DNA from: Myxococcales bacterium
GTDB taxonomy: Bacteria > Myxococcota_A > Polyangia > Polyangiales > Polyangiaceae
DNA length: 64,000 nt
Reading direction: 5' to 3'
Assembly (NCBI GenBank): GCA_903642325.1
Contig: CAHJWM010000029.1
Coordinates: 1-64,000 of the forward strand
This document shows, in pieces, positions 1 to 64,000 of the stretch (position 1 is its first letter; every line of letters begins with the position of its first letter). The notes under the pieces were generated by a model, which was not told the DNA's origin, made no database searches, and saw only the letters and a program-made list of their open reading frames with translations. Position numbers and translations under genes: made by a program.

Positions 1-563
1 CGCCGCCGCCCGCCCCCGCGGTCGCGCCGCCGCCGGACACTCCACCGCCGCCGCCGGCAGCCGCCGAGGCGGGCAAGGTGTTGACCGCCGATCCGGAGCC
101 GAATGAGCCGGTCGATCTGACCGGCGAGGGTTTCGTGAGCGGCAACGGCGACCACTTTGCGGGCGGCGTCACGGCCAGCAACGGAACGTCCAAGGACGCG
201 GTTCGCGATTTACGCGCCAAGGCAGAAGGCGTTGGCAAGGCCCCGCCCCCGGGGCCCGTTGCGAGCGCCGCGGGCTCGAACCTGATGCGCGCTGCCTCTC
301 CGTTGGGCGGCAGCTGGAATGACTGCGAGTTCCCCGCTGAAGCGGATATCGAGGGCATCGACAGCGCCGTCGTGCAACTCAGCGTGACGGTGGGCCCGGA
401 CGGCCGCGCGAAAGCCGTCGTCATTCTGCGTGATCCGGGCAACGGCTTCGGACAATCGGCGCGCAGCTGCGCGTTTCGCAAGCAATTCACCGCGGCACTC
501 GACCGCGCGGGGACCGCGATCACCATGTCGACCGCACCGTTCACGGTGCGCTTCACGCGTTGA
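1..563 (+). CDS. TonB-like energy transducer, C-terminal part (5' end outside window)
   Basis: The reading frame is open from the window edge (first full codon at base 3) to a TGA at 561-563, so the start lies upstream. The first 25 or so codons encode a Pro/Ala-rich stretch with runs of four and five prolines, typical of the periplasm-spanning linker of TonB proteins. The last ~85 residues have the look of a TonB C-terminal domain: a segment rich in Val and Thr (VVQLSVTVGPDGRAKAVVIL) followed by a helix and a final strand. Such proteins pass proton-motive energy from ExbB/ExbD to outer-membrane receptors. ExbB/ExbD would be expected upstream, outside the window. A periplasmic protein with a TonB-like fold but another role cannot be excluded. 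Confidence 0.65.
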   Translation, partial: PPPAPAVAPPPDTPPPPPAAAEAGKVLTADPEPNEPVDLTGEGFVSGNGDHFAGGVTASNGTSKDAVRDLRAKAEGVGKAPPPGPVASAAGSNLMRAASPLGGSWNDCEFPAEADIEGIDSAVVQLSVTVGPDGRAKAVVILRDPGNGFGQSARSCAFRKQFTAALDRAGTAITMSTAPFTVRFTR

Positions 564-661
564 AGTGTGAGCGCCATGCATTTCACTTCGACGCCCTTTC
601 CGGGCTAGGCTGCTGGCTAGATATGGGGCGGCCAGTGCCCGCTCGATTTCGGACCACGGAC

Positions 662-1126
662 ATGAACGAGCGCATCGAGCAGCTATCGAAGATCGAGCTG
701 TTTGCGGGCTTGAAGCCGCAGGCGATCGAACTGATTGCGAAGGTCGGGAACGAGGAAAATCACGCCCTCGGCACCAAGATTTTTCAGCACGGCGACGCGG
801 GCGACAAGCTGTACTTGATCCTGGAAGGCAAAGTCCGCATCAGCCGTGACGTGGCCGGGATGGGTGAAGAAGCATTGGCCGTGCTCGGCCCAGGCCAGAT
901 GTTCGGAGAAATGGCCCTCCTCGACGAATCGCCGCGCTCCGCCGACGCGCGTGTTCACGAGCGTTGTCAGCTGTTGGCGATTCCCAAAGACGGCTTCGAC
1001 GACCTTTTGTTTTTGCACAAGGATCTGGCGTACGAGGTCCTGTGGAGCATCGTGCACGTGCTGCTCGGCCGCCTGCGCGAGACCAACAACAAGCTCACGT
1101 TTCTATCCATCAGCGGCAAATTTTAG
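662..1126 (+). CDS. cyclic nucleotide-binding domain protein without DNA-binding domain
   Basis: This 154-residue protein is almost entirely one CRP/CAP-type cyclic-nucleotide-binding domain. It has the opening helix (LSKIELFAGLKPQ), the beta-roll (LYLILEGKVRISRD) and the phosphate-binding cassette around GEMALLDESPRSADAR, which keeps the Glu and Arg used for cyclic-nucleotide binding. There is no C-terminal winged helix, so it should not bind DNA directly and may be a ligand-responsive adaptor. The ATG at 662 was chosen because the domain begins right after it; an in-frame ATG at 560 would add 34 residues with no domain character. It follows the TonB-like gene by 98 bases. Ligand (cAMP, cGMP or none) cannot be judged from sequence. 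Confidence 0.8.
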   Translation: MNERIEQLSKIELFAGLKPQAIELIAKVGNEENHALGTKIFQHGDAGDKLYLILEGKVRISRDVAGMGEEALAVLGPGQMFGEMALLDESPRSADARVHERCQLLAIPKDGFDDLLFLHKDLAYEVLWSIVHVLLGRLRETNNKLTFLSISGKF

Positions 1127-1364
1127 GCTCTCCCGGCCCCGCGCGGAAGCCTGCTCGATTCGCTTCCCGCCGCTCGCTGTTGGGCCTCCCGGCCGCCTGC
1201 TCGCGAGCGCGGCCCAGCTCCGCTGGAGTGGCCACAAGCGGGGCGTAAAAGCGCTGCTCAACATGTGGACAGGCGCTGTACAGCCGGTGGACTACTTCTG
1301 AATTAGCTTGGAATGATTACGGTATTTAGCTACTCCCCCGTATACCCCGCACAGAATTTGACGT

Positions 1365-1381
1365 CTTCACACTTGTTCAGT
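1365..1381 (+). promoter_or_regulatory. putative LexA operator (SOS box) in front of lexA
   Basis: The 17 bases CTTCACACTTGTTCAGT lie 14 bases before the lexA start codon. As I recall it, the motif described for Myxococcus xanthus LexA is CTRHAMRYBYGTTCAGS. The site matches it at 15 of 17 positions, including all of GTTCAG. The position overlapping the likely 5' leader is what negative autoregulation needs. The match was made by eye. Confidence 0.6.
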
Positions 1382-1395
1382 ATCCTGCAGAAGCT

Positions 1396-2049
1396 ATGCA
1401 AGGTCTGACCGCTCGCCAAGAACAAACCCTGGATTTCATTCGCCAGTCGATTCAAGAGCGCGGCTATCCGCCGACGCTGCGGGAAATCGGGGAATATATG
1501 GGCATCCGTTCCACCAACGGGGTGAACGATCACCTGCGCGCGCTCGAGCGCAAAGGCTACCTGCGGCGTGAGGACATGAAGAGCCGCGCGCTCAAGCTCG
1601 TGAGTGGGATGAGCAACGCTTCGCCCGTGGCCGCCCCCGTCCGGGACGAGGACGAGGACATGGTGGAGGTGCGTGTGCTCGGGCGCGTCGCCGCCGGCCT
1701 GCCGCTGCTCGCCGAAGAGAACGTCATCGACACCGTGCGCGTCGATCGCATGCTCGTCCGCGGTGGCCGCGAGGTGTTCGGGCTACGTGTTACCGGCGAC
1801 TCCATGATCGAAGCGGGAATCATGAGTGGGGACTACATTTTCGTGAAGAAGCAGTCCACGGCCGAACGTGGGGACATCGTGGTTGCGCTGATCGGCGACG
1901 AGGCCACCGTCAAATACTTCCACCCGGAGCGCGACTACGTGCGCTTTCAGCCTGCCAACGCGCAAATGGCTCCGATTTTGGTGCGCGCTTCGGATTTCAA
2001 GTCGACCATGCTGCTTGGTAAGGTGGTCGGCGTGTATCGCCGCCTGTAA
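1396..2049 (+). CDS. lexA: LexA repressor (SOS regulator, self-cleaving)
   Basis: The 217-residue protein has the full LexA layout. Residues 1-68 form a winged helix-turn-helix ([39 protein letters not shown]). A linker rich in Asp/Glu follows. The C-terminal S24 peptidase domain carries the cleavage site Ala100-Gly101 (GRVAAGLPL), the catalytic Ser136 in GDSMIEAG and the catalytic Lys173 in EATVKYF. It represses DNA-damage genes and is inactivated by RecA-stimulated self-cleavage. Length is slightly above the 202 residues of the E. coli protein because of the acidic linker. The ATG start is immediately downstream of a LexA-box-like site, so autoregulation is likely. Confidence 0.97.
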
Positions 2050-2084
2050 TACGCGGTTGGCGCGCCTCGCCACCGATCCATAGC

Positions 2085-2171
2085 GCTCCCGGCCAAATAA
2101 GCGTGGCTTCGCGGCTTCGGCGCTCGAGCAAGCCCCGCTTTTCGGTCATGCAAGCGCGGCCGGGAGCTTTT
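2085..2171 (+). terminator. inverted repeat followed by TTTT, possible terminator or structured RNA downstream of lexA
   Basis: GCTCCCGGCC at 2085-2094 and its exact complement GGCCGGGAGC at 2158-2167 enclose 63 bases that can fold further, and the right arm is followed by TTTT. The long loop is unusual for a simple intrinsic terminator, so a structured 3' end or small RNA is an alternative. Confidence 0.35.
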
Positions 2172-2435
2172 CCGAAGACGGGCAGCGGCGCGCGTTGACC
2201 TGCTTTTTCGAGCCGGGGAAGCGTTGTGGACCGAAAAGTCCGCACTCGCAATACGGGTCCAGGGACTCGATAGGGCGGAGTGCCGCGCGCGATGACGATT
2301 AACAACGAAACCTGGAGCTAGATGTTCTATCGAGTGATTCCGCAGCATTAGTTTTTGCCGGCGCACGAGCGACCGGCCATGATTCAGCCCGCAACTCGGC
2401 TCCCCCGCTGTCGCCGGCCAGGAGCCCCCCGTTTT

Positions 2436-2441
2436 GGAGGA
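2436..2441 (+). promoter_or_regulatory. Shine-Dalgarno site that fixes the start of the following gene at GTG 2446
   Basis: GGAGGA sits 4 bases before a GTG at 2446. A TTG at 2434 opens the frame earlier but overlaps this site, so GTG 2446 is the better start. It also puts a clean signal peptide at the N-terminus. Confidence 0.65.
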
Positions 2442-2445
2442 CTAC

Positions 2446-4239
2446 GTGTATCGCCGATCGTCGATCCGACTGCTGTGCTTGGCCCTGATGACGTTCTTCT
2501 TCACGCTCCCGGCGCTTGCGCAATACACGCGCGACAATGCCGCTTCGAAGAAAATAGACGAGGCCATCAACGAGCACTATCTGGCGACGAACTTCGACAA
2601 GGCGGAGAGCGTGCTGACCGGTACGATCGCGGCTTGCGGCGAGAAGTGCAGTCCAGCTGTCATCGCCAAGGCCTGGATGTACGTGGGCATCGTGCGCGGC
2701 AGCGGCAAGAGCGATCAAGCCGGAGCGAAGGAAGCGTTTCAGAAGGCGCTTGCCACGGACCCGACCGTCAAACTGGATGTTCAGCTTGCGACTCCGGAAA
2801 CGCAAAGGACCTTCAGCGACCTCGGGGTACCGAGCGGCACGCCAGCCACCCTTCCAGCAGGGACGCCACCGCAAGCAGGCGCTGCCGGCGAAGATGGCAA
2901 CGAAAAGGGCGGGCTCAAGTGTACGCCAGATATTCGCGAGCTGCAGACGCGCCGCCCAGTGCCCATGTCGTGCACCAGCGACGAGGAAGTCGCGAGCATG
3001 GAGCTCAGATACAAGCCGTTCGGTGAAGAGGCTTTCAAAACCTTGAAGATGAAAAAAGTCGGCGAGGCATTTCAAGGCGAAGTGCCCTGTGACGCCACGG
3101 CCTTGGTGGGCACCCTCAAGCTGTACGTCCGTGCCAAAGACGCGACCGGTGAAAGCGTGGACTCATTCGGCTCCAAGTCGAAACCGATCGAGTTCGTGAC
3201 TACCGAGACCAGCTCGGTCACACCGCCCTCCTACCCCGGTGCGGCAGCGCCCCCGCGTTGCGAAACGAAAGAGGAGTGCCCGCCCGATTTTCCGGGCTGC
3301 CAAAATAAGCCAACCCGTGGCAACAAGGATTGGGGCGTCGCCTGCGAAAACTCGACCGAATGTAAAGAAGGCCTGCTGTGCAACGACGGCACCTGCGAGG
3401 CCGCGCCCGCGTGCGAGACGAGCGCCGACTGCGAGTCGGGCACGTGCGTCGAAAACAAGTGCAGCGTCGGCGCCGAAGCCCTCGCTGCCAGCGCGCACAC
3501 GTATAAGAAGAATTGGTTTGGTCTGCACTTCGCGCAGGACATCGCCATCATCGGTGGCTCGGATGTTTGCTCGGTAGCCTCTCGCTCGGACAACGGGTAC
3601 GCCTGCTACGTTTCGGGCACGACGGATCAACCTTACAACGGCAACCCATATCCGGGTGCCGGCATCGCCACTGGAACCGCACTCGCGACGAGCCGGATTC
3701 TGCTCAGCTTCGACCGGGCTTTTACCCCGAACCTCACGCTCGGAGCTCGAGTCGGGGTCGCTCTCCGCGGCGGACCGCCGGCTGGCAAAGGGCCGGATGA
3801 CCAAAACCGCGGCGGCACGTCGAACGGGACCGCGTTTCTTCCGTTCCACGGCGAGCTGCGGCTGGCTTATTGGTTCGGCCGGGGCGCGCTCGGCAAAAAG
3901 GGCCTACGCCCCTACGTGCACATCGGCGGCGGTATCGCCCAGGTAGACGCGAAAGTGAAAGTGAACGTGACCGATTGCGAAGACAAGGACCTTCAGGGCA
4001 ATCCAATTTCGAACGATCAGTACAACGCGTGCACCGCTGGCACTAGCACCAATGGTAGTCGGCAATACACGCTCGATGCCTGGCGCAAAATGGGCCAAGG
4101 CTTCATCACTGCGGGCGGCGGGCTCGTGTACGCTTTCGAACCGAACTTCGGGGCTCAGCTGAACTTCAACTTCATGTACATGCTGCCCACGTCCGGCCCC
4201 GTCCTGCAGCCTTCCATCGGCCTGATTTACGGTCTTTGA
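2446..4239 (+). CDS. exported protein: TPR-like N-terminus, Cys-rich middle, outer-membrane barrel-like C-terminus
   Basis: The ~597-residue protein starts with a signal peptide (MYRRSSIRLLCLALMTFFFT, cleavage after ALA). Residues ~30-115 resemble a single TPR-like helical unit of a kind common in myxobacterial exported proteins. A proline/glycine-rich linker is followed by a short beta domain. Residues ~275-345 are Cys-rich with spacing like small EGF or disulfide modules (CETKEECPPDFPGC, CKEGLLCNDGTC, CETSADCESGTC). The last ~250 residues alternate polar and hydrophobic residues with many Gly and aromatic residues, as in a small outer-membrane beta-barrel (LRLAYWFG, FGAQLNFNFMYMLP). I do not recognise a named family and assign no activity. 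It is convergent with the uracil-DNA glycosylase gene, 21 bases away. Confidence 0.8.
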   Translation: MYRRSSIRLLCLALMTFFFTLPALAQYTRDNAASKKIDEAINEHYLATNFDKAESVLTGTIAACGEKCSPAVIAKAWMYVGIVRGSGKSDQAGAKEAFQKALATDPTVKLDVQLATPETQRTFSDLGVPSGTPATLPAGTPPQAGAAGEDGNEKGGLKCTPDIRELQTRRPVPMSCTSDEEVASMELRYKPFGEEAFKTLKMKKVGEAFQGEVPCDATALVGTLKLYVRAKDATGESVDSFGSKSKPIEFVTTETSSVTPPSYPGAAAPPRCETKEECPPDFPGCQNKPTRGNKDWGVACENSTECKEGLLCNDGTCEAAPACETSADCESGTCVENKCSVGAEALAASAHTYKKNWFGLHFAQDIAIIGGSDVCSVASRSDNGYACYVSGTTDQPYNGNPYPGAGIATGTALATSRILLSFDRAFTPNLTLGARVGVALRGGPPAGKGPDDQNRGGTSNGTAFLPFHGELRLAYWFGRGALGKKGLRPYVHIGGGIAQVDAKVKVNVTDCEDKDLQGNPISNDQYNACTAGTSTNGSRQYTLDAWRKMGQGFITAGGGLVYAFEPNFGAQLNFNFMYMLPTSGPVLQPSIGLIYGL

Positions 4240-4260
4240 ATCTTGGTACCCGCGCCCGCG

Positions 4261-5064
4261 TCAGCGGCGCCCGGGGACGTTGCGCCCGACCTGCCGCAGA
4301 ACCTCCTGTAAATCCTCCCAGGCTTCCCGTTTGGCGGCGGGCGTGCGTAGCAGGTAGGCGGGGTGAAACGTGGGCATTAGCGGAATCCGACCGCGGAACG
4401 TCTTCCAGTTACCGCGCAGCCGGGTGATGCCTTCCAGCGTGCCGAGCAGTCCCTGCACGGCAGTGGCACCGAGCGCCACGATCACCTTCGGGGAGATCAG
4501 CTCGAGCTGCTCTTCGAGGTACGGCATGCAGGCGGCCATTTCTTCCGCTTCTGGCTTGCGGTTGTCAGGCGGGCGGCACTTGACGACGTTGCACACGTAA
4601 ACGTCGTCTCGCGAGAGACCCATCGCCGCGATCATCTTGTCGAGCAGCTGCCCGGCTGCGCCAACGAAGGGCAGCCCACGCGCGTCTTCTTCCGCGCCGG
4701 GTCCTTCACCCACGAAACACACCCCGGAGCGGCCCGTGCCGCGCGCGAATACGGTTTGCTTTCGATGCTGGGAAAGACCGCAACGCGTACAGGAGCGCAC
4801 GGCTTCCATCAAGACTTCTAGGCTGCGCTTTCCGCTTTCGCCGGGCGCTTCAGCGTTGCTCTGCTCGATGGCGATGGCGGCCAAAACTGGCGCGCCAGAC
4901 GGCTGATTGGCGAGGCTGAAGGCCGTGGCGTCACGGCCCGCCCGGTCGGGCTCGCGCGTGGCACGCTCTAGGCCCGTTGACCCGGTGGAGGTTTGCCAAT
5001 CGAGATGCGCGCGCAGGGCGCGGGTCAAGAATTGAAGCTCCTCGCGCGCTGCGTCGTCGCTCAT
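4261..5064 (-). CDS. uracil-DNA glycosylase, family 4 (iron-sulfur type)
   Basis: The 267-residue protein removes uracil from DNA at the start of base-excision repair. The C-terminal ~190 residues show family 4 motifs: the water-activating loop GEGPGAEEDARGLPFVG followed by AGQLLDKMI, and the minor-groove loop beginning MPTFHPAYLL. Cysteines at CTRCGLSQHR, in VVKCRPP and in MAACMPY fit the [4Fe-4S] cluster of this family. The first ~70 residues are a low-complexity extension. Such N-terminally extended forms, sometimes annotated as phage polymerase-related proteins, are common in bacteria. It lies 41 bases downstream of trxB on the same strand, so co-transcription is possible. Confidence 0.93.
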   Translation of the reverse strand: MSDDAAREELQFLTRALRAHLDWQTSTGSTGLERATREPDRAGRDATAFSLANQPSGAPVLAAIAIEQSNAEAPGESGKRSLEVLMEAVRSCTRCGLSQHRKQTVFARGTGRSGVCFVGEGPGAEEDARGLPFVGAAGQLLDKMIAAMGLSRDDVYVCNVVKCRPPDNRKPEAEEMAACMPYLEEQLELISPKVIVALGATAVQGLLGTLEGITRLRGNWKTFRGRIPLMPTFHPAYLLRTPAAKREAWEDLQEVLRQVGRNVPGRR

Positions 5065-5105
5065 GACCGCACGCTACGCCTTTCGTCCGCACGCGAGAAG
5101 GACGC

Positions 5106-6071
5106 TCAATGTCCGTTTGCGCCGAGAAAGCGCTCCGCGTCGAGCGCGGCCATGCAACCCGTGCCCGCGGCGGTGACGGCCTGCCGGTAATTCCAATCAG
5201 CGACATCGCCCGCGGCAAAGACGCCGGGCACGCTGGTACGGGTGGTACCAGGCTCGACCTTCAGGTAGCCGTTCTCGTGCACGGCCAGCTGACCCTTGAA
5301 CAGCTCGGTAAGCGGCGTGTGACCGATGGCGACGAACAGCGCACCCGCATCGAGCGTGCGCGTGTCGCCGGACTTGAGGTCCTTGACGCGAACGCCGGTC
5401 ACCTTGTCTTGCGCCACGTCCAGTACCTCCGTCACCACGTGGCTGCGCAGGATGCGGATTTTCGGGTTCGCGGTCACGCGCTCTTGCATCGCCATCGAAG
5501 CGCGAAAGTCGTCGCGGCGATGGATCAGCGTCACGTTGCCGCACAAGCCGGCGAGGTAGCTGGCCTCCTCCATGGCCGTGTCACCGCCGCCCACGACGAC
5601 TACGTCTTGTCCGCGGAACAGCGCGCCGTCGCACACAGCGCACGCACTCACGCCCTTGTTCTTGAGCTTCTCTTCCGATTCGAGCCCAATGTAATTGGCG
5701 CGCGCGCCAGTAGAGATGATCAGGGTCTGGGCCAAGTGCAGAATATCCTCGTCCTCCCCCACCCAGACTTTGAACGGTCGCGTGGAAAGGTCGACTTTTT
5801 GCACATCCGCCGTGATCAGCTCCACGCCTTGATGTTCGGCCTGGGCGCGAAAGTTCGCCATCAGGTCTTGGCCCGACACGCCCGTGGGAAAGCCGGGGAA
5901 ATTCTCGACCTCCGTCGTGAACATCAACTGACCGCCGGGGATCAGGCCGCCCGCGTTGAAACCCTCCACGCAAAGCGGCTGGAGGTTGGCGCGCGCCGCG
6001 TAGATTGCCGCGGTCAGCCCAGCCGGCCCGGAACCAATGATGAGTAGCTTGTGCAAGCGCGGTTCGCTCAT
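5106..6071 (-). CDS. trxB: thioredoxin reductase (NADPH)
   Basis: The 321-residue flavoprotein reduces thioredoxin with NADPH. It has the N-terminal FAD Rossmann motif (LLIIGSGPAGLTAAIYAARA), the redox-active pair Cys144/Cys147 in SACAVCDGALF, the NADPH-binding motif (VVVGGGDTAMEEASYLAG) and the C-terminal FAD motif (GVFAAGDVADWNYRQAVTAA). Length equals the usual low-molecular-weight bacterial enzyme. The ATG at 6071 was chosen because it precedes the FAD motif by seven residues; the frame is open much further upstream but that part has no reductase character. The E. coli pair is CATC, here CAVC, a normal variation. Confidence 0.96.
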   Translation of the reverse strand: MSEPRLHKLLIIGSGPAGLTAAIYAARANLQPLCVEGFNAGGLIPGGQLMFTTEVENFPGFPTGVSGQDLMANFRAQAEHQGVELITADVQKVDLSTRPFKVWVGEDEDILHLAQTLIISTGARANYIGLESEEKLKNKGVSACAVCDGALFRGQDVVVVGGGDTAMEEASYLAGLCGNVTLIHRRDDFRASMAMQERVTANPKIRILRSHVVTEVLDVAQDKVTGVRVKDLKSGDTRTLDAGALFVAIGHTPLTELFKGQLAVHENGYLKVEPGTTRTSVPGVFAAGDVADWNYRQAVTAAGTGCMAALDAERFLGANGH

Positions 6072-6324
6072 GCCGCACGGTCTAGCATTTGTAGCGAGAC
6101 CCGTGCACGGCCCGCACCCGCTCCCTCTTTCCGTCTCGGCCTCTCCCAGCCCAAGTCGCAAAAAACCAAACATTCCAAAAGGAGGAGTCGCTCGCGATGT
6201 GCGACGGCACCCGGCAATTTCGGGTTGGGCGTCCTTTTGCCTCACGGCCCGATCGAGTGCTCGGCGAGCCTCGCGGGAACCGGCTTGCCGGCACCCTCGG
6301 GCAAGAAGCGCCATCGGTCGCGCG

Positions 6325-7974
6325 TCATTCCATGATCGGCGAGGCCTTGAGCGCCGCTTTGCCTTCCTTGACGTAGACACTGAATTTAACGCGCTTCGCA
6401 CCGTGGCGGGTCAGAAGCTCGTCGTTTTTCTTTTTGAGCGTTTGCTCGAATTTTTCGAAGCTGAAGTTGTCAGTATTCTCACCGCACTGATGCTTCAGGC
6501 TGACGAAGTCTTGGAAGACGGCTTGCCACTCCTCCTCCTCGGTCGGCTGGTAGCCCACGGGCGTCGTCACCACCCGCGCCGGAGGCGACGGCATGCGGCG
6601 GGCCACGGAGTCGCCTCTCGATCCTTCGACGAGGGTCGAGTCGAGGAGCGCAGGGTTGCCAGCCAAGCCAGGCGCGCGGGGGTTGTTTGGATTCAGCGCG
6701 GGCGACACGCGGGGGATGGGAGCCGAGGGCGGCGACCGCATGCTCGACGGGTCGGTCGGAAAACTGAACGCGCTCATTTGCGGTTGGTCCGGGATATCAC
6801 CCAAGACCTGTTTCATATCGGCGGGGCCACGCCGCGGGCCGCCCCCTTTTGCCATCACTTGATCCATGCCGTCATTCAGGTCGGCGGCGATCTTACGAAA
6901 CACCCCGTGAAAGCGGCTTGCCTGCAGCTGGTCGATCTGACCCTTCGCCAACCGCTCGGCCTCGCTCTTGAACGCGCCGAGCGGGCGAGTATGCTCGAAT
7001 ACCGTAAATAGCAGGCCGACGGCGGCGGCAACGACGGCGATCGCGACGGCCAGCGGCAAGTTGGCCTGCTGTTTGTCTTTATCGTCCGCGTTCTTGAAAA
7101 AGCCGAAAAGCCCGTCCACCGCAACGGGCAGGCGCGCTACAGCGAAGCCCCCGCCCAGCTGCCAGGCTTCGCCTGGCAAACGCGAGTATTGCACGCCCAA
7201 GAGCCCGCCAATCGTACGCACTTTGCTACGGCCCTTGTCCATGTAGTCGGTGTCTGCCTCGAGCGTCGCCATGTCTCCGACGATCTGATCGAGTTGGCTC
7301 GTGGCAAAGCCCTCGGGTGATCCGGACGCAGCGCGCTCGCCATTGACGTAAAAGGCGATGGCCGCGCCAGTGCGCGAGGAAAGCTCACGCGCAAATCGAT
7401 CATCGACGATGCGCGCGCCAATGATTGCGCCTGCTGGTAGCGAGCCCATATCGTACTCGACCGGCCGCGCGACGACGCGGTAGACGCGATCCAGCACCAA
7501 CGTATCGTCTCGCACGTAGCCTCGCAAAGCGTCGGCCACCACCGGGTAACCGCCGAGCTCGAAATCGCTCATGCCGCTGGCCTGCTCGTAACCCAGGTAT
7601 GCGACCACGCGGCCCGCTTGATCGACGGCGAACACCGCGTCGAATTGATCTTCTTTAGGAATGCTCGCGTTCACCTTTTTGAGCGCGCTCAGCAGCCTAT
7701 CTTTGGCGTCTTCCGGGACCTTGGCCTCGGCATCGCTCGACTTCTGCAAGTACTTCGCAATATCGGGGTCCACCCCGAATTGGATGAGGCGGCCCGAGCG
7801 CTGCCGGGCGTCATCTCGCAAGTACCAAGCCACGACCTGCGAGTCCGAGGACAGCGCCTCACCCATCGCTCGCGCGCCGGCACGGTTATACATACTGGTC
7901 GCTAGGGACAAGACGAAGATCGACAGACCCAAAAACAGGCCGAGGAGCACGTACCAAAAGCGCGAAAGGACCAT
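6325..7974 (-). CDS. membrane sensor-like protein with periplasmic domain and conserved C-terminal domain, MXAN_5187-like
   Basis: The 549-residue protein begins with a membrane segment (FWYVLLGLFLGLSIFVLSLA). A periplasmic region of ~270 residues follows that resembles the double-Cache/PAS-like sensor of chemoreceptors and kinases (DAVFAVDQAGRVVAYLGYEQ, YRVVARPVEYD). A second membrane segment (LPLAVAIAVVAAAVGLLFTVF) and a HAMP-like stretch (RPLGAFKSEAERLAKGQID) come next. The cytoplasmic part has no kinase or methyl-accepting motifs. It is a Pro-rich linker plus a C-terminal ~75-residue module ending KVKFS..VKEGKAALKAS. From memory this resembles myxobacterial proteins of the MXAN_5187 type; that is not verified. 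The start is 1 base after the stop of the upstream exported-protein gene, so the two are coupled. Confidence 0.75.
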   Translation of the reverse strand: MVLSRFWYVLLGLFLGLSIFVLSLATSMYNRAGARAMGEALSSDSQVVAWYLRDDARQRSGRLIQFGVDPDIAKYLQKSSDAEAKVPEDAKDRLLSALKKVNASIPKEDQFDAVFAVDQAGRVVAYLGYEQASGMSDFELGGYPVVADALRGYVRDDTLVLDRVYRVVARPVEYDMGSLPAGAIIGARIVDDRFARELSSRTGAAIAFYVNGERAASGSPEGFATSQLDQIVGDMATLEADTDYMDKGRSKVRTIGGLLGVQYSRLPGEAWQLGGGFAVARLPVAVDGLFGFFKNADDKDKQQANLPLAVAIAVVAAAVGLLFTVFEHTRPLGAFKSEAERLAKGQIDQLQASRFHGVFRKIAADLNDGMDQVMAKGGGPRRGPADMKQVLGDIPDQPQMSAFSFPTDPSSMRSPPSAPIPRVSPALNPNNPRAPGLAGNPALLDSTLVEGSRGDSVARRMPSPPARVVTTPVGYQPTEEEEWQAVFQDFVSLKHQCGENTDNFSFEKFEQTLKKKNDELLTRHGAKRVKFSVYVKEGKAALKASPIME

Positions 7975-7975
7975 G

Positions 7976-8758
7976 CTACTTCACGCTCTCTTCGACTTTA
8001 TCACCCGCCAGGGGCGCGCCGCCCTCGTTGACCTTGATGGGCAGCTTGAGCTCGATGTCCTTGGCCTCGACCTTCACCGGCATCGGAGGCCCGACCTTCT
8101 TGCCGGCGAAATAGGCCTGCAATGCGTATTCACCTGGTTCTTGGATCGCGATCGAGAATTCGCCCTTCATCGACGGGTATGCGACCTGAGCCACGTTCGG
8201 CTCGGCAACGATCCACATCCGCAGGCTGGGGGCTGCCTCGTCGCGGATCTCGAACACGCCCGCGTCGGGCACTGACCAGTCTCGCGTGGCTCCCGGGCCC
8301 GTTTCGTTTGCCGCAAACGTCTTGATGCCCACGCCATACAGCTTGTGTTTGAAGGGGTCGGTGTTCTGGAACGTGAGGCGCGTACCCGGGGTGACCACGA
8401 TCGTGACCGGCGTGGTGCGTCCTCCGCCAACGCGGATCAGCACTGGGGGCTGAGCCCTTTGCGGTGCTGCGGCGATCGCGGCCAAACACAGCTCTTTGGG
8501 GATGTGCGGGAACGGGCGTCGGAACTCGGCGCGGACGGTGGGAACGGGCTCGCGGAAGGAATACCCGCGGTTCTTCGGATCTTTAGCTTCGGCCCAAACC
8601 GGGTTTTGGAGGGCGCGGAAGCCCTCGAAGTGGCCCTTGACGCGCGCCGCGTCCGCGGTGCTGGCATGCGACAGCCAACTCGTAGCGACAAGCGCAGCTC
8701 CAAGGCCGCGCCAACCAGCCGTGCGTGAAAACCCCGCGGGGGTAAAACGAGCTTTCAT
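7976..8758 (-). CDS. exported protein with cupredoxin-like/beta-sandwich domain, function unknown
   Basis: The protein of about 260 residues has a signal peptide (GLGAALVATSWLSHASTADA). The mature part contains a stretch resembling a plastocyanin-like fold (VTIVVTPGTRLTFQNTDPFK, then HKLYGVG), although a full set of copper ligands is not obvious. A second segment (FSIAIQEPGEYALQAYFAGK) looks like a carboxypeptidase-regulatory or fibronectin-type strand set. The ATG at 8758 follows GAGGCGG and is preferred; the frame is open 50 codons further upstream without a signal-peptide character. It is the first gene of a two-gene unit with the membrane sensor-like protein 1 base downstream, which suggests a sensing or structural partnership in the periplasm. 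Confidence 0.7.
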   Translation of the reverse strand: MKARFTPAGFSRTAGWRGLGAALVATSWLSHASTADAARVKGHFEGFRALQNPVWAEAKDPKNRGYSFREPVPTVRAEFRRPFPHIPKELCLAAIAAAPQRAQPPVLIRVGGGRTTPVTIVVTPGTRLTFQNTDPFKHKLYGVGIKTFAANETGPGATRDWSVPDAGVFEIRDEAAPSLRMWIVAEPNVAQVAYPSMKGEFSIAIQEPGEYALQAYFAGKKVGPPMPVKVEAKDIELKLPIKVNEGGAPLAGDKVEESVK

Positions 8759-9304
8759 TGCCGCCTCACGGTAATCCAGCGCGCGCGACAACGGAAGAGC
8801 TGAGTCATGCGTACCGGCGCCGCCGCCCGGCGCGCCTCCGTGCCCACGATTCCCGTTCGATTTGCGCACAAAAGGCGAATGGGCCGGCTGTTTAGCCGAC
8901 CCATTCATAGGCTCCTGACCACGTGAGTCGCGAGGCGTTTGAGTACTCCGAACCCCTAGCTTAGCTAGGTGGGAAACTCTTATTTCGCGGCTTCCGGCTT
9001 CCCGGTGAGGTTTTCCGGGCCTAGCTCTCCACCACGAACTCGTCTCCCGATTCAGAATGCTTGTAAGGGATTCGTTAGTACTGCCTCCCGGGCTCTGCAG
9101 AGGGAGCCACTCATTATCCTATGGATGGCGACCTTCTTGTCAACGCGGGCGCCGGGTGAACTTGCAGATTTTTCAAACATTCCATAAAGTTATGCGGTCG
9201 CTGAAAGGTCCCCGCGGGCCGCGCGAGCGCCGAGGATCGGCGCGCGGGCCGACCCTTGACAGCGGAGCCTAGCCAGCGGAGCACGAGTTACCGAAAACTG
9301 GGCC
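8759..9304. other. divergent intergenic region (546 bases)
   Basis: It separates the exported-protein gene (minus) from the PglZ-like gene (plus) and should carry both promoters. It holds a short perfect inverted repeat at 8955-8969 and a TTGACA at 9256-9261 with no clear -10 partner. Short frames inside (for example 8969-9187) have no protein-like features. I see no RNA gene. Confidence 0.5.
8955..8969. repeat. short inverted repeat, possible operator
   Basis: CCTAGC-TTA-GCTAGG is a perfect 6-base inverted repeat with a 3-base spacer, 186 bases before the minus-strand gene and 335 before the plus-strand gene. Short palindromes of this size can be regulator sites, but they also occur by chance. 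Confidence 0.3.
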
Positions 9305-11116
9305 GTGAGGCGGAATCTCATTCACCTTCCGGCCATGAACTTTGCTGAGATCCCCGCGGAAGTGGATGGCTTTGGCTCGGGCGAGGTCGGCCTCGTCGGT
9401 CCAGAGGTGCTCCGCGAGCTACTGCGTTCCGCCGACGACGATGGTTATCTATCCATTGTGCTCGGCCCGCCGGGCCCCGGTCAGCGCGGCGAGTTGGCGC
9501 TGGTGATCTCAGAGGCCATCGACAGTGCGCTCGAGCAACGCGGGGCATGTCCGCCCGGCATTGGCGCAGCGGCTGACCTGGGCTCGTCCCTCAGCGATCA
9601 ATTGTACCGCGCGCGTTTGGTGGAGCTACGCGGGCTCGCATTGGCGGTACCCATGCTCGAGGGCATCGCAAACCTGGCGGGCGCACTGGACGCGGAGGAC
9701 AGCGCGGTGTTGCGCTGGTGGATGGCGGCCACGCGCGAGCGACCTGTGCGGCTGTACATAGACGCGTGCAATCGCTACGCGGGCGTGTACGACCGACCAA
9801 CACCGCTTCAAGACTTACTCCAGCGGAGGCCGAGCCAGAGCCCAGCGCCCGAGCTTGCGCCAGAGGTGAGCGCAAGCGTGGACGCCATGGAGCTCTCCGC
9901 TCAACCGCCGAGCGTCGCGCCACGCGAGAAGCTCGAGGGGCTCGATGCGGGCGATATTTGGGCGGACGAGAGCTCGAGTTACGCTTTGGCGGCAGATAGG
10001 GAAGCAGCGCCAGCGCCGACCGTCGCTCCAGATGGGGGACGACGCGGCGACGCGACAAGTCGCGCCGGCTTCGAGAGCGACCTGGCGGGCGTTCTCGCTC
10101 CTGCGGCGGCTTCTGCCGAGGCCACCGCGGTGACCATCGAGCTCCAGGTCGAAATCGAAGTGCTGGCCGCAGCAAACGATGCGCCCGCCGAAACGAGCGA
10201 CGATGAGACGGCACATTGCCCCGACGTGGAGCCGCAAGCCGCCACGTTCGCGCATACTCCGCTTTTCCCGAACGCCGACACCGAATGGCGCACATGGATG
10301 CACGAGCTGGAAGCAGCACGCGGGCCGAAACCGCTCGGAGTCGTCGAGCGCATGTTCGTCTCGAGCTACGTGCCGCTGTGCGACGCCTTCGCGCGCGGCA
10401 TCGCGGGGGCCGAGGCGAAAAAGACCCTTGAGGCCTGGTCCCAAAGCTTCGAGCAGAGTTATAAGGAGGCGTTCGACGCGCTGCGCGTGCGCGGAAAGCG
10501 TCCAACCATGGTGCTCGATGTGCCCGAGCTTTCGCTCCGTATGGGCCGCTTGCATGGCGCGCGCTCGGTGCAACTAGTGCTGGTAGACGGCTTGCGCTTC
10601 GATCTCGGTTTGCGCGTCGAGCAACGGTTGCGCACGCTGCTCGGGCAAAGCGCCGCGCTCACCGAGCGGTTGTTGCTCTGGTCCGCGCTACCCGCGACGA
10701 CGGCGGTCCAGCTCGAGCTGATCGGGCGGGGCGCGGAGGCCCTGCGGGAGTTCACCGGACATGCCGAATCGGAGGTGCCCGTCGCCCGCGGTCGCATGGC
10801 GACTACCCTGCGCCGTATCAAGGCGGGTCACCGCGAGCTACTCAAGCTCGATGTAGTAGAGTCACGCGTCACCGAGCCCGAAGTCGGTACCGAGACCAGC
10901 CGCCTCGATGACTTGGCGGACGACACGGCCCACGCGCTCGGCTCCTACATGAAACGCTTGCCCGCGCGCACCCTGGTCATGATCTTCGGCGATCACGGAT
11001 TCGTGCTCGAGCGCTTGGGCGAGAATGGCAGCACCACGCGCGCCCGCCATGGTGGCGCGTCACCGGAGGAGGTGCTGGTGCCCGCGTATGCCTGGCTAGT
11101 GGGCGGCGTGCATTGA
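9305..11116 (+). CDS. orphan PglZ-domain protein (alkaline phosphatase superfamily) with degenerate P-loop N-terminus
   Basis: In this 603-residue protein (numbered from GTG 9305), residues ~420-603 look like a PglZ domain. The metal Asp428 is in LVLVDGLRFD, a likely nucleophile is Thr465/Thr466 in WSALPATTAV, Asp563-His564 are in MIFGDHGF, and His582 is in RARHGGASPEEVLVP. All core metal and nucleophile positions seem kept, so activity is possible. Residues ~48-62 read YLSIVLGPPGPGQRG, which is a Walker A-like loop in which the Lys-Ser/Thr is replaced by Gln-Arg. Residues ~190-300 are low-complexity linker. PglZ proteins are part of BREX/Pgl phage defence, but no other such gene is here. An ATG at 9335 is an alternative start. 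It is convergent with the sigma-54 activator gene. Confidence 0.7.
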   Translation: MRRNLIHLPAMNFAEIPAEVDGFGSGEVGLVGPEVLRELLRSADDDGYLSIVLGPPGPGQRGELALVISEAIDSALEQRGACPPGIGAAADLGSSLSDQLYRARLVELRGLALAVPMLEGIANLAGALDAEDSAVLRWWMAATRERPVRLYIDACNRYAGVYDRPTPLQDLLQRRPSQSPAPELAPEVSASVDAMELSAQPPSVAPREKLEGLDAGDIWADESSSYALAADREAAPAPTVAPDGGRRGDATSRAGFESDLAGVLAPAAASAEATAVTIELQVEIEVLAAANDAPAETSDDETAHCPDVEPQAATFAHTPLFPNADTEWRTWMHELEAARGPKPLGVVERMFVSSYVPLCDAFARGIAGAEAKKTLEAWSQSFEQSYKEAFDALRVRGKRPTMVLDVPELSLRMGRLHGARSVQLVLVDGLRFDLGLRVEQRLRTLLGQSAALTERLLLWSALPATTAVQLELIGRGAEALREFTGHAESEVPVARGRMATTLRRIKAGHRELLKLDVVESRVTEPEVGTETSRLDDLADDTAHALGSYMKRLPARTLVMIFGDHGFVLERLGENGSTTRARHGGASPEEVLVPAYAWLVGGVH

Positions 11117-11146
11117 TGCGGCGCCGGGTTTGACGGGGCGAAGAGC

Positions 11147-13012
11147 TCAATCGCGGTCGGTCGCGGGGGGCGGGACCGAGCCCCCGGCGCCACTGGGTAT
11201 GGGATTTTGTTCTTTCTCCAAATATCGAAAGATGGTGCGGGGATCGACGCCAAGGTCGCGGGCCGTTTGCGTGCGATTGCCGTTGTTGCGTTCCAAGACC
11301 CCCAACACGTATTGGCGTTGGAAATCTTCCTTGGCTTTTTCGAGCGGCACGATTTGCAGCTGCTCCTCGGCGCCGAGATCCAGATCCGCGGGCCCGAGCA
11401 GAGTTTGATCGCACAGCACGAGTGCTTTTTTGATGCGGTTCTCCAGCTGCCGGATATTGCCAGGCCATGGATATTTTTTGATCGCGCTCAAAGCTTGTGG
11501 CGAAAAACCACGCACGGCGCTCTTCAGCTCGTCCGCAAACTTGCTGAGCAGCGCTTTGGCGATGATGAATACGTCGTCCCCGCGCTCGCGAAGCGGCGGC
11601 AACCAGAGGTTCACCACGTTCAAGCGATAATAGAGGTCTTCCCGGAACTCACCGGTCTTGATCATCTCGTCTAGATTTCGGTTGGTGGCCGCGACGACGC
11701 GGATGTCGCACTTTTCCGGGCGGCTATCGCCTACGCGGAACACGATGCGCTCTTGCAGGGCGCGCAGCAATTTGACTTGCATACCCAGTGGCAGCTCGCC
11801 GATTTCGTCGAGAAAGAGCGTGCCACCATCGGCCTGCTGGAACTGGCCGGCGCGGCTGGCGATGGCGCCCGTGAAGGCACCCTTGACGTGCCCGAACATC
11901 TCGCTCTCGATCAGATTCTCTGGGATTGCGCCACAGTTGACGGTGATGAATGGGCCTTTGACGCGATTGCTGCGCCGATGCAGCTCGCGGGCAATGAGCT
12001 CCTTGCCCGTGCCCGTTTCGCCCGTGATGAGCACGCTGATGTCGGTGGCCGCCACTTTTTGCAGCTTCCGAAAGACCTCCATCATCGATGCGCAAGCACC
12101 GATGATCTCCCCGAAGCGCTTGTCCAGCAGATCGGCGCTGAGTTTTTCCTTGTCGGCGCGGAGGGCGCTGAGCAGCATCGCGTTTTGCAAGATCAGCGAC
12201 GACTGGGCAGCAAAGATGGTGAGCAGCTCGAGCTGACCTCGATCGAACAGATGTTTCACTTCGTCGTTGGCGACGTACAGGGCCCCGATCACGTCCCCTT
12301 GACTGACGAGCGGCGCGCACATCACGCTGGACAACTTGAGTGAAATGACGCTTTCGCTCTTGCCGAAGGTGGTATCGGTCAAGGCGTCGCTGACGATCAC
12401 CGGGCGCTTGGTCTCGATGACCTGCCGGACGATGCTATCGGAAATAACGCCCGATGCATCTTGGATCGCCTCACGTTGTACGTTACGCGAGACCCGGACG
12501 CGCGGGGTGCTGTCTTTCCCCTCCGAGGGGTCCACGAGCAGCACCACGCCACGAGCCCCGCCGGTGAGATCGATGATGTCGTCCAGAAGCGTCTCGAGCA
12601 GCTCGTCTACCGAGCGGCTCATCATCAAGCGCTCGCTGAAGGAGTGGAGCCGTCGCAGACGCGCAATGTCGCCAGTTTCCCCATTCGATTCGGGGTTTTC
12701 GGCTCCCCGCGCATCCCCCAACTCGGTGAACATGCTGAAACCGAGCAAGGCCTTGCCGAGCGTGACGCGGTCGCCGTTGGCGAGCCGCGCACGCCGCTTC
12801 TTCTTGCCGTTGATCAGGATCTCGGCCTCGCGGTCCACCTCTTCCAATTGGAAATCGCGGCCGTTGAACACGATCTGAGCGTGGTGACTGGCCACGCTGG
12901 CATCGGGCAAGTGAATATCGTTCCCGAGCGCGCGCCCGATCGTCGAGAGCGGCTTGTGCAGCGCCGTGAGTACCGGCGCGCCCTCCGACGGAAAGAAACG
13001 AATCGTGGCCAT
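11147..13012 (-). CDS. sigma-54-dependent transcriptional activator with FHA and GAF domains
   Basis: The 621-residue protein has four parts. Residues ~1-95 are an FHA domain ([20 protein letters not shown], then SHHAQI), which reads phosphothreonine. Residues ~120-285 are a GAF-like sensor. Residues ~305-535 are the AAA+ domain, with Walker [12 protein letters not shown], the sigma-54 contact loop GAFTGA and Walker [14 protein letters not shown]. The C-terminus is a Fis-type helix-turn-helix ([20 protein letters not shown]). It should activate a sigma-54 promoter when an FHA partner, probably a Ser/Thr kinase substrate, or a GAF ligand signals. This layout is abundant in myxobacteria. The ATG at 13012 starts right at the FHA domain. 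No sigma-54 promoter could be assigned nearby. Confidence 0.95.
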
Positions 13013-13105
13013 GCAGCCCAAAAGGCTAGTGCTCAACCCCGTAAATAACAATCTCCTCCCGCCAACTGACCGGCGATCCTGCGATTGGCGCGCGCGGGCT
13101 TCACT

Positions 13106-14104
13106 TCATTCGCGTTTCAACGGCCGTGACAATACGGCGCGCACCGCCTCGCGGACCGGCTTGTGCTCGAACAACACGCGATACACTTCGCTGCAAATCG
13201 GCAGATCCACGGCGGCACGCTCGGCTAGGTGAAAGGCGCTGTCGGCGGTGACCACGCCTTCGGCGACGTGACCCAGCCCGGCGAGCGCCTCGCTGAGGCC
13301 CGCGCCGCGCCCGAGCTCGTAACCCAAGGTGCGATTGCGGCTGAGCTCCCCCGTGCAAGTCAGCACGAGGTCTCCGAGACCAGCCAGGCCCGCTAGAGTC
13401 GCGGCATGGCCGCCCTTGGCCAAGGCGAGCCGCGCGATCTCGGCGAGACCGCGCGTGATCAGGGCCGCGCGCGTGTTGTATCCGAAGCCAAGCCCATCGC
13501 ACGCGCCGGCCGCAATGGCGATCACGTTCTTGAGCGCACCGCCGACCTGGACGCCAATTGGATCGTCGCCCGCATACACGCGGAAGTGATCGCTCGATAG
13601 GCGTCGCTGCACCCGCATGGCAAGCTCGTTGGAGTGGGCGGCCGCGACCAAGCTCGTAGGCAAACCTAGGGCGACCTCCTTGGCGAAGCTCGGGCCCGAT
13701 AGCACCACCGTGCGCTCACGAGCGGTGGCACCGAGCACCACCTCGATCACCTCGCTCAACAGCATCAATGATTGCGGCTCGATGCCTTTGCTGGCGATCA
13801 CCAGTGTCGCATCGCGCGGCAAGAACGGACGCGCCTGCTCGAGCATCGAGCGGAACCCGGCCGTGGGCACGACCAGCAGCACGTCACTCGCGCCGCGTAA
13901 CGTATGCTCTAGGTCGGCACTTGGTTCGACGAGGGCCGGCAGCTGAAAACCGGCCAAAAAAGCGCGGTTCTCGCGAGTTTGCTGCAAGGCGGCGGCATGC
14001 TCTTCCTGCCAAGTCCAAAGGCGCGCCAGCTCACCCCGCTCCGCGAGGACAAGGGCCAAAGCGGTACCCCAGGCGCCGGCACCAAGGATCGCGAAGTGGG
14101 CCAT
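13106..14104 (-). CDS. gpsA: glycerol-3-phosphate dehydrogenase [NAD(P)+]
   Basis: The 332-residue cytoplasmic enzyme reduces dihydroxyacetone phosphate to sn-glycerol-3-phosphate for phospholipid synthesis. It starts with the Rossmann motif FAILGAGAWGTALALVLAER, and carries the substrate/cofactor signature VVLSGPSFAKEVALGLPT. The catalytic-helix region is GALKNVIAIAAGACDGLGFG followed by NTRAALITRGL. Length is normal for the family. It is divergent from a lipoprotein gene only 44 bases away, so the two promoters must overlap. A separate catabolic G3P dehydrogenase operon (glpA-glpB) lies near 52-54 kb. Confidence 0.97.
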   Translation of the reverse strand: MAHFAILGAGAWGTALALVLAERGELARLWTWQEEHAAALQQTRENRAFLAGFQLPALVEPSADLEHTLRGASDVLLVVPTAGFRSMLEQARPFLPRDATLVIASKGIEPQSLMLLSEVIEVVLGATARERTVVLSGPSFAKEVALGLPTSLVAAAHSNELAMRVQRRLSSDHFRVYAGDDPIGVQVGGALKNVIAIAAGACDGLGFGYNTRAALITRGLAEIARLALAKGGHAATLAGLAGLGDLVLTCTGELSRNRTLGYELGRGAGLSEALAGLGHVAEGVVTADSAFHLAERAAVDLPICSEVYRVLFEHKPVREAVRAVLSRPLKRE

Positions 14105-14148
14105 CTAGAGACAAGACTTTCGGTCAACCTCGAGCGTTGTCAACTGTT

Positions 14149-15264
14149 ATGCTGGCTCACATGCATGCTCTCGCACGGTCTTCAGTGGTCTCCACCGCAT
14201 GTCTGGCGATCACTCTCGGGGTCGGCTCGGGCTGCACGTCGCCAGACTCGTTCGGGTCGCGCGCAGTAGCCGTCGTGGGTGCAGGGGTCATCAACGATCC
14301 GAGCAACAAGTCGCTTCGCTTCGACATCTTGAAGTTCGGGCTCGAAAGCTTTTGCACCGAAATGCTTCGCGCGGGCGCGCCATTGAAGTTCGGAGACGAC
14401 GAGCCGGTCGTCGGTCGATTTTTCGCCGATTCCTGCCAATCGCAGGTGCTGGACGACGACGCCCATAAGTCGTTCGTGGTGCAATACACGGGTCGGGGCT
14501 ACGCTTGGACCAACGTCACCGAACGCCTTGGCTTCAACTCGAGCGGCGTGGTCGAGTACCAGAGCGACTTTCAGCTCAGCGGCGGCGCCATGTACGTCTA
14601 TTTCCGGCCGCGTTTGATCGACGGTGCCGCCTTTCAAACTACGCTCGTAGAGTCCGCCTTGGCCAAGGGCGGCTTGGCCATAGCCGGCCTGAACGCCAAC
14701 ACGCTCGGCAAACATATCGTAGAAAGCGAGCTACGGCGCGGCTTCACGGTGATCCGCCGAGATTCGTCGGGGAGTATGGACTTTGCGCTGGGCTTGGTGG
14801 CGACCGGCGAAGTGCCGTTCAAACCTTTCGAAGTAAAGCGCACCAACAAGCAAGTTTTGGCCAACGAGCGCACGGAGGTGCATCAAGGCCAGCAAGACTA
14901 CGTGGGCGCATTCGAGGTCAAGGACTCTGGTCAAGCATTGTACCTGACCGCCGCGCTCGACGGCGCGCCGAGCGCCGACGTACTGGTCGTGCCGAAGCCG
15001 GTTGGCGATGCGTTGCTCGATCATTACCTCCAGACTGCGGGCGGCGCTTCCATCACGAGCGCAAGCGCCGGCCCCGCCCTGCTCGATGACACGGTCGCGC
15101 AAGGCGGCGGGCTCTGGCAACGCTTCGTCAACGTCGACCCTGGCCGCTACTATCTAGTCATCGACAACAGTGCTCAGCTCGGCAAGACCACACCCGACAC
15201 GAGCATGAAGGACGATGCCGCCGCTAAACTGGATTACGTGATCTTGCTCGGTGATCGGCCGTGA
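14149..15264 (+). CDS. predicted lipoprotein/exported protein of unknown function
   Basis: The ~371-residue protein starts with a signal sequence (SSVVSTACLAITLGVGSGC). The Cys in GVGSGC could be lipidated, although the lipobox is weak. The mature protein has no motif that I recognise. It is rich in beta-type segments (GGAMYVYFRPRLIDG, GRYYLVIDNSAQLG) and contains a Thr/Lys/Glu-rich centre. The ATG at 14149 is followed by another at 14161, and either could be used. It lies divergent from gpsA and 191 bases before lepB. Base composition is like its neighbours. Confidence 0.75.
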   Translation: MLAHMHALARSSVVSTACLAITLGVGSGCTSPDSFGSRAVAVVGAGVINDPSNKSLRFDILKFGLESFCTEMLRAGAPLKFGDDEPVVGRFFADSCQSQVLDDDAHKSFVVQYTGRGYAWTNVTERLGFNSSGVVEYQSDFQLSGGAMYVYFRPRLIDGAAFQTTLVESALAKGGLAIAGLNANTLGKHIVESELRRGFTVIRRDSSGSMDFALGLVATGEVPFKPFEVKRTNKQVLANERTEVHQGQQDYVGAFEVKDSGQALYLTAALDGAPSADVLVVPKPVGDALLDHYLQTAGGASITSASAGPALLDDTVAQGGGLWQRFVNVDPGRYYLVIDNSAQLGKTTPDTSMKDDAAAKLDYVILLGDRP

Positions 15265-15455
15265 ATCTGGTTCGGCCGGGCCGAGCCCGCCGACCCGCCG
15301 TGCGCGCCCCCGAGGCCGGTCCTGAACGAGCGGCGCGTAGCGAAGCGGCTGTGATCCCCACAAACCGGCCCGAACGGCCGCGAGCCCGCCCCGCGGTCGC
15401 CGCCGTGCCTTGCCCTGCTCCGTAGCCCCGGCTAGAAACCCACGCACTCGAGCTT

Positions 15456-16793
15456 TTGGCGCACGAGCCCCTTTCTGTGAACGCAAAACTTTCTCGCTAC
15501 GTGTTCTGGCCGCTGTGGTTCGTCGTCGTTCCGCTCGCCCTGTGCGTGCTCGTGGTCTGGCTCGTAAAGCCCGCTCAAGATTTCACGCCCGTGACCTGGT
15601 TCGAACACTTCCAGTGGGAGGTTCGTGATCAGCAGGTGCCCGCCTATATTCTATTCTTCACCATTTTCGAGATGGTGATCTACAGCTACCGCCACTCTTT
15701 GCCTTTCGTCTCTGGCCCGGAGGGAGGCGGCCAGTCGGATCTTCCGAAGTCGGTGCGGGAAGAGTACGAGCACGCCGGCCAACTGCTCGAGGAGGCCGAT
15801 CGCATCTTGCGCAACAACCGCGCGCGCGTAGAGCGTGAGCTGCCAATCGCCTCGCGGGAGGAGTTGCGGGAGGCGCTCGAGGAGCTGCGGGACGCCATGG
15901 CCGCCCGGCCTCTGGATATTGCAATCTTCAACGCCAGCTACGAGCGCGCCAGCCGGCTGGTCGCGCGCCGGCTCGGGCCATGGCAAAAAGGTGAGTTCCG
16001 CGAGTACGTGGAATCGATTGCCGTAGCGGTGGGCGTCGCCCTATTGCTGCGCACGTTCGTGGTCGAAGCGTTCAAGATCCCCAGCGGCTCGATGCTGCCG
16101 ACGCTGCAGATTCAAGACCACATCTTCGTCAATAAGCTCGCGTACGGCCCGGCCATTCCTTACACGAATGTGCGGCTGTTCAACACCCTTCCGCCCGCAC
16201 GCGGGGACGTGATGGTGTTCGAATACCCAGATCCAAATCCCAACAGCGAGCGGCAGGACTTCATCAAGCGGGTCATCGCGCTCGAGGGCGACACGCTCAC
16301 GGTAGAGAGCGGTCACCCGTCGATCAACGGCTGGCGCGTCCCCAACTGCCGCATCGGTTGGTATGATTATCACGAGGGCACCGACTCGAGCCTCAAGCGC
16401 AGCGAGCTGTACATGGAGTTTCTGGGCAACTACGCGTACATCACCCAGTTCGAGGAAGAACGTGGCAGCGAGCCGCAGCAAGGCCCGTACAAGGTCAAAG
16501 CTGGCGAGACCTGGGTGATGGGTGACAACCGTAACAACAGCATGGATTCCCGGGCTTGGAACGGCGGTCGCGGCGGCGGCGTACCGGATGCAAACATCAA
16601 AGGACGCGCAATGTTCGTCTGGCTGAGCTTTGGCTCGGACGGGGGCGTCACCTGGGACCGCTTGGCCACCAACGTGCTCGGTAAACCGCGCCTGCCTAAA
16701 GGCGCCCCGAACGAGCTCTTGCAAAGCATCGATAAGTGTTTGCGTGAACGCCCTCCCCCCAGCCAGACGCTGCCCCCACCACCCAAGCCCTGA
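15456..16793 (+). CDS. lepB: signal peptidase I with long N-terminal extension
   Basis: The ~445-residue membrane protease cleaves signal peptides on the outer face of the inner membrane. Catalytic Ser212 is in KIPSGSMLPTL and catalytic Lys271 is in DFIKRVIALEGD; the GDNRNNSMDSR box follows. Most LepB proteins are 200-325 residues. Here ~180 residues come before the usual membrane anchor (ESIAVAVGVALLLRTFVVEA). They contain two more hydrophobic segments (~17-38 and ~61-77) and a charged, probably coiled-coil stretch (~98-150). A Pro-rich tail ends the protein. The start is uncertain: TTG at 15456 or GTG at 15477, neither with a clear ribosome site. Lipoproteins flank it on both sides. Confidence 0.93.
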   Translation: MAHEPLSVNAKLSRYVFWPLWFVVVPLALCVLVVWLVKPAQDFTPVTWFEHFQWEVRDQQVPAYILFFTIFEMVIYSYRHSLPFVSGPEGGGQSDLPKSVREEYEHAGQLLEEADRILRNNRARVERELPIASREELREALEELRDAMAARPLDIAIFNASYERASRLVARRLGPWQKGEFREYVESIAVAVGVALLLRTFVVEAFKIPSGSMLPTLQIQDHIFVNKLAYGPAIPYTNVRLFNTLPPARGDVMVFEYPDPNPNSERQDFIKRVIALEGDTLTVESGHPSINGWRVPNCRIGWYDYHEGTDSSLKRSELYMEFLGNYAYITQFEEERGSEPQQGPYKVKAGETWVMGDNRNNSMDSRAWNGGRGGGVPDANIKGRAMFVWLSFGSDGGVTWDRLATNVLGKPRLPKGAPNELLQSIDKCLRERPPPSQTLPPPPKP

Positions 16794-16800
16794 TCTCCCG

Positions 16801-16806
16801 AGGAGA
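16801..16806 (+). promoter_or_regulatory. Shine-Dalgarno site deciding the start of the next lipoprotein
   Basis: AGGAGA lies 6 bases before the ATG at 16813. The frame is open upstream inside lepB, so this site decides the start. Confidence 0.7.
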
Positions 16807-16812
16807 ACGCGC

Positions 16813-17424
16813 ATGAAACGAGCCCGCGACGCGTGGAGTATGACCATTGGTGCTGTGCTCGCGCTCGGCGCGTGCGGCAAGAAAAACGACGGCCCGGCGC
16901 CTTCGGCCTCGGTCGCCAGCGCACCGACCGTGATCGCACCGCTCGTCGCCAGCTCACCACCCGCCGCCGTCGACTCGGGTGCCGGCAGCACCGCGCCCGC
17001 GCTGGGAAATGTGAAGCGCTTTCCGGAGCGAGAGAAAGTCGCGACCGGCGCGGTCCAAGTCCTCGTCGACGGCAGCAAGGTCTACGACGAGCCCGACCTC
17101 GCAACGCCTTCCGTTACGACCTTGAGCAAGGATCTGTTCGTGGTCCGTTTGGCCACGCTCGGCACGGACTGGGTGCTAGTGAATTTTCCAGCGGGGATCG
17201 GCAAGCTTTCCCCGGGTTGGATAGAAGCCAAGTCACTCGCCAGGCCGGCTGTCGCGGCGACGAAGGCGCCCGCCGCGGGGCAGTCATCCGCGACCGCGGT
17301 TGCCAGCGCCAAGCCGGTCGCCTCGGCTGCGCCCGCCGTCTCGGCTGTGGCGAGCGTGACGCCAGCGCCGGCGGCTTCCGTCGTCGTTCGAAAGCCCGGC
17401 GCAATTTTGAAGCCGCCTCGCTGA
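16813..17424 (+). CDS. predicted lipoprotein with SH3-like segment
   Basis: The 203-residue protein begins with a lipoprotein signal (MTIGAVLALGACGKKNDG; Cys in the lipobox LGAC). A low-complexity Ala/Pro/Ser linker follows. Residues ~75-140 (VQVLVDGSKVYDEPDLATPS, DLFVVRLATLG, TDWVLVNFP) read like a bacterial SH3-type domain, a fold often used to bind peptidoglycan or peptides. The tail is again Ala/Pro/Ser-rich. It begins 19 bases after lepB and probably shares its transcript. Function unknown. Confidence 0.75.
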   Translation: MKRARDAWSMTIGAVLALGACGKKNDGPAPSASVASAPTVIAPLVASSPPAAVDSGAGSTAPALGNVKRFPEREKVATGAVQVLVDGSKVYDEPDLATPSVTTLSKDLFVVRLATLGTDWVLVNFPAGIGKLSPGWIEAKSLARPAVAATKAPAAGQSSATAVASAKPVASAAPAVSAVASVTPAPAASVVVRKPGAILKPPR

Positions 17425-17436
17425 AGCGAGCGCCGC

Positions 17437-17595
17437 TCAGTTCGCCCTTCGTTTCGCGTCGGGGGGCGGGGCGCGCGGGTCGGGCGGCACCGGCTCGACC
17501 GAACCGAGCGCCCCCTGCGTTGGTATAGCTCCGCATTCCGCAGAGAAGAGCCCGGCCAGGAGAATGGCCAAGGAATGGAGGCAGCTTTGTCTCAT
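17437..17595 (-). CDS. possible small exported protein, 52 residues
   Basis: An ATG at 17595 opens a short frame with a hydrophobic N-terminus (CLHSLAILLAGLFSAECGAI) followed by a Pro/Asp-rich tail. It could be a small secreted protein or lipoprotein, but the lipobox is imperfect and no good ribosome site is seen. The minus-strand gene at 17660-18031 lies just upstream of it on the same strand. It is reported because the composition is protein-like, and it may not be real. Confidence 0.35.
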   Translation of the reverse strand: MRQSCLHSLAILLAGLFSAECGAIPTQGALGSVEPVPPDPRAPPPDAKRRAN

Positions 17596-17659
17596 GCCCG
17601 CTATCTTACGCCCCGGTTCGAGAACCCTTCCTGAACGGGTGCCCGGGCTTATTGGTGAG

Positions 17660-18031
17660 TCAGCGCGTAACCTGCGGCTTTTCGAGCACGATGCCGAGCC
17701 GCTTGCGCATTTCACGGGCGTAGTGCGCGCGAATGAGCGTGGAAATCACCGACACCAGCCAGACTAGGTCGACCAACAAGGCGACCCGGGCGAACGCCAT
17801 TGGGCTGATCGGATGGTGAGCCGTGTAGCGAATGTACAAAAAGTGAAAGACGACGCGCAGGAAGCTCGCGTAGGCGCCGGGCGCGTACGCGCCCGCGGTC
17901 TGGCGCTGCCATCGCCTGAAATCCTCAGGGTCGACGCCGGGCTGCTGCGCTGCATTGCGGCTCTGGGTGTCGAGCTTTCGTAAAGTGAACATCACGCCCA
18001 AGATGACCGCGATGATGTCGTACTGATCCAC
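17660..18031 (-). CDS. small membrane protein of unknown function
   Basis: The 123-residue protein starts at GTG 18031. It has an N-terminal hydrophobic segment (YDIIAVILGVMFTLRKL) and a second one near residues 78-97 (FARVALLVDLVWLVSVISTL), with Arg/Lys-rich ends, so it is probably an inner-membrane protein with two helices. No motif is recognised. It is divergent from ctaA, with 121 bases between the starts. Confidence 0.65.
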   Translation of the reverse strand: MDQYDIIAVILGVMFTLRKLDTQSRNAAQQPGVDPEDFRRWQRQTAGAYAPGAYASFLRVVFHFLYIRYTAHHPISPMAFARVALLVDLVWLVSVISTLIRAHYAREMRKRLGIVLEKPQVTR

Positions 18032-18152
18032 GAGGCCGCACTACCCCGGACGCGCGTGGTCGTCGACCGCCAACCGCGCAGCCAGTGTGTGCCGAGGCGC
18101 GGCGTGGGCCGGACTCGACCACTCACCGCGCCCATGGCACATCGGGTGAGCC

Positions 18153-19133
18153 ATGGATCCCGAGGTCGCCGCCACACTCTCACCCGCCAGTGCTGCGCGC
18201 GACCCTCAGAAGGCCTTCACGCGCTACGCCTGGGGCTTGCTCGGCTACACCTTGCTCGTGATCTTATTTGGCGCGGTAGTTCGCATCACCGGTTCCGGTG
18301 CGGGCTGTGGGCAGCATTGGCCGAGCTGCAACGGCGAGCTCCTGCGCATGCCGCAAACGTTGAAGACTTCGATAGAATACGCGCACCGAGCCACATCGGG
18401 GCTGAGTGTACTGGCGATTGTGGGCCTGCTCGCCGCCGCATTCCGCATCTACCCGAGGGGCCACGTCGTGCGCCGCGCCGCGTTGCTGGCGTTCGCCATG
18501 ATATTGGTCGAGGCGTTGATCGGCGCATTGCTGGTCAAGCTGAGGCTGGTCGAAAACGACGCCTCTCTGGGGCGTATCTTCGCACTGCCGCTGCATCTCA
18601 TCAGCACGGCGTTGCTGACGGCCGCGCTCACCTGGTGTGCGTATTTTGCCAGGGTCGGCGCCCTCGAGAGGCCGCCATTGCCCGGAGCTGCCCGGGCCCT
18701 GCTCTTGTTGGCGGGTTTCGGCATCTTATTGGTATCCGCAACCGGCGCGGTGACCGCGCTGGGTGATACGGTCTTTCCGGCGCAAGCCATTGGCCTGGCT
18801 GCGCGCTTTCGCGAGGACCAGGGCGCGAGCGCGAACCTGTTGCAACGCATGCGCGCGATTCATCCGTTTCTAGCGGTGGGCGTCGCGGCTTGGGTGGCGT
18901 ACGCGGCGGCGCTCTTACCCGCTTATCGCCCCGGCACCCGCGTGAGGCGCGCCAGCCAATGCTTAGCGGGTGCGGTTTGCCTGCAAGTCATGGCCGGCGT
19001 CGTCAATATCGGCCTCTCCGCGCCGGGGTTACTGCAAATCGTCCACTTGCTACTCGCCAATTTGACCTGGATTTGCTTGATTTTGCTGGCCGCGACGCTG
19101 CGCGGGGCGCCCCTGTCCCCGGCCCCGCGCTAA
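18153..19133 (+). CDS. ctaA: heme A synthase (COX15/CtaA family)
   Basis: The 326-residue membrane protein oxidises the methyl group of heme O to make heme A for cytochrome c oxidase. About eight hydrophobic helices are visible. Family features are the first-loop motif VRITGSGAGCGQHWPSCNG and conserved His residues in EYAHRATSGL, LPLHLISTALL, IHPFLAVGVA and VHLLLANLTW, which bind heme. It starts at an ATG at 18153. Its stop codon (TAA 19131-19133) overlaps the stop codon of the convergent gene. A SCO-type copper chaperone at 61 kb also points to an aa3-type oxidase in this organism. Confidence 0.93.
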   Translation: MDPEVAATLSPASAARDPQKAFTRYAWGLLGYTLLVILFGAVVRITGSGAGCGQHWPSCNGELLRMPQTLKTSIEYAHRATSGLSVLAIVGLLAAAFRIYPRGHVVRRAALLAFAMILVEALIGALLVKLRLVENDASLGRIFALPLHLISTALLTAALTWCAYFARVGALERPPLPGAARALLLLAGFGILLVSATGAVTALGDTVFPAQAIGLAARFREDQGASANLLQRMRAIHPFLAVGVAAWVAYAAALLPAYRPGTRVRRASQCLAGAVCLQVMAGVVNIGLSAPGLLQIVHLLLANLTWICLILLAATLRGAPLSPAPR

Positions 19134-19636
19134 GGCCGCGCCTCGGGCTGCGAGGCCGCCACGGGCTCGACCTCGATCGCTTCGATGCGCCAGCCTAGCT
19201 TGGACTTTGCCAGGCGTACGTGGGTACGCCGCAAGTCACGGCTCTGCTCCCCCGACCCGCGCGTGGTCACGAGCAGGTCCGCATCGACACGCGCTAGCCG
19301 CCCGCTCTGGTGGACCTGCACACTATCGAGCGCAAAGCTCAGTGGCATGCCAAGCGTCAGCAGCTCTTGCGAATGCGCTATCACTTGCTCCGCGCCCTCG
19401 ACCTCCAGCTCGAGCTCGGCCACGCGCACGCTAGCGCCCGGCCGTAACCACGAGCGCAGCGCCGCCTGCAATTCGGTGAGGCTCGCCGGGTCGCGGGTTT
19501 GATTGAGCTTGGCGCACAGCTCGTCGAGGAGATGCGTGATGCGCCGTTCATCATTGGGCCAGAGCTCGTAGCCGAGCAAACCCAAACCAAATATCGCAGC
19601 TGAGCACACGAGGAGGCGGCGACCGAGGGACGCCAC
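19130..19636 (-). CDS. single-span membrane protein, possibly NTF2-like
   Basis: The 168-residue protein has an N-terminal membrane anchor (RLLVCSAAIFGLGLLGYEL) and a soluble part of alternating helices and strands (LDSVQVHQSGRLARVDADLL, then KLGWRIEAIEVEPV). This is consistent with an NTF2-like fold, which is an inference from shape only. GTG 19636 was chosen because it lies 2 bases after the stop of the upstream glucosidase gene and has GAGGG just before it. It is the last gene of a three-gene unit with the glucosidase and the Gly/Pro-rich membrane protein. Confidence 0.65.
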   Translation of the reverse strand: MASLGRRLLVCSAAIFGLGLLGYELWPNDERRITHLLDELCAKLNQTRDPASLTELQAALRSWLRPGASVRVAELELEVEGAEQVIAHSQELLTLGMPLSFALDSVQVHQSGRLARVDADLLVTTRGSGEQSRDLRRTHVRLAKSKLGWRIEAIEVEPVAASQPEARP

Positions 19637-19638
19637 CC

Positions 19639-22281
19639 TCAGCCCTCTTTGAGACGAGGCACGAGCAACTTCGCGATCAAGCCGGTCCAACCCGTTTGAT
19701 GGGATGCGCCGAGGCCGAGCCCACTGTCGCCGTGAAAAAATTCGTAAAACGTCAAGTAATCCCGAAAATGCGGGTCGTTTTGGAGCAGCGCGTTGTCACC
19801 GTAGATGGCTCGCCGGCCCTGGTCGTCCCGCGCGAACAAGCGCGTCAAGCGTTTCGCCAAATGGTCGGCGATTGCATCCAGGGTCAGGTATTGGCCCGAG
19901 CCCGTCGGACATTCGACCGTAAAGTCATCGCCGTAATAATGATGAAAACGCTGCAGTGACTCGATGATCAAGAAATTGGTCGGAAACCAGATCGGGCCAC
20001 GCCAATTGGAATTGCCGCCGAAGAGCCCAGATTCCGAAGTTCCGGGCGAGTACGCGACCGTGAACGTTTCGGCCTTGGTCTCGAGCACGAATGGCCGGTC
20101 GCGGTGATAGCGCGACAAGCTACGCACGCCGTAGTCCGAGAGGAACTCGGTTTCATCCAGCATCCGAAACAACAGCCGCTTCATGCGGTGCCCGCGCAAC
20201 AAGGACAGCAAATGCCGCTCGCTATCGGCGGCCACCATCCAGCGCGAGACGAGCTTCGCCAAGTCCGGTCGGTATTGCAAAAACCACTTCAAACGCCCGC
20301 TAAAACCCTTCATCGCCGCCATTACTTCAGCCTGAAGAACCTCGACCGCGAAGAGCGGCATCAGACCGACCAAGGAACGAATGCGCAGCGGTAATGGCGG
20401 CTCGTCCGGCGCGTGGAGCACGTCGTAATAAAATTCGTCTTGGTCGTCCCAAAGCCCGGTGCCCATGGAGCTCATGGCCTCGGCGATGTGTAGGAAGTGC
20501 TCGAAAAATTTGCTGGCAATGTCCTCGTATACGTCGTTGCTTTCCGCCAGCTCGAGCGCAATACGCATCAGGTTCAGGCAGTACATGGCCATCCACGCCG
20601 TCCCGTCGGACTGGTCGATGTAGCCGCCCGTCGGCAAGGGTTTACTGCGATCGAACACGCCGACATTGTCGAGCCCTAGAAAGCCGCCCTGAAAAATATT
20701 GCGGCCTTGAGCATCTTTGCGATTCACCCACCAGGTGAAATTGATCATCAGCTTGTGGAAGATTCGCTCCAGAAATCGGTGGTCGCCCGCATCCCCTCGC
20801 TGCTTGCGGTCAATCTGGAATACGCGCCAGGCGGACCAGGCGTGGACTGGCGGATTCACGTCACCGAACGCCCACTCGTAAGCCGGCAGCTGGCCGTTCG
20901 GATGCATGTACCATTCACGCGTCAACAGCACGAGCTGTGACTTGGCAAACTCTGCGTCGATCACCGCGAACGGTATGCAGTGAAATGCCAAGTCCCACGA
21001 GGCATACCAGGGATATTCCCACTTATCTGGCATCGAGATCACGTCCTCGTTGGTGAGGTGATCCCAATCCGCATTGCGCCCGTGTTTTCGGCGGTCCGGC
21101 GGCTTCGGCTGGGTCTCGTCGCCCGCTAGCCACTCGCGCACGTCGTAATGAAATGTTTGCTTCGACCAGATCATACCCGCAAACGCCTGTCGCTGAATGC
21201 GGCGCGCGTCCTCGTCCGAAAGCTCTGCCTGTAGCTCGTCGTAAAATTCGTCCGCTTCTCGGAGGCGCGCCGCGAAGAGCGCATCGTAGTCGGCGAATGG
21301 ATCGGCATGCGCTTCTAGCGACAAGCGCAGGTGCAGCTCGACCGTGGCGCCGGGCTCGATGCTCACTTCGTAATGGGCGGCCGCCTTCGTCCCCCGCGGC
21401 TCGGCCGCCACGCTGTCTTTTTGCCCGTGGACTAAGTACGTGTGGAACGCGTCTTTCGGATACCGTGGGCTGCCCTCGGTCCCGAAGATGCGCTTGAAAT
21501 TGGTCTCATTGTCGCAGAACAGGAGCGCCGGGTCGCCCTGGCAGTACAGACGAAATTGCCCGAGCTCGGCGTGCTCCAAGCACACCGTGCGCGGTCCTTC
21601 GGCCCACAGACTGGGCCGCGCCGCGCCCTTGCTCCAGGACCACGTGTTGCGAAACCACACCTGGGGCAAGAGGTGCAGCTTCTTTGTTTCGCTTCCGCGG
21701 TTGATGGCGCGGATTCGGATCAGCGTGTCGTTCGGGTCGGCCTTGGCATATTCCACGAACACATCGAAGTAGCGCCCGCCTTCGAACACGCCCGTGTCTA
21801 TCAGCTCGAACTCCGGATGCTCGCGACCGCGACGAGCGTTTTCTTCGATCAGCCGCTGGTACGGAAACTCGGCCTGCGGATACTTGTACAGCATCTTGAG
21901 ATAGGAGTGGGTGGGCGTCGCGTCGAGGTAGTAATACTGCTCCTTCACGTCCTCCCCATGGTTGCCCTCGGCGTTGCTGAGACCAAACAGCCGTTCCTTC
22001 AAAATTGGATCGCGCTCGTTCCAGAGCGCGACCGAAAAACAGATGCGCTGCTTGTGATCCGCATAGCCCGCGATGCCGTCCTCGCCCCAACGGTAGGTGC
22101 GACTGCGCGCGTGGTCGTGCGGAAACGACTCCCAGGCATTGCCGAACTCGCTGTAGTCCTCGCGCACCGTGCCCCATTGCCGTTCGCTCAAGTAGGGCCC
22201 AAAACGGCGCCAAACCGAGTTGAAAGCGGAGTTGTCAGCCAGCCGCCTGGCCTCGATGGAGGTCGCGCCCACGCCGGTCAC
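19639..22281 (-). CDS. GH63-like glucosidase (MGH1-type family)
   Basis: The 880-residue protein matches a bacterial family related to eukaryotic mannosyl-oligosaccharide glucosidase. The N-terminal part is a beta-sandwich ([40 protein letters not shown]). The C-terminal part is an (alpha/alpha)6 barrel with motifs such as [39 protein letters not shown] and [20 protein letters not shown], which hold the acidic catalytic residues expected in GH63. It probably hydrolyses an alpha-glucoside such as mannosylglycerate, glucosylglycerate or a storage glucan; the substrate cannot be read off. No signal peptide is seen, so it is likely cytoplasmic. It starts at GTG 22281, overlapping the upstream stop (GTGA). 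Confidence 0.9.
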
Positions 22282-22922
22282 TCGCAGCTACCGCCCATGG
22301 CGGCGGCGGTCCGCTTCAGGGTCGGATACTGTTGCAGACACACTGCGTCCGACAGGCTTCCGTACGCCGCGCAGGCCCTGACGGCGAGATCGGCATTCGA
22401 GCCGCTCTTCGAGGCGATCACCTGACAGCAGGCCACCGTCTTGGCGCACACGCCGGTGGCAGGCGCACTCGGTGCGACTATCGCAGATGCGCCCAGCGCT
22501 ACGCCGCTTGCAGCGAGCTCGATTTGTTTCTCGACGTCGTTCGTCTTTTGCCGCATGGCGAGGAACGCGACGACGCCGCCGATGCCGCCGAGCAAAAGCA
22601 GCAAAGCGCAACCTACGCCGAGCCAAATGAGCGGCTTAGTTTTGCTGGGTGGCGGTCCAGCAGGCGGGGGCGCGCCATACTGCGCGGGACCGTAACCCGG
22701 CGGCGCGCCGCCCGGCGGATAGCCCGGTCCTCCATAGCCGGGAGGCCCACCGTAACCGCCGCCCGGAGGCTGGCCACCTGACGGCCCATAACCCCCTGGT
22801 GGCGGCGGAGGATACCCGCCTGGGGGCACACCGCCGCCTGGCGGAGGACCGCCGTATCCTCCGCCACCTGGCGGGCCAAAAGGTCCACCGCCGCCGTATC
22901 CGCCCGGTCCTTGTTGCGACAT
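22278..22922 (-). CDS. Gly/Pro-rich membrane protein with Cys-rich extracytoplasmic tail
   Basis: The 214-residue protein starts with ~90 residues of Gly-Pro-Tyr-rich low-complexity sequence (units such as PPGGYGPSG and GGYGGPP). One membrane helix ([20 protein letters not shown]) follows, then a ~90-residue tail with six cysteines ([29 protein letters not shown]). The cytosolic Gly/Pro-rich region is of the kind often found in myxobacterial membrane proteins, sometimes in kinase substrates. It is the first gene of the unit with the glucosidase (GTGA overlap). It is divergent from the M16 peptidase gene. Confidence 0.75.
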
Positions 22923-23028
22923 GAGTGCTCCGTCCTGCAGGCGATTTCGCTATCACGCGGCTGGAGGGGCCAGCAAGTGCGGCCGCTCGGCCGTTCGACG
23001 GTCGAAAAGATGTTTTAAGTTTCGATCC

Positions 23029-24462
23029 ATGAACCATGTACGAGCCGTCGCTCGCTTGGGCGCGGTGTTCGCTCTTTTGACGTTTCGACTCGGGAGCGTG
23101 CTGGCCGCCTCGCTACCCGTACCCGTCCAACCGCCCGCCTCGAACGCGCCCGCCGCCCCGGCGGCCAGCATCCCGTTCGAGAAGCTCGAGCTCGGTAACG
23201 GGTTGACCGTCATTTTGCACAGCGATCGCAGCCTCCCACTCGTGGCCGTCAACATCTGGTACCACGTCGGCCCCGCCAACGAGCCCGCCCACCGTTCGGG
23301 CTTCGCGCACCTGTTCGAGCACTTGATGTTCGAAGGCTCCAAACACGTCGGGCACGAGTTCGATCACGTGCTCGAGTCGATCGGGGCGACCAATAGCAAC
23401 GGCACCACGAGCTGGGACCGGACGGATTACTTCGAGACCGCGCCCAGTGAGAACCTGGAGCTGCTCTTATGGCTCGAGAGCGACCGCATGGGCTTCATGG
23501 TCGACACGCTGACGCAAGATCGGCTCGATGTGCAGCGCGACGTGGTCAAAAACGAACGCCGCCAGAGCTACGAGAACGCGCCTTACGGCCCGAGCTCGCT
23601 CGCACTCTTGAACGCGCTGTTTCCAGAGGGCCATCCCTACCATGGCGCCGTGATCGGCTCGATGCAGGATCTGAGCGACGCCTCGCTCGCGGACGTGGTC
23701 GATTTCTTTCGCGCGTATTACGCGCCGAGTAACGCCACGTTGTGCATCGCCGGCGACTTCGACGTGGCGCAGGCCAAGGCGTTGGTCACGCGTTACTTCC
23801 GGACCCTGCCCGATCGCGCACGACCCGAAGGGAAGGCGTTCCCCTACGCACCCCTATCCAAGCCGGAGCGCTTGGTCGTGAGCGAGCCGGTCAGCTTGGC
23901 CCAAGTTTCCTTCGGCTATCGCACGCCGCCCGCGTATAGCGTAGATGACCCTGCCGTACAGGTCGCCATGGCGGTACTGGGCGGGGGCAAGGCGACCCGT
24001 TTGTATCAACGCTTGGTGGTGCAAACCAAGCTTGCTGCCGATGTCAGTGCGAGCGTGGAGTCGAATCAGCTGTCTAGTATCGCGTCCTTGAGCGCGACCG
24101 TAGCCACGGGCAAATCGTCGGCCACCGTCGAGCGCGAGCTCGACGCGGTGCTCGCGGCGCTAACCAAAACCGGCCCCAGCAAGGCCGAGCTGGAGCGGGC
24201 CAAGCGGCGCATCTTAGTCGGCGTGGCTAGCGAACTCGAGCTTCTCAATGGCCCGGGCGGCGAGTCGGGTCGGGCCGGGCTTTTACAGCGCTTCCATCAA
24301 TACACGGGCGATCCTGGATATTTGCCCAAATATCTGGCGCAAATTTCGAACGTTAGCGCCGCCGATGTGTCGAGGGTGCTGAAGGAATCGCTTAGGCCGG
24401 ACGCGCGCGTGGTGGTCCTCACCCAGCCACGCGCCGAAAACGGCGCGGAGAACGGCAAATGA
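23029..24462 (+). CDS. M16 family zinc peptidase, catalytic subunit (exported)
   Basis: The 477-residue protein has a signal peptide ending near LAASLPVPV. The M16 zinc motif HLFEH is present (His94, Glu97, His98 in GFAHLFEHLMFEGS). The downstream Glu ligand is expected in NERRQSYENAPYG. The two-lobed M16 layout is seen, with the second domain starting near RLVVSEPVSLAQVSFGYRTP. It would degrade peptides in the periplasm. ATG 23029 was chosen because it begins the signal peptide; earlier frame-open sequence is antisense promoter space. The stop overlaps the start of the partner gene (ATGA), as is common for heterodimeric M16 pairs. Confidence 0.93.
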   Translation: MNHVRAVARLGAVFALLTFRLGSVLAASLPVPVQPPASNAPAAPAASIPFEKLELGNGLTVILHSDRSLPLVAVNIWYHVGPANEPAHRSGFAHLFEHLMFEGSKHVGHEFDHVLESIGATNSNGTTSWDRTDYFETAPSENLELLLWLESDRMGFMVDTLTQDRLDVQRDVVKNERRQSYENAPYGPSSLALLNALFPEGHPYHGAVIGSMQDLSDASLADVVDFFRAYYAPSNATLCIAGDFDVAQAKALVTRYFRTLPDRARPEGKAFPYAPLSKPERLVVSEPVSLAQVSFGYRTPPAYSVDDPAVQVAMAVLGGGKATRLYQRLVVQTKLAADVSASVESNQLSSIASLSATVATGKSSATVERELDAVLAALTKTGPSKAELERAKRRILVGVASELELLNGPGGESGRAGLLQRFHQYTGDPGYLPKYLAQISNVSAADVSRVLKESLRPDARVVVLTQPRAENGAENGK

Positions 24463-25970
24463 AGCGCGCGTTCAGCCAGGGTGTCGTAGCTGCGTGCTTC
24501 GTTTGCGGTTGCGGGGCTGGCACTTCGCCGCACGCGTCCGCGAGCCCGAGCCCGAGCCCGAGCGCGCCGCACGTCGCCAGCTCGTCTTCACTGAAGGCCG
24601 ATCCGGAAGCGTTTCGCCTCGTGCAGCCAAAGCCGGGCGAGCATACGCCGGTGCAGTTTCCCACGCCCTCCGTCAGAACATTCAAGAACGGCCTGACCTT
24701 GTTCGTCGTGCCAAAACAGTCCGCAGTTGCGACCCTGACCGTGGTCGTGCGCCACGGCGCCGGGTCGGTGCCGCTCGGCAAGAGCGGCTTGGCCGCGCTC
24801 ACGGCCCGCATGCTGACCGAGGGCAGCCAGCTCCACTCGAGCCTCGCGCTCGCCGAAGCCAGCGAAGCGCTGGGGTCCACGCTCGAGTCCGACGCCGGCC
24901 GAGACGAATCGGACGTGTCACTGTCGACCCTCACTTCGGACGTACCGCGCGGCCTGGCGCTCTTGGCCGAGGTGGTCTTCAAACCCGCATTTTCGGGGCG
25001 CGAGCTCGAGCGCGTCAAAGGGGAGTGGCTCGATGGCCTGCGCGCTGAACGGCAAGAGCCCGCGCGCTTGGCCTCGCTCGTCGCCCTGCGCACATTGCTC
25101 GGTCTCAGCGCGGGCGCGCCCGTTTCCGGCAGCATACCCGACGTGCAGAAGCTGACGGTCGCGGATCTATCTGATTTTCATCGCCGCGCGTACGCACCCT
25201 CCAACATGGCCGTGATCGTCGTGGGCGATCTCAAGCCGGAGCAGTTAGCACCAGACGTCGAGCGGCTCTTCGGTCAGGCCAGCGGCGTGGGCTCGCCGCC
25301 GGCCAGCAGCGCGATCACTCCAGACCCACCGAGCAAGCTGCGCGTTCTTTTGGTCGACCGCAAAGACTCGGTCCAGTCCGCAATCTTCGCCGTTCAGCCG
25401 TTCCCACGTCGCAACGAGGCCGGTTTCGAGGCCCGCGAAATCATGACGAGCTTGCTCGGTGGGCTCTTCACGTCACGCTTGAATTTGAATCTGCGCGAAA
25501 AGCATGCGTACACCTACGGCGTCCGCGGGCAAGCGCTGGCGACCCGGCAATGGGGCAGCTTCTTCGTGGCCACCGACGTAAAGCGTGAGGCGACCGCCGA
25601 TGCGCTGTTCGAGCTGCTCGCCGAGCTCGACCGCGCGCGCGATCCGCACGGCAGCGCGCCCATCCAGGCCCAAGAAGCGGCGCGCGCCAGCACCGACCTG
25701 ATGCACGCACTCGGCGCGCGTTTGGAGCACACTTCCGCCATCGCCGACGCCATTGGTACCACCTTCGCCGAGCAACTAGCGCCCGACTACTACAGCAAGT
25801 ACCCAAACCTGATCAGCCACATTTCCCTGGCCGACGTGGTGCACGAAGCCACGCGGCTCGACCCGCACCGTTTACTCGTCGTGATCGTCGGCGACCGCGC
25901 GCAGATCGAACCGAGCCTCAGACAACATGGCTTCGACTTCGAGCCCGCCGACCCGAAACTGCTCGAGTAA
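24459..25970 (+). CDS. M16 family peptidase-like, non-catalytic partner subunit (lipoprotein)
   Basis: The 503-residue protein shares the M16 fold but lacks the HxxEH motif; the matching place reads GLAALTARMLTEGSQ. It keeps the family pattern in VVVRHGAGSVPLG, and an Arg/Tyr substrate motif near NLNLREKHAYTYGVRG, so it likely forms a chamber with the catalytic subunit encoded just upstream. Its N-terminus has a lipoprotein signal (VVAACFVCGCGAG), which would anchor the pair to a membrane. A Pro-Ser repeat follows at residues ~28-38. Start and upstream stop overlap (ATGA). Confidence 0.9.
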   Translation: MKRAFSQGVVAACFVCGCGAGTSPHASASPSPSPSAPHVASSSSLKADPEAFRLVQPKPGEHTPVQFPTPSVRTFKNGLTLFVVPKQSAVATLTVVVRHGAGSVPLGKSGLAALTARMLTEGSQLHSSLALAEASEALGSTLESDAGRDESDVSLSTLTSDVPRGLALLAEVVFKPAFSGRELERVKGEWLDGLRAERQEPARLASLVALRTLLGLSAGAPVSGSIPDVQKLTVADLSDFHRRAYAPSNMAVIVVGDLKPEQLAPDVERLFGQASGVGSPPASSAITPDPPSKLRVLLVDRKDSVQSAIFAVQPFPRRNEAGFEAREIMTSLLGGLFTSRLNLNLREKHAYTYGVRGQALATRQWGSFFVATDVKREATADALFELLAELDRARDPHGSAPIQAQEAARASTDLMHALGARLEHTSAIADAIGTTFAEQLAPDYYSKYPNLISHISLADVVHEATRLDPHRLLVVIVGDRAQIEPSLRQHGFDFEPADPKLLE

Positions 25971-25993
25971 CCCTCGCCGAGCCACTACTGACG

Positions 25994-26536
25994 TCAGGGG
26001 TCGTGTTTCGGCTCGACGGGTAGGTCGTCGAGCTTCACGGCGCGCGGGGGTTGAGTGAGGGCGGGCGCGGGGCTGACGACGGGCGCGCCGGACAGCGCTT
26101 CATTAGGCGCGGGATCCGCCGTGCCGGCCCGGGAATCCGTCGCTAAAAATGCGAAGAGCCCGCCCAGCACGAAGGCGGCCAAGCCGAGGGCCACCCACGT
26201 GTACAGCACGGGTTGGCCACCGCCCCCCTTTTCGAATTGGCGCTTCGCGATGCCCTTGCGGATCGCGTCTAGGTCGCGCCGATCGCGAATGACCAGCGTG
26301 GCTTCGCCCGAGGAGCGCGGGTGAGAGCGACTCGGGGGCTGAGTATCGGGTCGGACGGGGTGATCCGTGATGACCACGCTGCGCGCCTCGTTAGCCACGT
26401 TGGTCCGGGGTTTCGGCGCGTGGGCCTCGGTTTGTTGCGCGATGATCGCGTCATCGCCCAGCTCCTCGAGATCATCGAGCGCGTCCGCGTGCCGCTCTTG
26501 CAATCGATAGCGCGTCGGAGGCCTCGTCGCAGACAC
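25994..26536 (-). CDS. single-span membrane protein of unknown function
   Basis: The ~180-residue protein has a polar N-terminal half (LDDLEELGDDAIIAQQTEAH), a membrane helix (LYTWVALGLAAFVLGGLFAF) and a short Pro-rich extracytoplasmic tail. I recognise no domain. The start is unsure: GTG 26536 is used here, while the frame is open up to 26602. It is convergent with the M16 pair (23 bases) and divergent from the response-regulator/PAS gene. Confidence 0.55.
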   Translation of the reverse strand: MSATRPPTRYRLQERHADALDDLEELGDDAIIAQQTEAHAPKPRTNVANEARSVVITDHPVRPDTQPPSRSHPRSSGEATLVIRDRRDLDAIRKGIAKRQFEKGGGGQPVLYTWVALGLAAFVLGGLFAFLATDSRAGTADPAPNEALSGAPVVSPAPALTQPPRAVKLDDLPVEPKHDP

Positions 26537-26733
26537 TCGCGACTTATACCCGAAAACACACGAAACACGCCAGGTACCGCGCACGATCGCGAGGAAAACC
26601 ACATTCCCTTACAACCGAACGCTGACCCCAGGCCAACCGGACGCCGGCATGTGCGCAGACCGTCGCTCCGGCGCCCGGCACGGGGCCCCGCGAACATCAT
26701 CGCCCCGTCGCCGTGTGCTAACTTGCCGCACCG

Positions 26734-28752
26734 GTGTCTGCCGAGCTTTCGATTCTGGTCGTGGACGATGACGCCGTCAGTCGGCGTGTGCTCGAGCAGA
26801 CCCTGATCGATGCGGGTCTGACGCCGATCCTGACTTCCAGCCGCGCGCAGGCGCTGGCCCGGCTGGAAACGCACACGCCGACCGTGGTCTTGTTCGATCT
26901 CGCCGTGCCGGCGCCAGATGGTTACGCCGAGCTCGAGCAGCTGCGAAAAAATCCCCGCCTCGCCGGCGCCCCGATTGTAGTGCTCGCGGCCCTGGAGTCG
27001 GACGACGAGGTGGCGCGGCTCTTTGCCTTGGGCGCCAATGACTACGTACACAAGCCCTTCCGTCCGTCGGAGTTGATTGCGAGGATTCGTGGCCAAATTC
27101 GCGTCCGGCAATACGTCGACCGCTTGAGCCAGCGCGACCGCGATCAGGAGACCGTACTCGCGTTGACGCAGACCCTGGCCTCGACGCTGGATATTCGAGA
27201 CATCCTGTTCACCGTCGTGCAGCGCGTTGCGGCGTTCGCCCACGTCGACCGCTGTAGCATCGTGCTGTTCGGTGAGTCGGGCAACGTGGGCTATGTCTTG
27301 GCCACCAGCGACGACGAACAGCTCCGTGATTTGCCGATAGCGCTCGAGAAATATCCGGAAATTCGGGAAGTGCTCGCAACCGGCAAAGCGCTGGTGATCC
27401 GCGACGGCACCGAGCATCCGCTGCTGGAGGTGGTCCGTCAGCATGAGCCGATGATCGGCTTCAACTCGTTCGCGCTCTTGCCCATTTTGCACGATCACGG
27501 GGCAATGGGCGTCCTCTTCCTGCGTTCCAAGCAGAAGTCGTCCTTCGACGATCACGAGCTGTCGCTGGTCACCACTCTGACCAACGCGGTGGCGATTGCC
27601 CTGCGCAATGCGCGCATTTTACAGTCGCTGCGCGATGCGACGGAAAAGAGCCGTTCCCTGCGGGCGGAGGCGGAACGTCGGGTTCAGCTGTTTCAGCGTT
27701 ATGCAGATTTTTTCGAGAGCGCGGCCGACAGTATGGTGGTGATCGATCGTGACGGCCAGGTGCTGTTTGCCAACCCGCGCGCGCGGGAGGTCACTGGCTT
27801 CAGCGAAACCGAGCTCATGGCTCTGCGTTTCGAAGATTTTTTGGCACCGCTCGAGCGAGACCGTGCCTCCCACCTGCTGCGCGGATTTCTGAACGGGGTT
27901 TATCCGCGCGGAGTCGACATCGCCATCACCGACAAATCGGGGGCCGAGCGCATGATCAGCGTCAGCTTCAGCTCCGTGCTGCATGAAGACAATGCGGTGG
28001 TCTTCAGCTTCCGAGACGTGACTCGGGAGCGAGCCACCGCGATCGAGCTCAAGCAGACCAAGGAGTTCTTGGAGAGCGTGATCGACAGCTCGGTGGACGG
28101 CATCGTATCGGCCAATCTTCGGGGCACGGTGCTGCTCTTCAACCGCGCCGCCTCGCGCATTTTCGGCTATGCACCGAGCGACGTCGTCGGAAAAATGCGG
28201 GTCGAGACCCTGTACCCGCAGGGTGGCGCGAAAGAGATCATGCGCAAGATCCGTGACCCGAACGTGTCCGGCTACGGCCGACTGGAGGACCACCGCGTGG
28301 ACATGCTGAACGCCGACGGCGAGGCGATTCAAGTGTTGCTCTCCGCTTCGCTCGTTATAGTCAACGGCAAGCCCATCGGCTCGGTCGGAATCTTCACGGA
28401 CATCCGCGAAAAGCTACGCATGGAGGCACGCCTGGCCAAGGCGCAGGAGGAGCTCCGCTCGCGCGAAAAGCAGGCCATCGTCGCCGAGTTGGCCGGGGCG
28501 GCGGCGCACGAGCTCAATCAACCGCTGACCAGCGTCATTGGTTATGCCGAGCTTCTGAAGCGCCAGCTGATCGATCAACAGCAACTCTTCCACGCGGCCG
28601 ACGTGATCGTTCGTGAATCGGAACGCATGGCGGAAATCGTGCGAAAGGTCGGCAAAATCACCAAATACGAGACCAAGAGCTATGTCGGCGCGGCCAAAAT
28701 CTTGGACTTGGAAAAGGCGACCGAAACCGAGGGTGAGGAACAACCGCTATGA
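26734..28752 (+). CDS. receiver-GAF-PAS-PAS-HisKA hybrid protein lacking the ATPase domain
   Basis: The 672-residue protein begins at GTG 26734. Residues ~5-122 are a receiver domain with the acidic pocket (VVDDDAVS), the phospho-acceptor Asp55 (VVLFDLAVPAPDGY) and the conserved Lys in DYVHKPF; the usual Thr/Ser after the fourth strand is Ala (VVLAALESDD). A GAF domain (~145-295) and two PAS domains (~325-440 and ~445-565) follow. A HisKA helix pair has the phospho-acceptor His592 in AAAHELNQPLTSVIGYAEL. The protein ends ~80 residues later with no HATPase_c motifs (N, G1, G2 boxes absent). Its stop overlaps the start of a complete histidine kinase gene, which could phosphorylate it in trans. 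Confidence 0.9.
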   Translation: MSAELSILVVDDDAVSRRVLEQTLIDAGLTPILTSSRAQALARLETHTPTVVLFDLAVPAPDGYAELEQLRKNPRLAGAPIVVLAALESDDEVARLFALGANDYVHKPFRPSELIARIRGQIRVRQYVDRLSQRDRDQETVLALTQTLASTLDIRDILFTVVQRVAAFAHVDRCSIVLFGESGNVGYVLATSDDEQLRDLPIALEKYPEIREVLATGKALVIRDGTEHPLLEVVRQHEPMIGFNSFALLPILHDHGAMGVLFLRSKQKSSFDDHELSLVTTLTNAVAIALRNARILQSLRDATEKSRSLRAEAERRVQLFQRYADFFESAADSMVVIDRDGQVLFANPRAREVTGFSETELMALRFEDFLAPLERDRASHLLRGFLNGVYPRGVDIAITDKSGAERMISVSFSSVLHEDNAVVFSFRDVTRERATAIELKQTKEFLESVIDSSVDGIVSANLRGTVLLFNRAASRIFGYAPSDVVGKMRVETLYPQGGAKEIMRKIRDPNVSGYGRLEDHRVDMLNADGEAIQVLLSASLVIVNGKPIGSVGIFTDIREKLRMEARLAKAQEELRSREKQAIVAELAGAAAHELNQPLTSVIGYAELLKRQLIDQQQLFHAADVIVRESERMAEIVRKVGKITKYETKSYVGAAKILDLEKATETEGEEQPL

Positions 28753-30020
28753 GCGGTGATTCCGAAGAGCCCAGTGAGGCCGCGTTACCGGCCGACGCGC
28801 GCGGCTCCGAGCCGCAATCGGGGCGTCGTCGAAACCCCAACTCCCCCCTCGCTCAGTCCTGGCGCGACGTCCTGCTTCGGCTGTCGCTCAGTTTGGCGAT
28901 CGACGTGGAGCTCGAGCAGTTGACACGCGACTTTGCGGAAGGTCTTGCCTCGCTATTGCCAAACGCCGCCGTTGGGGCGTGCGTGGTCAGCGGCAACGGC
29001 TCCGGCCCGGTCGTGGTGTCACGATTGCCCACGGGTATGGCCCCGGATTTACGCCGCGATCCGACCCGGCTGTTCCCGGGCTTTCACGATGAGCGCATCT
29101 TCGAGCTCGAGGACGGAGCGGTCGGCTCGACGCTGCACCTGGCCAGCCCACTTCAGGCGCTGAGCCCGTTGCAAGTGCAAATCGGTACCCAGGCGGCTCT
29201 GGTCTTGGCCGCCGCCGCGCGCCGGGTGCGGCTCTACATTCGCGCAGAAGAATCGGCTCGATCCATCCGCAAGCTGCAGGCGCAGGTCATCCAGAACGAG
29301 AAGCTCGCGTCACTCGGTCAAATCGTCGCCGGCGTCGTGCACGAGCTGAACAATCCACTCACGTCGATCATCGCGTACTCGGACTATTTGAAGCGCAAGG
29401 TCAACGCCCGCGCGCCCTACGCTGACTGCGAGGACGACCTCGAACGCTTGCGCCGGATCGGTGAAGCGGCGGCAAGAATCTTGAATTTTTCACGCGACCT
29501 GGTCGCGTACGCGCGCCCTTCCGCTGACGTCCCCGGCACCGTGCAAGTTCACGAAGTCGTGGAAAAAGCGCTCGTGTTCTGCGAGCACGAGCTGAAGGGC
29601 GCGAAAATCAGCATCCAGCGCGAGCTCGACCCCGGCTTGCCTCCTGTGCGCGGCATGGCGGGTCAGCTCACCCAGGTGTTCGTCAACTTGTTCACCAACG
29701 CCGCCCACGCCATGACCGGCGAAGGCGGGGAGCTGCGCATCGCCATGCACACGAATGCCGCGCAGCACACCTTGACCGTAGAGGTCGCCGATTCCGGCGT
29801 GGGCATCGATGAACAAGACATGCCGCAGATCTTCGAGCCCTTCTTCACGACCAAGGGCGAAGGCCGAGGCACCGGGCTCGGGCTCTCGATCGTGCGGGGT
29901 ATCGTCGACGCTCACGGCGGCACGATCCACGCCACGAGCTCGCCAGGTGAAGGCACGCTATTTAGTCTGACCCTACCGCTTGCGGCAATGGTGCCGAGCC
30001 TCCTGCCACCGGCAGGGTGA
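28749..30020 (+). CDS. histidine kinase with degenerate GAF-like N-terminus
   Basis: The 423-residue protein has a polar N-terminus and a weak GAF-like region (~40-165). The HisKA domain has His198 in GVVHELNNPLTSIIAYSDYL. The HATPase_c domain is complete: N-box QVFVNLFTNAAHAM, G1 VADSGVGID, F-box EPFFTTKGEGRGTGLGLSIV. No membrane segment is present, so it is cytoplasmic. It is coupled (ATGA) to the upstream receiver-GAF-PAS-PAS-HisKA gene. The pair may work as one heteromeric kinase in which this protein provides the ATPase and the partner provides the sensors and a receiver. Confidence 0.93.
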   Translation: MSGDSEEPSEAALPADARGSEPQSGRRRNPNSPLAQSWRDVLLRLSLSLAIDVELEQLTRDFAEGLASLLPNAAVGACVVSGNGSGPVVVSRLPTGMAPDLRRDPTRLFPGFHDERIFELEDGAVGSTLHLASPLQALSPLQVQIGTQAALVLAAAARRVRLYIRAEESARSIRKLQAQVIQNEKLASLGQIVAGVVHELNNPLTSIIAYSDYLKRKVNARAPYADCEDDLERLRRIGEAAARILNFSRDLVAYARPSADVPGTVQVHEVVEKALVFCEHELKGAKISIQRELDPGLPPVRGMAGQLTQVFVNLFTNAAHAMTGEGGELRIAMHTNAAQHTLTVEVADSGVGIDEQDMPQIFEPFFTTKGEGRGTGLGLSIVRGIVDAHGGTIHATSSPGEGTLFSLTLPLAAMVPSLLPPAG

Positions 30021-30069
30021 GCGCGCCGGCATTGCCGCCGAAGGCTAAGTGCTCTCCGGCGCTCTCCGT

Positions 30070-30115
30070 GACCATCATCAAATCATTCATCCATCGGGAT
30101 TTGGTTTTGATGGTC
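30070..30115. terminator. long AT-richer hairpin downstream of the kinase operon
   Basis: GACCATCA (30070-30077) pairs with TGATGGTC (30108-30115), and CAAATC (30079-30084) pairs with GATTTG (30098-30103) inside it. This gives a 14-base-pair stem with small internal bulges and a 13-base loop. There is no T-run after it, so it may be a 3'-end stabiliser or an RNA element instead of a classical terminator. Confidence 0.4.
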
Positions 30116-30333
30116 AAGGAGCCCGTCGTGGCTCGTCAAAGCCTTCGGCGTCGCGGACGAGACGCCACTCGCCGACGCGCGCCCGCTCGACTCGTGGCCG
30201 TCGCTCACCTCATCCGCTCACCGTGATAGGGTCACTGCGGAGGAAGCGTTTTCGTGCGTGCCGATGCACACTCGAGGCCGAGGCGTCGGTTCAAGGGCAC
30301 GCGCACCAACCGGTTGCCGCGACCCGGTATCGA

Positions 30334-30351
30334 CGGACGGCCTTTCGTCCG
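30334..30351. terminator. hairpin with 6-base stem
   Basis: CGGACG-GCCTTT-CGTCCG folds into a perfect 6-base stem. It lies 24 bases past the end of the minus-strand exported-protein gene, and could help stop transcription from either side. Confidence 0.35.
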
Positions 30352-30358
30352 CCAGTGG

Positions 30359-30374
30359 CAGGCTCATTTGCCTG
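30359..30374 (-). terminator. hairpin immediately after the minus-strand stop codon
   Basis: CAGGC-TCATTT-GCCTG lies directly beyond the stop codon of the gene ending at 30375. On the plus strand it is followed by TTATTT, so it could also work for transcripts coming from the kinase operon. Confidence 0.4.
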
Positions 30375-30908
30375 TTATTTCACGACCCGAATCACCAGTA
30401 CCAGAATGCCTTTTTTATAGCTCTGTCCGGCCACGATGAAGGCTTGGCCGACGTGGGCTTTTACCTCGAGCAACGGCAGGAACTCTTTGCCATTGGGGCG
30501 ATTGATGCTCGCCGTGAGGCGGACCGAATCGTGCTCCCGAGCTTCGAGTAGGCCCACCTGCAAGGTGCGACCGTTGGGCAATTTCAGATTCTGCGGCTCG
30601 GCCTTTTTCAAGGGCAACCGCGCGCGGTCGAGGAGCTGGTAGCTGTCGTAGTCGGAGAAGGGGGACTTTGCGAGCTCGGGCAGGTTACCGATACGCGGAT
30701 CGATGCCCTTCTTTTCGTTCGTTGCGTGCAGAATCAAGACCTCCGCCGACAGCACTTGCTCGGTGTCCGCCGGCCGAGCCGTGGGCGGCGAGCTGCTGGC
30801 GCTCGTGACGGGGCCAGCGCCGAGCGGCCGTGCCTTGCTCCCCGCATGCGCGGGCAACGTCAACCCGACGACGACCAGCGAACAGACAGCGATCGAGGCT
30901 CGCTTCAT
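30375..30908 (-). CDS. exported protein at the end of the ECF sigma operon
   Basis: The 177-residue protein has a signal peptide (VCSLVVVGLTLPAHAG). Its mature part includes a segment like LSAEVLILHATNEKKGIDPR and a C-terminal beta-rich part (LTASINRPNGKEFLPLLEVK, FIVAGQSYKKGILVLVIRV). I do not recognise the family. Its ATG overlaps the stop of the anti-sigma-like gene (ATGA), so it is the third member of the operon. It may be a target or a sensory accessory of the sigma/anti-sigma pair. Confidence 0.7.
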   Translation of the reverse strand: MKRASIAVCSLVVVGLTLPAHAGSKARPLGAGPVTSASSSPPTARPADTEQVLSAEVLILHATNEKKGIDPRIGNLPELAKSPFSDYDSYQLLDRARLPLKKAEPQNLKLPNGRTLQVGLLEAREHDSVRLTASINRPNGKEFLPLLEVKAHVGQAFIVAGQSYKKGILVLVIRVVK

Positions 30909-31501
30909 AACGACTCGGTCCTGTCCTCGTCGTCGTCGTCCGGCTCCCCGTCGTCTGGCATCCAAACGACAGGCGTCTCGGATGAATCGGTGGAGACGAC
31001 GAACACCTTGCCGGTGCTGTTGCCGAAATCTACCGACTCGATCGTCGCGGGCGAGGCCTTGCCTTCCGGCTCGAGTGCCGACGGATCCGGAGCGACGCGC
31101 GCGACACTGGCGGCCGGGTCGAGGGTAACCGGGGCACGCGCGCCACCCCCTTGGGCGACCGGCGGCGCGGACCAAGAGCGCGCCACGAGCACCGAGCCGG
31201 CGGCGATGGCCACGCCCAAAGAAACCCAGGTCGCGACGCGCGGCAGCAGCGGCTGGACGCGCGCACGCGCGCGTCGAGACGCGGCGGCATCGAGCGCGCG
31301 CATGACGTCGTCGGCGATGTCGAGCTCGACATCGGATCGAACATCAGCCCAAACACGTACGAAGCTGCCGAGCTCAGAATACGCGGCCAGCTCTTGCTGC
31401 AGGGCCGGCTCGCGATCGAGGGCTGCCTCGACCTGGCGCGCCTCGGCTTCCGAGACCTCGCCGTCGTGATAACGCATGAGGAGCTCCCGGGACACGGTCA
31501 C
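30905..31501 (-). CDS. putative anti-sigma factor (membrane-bound, without zinc motif)
   Basis: The 198-residue protein is encoded directly after an ECF sigma factor with a GTGA overlap at 31498-31501. Its N-terminal ~75 residues (LLMRYHDGEVSEAEARQVEA, then EPALQQELAAYSEL) match the general pattern of anti-sigma N-terminal domains. The protein contains no cysteine, so the zinc HxxxCxxC form is ruled out. A membrane helix (VATWVSLGVAIAAGSVLVA) is followed by a periplasmic tail of ~90 residues ending in an acidic cluster. It should hold the sigma factor at the membrane until a periplasmic signal arrives. The GTG at 31501 was preferred because of the overlap. Confidence 0.8.
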   Translation of the reverse strand: MTVSRELLMRYHDGEVSEAEARQVEAALDREPALQQELAAYSELGSFVRVWADVRSDVELDIADDVMRALDAAASRRARARVQPLLPRVATWVSLGVAIAAGSVLVARSWSAPPVAQGGGARAPVTLDPAASVARVAPDPSALEPEGKASPATIESVDFGNSTGKVFVVSTDSSETPVVWMPDDGEPDDDDEDRTESL

Positions 31502-32262
31502 GGCTTGGCGCTCCGGAGGCTCGGCTGAACCTCTTCCGCGTAACAATCGGCCAGCGCGCGCTGTAGCTTTTGGCGCGCGTGAAAGAGCCGGCTCATGATC
31601 GTACCCTTCGATACGCCCATCGCCGCCGCCATTTCTTCGTAGCTCAGGCCTTCTACCTCGCGCATGACGATGACCCCACGATGATAAACCGGGAGCGCAG
31701 CCAGCGCGGCTTCGAGCTTGTTTCGGATTTCACCGCGCCGGATGACGTCCAGCGGGTTCGCGCCATCGATTCGGCTGAGCAGCGGAATGTCCGCCTCATC
31801 GATCTCCCGGCTCTCGTCCAGCTCCGTGTCCCGACGCGAGGGTTTGCGCAGTTGATCGATGCACAGGTTGGTGACGATGCGGAACAGCCAGGTAAAGAAC
31901 GTTGATCCGCCCTGGAAGGAATCGAGGCCGCGGTGAACGCGCAAAAACGCCTCCTGGACGACCTCGCGCGCGTCCTGCTCGTCCCGCAAGAGACCGAACG
32001 CGATGCCAAAAGCACGCCGCTGATGCCGCTGCACCAGCTTCTGAAAGGCAAGCTTATCGCCCTGTTGCGCGCTTTGAATGAGGACACGATCTTCTTCCGC
32101 TTCGAGCTCGCGGCTCGTTTGGTTTGACGCCTCCGCGCCCGGGGTATTCACGCCTATCACCGAGCGGTCAGGGCCCCGCGCCCCACCTCTAGCGTCCGAC
32201 GGCGGAGCCGCCCTCGCCAAAGAAAGAATTGCTAAAGGGCCGCGCACGGAAGACGCCATCAC
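31498..32262 (-). CDS. ECF-type RNA polymerase sigma factor (RpoE-like)
   Basis: The protein of up to 254 residues has sigma region 2 (FQKLVQRHQRRAFGIAFGLL, EQDAREVVQEAFLRVHRGLD, FFTWLFRIVTNLCIDQLRK) and region 4 with a helix-turn-helix (LSYEEMAAAMGVSKGTIMSR). Regions 1 and 3 are absent, as in ECF factors. The first ~50 residues are extra and weakly conserved in character; a GTG at 32160 would remove 34 of them. It directs RNA polymerase to envelope- or stress-type promoters and is likely controlled by the overlapping anti-sigma gene. ECF operons are often autoregulated, but no promoter motif was identified here. Confidence 0.94.
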   Translation of the reverse strand: MMASSVRGPLAILSLARAAPPSDARGGARGPDRSVIGVNTPGAEASNQTSRELEAEEDRVLIQSAQQGDKLAFQKLVQRHQRRAFGIAFGLLRDEQDAREVVQEAFLRVHRGLDSFQGGSTFFTWLFRIVTNLCIDQLRKPSRRDTELDESREIDEADIPLLSRIDGANPLDVIRRGEIRNKLEAALAALPVYHRGVIVMREVEGLSYEEMAAAMGVSKGTIMSRLFHARQKLQRALADCYAEEVQPSLRSAKP

Positions 32263-32379
32263 GTTTCAACATACGTCGTGGATCGCCCGCACATCCCCTG
32301 CAAGCCGGTGTGAGCGGACAGGCGGAGACGATTAGCTCGACCATTTTTTTCCAGCATAGCGTGAATTTTGCCGACCGCC

Positions 32380-33534
32380 TTAGGGCGTATCGTCGTCCGG
32401 GGGTGCGGGCGGTTCGTCTGCAAGCTCATCAAGAGTGAGCTTCAGATCGAAGACCCGCCCGCCGCGAGAAACCCGCAAAATCACGGGCTTTCCAACCCCG
32501 GCGAGGCTCGCCACCCAGCGCAGGCGCTCCGGGCCGGGGAGCGCCTCGCCGGCGAAGGCCAGGATCACGTCGTCGACCTGCAAGCCCGCGCGGTCGGCGG
32601 GCCCCCCGGCCACCACCACGCGCACTAGGGCTCCGTTCTCGTCGCTGAGCTTGAGGCGCTCGACGTCGTCCGGGAGCACCGAGGATACGTGCACGCCGAT
32701 TGCGCTGCGTTTGATGTGCCCGTCCTTGAGCACGCGCGGCAAGAGCTCCTTGACCATGTTGATTGGAATCGCAAAACCGATGCTGTTGGCCTGAGCGCGA
32801 ATCGCGGTGTTGATACCGACCACGTTGCCGGCCATATCCAAGAGCGGCCCCCCCGAGTTGCCCGGGTTGATGCTCGCGTCGGTCTGCAGAAAGTCGTAAT
32901 AGCCGGATTCGTCCAGACCCTTTACGTCGGCTAGGGTGCGGCCCTTGGCGGACAGAATGCCGGCCGACACGGTGTGAGCCAGCGCGAACGGGTTGCCAAT
33001 CGCCACCACCCAGTCCCCGACGCGCACCGCATCCGAATCGCCGAGCGGTAAGAACGGCAGATTTTTCTCCTCTACCCGCAGGACGGCGATGTCCGTGCGC
33101 GGGTCGCGCCCCACGACGATGGCCTTGACCTCGCGCTTACGCCCGAAGATCACGTGGATCTCGCTGGCTTCGTCGATCACGTGGTTGTTCGTAATGATGA
33201 GGCCATTGGGATCGTAAACGAACGCGGTGCCGACGCCCTCACCGATGACGCGCCGATGCCCGGACAGACCGCGCCGCTCTTGGAGGGTCTTAACGAACAC
33301 CACGGCTGGATCGGCCTTAGCTGCGAGGTCGGCAAAACTCTGCGGCGCGCGCGCGCCAGGCAACGGCGCGAGCGTGGGCAGCGGCGCGAGCGTAGGCAGG
33401 GCCGTGGCGGTGACGGGCAAGGCGCTCGGCGGCAATAGCGGCCCGCTGAAGCCCCCCGAAGGTGAGCGTTTGCAGCCGCACACAGCGATGGCGATCGCGA
33501 GAGACGCCACGAGACGAACGCGGCCGCGCGTCAC
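32380..33534 (-). CDS. HtrA/DegP-type serine protease, lipoprotein with one PDZ domain
   Basis: The 384-residue protein has a lipoprotein signal (VASLAIAIAVCGCKRS), so it is likely membrane-anchored in the periplasm, unlike soluble DegP. A Pro/Leu repeat linker (LAPLPTLAPLP) precedes the trypsin-like domain with His118 (ITNNHVIDEA), Asp148 (RTDIAVLRV) and Ser227 (NPGNSGGPL). One PDZ domain follows (~280-365). It should degrade or refold damaged envelope proteins. It starts at GTG 33534, overlapping the stop of the DUF1844-like gene (GTGA), and is the last of three coupled genes. The ECF sigma operon lies 117 bases downstream on the same strand. Confidence 0.93.
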   Translation of the reverse strand: MTRGRVRLVASLAIAIAVCGCKRSPSGGFSGPLLPPSALPVTATALPTLAPLPTLAPLPGARAPQSFADLAAKADPAVVFVKTLQERRGLSGHRRVIGEGVGTAFVYDPNGLIITNNHVIDEASEIHVIFGRKREVKAIVVGRDPRTDIAVLRVEEKNLPFLPLGDSDAVRVGDWVVAIGNPFALAHTVSAGILSAKGRTLADVKGLDESGYYDFLQTDASINPGNSGGPLLDMAGNVVGINTAIRAQANSIGFAIPINMVKELLPRVLKDGHIKRSAIGVHVSSVLPDDVERLKLSDENGALVRVVVAGGPADRAGLQVDDVILAFAGEALPGPERLRWVASLAGVGKPVILRVSRGGRVFDLKLTLDELADEPPAPPDDDTP

Positions 33535-33839
33535 TTGCGACTTTGCGAGACTTCCACGAACCGGAGCCGGAGGTCGTAGAGCGATTGCGTCAGCACTTGC
33601 TCCTCGGCCCCGGTCAGATTGCCGTGGGTCTTCTCCTGAATTAGGGTCAATAGGTCGATCGTTTGGCGTGCCATCGGCAAATCCACTTCGCTCTTGCCGT
33701 CCACTGGATGGGGGGCGTCCCCCAGGTGCAGCAGCGCCGAATGGCTCAAGGACACCACGAAGGTCGTGAAGTCGACTGCGGGAAGGTCGTCCGGCATCAG
33801 CGCCGAGCTGGAAGCAGAATCGCCGTGGCCAGAGCTCAC
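33531..33839 (-). CDS. small DUF1844-like protein
   Basis: The 102-residue protein matches, by memory, the DUF1844 pattern: VDFTTFVVSLSHSALLHLGD, DLPMARQTIDLLTLIQEKTH, LTGAEEQVLTQSLYDLRL. It is helical and soluble with no cysteine or membrane segment. The role of this family is not known to me. It starts at GTG 33839 overlapping the upstream stop, and its own stop overlaps the HtrA-like gene's start. It is therefore made in step with the protease. Confidence 0.85.
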   Translation of the reverse strand: MSSGHGDSASSSALMPDDLPAVDFTTFVVSLSHSALLHLGDAPHPVDGKSEVDLPMARQTIDLLTLIQEKTHGNLTGAEEQVLTQSLYDLRLRFVEVSQSRK

Positions 33840-34279
33840 GCGTCGTCCTCCGTTTCGCCGGGACCCGCCGACTTTGCTTCGGTTGGGACTGCAGGCGCCG
33901 GAGCGGGCTCGACCGGCGCGGGCTTGTCGGTTGCCTTGGGCGCGGCTTTCACCTTGACGTCGTCCTCGTCGTCCTCGTCATCCTCGTCGTCTAGATCATC
34001 GTCCTCGTCTTCCTCGATGTCGTTGAGCTCGTTCTCGAGTGACCGCACGGGAGGCACCGAGGCGATGACCGGGCGCGCCGCGGACCGACTGATGACGCGC
34101 TCGACGCGCTCCGAATCCTTTTGCAGCGCCGGCTGCTTGAGGTCGACCTCGATCACCAAATCGGCGACGTCGGCCAAAGCGTCGACGTGCTTACCGAGCT
34201 CGCTGTCGGTCAGCACACCCCGCTTGAGCATGCGTTCGCGGACGCGGATGTCGTACTTGAAAAACTCGGGAATGGGCAT
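33836..34279 (-). CDS. protein with helical N-terminus and long acidic stretch
   Basis: The 147-residue protein has a helical N-terminal half (FFKYDIRVRERMLKRGVLTD) with conserved-looking Asp-Val-Ala segments, then a run of ~25 Asp/Glu residues broken by few others, and a Pro/Ala tail. Long acidic stretches of this kind can bind basic proteins or metal ions. No family is recognised. It is the first gene of the three-gene unit with the DUF1844-like protein and the HtrA protease (GTGA overlap at 33836-33839). Confidence 0.7.
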   Translation of the reverse strand: MPIPEFFKYDIRVRERMLKRGVLTDSELGKHVDALADVADLVIEVDLKQPALQKDSERVERVISRSAARPVIASVPPVRSLENELNDIEEDEDDDLDDEDDEDDEDDVKVKAAPKATDKPAPVEPAPAPAVPTEAKSAGPGETEDDA

Positions 34280-34373
34280 GAGCTCTCCGTTATCAAATCT
34301 GCACCGGCACTGAACTAGTCCGGTAGTGAGGGTCAGGCATCGGCCCGTCGGCCACTGCTTCGAGCGCCCTTTC

Positions 34374-34919
34374 CTAGCGCCGGGAAGGCCCTCGAAGCAA
34401 GCTCTGCGGCGTGATTAGCGCGGAACCCTCCCCTTCTCGGGAAAGAAGGCGCTGTTCGGCCTGGTCTAGCTCGGCCTCGCTTGCGGGCCGTACCTCACGC
34501 GCCTCGACCTCGAAGCGCAGAGTTTGGCCGGCCAGAGGGTGATTGCTGTCGACCAAAACTCCCTCGGCGCTGACGTCCAGAACCTGCAGCAGCACCGGCC
34601 GCCCCTGTTCGTCCTCGGCCTCGTAGCAGTCCCCCGCCGCGACATCGTCGGGGAAATCGCTCCGTTCCACCTCCACCTGGGCATCTGGATTCCGTAACCC
34701 GAAGGTCAGCTCCGGCCGGAGGCGGACGGTTCGACTCGAGCCCTGCGCGAGCCCTTCGAGCTTCTCCTCCAGCGCAGGGAAGAGCACGCCGTAACCGATG
34801 AGACAGGATAGCTCGCTGTCCCCGGTCTCGACGGCTTCATCTTCGTCGTCGAAAACTCGATAGCCGAGCCGGGCCCACATACCGGGGCCGAGCTGGTAGG
34901 CAATGACTTCGCTCGACAT
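34374..34919 (-). CDS. FKBP-type peptidyl-prolyl isomerase, SlyD-like
   Basis: The ~181-residue protein has the SlyD arrangement. The FKBP half begins with GMWARLGYRVFDDEDEAVET and VLFPALEEKLEGLAQGSSRT. An insert-in-flap region follows, and the motif SNHPLAGQTLRFEVEAREV is the strongest family sign. It helps proteins fold by turning proline bonds. It lacks the metal-binding His-rich tail of E. coli SlyD. ATG 34919 was used; GTG 34937 would add six residues. It starts 22 bases after the aconitase-superfamily gene and may be co-transcribed. Confidence 0.88.
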   Translation of the reverse strand: MSSEVIAYQLGPGMWARLGYRVFDDEDEAVETGDSELSCLIGYGVLFPALEEKLEGLAQGSSRTVRLRPELTFGLRNPDAQVEVERSDFPDDVAAGDCYEAEDEQGRPVLLQVLDVSAEGVLVDSNHPLAGQTLRFEVEAREVRPASEAELDQAEQRLLSREGEGSALITPQSLLRGPSRR

Positions 34920-34940
34920 CTGGGCCCGGATTAGCACGAG

Positions 34941-36908
34941 TCAATCCGAGAGGCTGCCGACAATCTTGCCGGCGATGGCGCTTGCGGCGATCACGCGCGG
35001 GCTTGCGAGGTAAACCTGACCCGGCCCGCTTCGGCCGGGGAAATTGCGATTGACGGCACTGACGGTAACTTGCTCGGCCGAGCTCGAGGTGCCCGGTCCG
35101 GCTCGAATGCAGGCCCCGCACGACGGGTCCAAGAGGCTTGCTCCGACCCGCTCGAACAGCTCTATGTAGCCCCGCTCGGCGGCGTAGCGCCGCACGCGCT
35201 GCGAGCCGAATTGAAGATAGAACAGCACGCCGGGGGCGACACGCAGGCCGCGCGCGAGCGCCTCACGGATCACGCTCGCGTACATGTCCATGTCGCTCAT
35301 CTTGCCGCCCGTGCACGAGCCACCGTAGGCGATGTCGATCCGGACCTCTTTACCGAGGCGTTGCTCCAGCATCGCAAGCGGCATGCCGCTCCGAGGATCA
35401 CTCGGCACGGCGATCATGACCGGGACTTGGCCGAGGTCGATCTCGATGGTGCGTGCGTAGACCGCGCCGGGGTCGGCTCGCACCACGCGCGCCTCGAGCG
35501 CCGCCAAGGTCAGCCCGCGCGCTTCCTGCAGGTATTCGAGCACGACCGCATCCGCTTCGATAATGCCGGTAAAGGCGCCGGCCTCGACGGCCATATTGGT
35601 CAAGGTGGCGCGTTCGCCGAGTGACATCCGACTCAGGCCCGGGCCGGCGAATTCGAGCACCTTGCCCACCGCGCACCCTTGTTTGATTTCGGGCAGCGCG
35701 AGGAGAAACAGCATCACGTCTTTGGCGCACACGCCGGCGTCGAGCTCGGCCGTGAGCACGACGCGCACGGTCTCCGGCACGTCCACGCGCACGTCGCGAG
35801 TCAGCCAGGCATTGGCCATGTCGGTGCTGCCCACACCGAAGGCCAAGCAACCCAGCACGCCCGCCATACAGGTATGCGAGTCCGTCCCGATCACGAGCTC
35901 GCCCGGGAGCGCGAAATCTTCGATGATCTTATTGTGGCAAATAGCTTCGCTGCCGGCGGGCTCGCCATCGCGTTCCACCTCGCCGAAGAGCCGCAGCCCA
36001 TGGCGAAGCGCGAACGCGCGTTGCACCGAGGCCAGCTCGCGAGACTGCTCCAGCAAGCCGAGCGCGCGATGCGGAGCGGGCATCACGCTCTCCAGGAACG
36101 TCAAATGATCGCGGAATAGTAGCACCGAATCCGGATCGGCAACGCGCGCGGCTTCGCCAAAGCCGGCGCGAAACAAGGCGTCTGCCATCGGTGTCACGTA
36201 CTCGTGGCTGAAGCGAAGATCGGCGCGCGCGAAGAGCGCATCACCAGGCGCGACCGCGTCAAGTCCGAGCTCGCCGCGCTTCGCATCGCGCACCGCGCGC
36301 CTGGCCAAGATCTTTTCTGCCAGCGTCATCGCGCGCGCTCCGTGCACCGGCAGTGCAGGTGCAAGCGCGCCTTGCAAGCGCGCAGCATTGTACGCGAAAA
36401 GGCCGCCCGCCTCGACGATCGCGCGCGAGATCGGTGACAGCTTCGCCGAGAACTCGCCGGGCTCCACCGTTTCCCCCCGCTCCAATCGCTCCAGCAAAGA
36501 AAAGTCGGAGCTAGCGAGGAGACCAATATTTTGGCAGTTTTGCAGATAAATTTTCTCGAAGCTCTGCGCGAAAACAGCCCGCACGCCGCAGGCGAGCTCA
36601 GCGTAGGGCGCCGTTTCACGTGAGCTGCCGCAGCCCTTGCTCGCACCGCTGACGATCACCTGAAACCCGCCGTCGCGCACGGAGTCGCGCGCTATTTTGC
36701 CGCCGCGCAAGCCGACCAGGCAATAGCGCGCCAGCGTCTGGTCGTAATAGTAACAAGCCCAAGCCGGCGTCAGCTCGTCCGTCGAGACGCTGTTACACAA
36801 CGGTCGGAGCGGATCGAAAGTGAGCCGCTCACCGGCCAGCTGACGATCGAGCAACGCAAGATCCTCCGTCAAGTACAAGACGCGACCCGTGAGCTCGAAG
36901 TTGCTCAT
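34941..36908 (-). CDS. aconitase-superfamily dehydratase with swivel domain at the N-terminus (LeuD-LeuC-like fusion)
   Basis: In this 655-residue protein, residues ~30-150 look like the small-subunit swivel domain: STDELTPAWA, VSGASKGCGSSRETAPYAEL, FEKIYLQNCQNIGLL. A linker follows. Then residues ~190-655 are the large catalytic part: MTLAEKILARRAV, VIGTDSHTCMAGVLGCLAFG. The [4Fe-4S] cluster Cys residues are expected in GGSCTGGKM and DPSCGAC. In classic aconitases the swivel domain is C-terminal; here the order is reversed and the two LeuC/LeuD-type subunits are fused. Likely substrates are isopropylmalate, homoaconitate or another citrate analogue, and this cannot be decided from sequence. 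A canonical acnA lies at 46-49 kb. The start overlaps the upstream 89-residue gene (ATGA). Confidence 0.88.
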   Translation of the reverse strand: MSNFELTGRVLYLTEDLALLDRQLAGERLTFDPLRPLCNSVSTDELTPAWACYYYDQTLARYCLVGLRGGKIARDSVRDGGFQVIVSGASKGCGSSRETAPYAELACGVRAVFAQSFEKIYLQNCQNIGLLASSDFSLLERLERGETVEPGEFSAKLSPISRAIVEAGGLFAYNAARLQGALAPALPVHGARAMTLAEKILARRAVRDAKRGELGLDAVAPGDALFARADLRFSHEYVTPMADALFRAGFGEAARVADPDSVLLFRDHLTFLESVMPAPHRALGLLEQSRELASVQRAFALRHGLRLFGEVERDGEPAGSEAICHNKIIEDFALPGELVIGTDSHTCMAGVLGCLAFGVGSTDMANAWLTRDVRVDVPETVRVVLTAELDAGVCAKDVMLFLLALPEIKQGCAVGKVLEFAGPGLSRMSLGERATLTNMAVEAGAFTGIIEADAVVLEYLQEARGLTLAALEARVVRADPGAVYARTIEIDLGQVPVMIAVPSDPRSGMPLAMLEQRLGKEVRIDIAYGGSCTGGKMSDMDMYASVIREALARGLRVAPGVLFYLQFGSQRVRRYAAERGYIELFERVGASLLDPSCGACIRAGPGTSSSAEQVTVSAVNRNFPGRSGPGQVYLASPRVIAASAIAGKIVGSLSD

Positions 36909-37174
36909 CGAACGCCCTGCCGCGGGCCCGCCGGCATGTTCAGCGCCAGCAGTGCGCCCAGCGCGAGCTCGAGCTCGGTCGCGCTGGCGTGGGGCACGCG
37001 GGCCTGCGCGCGTTGCAAAACTCGCAACGCTTGGCTCCGAAGCTCACGTGCGGCGGCGGGTGCAAAGCCGAGCTCCGCGAGCAACGCCTGGCTGACGCCA
37101 TCGCCCGCAGCCAGCGCGTCTCGCAGGCGGGCCAGGATTGGGACCTCCGCGGCTTTCACGTTCACGTCGGTCAT
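36905..37174 (-). CDS. small hypothetical protein coupled to the aconitase-type gene
   Basis: The 89-residue, probably all-helical, soluble protein (VPILARLRDALAAGDGVSQA, ELRSQALRVLQRAQARV) has no cysteine and no known motif. It precedes the aconitase-type fusion with an ATGA overlap, so it is likely a partner or a regulator of it. Confidence 0.6.
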   Translation of the reverse strand: MTDVNVKAAEVPILARLRDALAAGDGVSQALLAELGFAPAAARELRSQALRVLQRAQARVPHASATELELALGALLALNMPAGPRQGVR

Positions 37175-37258
37175 CCTCCCGGTAGTGTAACAAAGTTTCC
37201 CCGAGCGCAGCTTTGACGCGGTAAACCCGCCAAACGCCTTGCCTGTTCGACGAGCTCC

Positions 37259-37264
37259 GGGGGA
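37259..37264 (+). promoter_or_regulatory. purine-rich ribosome site favouring GTG 37275
   Basis: GGGGGA lies 10 bases before GTG 37275 in the next gene. The frame is open from a TTG at 37239, which has no such site. Confidence 0.4.
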
Positions 37265-37274
37265 AGCTCAGGCC

Positions 37275-38435
37275 GTGCTTTGCGTGCGCGGAGTTTTGCT
37301 GCTGGGCTTATGCCACGGGCTCGCCGCGTGCTCGCCGCCGCACACAAACGCGTCGAGCCGGGCCCATCCTTCGGGCTCGGTTGCCGGCGTTCTCTCGTCG
37401 CCGCTACCGGCAGCCGAACCTGTGCCGAACGAGCGCGTGGATGTTCCCGGAGGAAGCTTCAACGTGGGCAGCCGGCCCGGCGATGTCGGTCGGAACCCGG
37501 AGCTCGAGCCTCGTCAAAGCTCGATCGAGCTCGGTCCGTTTCAAATCGATCGCCTGCCCTACCCGAACGATGGCAAAAGTCCGCCGTTGACGTCGGTCAC
37601 GCGCGACGAGGCCAAGCGCGCGTGTGCCGAGCGCGGCGAGCGCCTGTGCACCGAGCTCGAGTGGGAACGCGCCTGTAAAGGCCCCGAAAGCCTGCCGTAC
37701 GCCGCTGGAAAAATCTGGCAAGCGAGGTGTGCGATCGAGCCTCTGAGCTGCCCATCCGGCTTCGACGTGCTCGGCTTGGGCGGTAGCCTCCGAGAATGGG
37801 TAGCGAGCGAAATCCCGGGCAAGGAGGGGGCCCTACTACGCGGAGCGCCGGGCTCTGCTGCCGGACCGGAACACCGCTGCGCCGCCCGTCACACGGCCGA
37901 CCCGATGAGCAAGGCGGAGGATCTCGGCTTCCGCTGCTGCAAGGGTGCGCCCAACGCCGCAATCGTGCCGGAGCCGAAGCTTGGCGAAACGTTCTCGCAC
38001 GCCAAAATCACGACCGACGTGCTGGAGCGAGTGTTCAAGGCCGATCCGCACACGAAGGAGCTGTCTAGCCTGAAGTTTTATCGCGAGCCAGACGCCGCCA
38101 ACACCGTGGTCGCGCGCGGTCCGGGTGACAAAAAAGGCTTCGATTTCACGGTTGCGCCGCTGCTCTGGCAACCGGCGCCGGGCAGTGAATTCATGCTCGT
38201 TTCCGGTAAATCCGGCGACAATGACGCCTTCGTGGCCGTGCTGCACGTGCTCGGTGGCGATGAGTACAGCGTGGCGGCGAGCTTCTTCATGAAAAGCGAG
38301 CCCGGCCCCGTCGCTTTCGCGTACAGCGCTTCGATCCGCCCGCGTTTGCATTGGAGCACGTGTTGGGGCTGCCCCGGCGAAACCGGCAAAATCCTGTTCC
38401 GACCGCCGGAGAACGTGGTGATTTTTCAGCCGTGA
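37275..38435 (+). CDS. lipoprotein with formylglycine-generating-enzyme-like (SUMF1) domain
   Basis: The ~386-residue protein has a lipoprotein signal (VRGVLLLGLCHGLAACSPP). Residues ~65-235 resemble the SUMF1/PvdO/EgtB fold: VPGGSFNVGSRPGDVGRNPE, VTRDEAKRACAERGERLCTE, LEWERACKGPE, and the closing DLGFRCC. Members vary widely in activity (sulfatase maturation, non-heme iron oxidation or structural), and the catalytic Cys pair of true formylglycine enzymes is not clear here, so no activity is assigned. The remaining ~150 residues are of unknown type. It ends directly against the convergent YebC-type gene, with no base between the stop codons. A second protein of this kind is encoded at 56331-57461. 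Confidence 0.8.
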   Translation: MLCVRGVLLLGLCHGLAACSPPHTNASSRAHPSGSVAGVLSSPLPAAEPVPNERVDVPGGSFNVGSRPGDVGRNPELEPRQSSIELGPFQIDRLPYPNDGKSPPLTSVTRDEAKRACAERGERLCTELEWERACKGPESLPYAAGKIWQARCAIEPLSCPSGFDVLGLGGSLREWVASEIPGKEGALLRGAPGSAAGPEHRCAARHTADPMSKAEDLGFRCCKGAPNAAIVPEPKLGETFSHAKITTDVLERVFKADPHTKELSSLKFYREPDAANTVVARGPGDKKGFDFTVAPLLWQPAPGSEFMLVSGKSGDNDAFVAVLHVLGGDEYSVAASFFMKSEPGPVAFAYSASIRPRLHWSTCWGCPGETGKILFRPPENVVIFQP

Positions 38436-39137
38436 TCAGGCAAGCCCAACGTACAGGTGCTGCACGTCATCGTCCTCGTCGAGCGCCGCTAAAAAACTTT
38501 CGACCTCTGCCCGCGCCGCGCCCTCGAGCTGGACGGGATTCTTCGCGATCCAAATCAGGTTTGCGGAAGTCACCGACCAACCGCGCGCGGCAAGAGCCTT
38601 CGAGACCGAATCGAGATCGCCAGGCTCGCTGATGAAGCGAAAGGAACCGTCTTCGGCGGGCTCCACTTCTTGCGCGCCAGCTTCGATCGCCGCCTCCTCC
38701 GCGTCTTCGGCGTTGGGCGGCGGTGCGGCTTCGACTGCGCCGCAGCGGTCGAAATCCCAGCTCACCGCGCCGCCCGCACCGAGCTGCCCCTTTTTGAACA
38801 GCAACCGAATGTTGGGCGCGGTGCGATTCTTGTTGTCGGTCAGGCACTCCACGATCACTGGCACCTGATGCGGCGCGAAGCCCTCGTAGATAACGGTTTC
38901 GTGCTGCGCTTGGCCGTCCAGTACGCCCGCGCCTTTCTTGATCGCACGCTCGAGCGTTTCCTTGTTCATCGAAGCGCGTTTGGCCTGCTCCACGGCCAGG
39001 CGCAAACGCGAGTTCATGACCGGATCCGGGCCGCCGCTGCGGGCGGCGACCATGATTTCCTTGGCCAGCTTGGTAAAGAGCCGCCCTTTGGCGTCAGCGC
39101 CCTGTTCACGGCCTTTTTGCTTCCATTGGGCGCCCAT
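38436..39137 (-). CDS. YebC/PmpR-family protein
   Basis: The 233-residue protein has the family start [20 protein letters not shown], followed by [20 protein letters not shown] and [20 protein letters not shown]. It later has [20 protein letters not shown] and [20 protein letters not shown]. Members act as transcription regulators, and some (TACO1-like) help ribosomes through proline stretches. It is cytoplasmic. Its stop codon abuts that of the convergent lipoprotein gene. A small histidine kinase gene is just upstream on the same strand, 18 bases away. Confidence 0.95.
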
Positions 39138-39155
39138 GCGCTCGCGTTTACACCG

Positions 39156-39866
39156 TCACCGCGGAACGCTCAACTCGAAGGCGTTGCCCGCACCGCTTGG
39201 CGCAGCCACCGCGCGGACCTGTGCGCCCGCCGCATCTGCGGCAAGGCGCGCTGCGTATAAACCAACACCGCGGCTGTAGCGCGCCCCGAGCGAGCCCTTG
39301 GCCGTGACCTGGCCTTCGGCGGTAAAGACCTTGTCTCGAAACTCAGCCGCGACGGGCGCGCCGCCGTCCTCGACGAGGACGACCACGCGGGCGCCCTCGA
39401 GCTGCGCCGAAACGCGTACCGGCACCCCGTCTTGTGAGTGTTGGACGCCATTTTTGATCAAATTGCCCAGAGCGCGGCCGAGCATTTCGCGGCTCGTCGT
39501 CAGCTTGGTGTCGGCGTCGGCGGAGGGCGTGAGCTCGATGCGCACGGAATAGCTCGCAGCCAGCGAACGCGACCGTGACAGCGCGTCCGAGATCAGCTCG
39601 CGCACCGTGAACGAAGTTTGCTCGAAGCGCCGCTCGCCGCGCAGGGCCAAAGCCATGAGCTCCATGTTGTCGATGATGTGTCCGAGCGCTTCGCACGACG
39701 CATACACATCCTCCAGAGCTTCCTTCGCATCCGGTCCAGCGACATCGCGTGTCGACTGTAGAAAGCTCGCGTTGCTATGCAGCGCGGACAGCGGGTTGCG
39801 CAGATCATGCACGATCAGACCCAGGAGCCCGCCGATCAAGTCCGACTCCGAATGCTCGCTCGACAT
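39156..39866 (-). CDS. small soluble histidine kinase without sensor domain
   Basis: The 236-residue protein contains only HisKA and HATPase_c parts. The phospho-acceptor His is in LIVHDLRNPLSALHSNASFL, and the N-box is LGRALGNLIKNGVQHSQDG. The later ATPase boxes are weak (VLVEDGGAPV, then RYSRGVGLYAARL), so ATP binding is plausible but not certain. No membrane segment or sensor domain is present, so the input must come from another protein. No response regulator gene is adjacent. It lies between an alpha/beta hydrolase gene and the YebC-type gene on the same strand. Confidence 0.85.
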   Translation of the reverse strand: MSSEHSESDLIGGLLGLIVHDLRNPLSALHSNASFLQSTRDVAGPDAKEALEDVYASCEALGHIIDNMELMALALRGERRFEQTSFTVRELISDALSRSRSLAASYSVRIELTPSADADTKLTTSREMLGRALGNLIKNGVQHSQDGVPVRVSAQLEGARVVVLVEDGGAPVAAEFRDKVFTAEGQVTAKGSLGARYSRGVGLYAARLAADAAGAQVRAVAAPSGAGNAFELSVPR

Positions 39867-39923
39867 CCCGAGCTAGCGTACGTTCTCGGCTTGCATTGCG
39901 TAAGCCCCGGCGGCCAACGAGTA

Positions 39924-40820
39924 TCAGTGCGCGAGGGGGGCGTTCAGCAGACCATGGCGCGTCAAGAATTCGCCGATGGACGCCGCCAGCTCGGCATGGT
40001 GCTCGAGTGGGGCAAGGTGGGTTCCGCTCGGAATGACCTGAAGCTCCGCGCCTGGAATCGCTTCGGCCATGGCCTCCGAAACGGCGGCGGGCGTAAATGA
40101 ATCCTTGGCGCCGGCCACGACCAAGACTGGCACGCGCACGAGCGGCAAAATGTCTTCCGCCGAGTGCTCGCCCGCCGCCCGCAACATGCGCAGGAACAGC
40201 TCGAAGTCGACGATCGAGACGTGCTGAAAGTAGGGCTCCACGTCCTCCATGCGGACCGCGCCCAGGTTGATGTCGCCGGTGAGGCGGGCCACCGCGATTG
40301 CGACACGCGGTGGAACACTCGACCAAATCGCGCGCGCTACCCTTGGGTGTTGCGTGGCAAACTCGATCAATTGGGGCAGAACCGAGGCCAGCACCTCGCT
40401 GCCCTTGAAGGTGTAGGTGACGCGCCCAAAGCTGCCGCACAGCAGGACCAGCGCGGCAATGCCCTCTGGGCGACGGCGGTAAGCCTCGAGCACGACCTGG
40501 GTGCCGACCGAGTGACCGACGAGCACGACCGGCGGGTCGCCCAACTCCCGCCGCACTGCATCCAGATCGTCGCCGAGTGCGTTGACGCCTATCTGCTCCG
40601 AGTCAGCGGGCAACCCGCTTCGACCGTGACCTCGATAATGGAAATGCGCGACGTTGAGCCGTTCACCGAGCTCGCCCCACAGATATTTCCAGATGAACCC
40701 GTCGCAGGCCAAGCCATCACATAGGATGGCCGTCAGGCCAGCGAACCCGCCTTCACGACCAGAAGTGTGGAAGTAAAGCCGGGTCCCGTCGGCAGCGCGG
40801 GCAAACGACTCGGAAGTCAC
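39924..40820 (-). CDS. alpha/beta hydrolase
   Basis: The ~298-residue protein shows the alpha/beta hydrolase fold. The nucleophile elbow is VVLVGHSVGTQVVLEA (Ser in GHSVG), the acid is in VVAGAKDSFTP and the catalytic His is in PSGTHLAPLEH. An HYRGHGRSG motif precedes the elbow. It resembles esterase/lactonase/epoxide-hydrolase-like enzymes; the substrate is unknown. GTG 40820 was selected because it lies 4 bases past the stop of the upstream ribbon-helix-helix gene; an upstream GTG at 40856 would overlap it. No signal peptide. Confidence 0.87.
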   Translation of the reverse strand: MTSESFARAADGTRLYFHTSGREGGFAGLTAILCDGLACDGFIWKYLWGELGERLNVAHFHYRGHGRSGLPADSEQIGVNALGDDLDAVRRELGDPPVVLVGHSVGTQVVLEAYRRRPEGIAALVLLCGSFGRVTYTFKGSEVLASVLPQLIEFATQHPRVARAIWSSVPPRVAIAVARLTGDINLGAVRMEDVEPYFQHVSIVDFELFLRMLRAAGEHSAEDILPLVRVPVLVVAGAKDSFTPAAVSEAMAEAIPGAELQVIPSGTHLAPLEHHAELAASIGEFLTRHGLLNAPLAH

Positions 40821-40824
40821 TGAC

Positions 40825-41082
40825 TCAAGGTGCGGGTGCTTCTTCCTCTTCGTCACTGATGTCGTTCACACTCGGGATCTTTTTGATCTCGAGGCGAGCC
40901 ATCTTCCACGCCCGCTGTACTACCCAAGACAGCGAGCGATCGAGCCGCGCCGCCTCGTCTTTGATCTCCTGAAGCATCGCTTCAGGGAAGTACAGGCTCT
41001 GTTTGCGCTTATCGCTGCCGGCTGATTTATTCACTTCGTGGTCGGCCAAGCGTACCTCTGTGTAGCCGGTGTCACCCGACAC
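40825..41082 (-). CDS. small ribbon-helix-helix-like protein, TIGR04563-like
   Basis: The 85-residue protein has the core KQSLYFPEAMLQEIKDEAAR followed by LDRSLSWVVQRAWKMARLEI. A beta strand and two helices of this pattern are typical of ribbon-helix-helix DNA-binding proteins. An acidic tail follows. From memory it resembles the TIGR04563 family described from myxobacteria; not verified. It precedes the alpha/beta hydrolase gene and is divergent from the S41 protease gene, with 138 bases between starts, so it could regulate either promoter. Confidence 0.75.
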   Translation of the reverse strand: MSGDTGYTEVRLADHEVNKSAGSDKRKQSLYFPEAMLQEIKDEAARLDRSLSWVVQRAWKMARLEIKKIPSVNDISDEEEEAPAP

Positions 41083-41220
41083 CGGGAAAGAACGTAGTAT
41101 CGCTCACATAGCCGCGAATTCAATAACGAAATGCGAACCGTGCGAGGACTGGGCGATAATCCCCGTTCAACCTATCAGAAGACGCGCAAAGCCGCGCCGG
41201 CATGTGTATCGTACCGGGCA

Positions 41221-42627
41221 ATGGCCGCAAAATTGCGCTTATTTCCGCTCGCACGGCGCGGTTTGCCCCTCGTTTTTGCGGTTTTAATCGGCATCCTGCT
41301 GAGCCATTTGGCGCACGCTGGCGGCGAGCGGGAGAGCCCCTACCGGGTCGTAGAGCAGCTCGGCCGCGTCTTGGTGTGGATCGAGAACGAATATGTCGAC
41401 CCCGTGGACCGGAAGCGCCTACTGGAAGGCGCCATCAAAGGCATGGTCGCCGAGCTCGATCCGCACTCGTCCTACATGCCGGCGGAGGACTACGCCATTT
41501 TTCAGGGCGACACGGAGGGCCACTTCGGCGGCGTAGGAGTGGAAGTCGATTTCGGCGACGAGTACATCACCGTCATCGCGCCGATCGAGGGCTCGCCCGC
41601 CGAACGTGCCGGCGTACGCTCGGGTGACCGCATCTTGGCGATCGACAACGTTGCGGTACGCAGTCGTCCGTCCGTCGAGCTCGTGCGCCAAATGCGCGGC
41701 GAGCCCGGAAGCAATGTGCTGCTCACGATCCGGCGCGGCGGCTCCGACAAGCTGCTTTACCTCACCCTCACGCGACAAGTGATCACCGTCTCGAGCGTCA
41801 CGAGCAAGCTGCTCAAAGATGGCGTCGGCTACCTGCGCATCAAGATGTTCCAGACTGGCACGCACGCCGAGTTCCTCGATCACTACGGCCAGCTGCGACG
41901 AGAAAACGGCGGTGACCTCGCCGGTATCGTGCTCGACATGCGAAACAATCCAGGCGGCCTCGTGAACGAAGCCAGCGCCATCGCGGACGAGGTGCTGACC
42001 GGCGGGGTGATTTACACGACCCGCCGGCGCGGAAAAATCGTGGATGAGGTGCGAGCCGACAGCGGCGGCGTCGCTCGACGCGGGCCCCTGGCCGTACTCG
42101 TGAACGAGTTCAGCGCCAGCGCCGCCGAGCTCGTTGCCGGCTGTATTCAAGACAATCACCGTGCGACCCTGGTCGGCGAAAAGACCTTCGGCAAAGGCTC
42201 GGTACAAACCATCATCGATCTCCCGGACGGCGCCGGGCTGCGCCTCACTACCCTGCGCTATTACACGCCGAATGGCCGCGCGATTCAGGAACAAGGCGTG
42301 ACGCCCGACGTGCTGATCCCCGGCGCTACCGCGACCGAAACGTTCGGCGTGGTGCGCGAAGAAAACTTGGAGAGTCACCTACCGCCGGTCGAAGGTGCTT
42401 CCTCGCGCGTCGTGGCGCCTTCGGTCAAAGTGCCCGCCGACCTGCCACCTAACCAAACACCTCCAGCGGGCTTCGAGGTCGACCTCGGCGTCGCGCGCAC
42501 CGTCCCCGTCGACCCGCGCACTGGCCCCGACGCGGCCCTGAGCGTCGCCTACCAGATCGTCACGGGCGCGTTCACGCGAGCCACTTCGAACGCCGCGCCC
42601 GGCGAAAACGCCACGCATAAGCCGTGA
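41221..42627 (+). CDS. S41 family C-terminal processing peptidase (CtpA/Prc type)
   Basis: The 468-residue protein has an N-terminal signal/anchor (GLPLVFAVLIGILLSHLAHA). Residues ~90-180 are a PDZ domain (HFGGVGVEVDFGDEYITVIA, GSPAERAGVRSGDRILAID). The S41 catalytic core follows: GIVLDMRNNPGGLVNEA, the Ser motif VNEFSASAAELVAGCIQD and the Lys motif GEKTFGKGSVQTI. It trims C-termini or degrades envelope proteins. ATG 41221 was selected because it starts the signal peptide; the frame is open from 41131. It is convergent with sdhB. Confidence 0.95.
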   Translation: MAAKLRLFPLARRGLPLVFAVLIGILLSHLAHAGGERESPYRVVEQLGRVLVWIENEYVDPVDRKRLLEGAIKGMVAELDPHSSYMPAEDYAIFQGDTEGHFGGVGVEVDFGDEYITVIAPIEGSPAERAGVRSGDRILAIDNVAVRSRPSVELVRQMRGEPGSNVLLTIRRGGSDKLLYLTLTRQVITVSSVTSKLLKDGVGYLRIKMFQTGTHAEFLDHYGQLRRENGGDLAGIVLDMRNNPGGLVNEASAIADEVLTGGVIYTTRRRGKIVDEVRADSGGVARRGPLAVLVNEFSASAAELVAGCIQDNHRATLVGEKTFGKGSVQTIIDLPDGAGLRLTTLRYYTPNGRAIQEQGVTPDVLIPGATATETFGVVREENLESHLPPVEGASSRVVAPSVKVPADLPPNQTPPAGFEVDLGVARTVPVDPRTGPDAALSVAYQIVTGAFTRATSNAAPGENATHKP

Positions 42628-42672
42628 CGCGGGCGACTCAGGTCCCCTACAATCACGATGCGGTCGCTCGCC

Positions 42673-42696
42673 TTGGGCTCCGCTTCGGAGGCCCAA
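42673..42696. terminator. bidirectional terminator candidate between the S41 peptidase and sdhB
   Basis: TTGGGCTCCG at 42673-42682 pairs with CGGA-G-GCCCAA at 42686-42696, giving a 10-base stem with one bulged G and a CTT loop. It sits in the 90-base gap between two convergent genes, where a shared terminator is expected. It has no long T-run. Confidence 0.55.
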
Positions 42697-42717
42697 CTAC
42701 GTTTCTGAGGCGGCCCC

Positions 42718-43503
42718 TCAACCTTTACTTCGGCTCTTGATCTCGTTCGGGGCCACGCTCATGGCCGTGATCAGCTCGCGGTTCATCTTGGCGATGAAGC
42801 TGATGCTGATGTCTTTGGGACAGACGGCTTCGCACTCTTTGTGGCTCGAGCAGTGGCCGAAGCCTTCCGCATCCATTTGAGCGACCATTTTGCGCACGCG
42901 GTCGGTGCGCTCGGGACCGCCTTGGGGCAAAAGCGCCAAATGCGAGATCTTGGCGGCGGTGAACAGCGCCGCCGAAGCATTAGGACAAGACGCCACGCAC
43001 GCGCCGCAGCCGATGCAGGTCGCCGCGTCGAACGCCTGGTCCGAGTCGAGCTTGGGCACAGGCAGTGAGTTTGCCTCCGGTGCGGCGCCGGCACGGACCG
43101 AAACGTATCCGCCAGCTTGGATGATGCGGTCGAGCGCGCTGCGATCCACCACTAGATCCCGAACTACTGGAAAGGCTCCGGCGCGCCAGGGCTCAATCGT
43201 GATCTCGTCCCCGTCTTTGAAGAGCCGCATGTGCAGCTGGCACGCGGTGGTGCTCTTGGCCGGCCCGTGCGGCACCCCATTGATCACCATGCCACACGAG
43301 CCACAGATGCCTTCGCGGCAGTCGTGATCGAAGGCGATGGGCTCTTCACCCTTGTGCGCTAGGTCTTCGTTCACGACGTCCAACATTTCCAAGAAGGACA
43401 TGTGGTCGTTGATGGCCTTGGCATCGTAGCGCACGAAGCGACCCTGATCCTTGGCGTTCTTCTGACGCCATACGTTGAGCACCAGGTTCATCGAGCGGGC
43501 CAT
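42718..43503 (-). CDS. sdhB: succinate dehydrogenase iron-sulfur subunit
   Basis: The 261-residue subunit carries three Fe-S clusters for electron transfer from FAD to quinone. The [2Fe-2S] ligands are in [20 protein letters not shown] with a further Cys in TTACQLHM. The [4Fe-4S] ligands are in [15 protein letters not shown], and the [3Fe-4S] cluster ligands are in [14 protein letters not shown]. Length is normal. The start codon directly follows the sdhA stop codon (43504) with no gap. This is the last gene of acnA-sdhC-sdhA-sdhB. Confidence 0.97.
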
Positions 43504-45432
<1,929 letters not shown>

Positions 45433-45484
45433 CTAAGGTCTCTCGAGATCCCGGGGGCCATGAGCGAGATCGGGATGTAACGGC

Positions 45485-46156
45485 CTACTTGGCCAAGCCC
45501 AAAAACACCGTGAGGGGCAAGAGCACGTTGCCCGCCGTCACCAGAAAGGCGAGCCCGCGAGCGATGTTTTTGACGCGGTTGTTGTAACGCGGATGGCTCA
45601 GGCCGACCGACTGCAACATGCTGAAAGCCCCATGGTAGAGGTGCATGCCGAGCATCAGATTGGCGATCACGTAAACTGCCACCACCCACGGGATCCGAAA
45701 CGCGTTCACGAAGTTCGCGTACACGTCCCCCGCTATCGGGTCGTAGTCCCCGAACGAAACGCCGGGATAAGTGAAGTGCGCGATGTGAAAGATGATGTAC
45801 ACGAGCAGCACCGGCCCGGTGTACTTCATCATCATCGCTGCATAGCTCGTGGCGATGTGCTTCTTCACCTTGTACGCCACTGGGCGCGCCGCAATGGTCT
45901 TGCCGTACAGCTCCAAAACGATGACCGTGTGCACGAGCAGGGCGGCCACGAGCACCGTGCGCACGCCCCAAAGGAGCAGGGGTTTGCTTTTGATCCCCGA
46001 GGCGTACGCGTTGTACGCTTCCGCGCCGAGCATCACTTGCAGGTTGCCCAGCATGTGACCGATGACGAAGCCGAACAAAATTACGCCGCTGACCGCCAAC
46101 GCGGCCTTCTTGCCAACGGTCGTATCGAGCAGAGTGAGAGCTTTTTGAGTCGCCAT
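45485..46156 (-). CDS. sdhC: succinate dehydrogenase cytochrome b subunit (single-polypeptide, B-type)
   Basis: The 223-residue membrane subunit has five hydrophobic helices, including ALAVSGVILFGFVIGHMLGN, VLLVYIIFHIAHFTYPG and VYVIANLMLGMHLYHGAFSM. Several His residues in these helices suit heme b binding. A separate sdhD is absent, as expected for B-type enzymes that anchor the complex with one protein. It is the first sdh gene and lies 39 bases after acnA on the same strand. Confidence 0.93.
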   Translation of the reverse strand: MATQKALTLLDTTVGKKAALAVSGVILFGFVIGHMLGNLQVMLGAEAYNAYASGIKSKPLLLWGVRTVLVAALLVHTVIVLELYGKTIAARPVAYKVKKHIATSYAAMMMKYTGPVLLVYIIFHIAHFTYPGVSFGDYDPIAGDVYANFVNAFRIPWVVAVYVIANLMLGMHLYHGAFSMLQSVGLSHPRYNNRVKNIARGLAFLVTAGNVLLPLTVFLGLAK

Positions 46157-46195
46157 TTCTCGGATTAGACGGTGATTCGTGCCGACCGCTGCGCT

Positions 46196-48925
46196 CTACG
46201 AAGTGCCCTGGAGCAGCTGTCGGAGCACGAACTGCAGGATGCCACCGTGCTTGTAGTAGTCGAGCTCTACGAGCGTGTCGATGCGGGCCAAGACCTCGAA
46301 TTTTCGCTCCCAGCCGTTCGGCGCGCTCACCGAGACGGTGAGCTTCACCCGGGGGGCGAGCCCAGAAGTGATGCCGGTGATGCCATACACCTCCCCGCCG
46401 GAAAGGCCGAGCGTCTCGCGATTCTGCCCGTCTAAGTATTGCAGTGGTAGGACGCCCATACCGATCAAATTGCTGCGATGAATGCGCTCGTAAGATTCCG
46501 CAATCACCGCGCGGATACCGAGCATGAACGTGCCCTTGGCCGCCCAGTCGCGCGAAGAGCCAGAGCCGTACTCTTTGCCCGCCAAGATGATTAGCGGCGT
46601 GTTGTCTAACTTGTACTTGACCGAAGCCTCGTAGATCGAGGTCTGCTCGCCAGTCGGCAAGTAACGAGTGACGCTGCCTTCGATGCCGGGCACTAGCTGA
46701 TTGCGCAAACGCACGTTGGCGAACGTGCCGCGCATCATCACCTCGTGATTACCGCGGCGGGCGCCGTACTGATTGAAGTCGGCAGGTTTCACACCGTGCT
46801 CCACCAGATAGGCGGCCGCCGCCGAGCTCTTGGCAATGTTGCCCGCGGGCGAGATGTGGTCGGTGGTGACCGAATCGCCCAATACGGCCAAAGCGCGCGC
46901 GCCTTCGATGTTCTGGAGCGGTGCAGGCTCCATGCTCATGTCCTCGAAGAACGTTGGTTTTCGGACGTACGTGCTGTCCTCCGACCAAGCGAAGCGGCTG
47001 CCTTCGGGCACGGGCAGCGCGCGCCACGCGGCGTCCCCGCTGAAAACCTCCGCGTACTCTTCTCGGTACATCTGCGAGGTCACGTGCTCGCGTACGGTCT
47101 CGGAGATGTCCTTCGTGGAAGGCCAGATGTCCTTCAGGAACACGTCCGTGCCGTCCTCGCTCTTGCCGAGTGGCTCGGTAGAGAAATCGATGTCGATGCG
47201 ACCCGCGAGCGCGTAGGCGACGACCAGCGGCGGGCTTGCCAGGTAATTGGCGCGAACGTCCGGGCTCACCCGGCCCTCGAAATTGCGGTTGCCGCTGAGC
47301 ACGCTGACGGCCACCAAATCGCCCTCGTGAATGGCGCTGCTGATCGTCTCCGGCAACGGGCCACTATTTCCTATGCAGGTCGTGCAGCCGTAACCGACGA
47401 CGTTGAAATGCAAGCTTTCCAGGCTGGGCAGCACCCCCGCGGCGCTCAGATATTGAGTAACCACCTTGGAGCCCGGGGCGAGGCTGGTCTTTACCCATGG
47501 CTTCACGCTCAGGCCCTTGGCCACGGCATTCTTCGCGAGCAGACCCGCGCCGAGCATCACGTATGGGTTCGAGGTGTTGGTGCAGGAGGTGATGGCGGCG
47601 ATCACGACCGAGCCATGACCCACCTCGAATTCCGCGCCATCGAGCGATGTCTTGACGCGCGTCGCTAGGTCTTCGGGCTTGGCCGGAGCGGGCGTGCCTT
47701 TGCCCTTGTTCTTGGCTAGGGCCACCATCTCACCCAAGTTTTTGGCGAACCCTGCGCCCACGTCCTTGAGCGCAACCTTGTCATGCGGGCGGCGCGGCCC
47801 AGCCATCGTCGGCACGATCGTGGAAAGGTCGAGCTGGAGTGTATCGGTGAAGAGCGGATCGGGCGTTCCCCTTTCACGAAACAGGCCCTGCGCCCTAGCG
47901 TACGCCTCGATCAGCGCCGCGCGCTCGTCGCTCCTACCCGAGAGGCGTACGTAGGTGATGGTCTCGGCATCGATCGGAAAAATAGCGCACGTAGAACCGA
48001 ATTCCGGGCTCATGTTGCCGATCGTGGCGCGGTCCGCGAGCGGCAGGTGATCGAGACCATCGCCGTAGAATTCGACGAACTTGCCGACGACGCCCTTGTC
48101 TCGCAGCTGGCGCGTGATGGTCAGCACCAGATCCGTGGCCGTTGCTCCTTCCGGCAACGCGCCGTGCAGCCGAAACCCGATCACCTGAGGAATCAGCAAG
48201 TTGATCGGCTGACCGAGCATGGCGGCCTCCGCTTCGATCCCGCCGACACCCCAACCGAGCACGCCGATGCCGTTGATCATCGTCGTGTGACTATCCGTGC
48301 CGACCAACGTGTCCGGATAGGCGACGCCGTCTTTGTCGAACACGACGCGCGCCAAATATTCGAGGTTAACTTGATGCACGATGCCGGTGGAAGGCGGGAC
48401 CACTTGAAAGTTGTTGAACGCCGTTTGTGCCCAACGCAAAAGGACGTAACGCTCTTCGTTGCGCTCGTACTCGTTCTTCGTGTTTTTGAGTAGCGCATCC
48501 GAGGTCCCGTAGTAGTCGACCTGCACCGAGTGATCGATCACGAGCTCGGAGGGAAACAGCGGATTGATTTTGGATGGGTCGCCGCCCATCTTCGCCATTG
48601 CGTCGCGCATGGCGGCCAAGTCGACCACGGCCGGCACGCCGGTGAAGTCCTGCAGCACGACGCGTGCGGGGTGAAACGCAATCTCGGTGTCGGGCGCCGC
48701 TTTCGGATCCCAATTGGCGAGCGCCTCGATGTCCTTTTTGACGACCGCCTTGCCGTCTTCACAGCGCAGCAAATTTTCCAGCAAAATGCGCAGCGAGTAA
48801 GGCAGCCGCGCTGCATCTTTGCCGCTTTCGGCGATGAACTGGGGCAAGCTGAAGTATGTGAATTTCTTGCCGTTTACATCGAGCTCGGAGCGCGTACGGA
48901 AGGAATCAAGGGAGCGGTCGGTCAT
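46196..48925 (-). CDS. acnA: aconitate hydratase
   Basis: The 909-residue enzyme interconverts citrate and isocitrate with a [4Fe-4S] cluster. It has the AcnA/IRP family layout: the motif LVGTDSHTTMINGIGVLGWG, the cluster Cys in AAITSCTNTSNPY and in CTTCIGNSGPL, and the C-terminal swivel signature GSGSSRDWAAKG. ATG 48925 is preceded by GAGGA at the right spacing. It precedes sdhCAB on the same strand, so two TCA-cycle steps are probably co-transcribed. Length is normal. Confidence 0.97.
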   Translation of the reverse strand: MTDRSLDSFRTRSELDVNGKKFTYFSLPQFIAESGKDAARLPYSLRILLENLLRCEDGKAVVKKDIEALANWDPKAAPDTEIAFHPARVVLQDFTGVPAVVDLAAMRDAMAKMGGDPSKINPLFPSELVIDHSVQVDYYGTSDALLKNTKNEYERNEERYVLLRWAQTAFNNFQVVPPSTGIVHQVNLEYLARVVFDKDGVAYPDTLVGTDSHTTMINGIGVLGWGVGGIEAEAAMLGQPINLLIPQVIGFRLHGALPEGATATDLVLTITRQLRDKGVVGKFVEFYGDGLDHLPLADRATIGNMSPEFGSTCAIFPIDAETITYVRLSGRSDERAALIEAYARAQGLFRERGTPDPLFTDTLQLDLSTIVPTMAGPRRPHDKVALKDVGAGFAKNLGEMVALAKNKGKGTPAPAKPEDLATRVKTSLDGAEFEVGHGSVVIAAITSCTNTSNPYVMLGAGLLAKNAVAKGLSVKPWVKTSLAPGSKVVTQYLSAAGVLPSLESLHFNVVGYGCTTCIGNSGPLPETISSAIHEGDLVAVSVLSGNRNFEGRVSPDVRANYLASPPLVVAYALAGRIDIDFSTEPLGKSEDGTDVFLKDIWPSTKDISETVREHVTSQMYREEYAEVFSGDAAWRALPVPEGSRFAWSEDSTYVRKPTFFEDMSMEPAPLQNIEGARALAVLGDSVTTDHISPAGNIAKSSAAAAYLVEHGVKPADFNQYGARRGNHEVMMRGTFANVRLRNQLVPGIEGSVTRYLPTGEQTSIYEASVKYKLDNTPLIILAGKEYGSGSSRDWAAKGTFMLGIRAVIAESYERIHRSNLIGMGVLPLQYLDGQNRETLGLSGGEVYGITGITSGLAPRVKLTVSVSAPNGWERKFEVLARIDTLVELDYYKHGGILQFVLRQLLQGTS

Positions 48926-49064
48926 ATGGAGATCCTCGCGCTCCGGCGTACTCCAATGACCTGTGACACGCAATCCGGATCGCGGCCTTTTGCCGCGCTG
49001 GAGCCCATAAAAGCGGGGCGACGAGCGAGCTAATTCCGCTGCGCACTAGCGGTGGTGTGCGCCG

Positions 49065-50714
49065 TCAACGCGGGTCCAGCTCCCAATACCTGAGCAGCGC
49101 GCCACCCGCGTGTTGCGGGTAGTCGATGCGCACGTGCAGATCAGTCGGGCTGCCCGGAAAGCCGCCAAAAAGCAAGCGTGGATCGGCCATCAGGTGGGTG
49201 GGGCCCGGGGTGTACTGATAGCGCAATAGAAAGGCGAACCCACGTTGGATTTCATTGTCCAGCACCTGGAGCTCAGCCGGCTCGACGCCGGCTTGCCGCG
49301 CCACGGACAGAGTGGCAACGGCCGCTTCCAGACGGCTGGCGAGCGGCGTCAGGCGCGGCGAGAAGATTGGCCCGCGGCTGACCGCTCCGTCGTAGGCGAC
49401 CGCCGCGGGCGGCGCGCTGTATTGGATGACCCGATTGGCGGCCTGCCAATCCAGGCAAAAACGTAGGGCGACGGGGTCGGGCGCGCGCTGCCAGAGATCT
49501 TCCAGCGCCTGACAAGTCCAGTGCTCGGCTCCCCAAAAATAGCGTGCTCCGAGAAACCAGGCCGGGCGCCGTACGAGAAATGTGAGCGCGCGCCGCGCGG
49601 CCTCCAGGTCGCGCGCATCCCCGCTCAGCCGCTGTACGCGCGAGAGCGCGAATGCAGCTTCCCCCGTGTAGTACTCGAGCTGAACGTCGACCGGGTGCTG
49701 TTCGGAGACCGAGTAGATGTGCTGAAAGTCTCCGTCGCTACGCTGTTGTGAGCGCAAGAAGCCGGCCAGGTCGCGAGCCGAATCTCCGAAGTCCGTGGCA
49801 CCGCCTTGATACAGCTCCACGTAAGCGAGCAGGGCCAGTGCGGAGGCGCCGACGTCCACCGTCTTCCCCTCGCCCACGCAGGCGTGCGCGCCGCAACGCA
49901 GAGTCGCGCGGTCTTTCATGTACGCCGCGGCTCGCTCCGCCGCATGAAAGAGCCGCGCGTCGTGCAAATGATTGGCGGCGCGCGCCAAGAAATACGTGGC
50001 GCCGGCGTGCCGCGGATAATTGTAATCCGCGGAATCGGTGTTGGTGAGCGCGTCGACCTCGTAGCGGAAGGAACCGTCCCGGTGTTGATTCGTCACCAAG
50101 TAGCGCGCGGCGTTCTTCACGGCGTCCTTGACCGCCTCGCGGGTTACATCATTCAGCGCGACGCGCTTCGGATAGGAGGCGCTCGGCGTCAAGCAAAAGC
50201 GTCGAAAATGGCCACGCCGAGACAGCTCTGCGAGGCTAGTGTGCAGCTCGCGGGCGAGCGCGCTCAGGACTTTGTCGGTGTCCATGCTGAGCACTAGGCG
50301 GAGAGAGCCGATCTGCACCTCGGGCTCGTACGCCTCCAACTCGAGCAGGTCGTCCGGTGTTAGATACGCAGTCCGGCCTTGATAAGTAGCGCTCACGCCG
50401 TCCTGACCGGGAACGACGGACGAGGCGAATAACAGGCGCCCAAGCCTAAAAATCTGTGCAGAATCTGCAATTTGATCCACGACGCGGGTTGCGCCGGGCA
50501 GGCCTTCTTCGTCGCGCAGAACACGCACGGCTTCGGCCTCGCTCGCCGCGACGCGGCGCTCCGTTCGTTGCCCCCCGCGCCACACACTCACGAGCACAGG
50601 GCCCCGCGCGCCACGCGCACGGTCCAAGCGCAGAGTGCCGAACAAGAGCAGCGAGCTTACGGCGAGGAGCCCGATGTACACGACCGCGATCACGCGCAGC
50701 ACACGGCCCGTCAC
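49065..50714 (-). CDS. membrane-anchored alpha/alpha-toroid protein (terpenoid cyclase-like fold), function unknown
   Basis: The ~549-residue protein begins at GTG 50714, overlapping the upstream stop (GTGA). It has a membrane segment (VLRVIAVVYIGLLAVSSLLL) and a region of ~130 residues without recognised fold. A series of helical repeats follows: AVKNAARYLVTNQHRDGSFR, YPRHAGATYFLARAANHLHD, VGASALALLAYVELY, LAGFLRSQQRSDGDFQHIYS. The Gln-x-x-Asp-Gly-x-(Phe/Trp) turns resemble the toroid found in terpene cyclases, prenyltransferases and complement-like proteins. No terpene-cyclase acid motif (DxDD) is seen, so catalysis is not assigned. It is the fourth gene of the glp unit. Confidence 0.75.
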   Translation of the reverse strand: MTGRVLRVIAVVYIGLLAVSSLLLFGTLRLDRARGARGPVLVSVWRGGQRTERRVAASEAEAVRVLRDEEGLPGATRVVDQIADSAQIFRLGRLLFASSVVPGQDGVSATYQGRTAYLTPDDLLELEAYEPEVQIGSLRLVLSMDTDKVLSALARELHTSLAELSRRGHFRRFCLTPSASYPKRVALNDVTREAVKDAVKNAARYLVTNQHRDGSFRYEVDALTNTDSADYNYPRHAGATYFLARAANHLHDARLFHAAERAAAYMKDRATLRCGAHACVGEGKTVDVGASALALLAYVELYQGGATDFGDSARDLAGFLRSQQRSDGDFQHIYSVSEQHPVDVQLEYYTGEAAFALSRVQRLSGDARDLEAARRALTFLVRRPAWFLGARYFWGAEHWTCQALEDLWQRAPDPVALRFCLDWQAANRVIQYSAPPAAVAYDGAVSRGPIFSPRLTPLASRLEAAVATLSVARQAGVEPAELQVLDNEIQRGFAFLLRYQYTPGPTHLMADPRLLFGGFPGSPTDLHVRIDYPQHAGGALLRYWELDPR

Positions 50715-51157
50715 GACGAGCGCTCGGACTGCCTTCGCTTGAGCCAGAGCAGCTCGAGCGCAGGTACGACCACGATGTATGGCACGAGCAGAGCGACGAC
50801 CAAGCCCGACACGACCAAGGCGGCCATGCCGTAGCTGCCGTGGACTCCGCGTAGAAACACCATGGTCAGCACGACCAAGAAGACCACCGCTAAACCAAGC
50901 ACGAAGGACAGCCAGGCCGCGATCGTGAGCGCGCGGAGACCCCAGCGCCGCTTCGCCAAGAGCCCGACGGCGCTTACCCATTGCACGATGCCGATTGCCG
51001 CGGCGGGCAGATCCAGCGCCCAATACCTCGGCTGCGCGAGCACGAGCACCCCCAGCAACACGATCAGACCCGCGATGGCGTTCAGTACGCCAAACGTGAG
51101 CCGCATGCCGGAGTCCGAGCCGCCTGCCATGATGGGCCGGGGTGTAGCATGAGTCAT
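50711..51157 (-). CDS. small polytopic membrane protein
   Basis: The 148-residue protein has about four membrane helices (LTFGVLNAIAGLIVLLGVLV, LTIAAWLSFVLGLAVVFLVV, AALVVSGLVVALLVPYIVVV and one more). No motif is recognised. It starts 6 bases after the GlpB-like gene, and its stop overlaps the start of the toroid gene (GTGA). A transport-like or structural accessory role is possible but not shown. Confidence 0.7.
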   Translation of the reverse strand: MTHATPRPIMAGGSDSGMRLTFGVLNAIAGLIVLLGVLVLAQPRYWALDLPAAAIGIVQWVSAVGLLAKRRWGLRALTIAAWLSFVLGLAVVFLVVLTMVFLRGVHGSYGMAALVVSGLVVALLVPYIVVVPALELLWLKRRQSERSS

Positions 51158-51163
51158 GGTCGC

Positions 51164-52330
51164 TCAGCCAAAGCGGCTGGCGTGCGCGAACGCGCCGTCA
51201 GCCGCGCACAGGCCAGTGCGAGCGGCCTCGAGGGCCATGCGTGGCCGGCCCGCGATCGCGTCCCCCGCGGCGAACAAGCCTGGTCTTCCGCGCACGTCGC
51301 CGCCCGAGCCGGTAGCGATGCCTACGTCCAACAGCGTGCTCAGCCCACGCGCCACGAAATCCACATTGGAAAGCGAAGAGACGCCTTCGAACACCTCGTG
51401 CTCGAGCTCGAGCGGCACGGGCGCGGCGAATGACAAGCGAAAGCCCGTTCCGCCATGACGCTCGAAGGAACGCTCGAGCGCGACTCCGCCTGCAGCAACT
51501 CCGCCCGTGGCCAGCACCACCGCGGAGAATTCGCGCGCTTCGCCCTGGCTGGCACTGACGACGTAGCCCGCGACACTTGGCTCGACCTTCGTCACCCGGC
51601 CGCGCTCGACATCTGCCACGCGCGCGAGCAGGCGATCACGAGCGTTGTCGAAACGGGCGCCGGCGGCGCCACCGAGCGCCGAGGTCGTCTCTCCAACGGG
51701 GACGCCGAGCGCGGAGCTCAACTCCGCCGCCGCTTGACGCTCGATGCCGAGCCAAGGACCGAACAACCAGGCATCGGGCTGCACGCCGCTCAACTGCAAC
51801 GCCGAAAGCAAGCCCGAAAGGCGTTCGGGCGCATCGTGCAGGGCGGCGAAGTCGTACCCGGCAATGCGACGTTCGAAGCCGCTCAACAGCGCGCGCACGC
51901 GCGCCTCGTGGAAATGCGTGTTGGTTTGGCGGGCCCAAGCGCTGCTTGCAAAGCTCTTGGCGAGCAACGGCGCGTCCCAATCGTCGCGTTCGAGGTCGAC
52001 CACGGCCACGCGTTTACCGGCGCACGGCCCCAGATCCAGCACGGCGCTGTCGCTGCCGCGCGTAGGCCGAACATTGCCCTCGTGCGTCGCGACGCAGAGC
52101 GGGCTCGCCTCCAGCCGCCAGACACCGAGCGCCTCCGCGAAGCGCGCCAAGCCCGGCTCGATGCGGGTGAGCTCACCGACGCGGTCCCAGAGCTCGAAAT
52201 CTAGCGCGCCGGAATAGAGGCCGCTCGACCCCGAGCTCTCGAAGTAAACCACGGCGCGCACGCCCTTTTGGGCGAGCCCGAAGGCGGCGGCGGCGCCGGC
52301 GATACCGCCGCCGATCACTGCAATATTCAC
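51164..52330 (-). CDS. glpB: GlpB-like FAD-binding protein (anaerobic G3P dehydrogenase subunit B type)
   Basis: The 388-residue protein starts at GTG 52330, overlapping the glpA stop (GTGA). It begins with a flavin Rossmann motif (NIAVIGGGIAGAAAAFGLAQ) and ends with LFAAGDAIAGRPRMALEAAR, a typical second FAD contact. Similarity to GlpB rests mainly on position next to glpA and on the overall pattern with YSGALDFELWDRVG near the N-terminus. In E. coli GlpB is the second flavin subunit of the anaerobic G3P dehydrogenase. A GlpC-type Fe-S membrane subunit is not present here. Confidence 0.75.
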   Translation of the reverse strand: MNIAVIGGGIAGAAAAFGLAQKGVRAVVYFESSGSSGLYSGALDFELWDRVGELTRIEPGLARFAEALGVWRLEASPLCVATHEGNVRPTRGSDSAVLDLGPCAGKRVAVVDLERDDWDAPLLAKSFASSAWARQTNTHFHEARVRALLSGFERRIAGYDFAALHDAPERLSGLLSALQLSGVQPDAWLFGPWLGIERQAAAELSSALGVPVGETTSALGGAAGARFDNARDRLLARVADVERGRVTKVEPSVAGYVVSASQGEAREFSAVVLATGGVAAGGVALERSFERHGGTGFRLSFAAPVPLELEHEVFEGVSSLSNVDFVARGLSTLLDVGIATGSGGDVRGRPGLFAAGDAIAGRPRMALEAARTGLCAADGAFAHASRFG

Positions 52331-54012
52331 GAATCCAGACTTCCCGAACCGACTTCTGCCTGAAGTGCAGCAAGCGACAGCGCCTCTTGGCGGGCTTGCA
52401 CCGGCCCGATGGCGGCGCTCCGCCGGCGCGCCGCCTCCGCTAAAAAATCCAAGGCCAGCCGTTGCCCAACCTCGGGGGAGCGGCCCGTGGCGTCGGCGAC
52501 GATGCGGCCACAACGGAGGGCGCAGCGCATTCCGCCGCATGCGCCGAGGCCGAGCCGCGTGCGGCGCGCCACGTCCGCCACATCGTGCGCCAGCTCCTGC
52601 TCGACCACGTATCGAATCTCCGCCTCGGTCACGGGCTCACAACTGCATACGACGGCCGCCTCACGCGGCTTCTGCTGCATGCGTTCCAGCACGCGCAAGC
52701 TTCGACTGCCGTGGCGGTACTCGAGGCGGGTGGCGGTGACCGCCTCCATGCCACCCTGCAGCACCAGCTGCATGGGGTCGACCCGTTCGTCGCCACCGGG
52801 GAGAGTGGCCAAGTGCGAGCGGCGCGGGGCGGTGTTTCCCAAACGCGCGGCGATCAGATCCGTCATTTCTTCCGCGAATAATCGATAACTGGCCAACTTA
52901 CCGCCGATCATCGAGTACAGGCCGTCCGCCCCATGCGCGGCGTGGTCGACGACTTGGTGCTCACGCGAGAGCTGATCCTCGTTCGGACCCCAGGCGTAGA
53001 GCGTGGGCCGAACGCCACCCCAGGTACCGATGGCCCGCGCGGTACGCACGGCCGGGAACACGTGCTCCACCGCTTGCAACAAATAACTCACCTCGTCGCT
53101 CGTGGCCACGACTTGATCTAGGTCGCCGTAGTAGTCGTCGTCGGTCGTGCCGAGGACACTCATATTCTGCCAGGGCAGCAAGAACACCTGCCGACCGTCG
53201 ATGGCATTGGCGATGATGGCGTAGTTGGTCAACCGGCGGTCGAGGAAGACATGAATGCCTTTGCCGGGGCGGATGCGCGCCGCCGTGGACGGTAGCCCGC
53301 CGAGCGAGGTGGTGATGGGTGCCCAAGCTCCGGTCGCATTGACGACGACACGCGCCGTGCGTGTGCTGGATTCGCCGGACACACGGTCGCGAAAGCTGAT
53401 GCCATAAACGCTGCCATCTTCGCGGCGCAAGATCTCGGTGACGGTGCAGTGAATGCGAATTTCGGCGCCCCGCTCGCGTGCGTCCACGGCATTGCCGATG
53501 CATAGCCGAGTGCCATCGATGCCCCATTCGTCGAAGGTGACCCCGCCCGCGGCGCCGCCCACGAGGCCCGGCTCGAGCTCTCGGGTTTCATCTGCGCTCA
53601 GCCGCACGTGATTCTTGCCGGATTTGAGCGGCTGATAAGCGTCGTACAAGTCGAAGAACGCGTCGTAAGCGGTCAGCGTCAACTTGGAGAGCGGCCCGCT
53701 CTTGAAGATCGGCATCAAGAATGGAATGCGAAATAACAGGTGCGGAGCAATGCGCTGGATGTGCCCCGAATCCTCGCACGAGCTCTGGGTAACGCCCGGA
53801 TCGGACGTGAGGTATCGCGGGCCGCCGTGGATCATACCGCTGGAATTGCCGCTGGCTCCGAACGCGATGTCGTTGCGTTCGAACAGCGCGACTTTTAGCC
53901 CGCGCAGGGAGGCATCCCGCGCGACGCCGACGCCATTCACCCCGCCGCCGATCACGATCAGGTCGCAATCGAGAGCACGCCCGCTCGGATCGACGTCGAG
54001 ATTCCGGGCCAT
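52327..54012 (-). CDS. glpA: glycerol-3-phosphate dehydrogenase, GlpA type
   Basis: The 561-residue flavoprotein oxidises glycerol-3-phosphate to dihydroxyacetone phosphate. The FAD motif is LIVIGGGVNGVGVARDASLR, followed by SGNSSGMIHGGPRYL and further G3P-dehydrogenase segments (LVGGAAGGVTFDEWGIDGTR, GTTDDDYYGD). The C-terminal ~70 residues hold four cysteines (VCSCEPVTE and GACGGMRCALR), the BFD-like [2Fe-2S] domain typical of GlpA and not GlpD. ATG 54012 was chosen because the FAD motif lies shortly after it. It is the first gene of a four-gene unit and is divergent from an exported-protein gene. Confidence 0.93.
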   Translation of the reverse strand: MARNLDVDPSGRALDCDLIVIGGGVNGVGVARDASLRGLKVALFERNDIAFGASGNSSGMIHGGPRYLTSDPGVTQSSCEDSGHIQRIAPHLLFRIPFLMPIFKSGPLSKLTLTAYDAFFDLYDAYQPLKSGKNHVRLSADETRELEPGLVGGAAGGVTFDEWGIDGTRLCIGNAVDARERGAEIRIHCTVTEILRREDGSVYGISFRDRVSGESSTRTARVVVNATGAWAPITTSLGGLPSTAARIRPGKGIHVFLDRRLTNYAIIANAIDGRQVFLLPWQNMSVLGTTDDDYYGDLDQVVATSDEVSYLLQAVEHVFPAVRTARAIGTWGGVRPTLYAWGPNEDQLSREHQVVDHAAHGADGLYSMIGGKLASYRLFAEEMTDLIAARLGNTAPRRSHLATLPGGDERVDPMQLVLQGGMEAVTATRLEYRHGSRSLRVLERMQQKPREAAVVCSCEPVTEAEIRYVVEQELAHDVADVARRTRLGLGACGGMRCALRCGRIVADATGRSPEVGQRLALDFLAEAARRRSAAIGPVQARQEALSLAALQAEVGSGSLDS

Positions 54013-54111
54013 CACTCGATCGATAGCGCTCGAAACGGGTCTGGTAAAGCGAGCGGCGCTGCATATCTCGTAAAGTTGGCCCAATAGCGCCGCCACCACT
54101 AAGGCACCCGC

Positions 54112-54594
54112 GTGCCACGCGCTCCACGTCTAAGCTTTTGCCTGCTCCTGGCGTGGGCTTGGTTGGGTGCCCGCCCGAGCTCGGCACTTGCCGAGGCAGA
54201 AGTGGATGCCACGAGCGCAGGTCATCGACCCCGAGTCGAGCTCGACCGGCTGGTGCTGCCGCGCGACCTTTTGGGAGCCAAGGGGTTCGAAGCCCACCTG
54301 CGCAGCACGCTACGACGGGAAGCGCGGCGCGCGGACTGGGGAGCGGGAGCGGGGAGCACCATCACCTACCGTTTTTTCGTCGAGCAGCTCGAGCTCCGCG
54401 ACGAAGCTGGCGTGCTGCACGTGACGTGCACCGCGCTCGGTCGCCTGCCTCGAGGCAAGTCTGCAAAAAGTCAGATCGCGTTCGGTGGCGATTCGCATGC
54501 GCGCAAACAGGTCGTCGAGCACGTGTTGGATATCGTGGCCCGCGGCGTAGTGACGCGTTTGGCCGAGCTGGAACGCGCTCGACGCACGCCATGA
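54112..54594 (+). CDS. exported protein of unknown function
   Basis: The 160-residue protein has a signal peptide (FCLLLAWAWLGARPSSALA) and starts at GTG 54112. The mature part (FEAHLRSTLRREARRADWG, ITYRFFVEQLELRDEAGVLH, then VTCTALGRL) looks like a small beta-alpha domain with a single Cys. It reads like a lipid- or peptide-binding family, but no family is recognised. It starts 99 bases from the divergent glpA gene. Confidence 0.6.
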   Translation: MPRAPRLSFCLLLAWAWLGARPSSALAEAEVDATSAGHRPRVELDRLVLPRDLLGAKGFEAHLRSTLRREARRADWGAGAGSTITYRFFVEQLELRDEAGVLHVTCTALGRLPRGKSAKSQIAFGGDSHARKQVVEHVLDIVARGVVTRLAELERARRTP

Positions 54595-54682
54595 GCTCGG
54601 TGAACGCGGCTTTTCCCGGGCGTTTCCAGGGCGGCGGCGACGCACTTGGGAGCATCGACAAACTGCGCTATCAAAGCGCGCG

Positions 54683-55387
54683 ATGGCGAGCGAATCGAGC
54701 AAACCCGAACTGAAACGCGCGGACGCGCCCAGAGGCGCCGGGGTTCCGCGCCGGCCGAGCGCGGAGGAGCTGCCGCAGGCCATCGGCGGCCGGTTCTTGG
54801 TCGCAGCGCTAATTTTGGGCGCCCTGACCGTGATTCCCATGTCAGCCCTCGGAAACTGGTTCGAGCCCGCAGAGCCGCCGCCCACCGACACCGCCGCCTG
54901 GCAGACCGGCCAGAAGGCCACCGTGCGCTTGACCTTGGTGACCGCGGATGCGGCTTCTCTCACGTGTGCGTCTGCGCAAACCTTCGAGGGGCGTCATTGC
55001 GCGTTCAAGAGCGAGAACGAGCCTTGGCCGCGTGATCCGCAAGCGCCGCTCGACGACAACAAGGCGAACATCATTCAGCCGTACCGCACGTGGCTCGACA
55101 ACAAGCTCATCTTGGTCTCGGGAGTGTGGGCCAGCCCATCGCTGGCGATGCGCGTGCACAACGAGCCGGTCGGCAATTTGACGCCCGACAAGCTCGCGCG
55201 CTTCGTGGCCGAGTGCAAAGTCCACTTCGCGGGACCGATGGAGAAGCCGACCCTGCGCTGGCAGCCCGGCCAGGGTTGGAACAGCGAGCAGGCGACGCCG
55301 GTCGCGATCGCCGACTCATGTCAGGTCATCGAAGAGCCCTCGGCCGACTGTCCGTCGGGGCTGATCTGCTCCTTGCTGCGTCTCTGA
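54683..55387 (+). CDS. membrane-anchored protein of unknown function
   Basis: The 234-residue protein has a polar N-terminus, one membrane helix (FLVAALILGALTVIPMSALG) and a ~170-residue extracytoplasmic domain with several Cys (SLTCASAQTFEGRHC, VIEEPSADCPSGLICSLL) that could form disulfides. It ends in a leucine-rich tail. No family is recognised. It sits 37 bases before pgpA and may be in the same transcript. Confidence 0.65.
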   Translation: MASESSKPELKRADAPRGAGVPRRPSAEELPQAIGGRFLVAALILGALTVIPMSALGNWFEPAEPPPTDTAAWQTGQKATVRLTLVTADAASLTCASAQTFEGRHCAFKSENEPWPRDPQAPLDDNKANIIQPYRTWLDNKLILVSGVWASPSLAMRVHNEPVGNLTPDKLARFVAECKVHFAGPMEKPTLRWQPGQGWNSEQATPVAIADSCQVIEEPSADCPSGLICSLLRL

Positions 55388-55424
55388 TGTCGAGCATCGA
55401 AGTCAAGCCAAGGCGCCCACAGGG

Positions 55425-55907
55425 ATGACCGAATCCGACGCTCAACTGCGGGCCAAGGCCTCGCTTGCCGTGCGCGCGCTGTCCACCTGGTTTGGCTGCG
55501 GCGCGAACAAGCTCGCGCCCGGCACCGTGGGCTCTTTTGGTGCGATCCCCGTGCATCTCGGCTTGCGTTTATTGCCCGCTCCCATTCACTTGGCAGCCAT
55601 CGTCGGCATCACGGCCGTCGGCGTTTGGTCGTCGAACGAGATGGCCAAGGCCATGGGAGTCGAAGACCCGCAGTGCGTGGTGATCGACGAAGTCGCGGGC
55701 ACCCTACTGGCGATGGGTATGGTCCGCAGTCGGGGCGTCGGGGTGCAGGTGCTAGCGCTGGCGCTGTTCCGCCTGTTCGACGTCTGGAAGCCCGGCGTGA
55801 TCGACACCGTGCAAAACGCCAAGCCGGAGGGCGTCGGGATCATGGCCGACGACGTGCTGGCGGGACTCTTGGCCGGGGCACTGAGCTTCGTCGTTGCACG
55901 CGTGTAA
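55425..55907 (+). CDS. pgpA: phosphatidylglycerophosphatase A
   Basis: The 160-residue membrane enzyme removes phosphate from phosphatidylglycerol phosphate to give phosphatidylglycerol. Family motifs are FGCGANKLAPGTVGSFGAIP near the N-terminus, the acidic DPQCVVIDEVAGTLLAMGM and the C-terminal FRLFDVWKPGVIDTVQN with MADDVLAGLLAGALS. The protein has a few hydrophobic helices. It is convergent with a lipoprotein gene 10 bases away. Confidence 0.93.
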   Translation: MTESDAQLRAKASLAVRALSTWFGCGANKLAPGTVGSFGAIPVHLGLRLLPAPIHLAAIVGITAVGVWSSNEMAKAMGVEDPQCVVIDEVAGTLLAMGMVRSRGVGVQVLALALFRLFDVWKPGVIDTVQNAKPEGVGIMADDVLAGLLAGALSFVVARV

Positions 55908-55917
55908 AAGCAGCGCT

Positions 55918-56331
55918 TCAAGGCGATGGTCGCATCGCCACGACCCACAAGTAAAAATCGCTGCACGTATCGTTGTACACCGAGATCGTCTGATCCGTGA
56001 TGGCGGGCTGGGTGTCGTCCAAGTTCTTCAGCTCGGTGATATTGCCGGCGCTGGGCGCGAGCGTGCCGCGCTCGGAAAACGCGAGCCAAAACTGCACGGC
56101 GTAAGGAACCGCGCCCAGGCCGTGCTCGAACGTCAGCGTGCGCGCCGGCGGGAAGTATTGGTACGGCCCGCCAACGGGCGCGGAATGGTACGTATTGCCG
56201 TCGACTAGTGCCTTGCTCTGCGACACGATCACCGAATCGGCGTCACGCGAACAGGTGCTCGTGCGAGAGCACCCTACGCTGGCAAGGGCGAGCGCGGGGG
56301 CCAGTAGGAGCGCGTGGAGCAGCCCTCGCAT
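55918..56331 (-). CDS. predicted small lipoprotein
   Basis: The 137-residue protein has a signal sequence (LLHALLLAPALALASVGCSR; lipobox ASVGC). Its mature part has beta-type segments (PYAVQFWLAFSERGT, ITDQTISVYNDTCSDFYLWV) and a few cysteines. No family is recognised. Its ATG overlaps the stop of the upstream FGE-like gene by one base (TGATG), so the two are translationally coupled. Confidence 0.7.
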   Translation of the reverse strand: MRGLLHALLLAPALALASVGCSRTSTCSRDADSVIVSQSKALVDGNTYHSAPVGGPYQYFPPARTLTFEHGLGAVPYAVQFWLAFSERGTLAPSAGNITELKNLDDTQPAITDQTISVYNDTCSDFYLWVVAMRPSP

Positions 56332-57461
56332 CAGCGATAATCCCTGGCTTCGGCTCCGAGCAACGTGCCGCACAAGGTCTTGCACCGGATGTCCTTCTCG
56401 CTGCACGTACACTTGCCTTGCCTCTTCAGCTCGAGCTTCTCGAGCACCTGCGCCCTACTGAAGCCAGCGATACGCTCCACCCGCTCGAAGTCCCATTTGC
56501 CCTTGATCTGCTTTGGCGTGCGCGGCTCGGTCGCCTTGCCGTCCGCCTCCGCGCAGCAGCGAAAGCCGAGGAAGTAGTAATAAAACCCTTCATCATGGGT
56601 GTAGATCTTGGGCCGGCACTGGTTTCGCACGCCTTTGTACCACGGGCCTCCAGAGTGGACGCTGTCGAACCTGCCTCGAAAGTCGCTCGAATACGTCTCG
56701 CTCGCCACCACCTCGTCCGTATTGCCTGGAAGATCGGCCACCCCGTAGGCACTGATGCAACCGGGCTGGCTGCCGTTACGGACGCCCTTCCACAGCCGAG
56801 CGAGCTCATGCGGATCGCGCTCCGCGACCTTCTTCATGTTCGGTCCGTCCCATTCGACGTCGCCCAAGCACTTGCTCGTGTCTCGCACGTAGCCGTAGGG
56901 AAAGGGCAGCATCTCCGGCCCTTCGCAAGCGAGCGTCCACTCAGTCTCTGTGCACATGCGTTTGCCGACCGCAGCGCACTTCACCTCCGCCTGATGAAAG
57001 CGATTCATCACCTCCGGGCGTGCGCCCTTTTCATTGGGCCACGTATAGGTGTCCATGCAGTAACGCTTGTGCGCTTTTTCGCCCGAGCAGGTCGACTTGG
57101 CCTCGAACTCTTCACACACGGTCTTCTTGTTCGATTTGTCGTACCAACTCCTCTTGCATTCGAGATCGAGCTTGCTGCAGTAATCCCCATCGATGAGCTT
57201 CATACCGGCCGGGCAAGGGTCGCTGATTGCGGGCCGCGTGGCGTCGCTGTCGGTGCTCGTCGACGCGGATGTCGCGGGGGTTTCGCGCTCCGCTTTCGTT
57301 TCAGCAGCACGTGTCGGCAACGTTGGCCCCGTGGGCGGTTGCGATACCGGTGCGCGCACCGGCTCGCGATCGATGAGCTCGAGGCGCGTGCGGCCAGCGC
57401 ACCCGGTCAATATGCTCAGGCCAACGACGGACAAAGCTCCCGAAATAGCGGCGAATCGCAT
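56331..57461 (-). CDS. lipoprotein with formylglycine-generating-enzyme-like (SUMF1) domain, second copy
   Basis: The 376-residue protein starts at ATG 57461 and has a lipoprotein signal (SVVGLSILTGCAGRTRL; lipobox LTGC). A Pro/Thr linker follows. The domain has SUMF1-type segments (AEVKCAAVGKRMCTETEWTL, ACEGPEMLPFPYGY, GVADLPGNTDEVVASE, YYYFLGFRCCAEA) and many cysteines. It resembles the protein at 37275-38435 in kind. The activity cannot be deduced. It precedes the small lipoprotein gene (TGATG overlap) and is divergent from a metallophosphoesterase gene. Confidence 0.78.
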   Translation of the reverse strand: MRFAAISGALSVVGLSILTGCAGRTRLELIDREPVRAPVSQPPTGPTLPTRAAETKAERETPATSASTSTDSDATRPAISDPCPAGMKLIDGDYCSKLDLECKRSWYDKSNKKTVCEEFEAKSTCSGEKAHKRYCMDTYTWPNEKGARPEVMNRFHQAEVKCAAVGKRMCTETEWTLACEGPEMLPFPYGYVRDTSKCLGDVEWDGPNMKKVAERDPHELARLWKGVRNGSQPGCISAYGVADLPGNTDEVVASETYSSDFRGRFDSVHSGGPWYKGVRNQCRPKIYTHDEGFYYYFLGFRCCAEADGKATEPRTPKQIKGKWDFERVERIAGFSRAQVLEKLELKRQGKCTCSEKDIRCKTLCGTLLGAEARDYR

Positions 57462-57685
57462 GAGCGCAACGTAGTGCGCGCGCCTACATATCGCAAATTG
57501 CCACGGGTGCGCCGGCCGCGCGCCGGGTCGCCGCGCGGGGAAAGCAAACGCGCTGAACGCGAGCAGAAGCAATCCCTACGAAGCCCGTGAGACACGCCGC
57601 GAGGCGAATGCGCGACGCGTTCGAAAACTCGTGCACGGTGCTTGGTCTATCAAGACGCCGCAGGTTGGTTCGGCTAGGCTTTCCC

Positions 57686-58348
57686 ATGATGCTCCGACGT
57701 GCGGGTCTCATCGGCGACGTCCACTGTCAGGTCGCCCGCCTGCAGCAGGCGCTGGCACTTTTCCGGGGCTCGGGCGTGGACGCGGTACTGGCCGTGGGTG
57801 ACATCGCCGACGGTCCCGGCGATTTGACGGAGACATGCGCGGTCTTACAGCAAGCGGGCGTGCTCGCCGTCGCCGGCAATCACGAGCGCTGGCTACTCAA
57901 CAACGAGATGCGTGATCTGCCGGACGCGAATCAACTCGACCAGCTGGCGCCTCCGGTGCGGCGTTATCTCGGTTCATTGCCAAGGACACGTTTCTTCGAA
58001 AGCCCTCGGGGCACAGTTCTACTTTGCCACGGCTTGGGGGAAGACGACATGGGCTGCGTGCGTCCAGACGACGACGGCAAGGCGCTGCTCGAAAACACCG
58101 CGCTTCGGCAGCTGATTGCCAGCCGCGTGGCGCGCTTCGTCGTCAACGGCCACAGCCACCGGCCGATGCTGCGCACGGTCGACGGGCTCACGATCTTGAA
58201 CGCGGGCACGCTGCACCCCAAGCATCGCCCAGTCTGCTCGATCGCCGACTTCGAAAGCGGGCAGATGCAGCTCTACGACGTGGAGCTCACGAGGGTCAGG
58301 GCCGCCGAACAGTGGTCGTTCGAGCGCGGCTCGCGGCCCACTCAGTGA
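57686..58348 (+). CDS. metallophosphoesterase
   Basis: The ~220-residue protein has calcineurin-like metal motifs: GLIGDVHCQVARLQQAL (DxH), AVGDIADGPGD (GDxxD-like), VAGNHERWLLNNEM (GNHE) and VVNGHSHRPML (GHxH). It hydrolyses a phosphoester of unknown kind. ATG 57686 was chosen because the first metal motif lies 10 residues in; an ATG at 57689 follows directly. It is convergent with the desaturase gene, with two hairpins between them. Confidence 0.92.
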   Translation: MMLRRAGLIGDVHCQVARLQQALALFRGSGVDAVLAVGDIADGPGDLTETCAVLQQAGVLAVAGNHERWLLNNEMRDLPDANQLDQLAPPVRRYLGSLPRTRFFESPRGTVLLCHGLGEDDMGCVRPDDDGKALLENTALRQLIASRVARFVVNGHSHRPMLRTVDGLTILNAGTLHPKHRPVCSIADFESGQMQLYDVELTRVRAAEQWSFERGSRPTQ

Positions 58349-58381
58349 GCGGCGTGCGCCGCTCGGCTACGCCGTAGCCGA
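58347..58381. terminator. two tandem hairpins, bidirectional terminator
   Basis: GAGCGGCG-TG-CGCCGCTC (58347-58364) and TCGGCTAC-GCC-GTAGCCGA (58363-58381) are two perfect 8-base stems side by side. They lie between the stops of the convergent metallophosphoesterase and desaturase genes. The second is followed by CGGTTT on the plus strand. Confidence 0.7.
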
Positions 58382-58385
58382 CGGT

Positions 58386-59177
58386 TTACTCCGCGTCCGA
58401 AACGACGAGCGCTGAGGTTTTTCGCTCGCGAGGGTAGCGCGCGCGCTGCTCAGTCGCGATCTTGATTACGCCCACGGCGTCTAGACCGACGATCACGAAA
58501 TAGGTGGGATCGATCTCGAACCAGCGCGCGGCGAAACGCGGGCTCATCGAAAACTCGTGGTGATTGTTCTGGAACAGCTCGCCGGCCGTCAAAAAGTCGA
58601 TAGGCAGCATGTTGCGCGACACGTCTGCGCTCGCGAAATTGCGGTAGCCGTACCGGTGACCGCACCAATTGACGATCGCACCATGGATAGGACCCATGAC
58701 GAAGTGCGCCGGCAACAACAGAAACCACCAGAGGGACGGCGCAAACGCCAGGTACACGGAAGTATAAGCCGCGCCCCAAAGCACGCGCATCATCCAATTT
58801 TGGCCCAAGCGGTCGAGAGCGGGCCAGCTCGGCACCCCGCCGTCGAAACGTGGCTCTGGCTCTTCCCGGTGATAGGCGAACGCGTCGTAGCGCTTTTTGG
58901 TCGCCAACATCATGCTGAAGACGTTGCCGTAGTTCTCGGGCGAATGCGGATCCTTCTCCGTGTCGCTGTAGGCGTGGTGCATGCGGTGCAAGATCGCGTA
59001 GCCGCGCGGCGACAAGAAGCTCGAGCCCTGCGTGAGGTACGTAGCCAAGTGGAAGAACCGCTCCCAACCCTTGGACATCGTAAATTGCCGGTGCGCTCCG
59101 AAGCGATGCAAGAAGAACGTCTGGAAAAAGACCGACGACTGCCAATGCAGCACGAAGAATGCGAGGATGATGTACAT
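58386..59177 (-). CDS. fatty acid (acyl-CoA) desaturase
   Basis: The 263-residue membrane enzyme has the three His boxes of the diiron desaturases: FFLHRFGAHRQF (HxxxxH), ILHRMHHAYSD (HxxHH) and FQNNHHEFSM (NxxH/HH-type). It also has the motif FLTAGELFQNNHHEFSMSPR, close to the delta-9 type. Hydrophobic helices flank the boxes. It puts a double bond into acyl chains to tune membrane fluidity. Start is ATG 59177. It is divergent from purE. Confidence 0.93.
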   Translation of the reverse strand: MYIILAFFVLHWQSSVFFQTFFLHRFGAHRQFTMSKGWERFFHLATYLTQGSSFLSPRGYAILHRMHHAYSDTEKDPHSPENYGNVFSMMLATKKRYDAFAYHREEPEPRFDGGVPSWPALDRLGQNWMMRVLWGAAYTSVYLAFAPSLWWFLLLPAHFVMGPIHGAIVNWCGHRYGYRNFASADVSRNMLPIDFLTAGELFQNNHHEFSMSPRFAARWFEIDPTYFVIVGLDAVGVIKIATEQRARYPRERKTSALVVSDAE

Positions 59178-59265
59178 TCCGGTACTTACAAGCTAGCGCG
59201 CCCGCGGCCGCTCACCGGGTCATCCTTCCGTCATTTGGCGGCTCTGCGCAGCAATTTACGCGGCC

Positions 59266-59832
59266 ATGACTGGCTGCCAATCGCGCCTTGCAGGTTGCGC
59301 TCGGAAACACTACCTTCCCGCCCTCCTTTTGACCGAATCAAAGCAAAAACCGCTGGTCGGCCTGATCATGGGCTCGGAAAGCGACTGGGAGACCTTGTGT
59401 CATTGCGCTGACACGCTGAGCGAGCTCGGCGTCACGCATGAGGTACGCGTGGTTTCGGCTCACCGCACCCCCGACTTGATGTTCGAATACGCCGGCAGCG
59501 CCGAAGCCCGTGGGCTGGAAGTGATCATCGCGGGCGCGGGCGGTGCCGCTCACTTGCCAGGCATGGTGGCAGCCAAAAGTGCTCTGCCCGTGCTGGGCGT
59601 GCCGGTACAGAGTCGCGCCCTCAACGGTTTGGATTCGCTGCTTTCGATCGTGCAGATGCCGGCCGGAATCCCAGTCGCTACCCTCGCCATCGGCAAGGCG
59701 GGGGCGGTCAACGCCGCGCTCTTGGCCGCTGCCATCCTCGGCGCTCGCTATCCGACGATCCGCGACGCCTTGAAGCGCTTCCGCGCCGCACGCACGCAAA
59801 GTGTCCTCGATAAACCAGACCCCAGAAGCTGA
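59266..59832 (+). CDS. purE: N5-carboxyaminoimidazole ribonucleotide mutase
   Basis: This cytoplasmic enzyme of purine synthesis is encoded by up to 188 codons. The signature [14 protein letters not shown] and [20 protein letters not shown], followed by [20 protein letters not shown] and [20 protein letters not shown], identify it. Most PurE proteins are about 160-170 residues, so the TTG at 59329 (which gives 167 residues) may be the true start rather than ATG 59266. Its end overlaps the purK start by 32 bases. It is divergent from the desaturase gene. Confidence 0.95.
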
Positions 59833-60940
59833 CGCGTCGATCCGCGTGGGCGTCTTGGGCGCCGGGCAGCTCGGGCGCATGCTCGCGCTCGCCGGCACGC
59901 CGCTCGATTGCCGGTTCGTGTTCGTCGATCCGAGCCCCGGTGCGCCGGCGGCCGCCCTCGGGCAGCACATCGCGTGCGAGTACACCGCGCCAGAGGGCTT
60001 GGCTGCGCTTGCCGCCTGCGACGTCGTCACGTACGAGTTCGAGAGCGTGCCCGTGGAGGCGGCCGACGCGCTCGCGGACCGCGTGCCCGTCTTTCCACCG
60101 CCCGCCGCCTTGCGGGTGGCCCAAGACCGCTTGTTGGAGAAGAGCGCGTTTCGTGATTTGGGCATTGCGACCGCGCCGTTCGAGCCGGTGAACAGCGAGG
60201 CGGAGCTCGCGCAAGCGGTGCTCAAGCTGGGCCTCCCCGCCGTCTTGAAAACGCGGCGCTTCGGCTACGACGGCAAAGGCCAGTTCGTCTTGAACGAGCC
60301 AGAGGACGTACCCATCGCATGGGCCGCCTTGCTCGGCGCGCCTTCGATCTTGGAAGGCTTCGTGCATTTCGAGCGCGAGCTCAGCTTGCTTGCAGCGCGC
60401 GGACGGAGCGGCGAAATTCGTTTCTACCCGTTGGTCGAAAATCAGCACGAACGCGGCATTCTGCGCAAAACCGTGGCGCCCGCCGCCGCCGTCTCTGCCG
60501 CGCTGCAGAGCGGGGCGGAGCTATCGGCGACACTGATCCTAGAGCGGCTGGCCTACGTGGGAGTCCTGGCGCTGGAGTTGTTTCAGGTGGAAAGCCGTCT
60601 CGTCGCCAACGAGATCGCGCCACGCGTCCATAACTCCGGTCATTTTTCGATCGAGGGCTCACGCACGAGCCAGTTCGAAAATCACATGCGCGCGATCCTC
60701 GGCTTGCCCCTCGGCGACACCGCCACGATCTCACCGAGCTGCATGCTGAACTTGGTCGGTAGCTTGCCGGAATCCGCGGCTGTGCTCGAAGTGCCCGATG
60801 CGCACCTCCACCTCTACGGCAAGGCCGCGCGCGCCGGCCGCAAAGTGGGGCACATCACCGTCCGCGGGGCGACCGAGAGCGAGCTCGCGGAGCGAGTCGC
60901 TATCTTGGAAGCCCTGCCCGGCGTGCGAGAAGCTCCATGA
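59801..60940 (+). CDS. purK: 5-(carboxyamino)imidazole ribonucleotide synthase
   Basis: The 379-residue ATP-grasp enzyme carboxylates aminoimidazole ribonucleotide, making the substrate of PurE. Motifs are [20 protein letters not shown] at the start, [29 protein letters not shown] and [20 protein letters not shown] followed by [20 protein letters not shown]. Start is GTG 59801, overlapping purE, so the two are coupled. Length is normal. Confidence 0.96.
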
Positions 60941-60993
60941 CTCGATCAGCCGGCGCTCGCTTCTCTCCAGGTTTCCCCTCGCTTGCGCGGGCC

Positions 60994-61617
60994 TCACAAC
61001 CGCCCCGCGTCCGCGACTAGCCGCTGAAGCTCGTCTTCGTCGTCCGTCCGGTAGTAGCCGCGAATCGCCAGAGAGCGATCGACAAGGACCAAATGCGAGC
61101 CATGGATGATGCCGCCGTTTTCCGCGTTGGGATCTGGTTTGCCGTCGAGCGCGAGCCGAAAGCCCTCGATCACCGTGCGTTTGACGACCGCAAGGTCGCC
61201 CGTCAAAAACGACCAGCTCTGTAAGTCGGCGCCATATCGGTGCGCGTAGGCGAGAAGCACGGCCGGGGTATCGTTTTCCGGATCCACACTGAAGCTGACC
61301 AGCGTCAGCGCCGGCTTCGTGCCACTGGTCGCGATCTGAAGCGCGCGCATGCGACGCGTAATGCGAGGACAAATTGTCGGACAGCGCGTGAAAAAAAACG
61401 CGGCCACCCAGACTTTGCCGCGCAGGCTTTGCTCGCTCACCGGGCGCGCTTGCTGATCTTGCAGCGCGAAGGCACCGACGTGGCCAAGCACCGGTAGCGG
61501 CTGAGCGCCGCGCCCACAAGCGCCAAAAGGAAGGGCCATCAGCAGCGCCAGGGCTGCCCATCGCCCGCTCGACCGTGCCGCGATTTTCTTGTTGGAGGCC
61601 CGCTGCGCGCGCTGCAT
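60994..61617 (-). CDS. SCO1/SenC-type copper chaperone (lipoprotein)
   Basis: The ~207-residue protein has a lipoprotein-type signal (WAALALLMALPFGACGRGA; lipobox FGAC). The thioredoxin-like domain carries the copper-binding CPTIC in FFFTRCPTICPRITRRM and the distal His in IHGSHLVLVDRS. It delivers copper to the CuA site of cytochrome c oxidase, consistent with the presence of ctaA. Start at ATG 61617 is a choice; ATG 61650 adds 11 residues. It is convergent with purK. Confidence 0.92.
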   Translation of the reverse strand: MQRAQRASNKKIAARSSGRWAALALLMALPFGACGRGAQPLPVLGHVGAFALQDQQARPVSEQSLRGKVWVAAFFFTRCPTICPRITRRMRALQIATSGTKPALTLVSFSVDPENDTPAVLLAYAHRYGADLQSWSFLTGDLAVVKRTVIEGFRLALDGKPDPNAENGGIIHGSHLVLVDRSLAIRGYYRTDDEDELQRLVADAGRL

Positions 61618-62126
61618 GCCGGGGTCTATAGCCGAAGCATGCGCCGCCATGACGCGTTGGCGGTCCGGTCCTTTTTTCCGCGCTCTGCGGGGAGATTAAG
61701 CTGTCGCTTTCCAGGCTGGGGGCCGAGCCCACAATGCGCGCGGCCAGATGCGGCGGTCACTTGGGGCCAACCAGGCGATTTCAGCGAGAAAGTTTGCCTG
61801 CCCGCGCACAACGGGTGTAGGGACTCGCCACACACGGCTCATGAGAGCCCAGAAAAAGGGGCCTCCATATGCGCTGGTTTCGAAAAATTTTGAATCGTCT
61901 CCGTTTTCCGCTACCCGCCGTTAGCTTCGGCTGACGCGGTCGACGGGCCTCCAGCCGGTCGCGCTGCGCGACGGGCCCAAACTGCCGCAAGCGTCCGCTG
62001 ACCGGGCGCAGGCAGCGAAGGTGGCCCCCGCCCCCCGCGCGTCCGAGCTGACGCCAGCTCTAGGCGTCGAAGACGCCCGTTCTGGCGTCTCACCGATTCC
62101 TTGGCACGCGGTGCTACGTTATCGCG
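61618..62126. other. intergenic region with nested inverted repeats
   Basis: The 509 bases between the SCO gene (minus) and the small conserved gene (plus) hold no clear gene. It contains a nested inverted repeat of GGCGTC/GACGCC elements at 62050-62089 and one possible very short frame at 61869-61934 (see findings). Promoters of both flanking genes should be here; no clear -35/-10 pair was recognised. Confidence 0.5.
62050..62089. repeat. nested inverted repeat of GGCGTC/GACGCC hexamers
   Basis: GACGCCAG (62050-62057) pairs with CTGGCGTC (62082-62089). Inside lie GGCGTC (62063-62068) and GACGCC (62072-62077), which pair with a 3-base spacer. In all, four half-sites alternate in orientation within 40 bases, ending 37 bases before the next start. 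It could be an operator, a cruciform or a terminator-like structure. Confidence 0.45.
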
Positions 62127-62594
62127 GTGGCGCGCCGTGTCTCCTTGCCCGTGAGTGACCTGTCCGGAAAACGTTCGCGCTCGATCGACGCGGTACGCGC
62201 GCGGCTGGGCGGGCGCGCACGTACCGATCCGCAGGCGGGGCGCGTGGTCTGTTTCATGGATACAGGCGCCAGCGGCGTGGTGCTGTACGGCCACGGCGAC
62301 GAGGTGCACGTGTTTTCGAATGCGGGCTGGGTGCGCCGCACCACCGCGGATGCCTTGAGTCACGTTCAGGAGCCCACGGCCGAGCTGCGCGCCGCCGCCA
62401 ACGACGTGCGCGTCTTCGCGGCGCTCGAAGAAGGCCAGCAGGTGCGGTTTCAAGATATCTCTGGCATGGCGCAAGGCACGCTGATCGAGAAGTGCCGCTA
62501 CGGCGCGGTGGTGCGCCGCGACGACGATACGGTGATGGGCGTCGGCTTTCGTCGTATCTGGCCGCTCGGTGATCCGAGCCGCGCTCCCAGCTGA
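62127..62594 (+). CDS. small protein of unknown function
   Basis: The 155-residue protein starts at GTG 62127. It has an Arg-rich N-terminus and a beta-rich domain: GRVVCFMDTGASGVVLYGHG, DEVHVFSNAGWVRRT, EEGQQVRFQDISGMAQGTLI, EKCRYGAVVRRDDDTVMGVG, FRRIWPLGD. The last half resembles SH3-like or Tudor-like small folds, but I do not recognise a family. No signal peptide is seen. It is followed 6 bases later by a small Cys-containing protein gene and may be in the same transcript. Confidence 0.65.
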   Translation: MARRVSLPVSDLSGKRSRSIDAVRARLGGRARTDPQAGRVVCFMDTGASGVVLYGHGDEVHVFSNAGWVRRTTADALSHVQEPTAELRAAANDVRVFAALEEGQQVRFQDISGMAQGTLIEKCRYGAVVRRDDDTVMGVGFRRIWPLGDPSRAPS

Positions 62595-62600
62595 GTCCGC

Positions 62601-62801
62601 GTGGCGGTCGCGGATCTCGAGCGCCGGGCGCGAGTCGGATTGTGCGCGACGTGCGTGCACGCTCGCATCATTCAATCGGGCAAAGGCAGCGAGTTCTGGC
62701 TTTGCGAAAAGAGCAAGAGCGACGCCCGCTTCCCCAAGTATCCCCCGCTGCCGGTTCGACGCTGTTTGGGCTTTGCCCACGCGGGCCCGACAACCTCGTG
62801 A
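62601..62801 (+). CDS. small Cys-rich protein of a conserved bacterial family
   Basis: The 66-residue protein is short but has a recognisable pattern: GLCATCVHARIIQSGKGSEF, then WLCEKSKSD, then FPKYPPLPVRRCLGF. Four Cys suggest a zinc site, and the FPKYPxLPV motif occurs, by memory, in a conserved family of small proteins in diverse bacteria. Function is unknown to me. It starts at GTG 62601, 6 bases after the stop of the upstream gene. Confidence 0.75.
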   Translation: MAVADLERRARVGLCATCVHARIIQSGKGSEFWLCEKSKSDARFPKYPPLPVRRCLGFAHAGPTTS

Positions 62802-63043
62802 AATCCTGCTCTGTCATTCGCCGCCACGGCGCGCGAGCTTCGGCGCTCGCCCTCGGTATGGAAGAAGGCGCGGCGTTGGGGCCGCTCGTCCGACGCGAGC
62901 AGGAAATCTCGAGGCAACACCAGCGATACGCCAGCGACCATCTTTCGCCACTTCGCGCCTAGCGAAACCAAGTCGTCACATTCGTCACGCCTTTGGCGGA
63001 TGTACGTGAGCGAAAGCGAACACACGTGCATGCAGCGCGTGCG

Positions 63044-63049
63044 TATAAT
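63044..63049 (+). promoter_or_regulatory. TATAAT, possible -10 box of a leaderless transcript
   Basis: A perfect TATAAT lies 7 bases before ATG 63057. If it is a real -10 box, transcription would begin at about the start codon. No good -35 partner was seen, and in this GC-rich DNA a chance hit cannot be excluded. Confidence 0.3.
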
Positions 63050-63056
63050 TACAGGA

Positions 63057-63794
63057 ATGACGCCAGGACGTTGCTCGATCGAGGTCTTCGATTCTTTCGC
63101 GCTGCGCAGCTCGACGCGGCTCCGCCTGTTGCTGATCTTACCGCTTGCGCTCGGCTGCGCGCGCGCGGTGTACGATGCGCCAGGGGACGATGCGCGGGAC
63201 AGCGCGGATGACAACGCCAGCGGCGCGCCCGCCGGCGGCGCGACGAGCACGTTTCACGCGAGCCTGCCCGCCGTCGCAGACGCAACTGCCACCAGCGCCG
63301 GAGCAGCGGGCACAGCAGGAGCAACAGCAGCGGGCACAGCCGGCGCAGCAGCAGCGGGAGCACCGGGAGCAGCGGCGGGCACAGCGGGAGCGGCAGGCAC
63401 AGCGGGAGCGTCGGGCACAGCGGGAGCAGCGGCGGGCGCAGCGGGAGCCACCGATTCGCCGAGCGCATCCGGTGGAATGAGTGCGGGTAGCGCCCAGGAG
63501 GGCCAAGCGGGAACCGGGGGCACGGCCGTCACGGGTGGCGGGGGCATGACCGCCGACAGCGGCGGATCAGGTAGCGCTGGCTCAGCCAATGGAGGCACCA
63601 GCACCGGCTGCACGGGCGTGCCAATGTGGATGCTGACGACGTACAGCGCGGGCGCCCGCGTGCAGAGCGGCAACAACATTTATCAATGCAAGACCTTTCC
63701 GCAGACCGGCTGGTGCGGCAAGAGCGACGCGTATGCGCCAACGTCTGGCCGCGCATGGGCCGACGCGTGGGACCTCGTTGGGCCCTGCCCGTAG
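63057..63794 (+). CDS. exported Ala/Gly-rich protein with C-terminal chitin-binding-like (CBM5/12) domain
   Basis: The ~245-residue protein begins with a signal-like segment (LRLLLILPLALGCARA; possible lipobox Cys). It then has ~165 residues rich in Ala, Gly, Thr and Ser made by an imperfect tandem repeat. The last ~55 residues look like a type 3 chitin-binding module: MWMLTTYSAGARVQSGNNIY, then CKTFPQTGWCGKSDAY, PTSGRAWADAW and LVGPC, with the typical Tyr, Trp and Cys spacing. No catalytic domain is present. It may be a surface protein that binds polysaccharide. An upstream ATG at 63000 is possible. It is convergent with glyA. Confidence 0.75.
   Translation: MTPGRCSIEVFDSFALRSSTRLRLLLILPLALGCARAVYDAPGDDARDSADDNASGAPAGGATSTFHASLPAVADATATSAGAAGTAGATAAGTAGAAAAGAPGAAAGTAGAAGTAGASGTAGAAAGAAGATDSPSASGGMSAGSAQEGQAGTGGTAVTGGGGMTADSGGSGSAGSANGGTSTGCTGVPMWMLTTYSAGARVQSGNNIYQCKTFPQTGWCGKSDAYAPTSGRAWADAWDLVGPCP
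63296..63450 (+). repeat. imperfect tandem repeat encoding Ala/Gly-rich linker
   Basis: Copies of a unit close to AGCGGGCACAGC plus GGAGC recur about every 15-18 bases across the linker of the exported protein. It is a coding low-complexity repeat and may be variable in length between strains. Confidence 0.7.
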
Positions 63795-63798
63795 CGAA

Positions 63799-64000
63799 TC
63801 AGACGGCGATGCCCGGAGGCGGAAAGCCGAGGCACAGCTCTTTGACCTGAGCGGCCACGCTCTCGATCAATTTGACGTCGTCGGGCGCACTCACCACTTG
63901 GGCCATGACGTCGGCCAATTTCAACATCTCATCCTTACCCATGCCGCGTGAAGTGATGGACGGCGTGCCGATACGGAAGCCGGAAGGATCGAAGGGTTTG
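63799..64000 (-). CDS. glyA: serine hydroxymethyltransferase, 3' end only
   Basis: The minus-strand frame ends with a TGA at 63799-63801 and runs off the window. It encodes the C-terminal ~66 residues with the family segment FRIGTPSITSRGM followed by a helix (VKLIESVAAQVKELCLGFPP). This enzyme transfers a one-carbon unit between serine and glycine. Identification rests on this tail only. It is convergent with the exported-protein gene, 4 bases apart. Confidence 0.85.
   Translation of the reverse strand, partial: KPFDPSGFRIGTPSITSRGMGKDEMLKLADVMAQVVSAPDDVKLIESVAAQVKELCLGFPPPGIAV

What the first reader, a model, noticed from the sequence alone, without database searches (positions are those of the whole stretch)
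9305..11116. Orphan PglZ-type protein with intact metal site but a degenerate P-loop
PglZ proteins belong to phage-defence systems (BREX/Pgl). Here the domain keeps the Asp, Thr, Asp-His and His positions, but no other defence gene is in the window. The N-terminus contains a Walker A-like loop with Lys-Ser/Thr changed to Gln-Arg. This could be a regulatory or housekeeping branch of the PglZ fold or a lone defence effector.
Basis: partly seen in the sequence, partly recalled or inferred. Interest (0 to 1): 0.6.

Follow-up and report, generated by a model that had tools for sequence, protein, structure and literature searches.

The report
Cap-less PglZ-fold protein of Polyangiaceae
This gene encodes a protein that joins a dead ATPase-like domain to a stripped-down version of the metal enzyme fold used by phage-defence PglZ proteins, but it sits as an ordinary inherited chromosomal gene in one group of myxobacteria, so it is more likely a regulator than a defence weapon.

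Summary
The ORF is real; its start is probably ATG 9335, not GTG 9305 (593 aa). The C-terminal half is PglZ-like: the AlphaFold model matches PorX PglZ at Z 13.4, far above other phosphatases, although Pfam PglZ does not detect it. Asp418, Thr456 and Asp553-His554 are kept. The last His (572) is present here but Gln or Ser in most homologues. The PglZ cap region is missing: 17 residues from Asp-His to the last ligand, against 77 in canonical PglZ. The 'Walker A-like' loop is not conserved and follows beta-strand 2, not strand 1; the N-terminal domain still looks ORC/STAND-like, without Walker motifs. The gene is in 53 of 60 genomes of its family, in shared gene order in part of it. Its genome has no BrxB, BrxL or canonical PglZ, only a broken BrxC piece. 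Best reading: a clade-fixed, PorX-like regulator in which an inactive STAND-like domain replaces the receiver and controls a weakened or nicking-type metal phosphodiesterase. A distant branch of the same order has lost the active site, so a pseudoenzyme role is a serious rival. Activity is inferred, not shown. New variant of a known kind.

The parts
9335..11116 (+). Coding sequence, probable true start ATG 9335, 593 aa: STAND-like domain, disordered linker, helical region, cap-less PglZ/alkaline-phosphatase-fold domain
   Evidence: Homologue starts align at this Met and the upstream element keeps about 30 nt to it in most relatives; intact frames in relatives
9290..9304 (+). Conserved upstream DNA element ACCGAAAACTGGGCC, 30 nt before the ATG
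   Evidence: 20 of 26 family members (window included) match AAACTGGGCC at 8/10 or better at a near-constant gap; diverged variants at the same gap elsewhere; the 11-mer is not enriched in the genome
9380..9829 (+). N-terminal domain, residues 16-165, ORC/Cdc6/STAND-like fold without Walker A or B motifs
   Evidence: AlphaFold model pLDDT 85.5, pTM 0.81; VIA-align best Cdc6 Z 8.1, human ORC subunit 7.9, TnsC 7.6, RdrA 7.1
9398..9403 (+). Position that corresponds to the Walker A loop (between strand 1 and helix 1); only two residues, Gly-Pro
   Evidence: Secondary structure with the ORC/Cdc6 alignment ranges; location of Walker A in those proteins is from memory
9464..9487 (+).
   Evidence: Alignments; strand order
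9830..10264 (+). Long acidic/Ala/Pro-rich linker, predicted disordered, length varies between relatives; carries a conserved M[ED]LSExPPxV-like motif
   Evidence: pLDDT about 30; alignment
10268..10552 (+). Helical region before the catalytic domain, matches the PorX helical bundle
   Evidence: Model residues 301/312-590 align to PorX 119/132-518
10556..11113 (+). PglZ-like (alkaline phosphatase superfamily) domain without the cap subdomain
   Evidence: PorX Z 13.4, BREX PglZ model 9zn5 Z 8.9; spacing T-D 50 vs 85, DH-H 17 vs 77
10586..10588 (+). Asp418, metal ligand (PorX Asp237)
   Evidence: D in 39 of 40 homologues; PorX ligands from PMC11320123
10700..10702 (+). Thr456, nucleophile and ligand (PorX Thr271)
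   Evidence: T in 35, S in 5 of 40
10850..10852 (+). Asp506, other metal site (PorX Asp360); the PorX His364 position is Ala/Ser here, with Glu509 nearby
   Evidence: D in 39 of 40; position 510 is A/S/G/T; E509 in 34 of 40
10991..10996 (+). Asp553-His554, metal ligands (PorX Asp414-His415)
   Evidence: Both in 40 of 40
11048..11050 (+). His572, last ligand (PorX His499); not conserved in the family
   Evidence: Q 21, S 7, H 5 of 40

Best explanation
A vertically inherited Polyangiales protein built like PorX, with a different input. An N-terminal ORC/STAND-like domain that has lost its nucleotide-binding motifs acts as a sensor or binding platform. A long flexible linker and a helical bundle connect it to a cap-less PglZ domain. 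That domain keeps the ligands of one metal site (Asp418, Thr456, Asp553, His554) and has a weakened second site (Asp506 kept, His364 position lost, last His usually Gln or Ser). It most likely hydrolyses a phosphodiester (nucleotide signal, oligonucleotide or nucleic acid strand) when the N-terminal domain permits, as a chromosomal regulator rather than phage defence. Shown: architecture, conservation, synteny, missing cap, missing partners. Inferred: activity, substrate, coupling and physiological role.
For: PglZ fold: PorX Z 13.4 over about 250 residues against 6.8 for the best phosphatase outside PglZ; hhalign to canonical PglZ prob 96.8, E 2e-10. One metal site conserved at 88-100%, matched to published PorX ligands. 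ORC/STAND-like N-domain. Present in 53 of 60 genomes of its family and 5 of 5 of a second family. Shared gene order TPR-UDG-TrxB-MXAN_5187-cupredoxin-like-[gene]-FHA/sigma54-GpsA-LepB in part of the family. Divergence tracks neighbours: Mantel r 0.85 (MXAN_5187), 0.81 (cupredoxin-like), 0.59 (FHA). Canonical PglZ is sporadic in the same clade. BREX PglZ H741A, a mutant in the same last ligand, nicks more and linearises less (PMC12205998).
Against: No activity, ligand or phenotype is known. The f6 branch has lost nearly all ligands (D418T, T456V, D506S/T, H554V), so catalysis is not kept everywhere. Confidence of the whole model is moderate (pLDDT 63.5, pTM 0.42). N-domain structural matches are middling (Z 7-8) and Foldseek gave none below E 0.001. 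A single-contig genome of the family lacks the gene (G027). Divergence did not track TrxB or UDG.
Confidence: 0.5

Rival explanations
1. Pseudoenzyme: the PglZ-like domain no longer catalyses and serves as a binding or dimerisation scaffold, with the N-terminal STAND-like domain as partner-binding module.
For: One metal site is eroded in most members and the cap is missing; the f6 branch has lost nearly all ligands while keeping the domain. PorX function in vivo depends only partly on catalysis (PMC11320123).
Against: Asp418, Thr/Ser456, Asp506, Asp553 and His554 are kept in 39-40 of 40 homologues outside f6, hard to explain without selection on a metal site.
Confidence: 0.27
2. Stand-alone anti-phage effector: the STAND-like domain senses a phage component and releases a PglZ nuclease that nicks DNA.
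For: Type-4 BREX PglZ often carries an N-terminal inactive STAND domain, and BrxB is an inactive STAND NTPase that binds PglZ (PMC12839542, PMC12205998); N-domain matches include RdrA of RADAR.
Against: Near-universal, syntenic and diverging with its neighbours, not in an island; no defence genes around it; no BrxB, BrxL or canonical PglZ in the genome.
Confidence: 0.13
3. Leftover of an ancestral BREX locus that was retained and repurposed.
For: PglZ homology; a broken BrxC fragment exists elsewhere in the same genome.
Against: That fragment lies on another contig. The family is spread over three families of the order, has its own shared gene order in one of them and coexists with canonical PglZ in several genomes. 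The N-domain shows no profile similarity to BrxB or Type-4 PglZ.
Confidence: 0.1

Closest known systems
PorX (type IX secretion response regulator, PDB 7pv7, 8tfm)
   Same: Helical bundle followed by PglZ domain; Thr/Asp/Asp-His ligands
   Different: PorX has a CheY-like receiver, a cap subdomain and a complete second zinc site; here an ORC/STAND-like domain, no cap, eroded second site
Type-4 BREX PglZ with N-terminal inactive STAND domain (PMC12839542)
   Same: Inactive STAND-like domain at the N-terminus and a PglZ catalytic domain in one chain
   Different: No profile similarity of the N-domain, NCBIfam score 17.6 against cut-off 140, no cap, not in a defence locus
Type-1 BREX PglZ (NF033450; Acinetobacter 9zn5; E. 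fergusonii, PMC12205998)
   Same: PglZ fold, weak HMM hit E 1.5e-4, structural match Z 8.9
   Different: BREX PglZ keeps the last His and the cap region, and works with BrxC, BrxB, PglX and BrxL; BrxB and BrxL are absent from this genome and BrxC is only a fragment
BrxB and other ORC-Cdc6/STAND-type P-loop proteins
   Same: Predicted fold of residues 16-165
   Different: No Walker A or B; fused to PglZ; no detectable sequence similarity to BrxB

Membership tests
PglZ domain (Pfam PF08665) | Profile match above the curated cut-off | tested here: not met
   No Pfam PglZ hit for the window protein; one f8 relative passes narrowly at 26.7 vs 25
PglZ domain (Pfam PF08665) | PglZ-type alkaline phosphatase fold | tested here: met
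   On a predicted model: PorX chains are the top matches, Z 12.5-13.4; Foldseek E 6e-6
PglZ domain (Pfam PF08665) | Ligands of the Thr/Asp/Asp-His metal site | tested here: met
   ligand list from PMC11320123
PglZ domain (Pfam PF08665) | Ligands of the second site (PorX Asp360, His364, His499) | tested here: not met
   Asp kept; His364 position is A/S/G/T; last His in only 5 of 40, window included
PglZ domain (Pfam PF08665) | Cap region between Asp-His and the last His | tested here: not met
   17 residues vs 77 in 17 canonical PglZ
BREX system | Partner genes (BrxC, BrxB, BrxL, PglX) nearby or in the genome | tested here: not met
   BrxB and BrxL absent, only a broken BrxC fragment on another contig; PglX was not searched
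BREX Type-4 PglZ | NCBIfam NF033445 above cut-off | tested here: not met
   17.6 vs 140 bits
BREX Type-4 PglZ | N-terminal inactive STAND domain | tested here: inconclusive
   Fold agrees; profile comparison negative but weak in power, only two Type-4 sequences
PorX | Helical bundle plus PglZ | tested here: met
   Model 301-590 aligns to PorX 119-517
PorX | N-terminal CheY-like receiver | tested here: inconclusive
   No receiver hit in Pfam at E 10; the structural rows listed are ORC/Cdc6/TnsC/RdrA, none a receiver
Active STAND/AAA+ ATPase | Walker A GxxxxGK[ST] | tested here: not met
   Absent in the window protein and in the aligned relatives
Metal-dependent phosphodiesterase or nuclease | Catalytic activity | not testable with these tools
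   Needs purified protein

The most novel reading that the evidence does not exclude
A clade-fixed nucleotide- or nucleic-acid-responsive signalling protein of Polyangiales: an inactive STAND-like sensor drives a minimal, cap-less PglZ phosphodiesterase, showing that the PglZ effector of BREX also exists as a housekeeping regulator outside Bacteroidota PorX.
Probability: 0.3. Interest if true: 0.6.

Novelty: new variant of a known kind. Interest (0 to 1): 0.42.

Why it matters
PglZ is the nuclease effector of BREX, and how BrxB-like inactive ATPase domains act on it is an open question. A single-chain, inherited version with the cap removed and one metal site eroded offers a minimal natural test case, and a branch that has lost the active site offers the control. 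It also warns that a PglZ-like hit is not proof of phage defence.

Tried and rejected
Degenerate Walker A at GPPGPGQR: rejected, not conserved and at the wrong position. The upstream element as a general promoter of this genome: rejected, the 11-mer occurs 4 times against 6 for the reversed control. N-domain as BrxB or Type-4 PglZ N-domain by profile: hhalign probabilities under 1%, low power. Receiver-like N-domain as in PorX: no such match listed. Literature on PglZ in myxobacteria: nothing relevant. A first frame-finding script picked antisense frames in some GC-rich loci; redone with tblastn. TrxB and UDG distances did not correlate, possibly because tblastn kept partial or paralogous matches; not followed up.

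Full report
What was checked. The ORF at 9305-11116 (+) is open and has intact homologues. The window lies in a 5.8 Mb genome, G000, contig C29; its closest named relatives are Polyangiaceae metagenome-assembled genomes. Relatives begin at a Met aligned with ATG 9335, so the protein is probably 593 aa; residue numbers below count from that Met.

The PglZ half. Pfam PglZ does not detect the window protein, and the NCBIfam and PADLOC PglZ models hit weakly. Stronger methods agree on PglZ: the family profile against 20 canonical PglZ from the same order gives probability 96.8, E 2e-10; Foldseek ranks seven PorX chains first; VIA-align gives PorX Z 13.4, a BREX PglZ 8.9, and other phosphatases 6.8 or less. 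An f8 relative just passes Pfam's cut-off.

The metal site. PorX binds two zincs: Thr271, Asp237, Asp414, His415 on one side and Asp360, His364, His499 on the other (PMC11320123, PMC10951265). Across 40 homologues the first set is kept: Asp418 39/40, Thr456 35/40 (Ser in the rest), Asp553 40/40, His554 40/40. Of the second set only Asp506 is kept (39/40); the His364 position is Ala, Ser, Gly or Thr; the last His is His in 5, Gln in 21 and Ser in 7. The window protein is one of the five with His. Glu509, three residues after Asp506, is kept in 34 and could stand in as a ligand (inference). In E. fergusonii PglZ the mutant of the last His (H741A) keeps reduced activity and shows more nicking and less linearisation, while the Thr mutant is dead (PMC12205998). 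By analogy most members of this family may be natural variants without that ligand; this is inference.

The missing cap. Between Asp-His and the last ligand there are 17 residues (median, 40 homologues) against 77 in 17 canonical PglZ; between Thr and the next Asp 50 against 85. This probably explains why Pfam fails.

The N-terminal half. The GPPGPGQR loop is not conserved (EPPRPALR, EAPGPGHR, EPLRPADR) and no aligned relative has Lys-Ser/Thr there. A model of residues 16-170 is confident (pLDDT 85.5, pTM 0.81), and its best structural matches are Cdc6 (Z 8.1), ORC subunits, TnsC and RdrA. These Z values are middling and Foldseek alone gave nothing below E 0.001, so the STAND-like assignment is likely but not proven. 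Inactive STAND domains are a recurrent partner of PglZ: BrxB in Type 1 and an N-terminal fusion in Type-4 PglZ (PMC12839542). No profile similarity to either was found here, with few sequences.

A telling outgroup. In family f6 the homologues (L057-L059, about 30% identical) have the same two-part layout (hhalign C-part probability 99.4, N-part 62 with E 7.5e-5) but D418T, T456V, D506S/T and H554V. That branch is a pseudoenzyme by sequence.

Distribution and context. The gene is in 53 of 60 genomes of its family, 5 of 5 of f8, some of f6, and in no other family of the order that was sampled. A single-contig genome, G027, lacks it and G015 shows only a weak broken trace, so it is dispensable. 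In 16 loci compared, the order TPR, uracil-DNA glycosylase, TrxB, MXAN_5187-family, cupredoxin-like, this gene, FHA/sigma-54 activator, GpsA, lipoprotein, LepB is largely shared; other loci of the family and the f8 and f6 loci differ. Protein distances track MXAN_5187 (Mantel r 0.85), the cupredoxin-like protein (0.81) and the FHA activator (0.59), but not TrxB or UDG. Canonical PglZ is sporadic in the same order, and several genomes hold both. G000 has no canonical PglZ, BrxB or BrxL and one broken BrxC fragment.

Verdict. An inherited, PorX-like two-part protein with an inactive STAND-like input domain and a cap-less PglZ output domain. Regulation by phosphodiester cleavage is the most likely role (0.5), a pure scaffold next (0.27), lone defence (0.13) and repurposed BREX remnant (0.1) least supported. 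It is a new variant of a known fold and architecture, not a new kind of system.

Noticed in passing
window 9290-9304 (+): DNA element CGNCGAAAACTGGGCC (variants such as CGCCGAAAATTCGCCC) sits about 29-33 nt before the ATG in most relatives, while the 11-mer is not enriched in the genome. Possible gene-specific promoter element or operator.
   Followed up: partly
L128 (G000:C125) 992-1470: Broken N-terminal fragment of a BrxC-like ATPase with a Walker A motif, on a short contig: a BREX relic in the same genome.
   Followed up: partly
L057:8578-10353, L058:7910-9748, L059:8402-10186: Homologues in family f6 that lost nearly all metal ligands but keep both domains; they sit beside a formyltransferase-like gene.
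   Followed up: partly
window about 9860-9925: Short motif M[ED]LSExPPxV conserved inside an otherwise disordered, fast-changing linker, perhaps a docking site.
   Followed up: no
window 11090-11113: C-terminal end WLVGGVH with a terminal His kept in 32 of 40 homologues; whether it lies near the metal site is unknown.
   Followed up: no
window 6325-8908 (-): MXAN_5187-family sensor-like protein and a cupredoxin-like protein, divergently transcribed and co-varying with this gene; a functional link is possible.
   Followed up: partly
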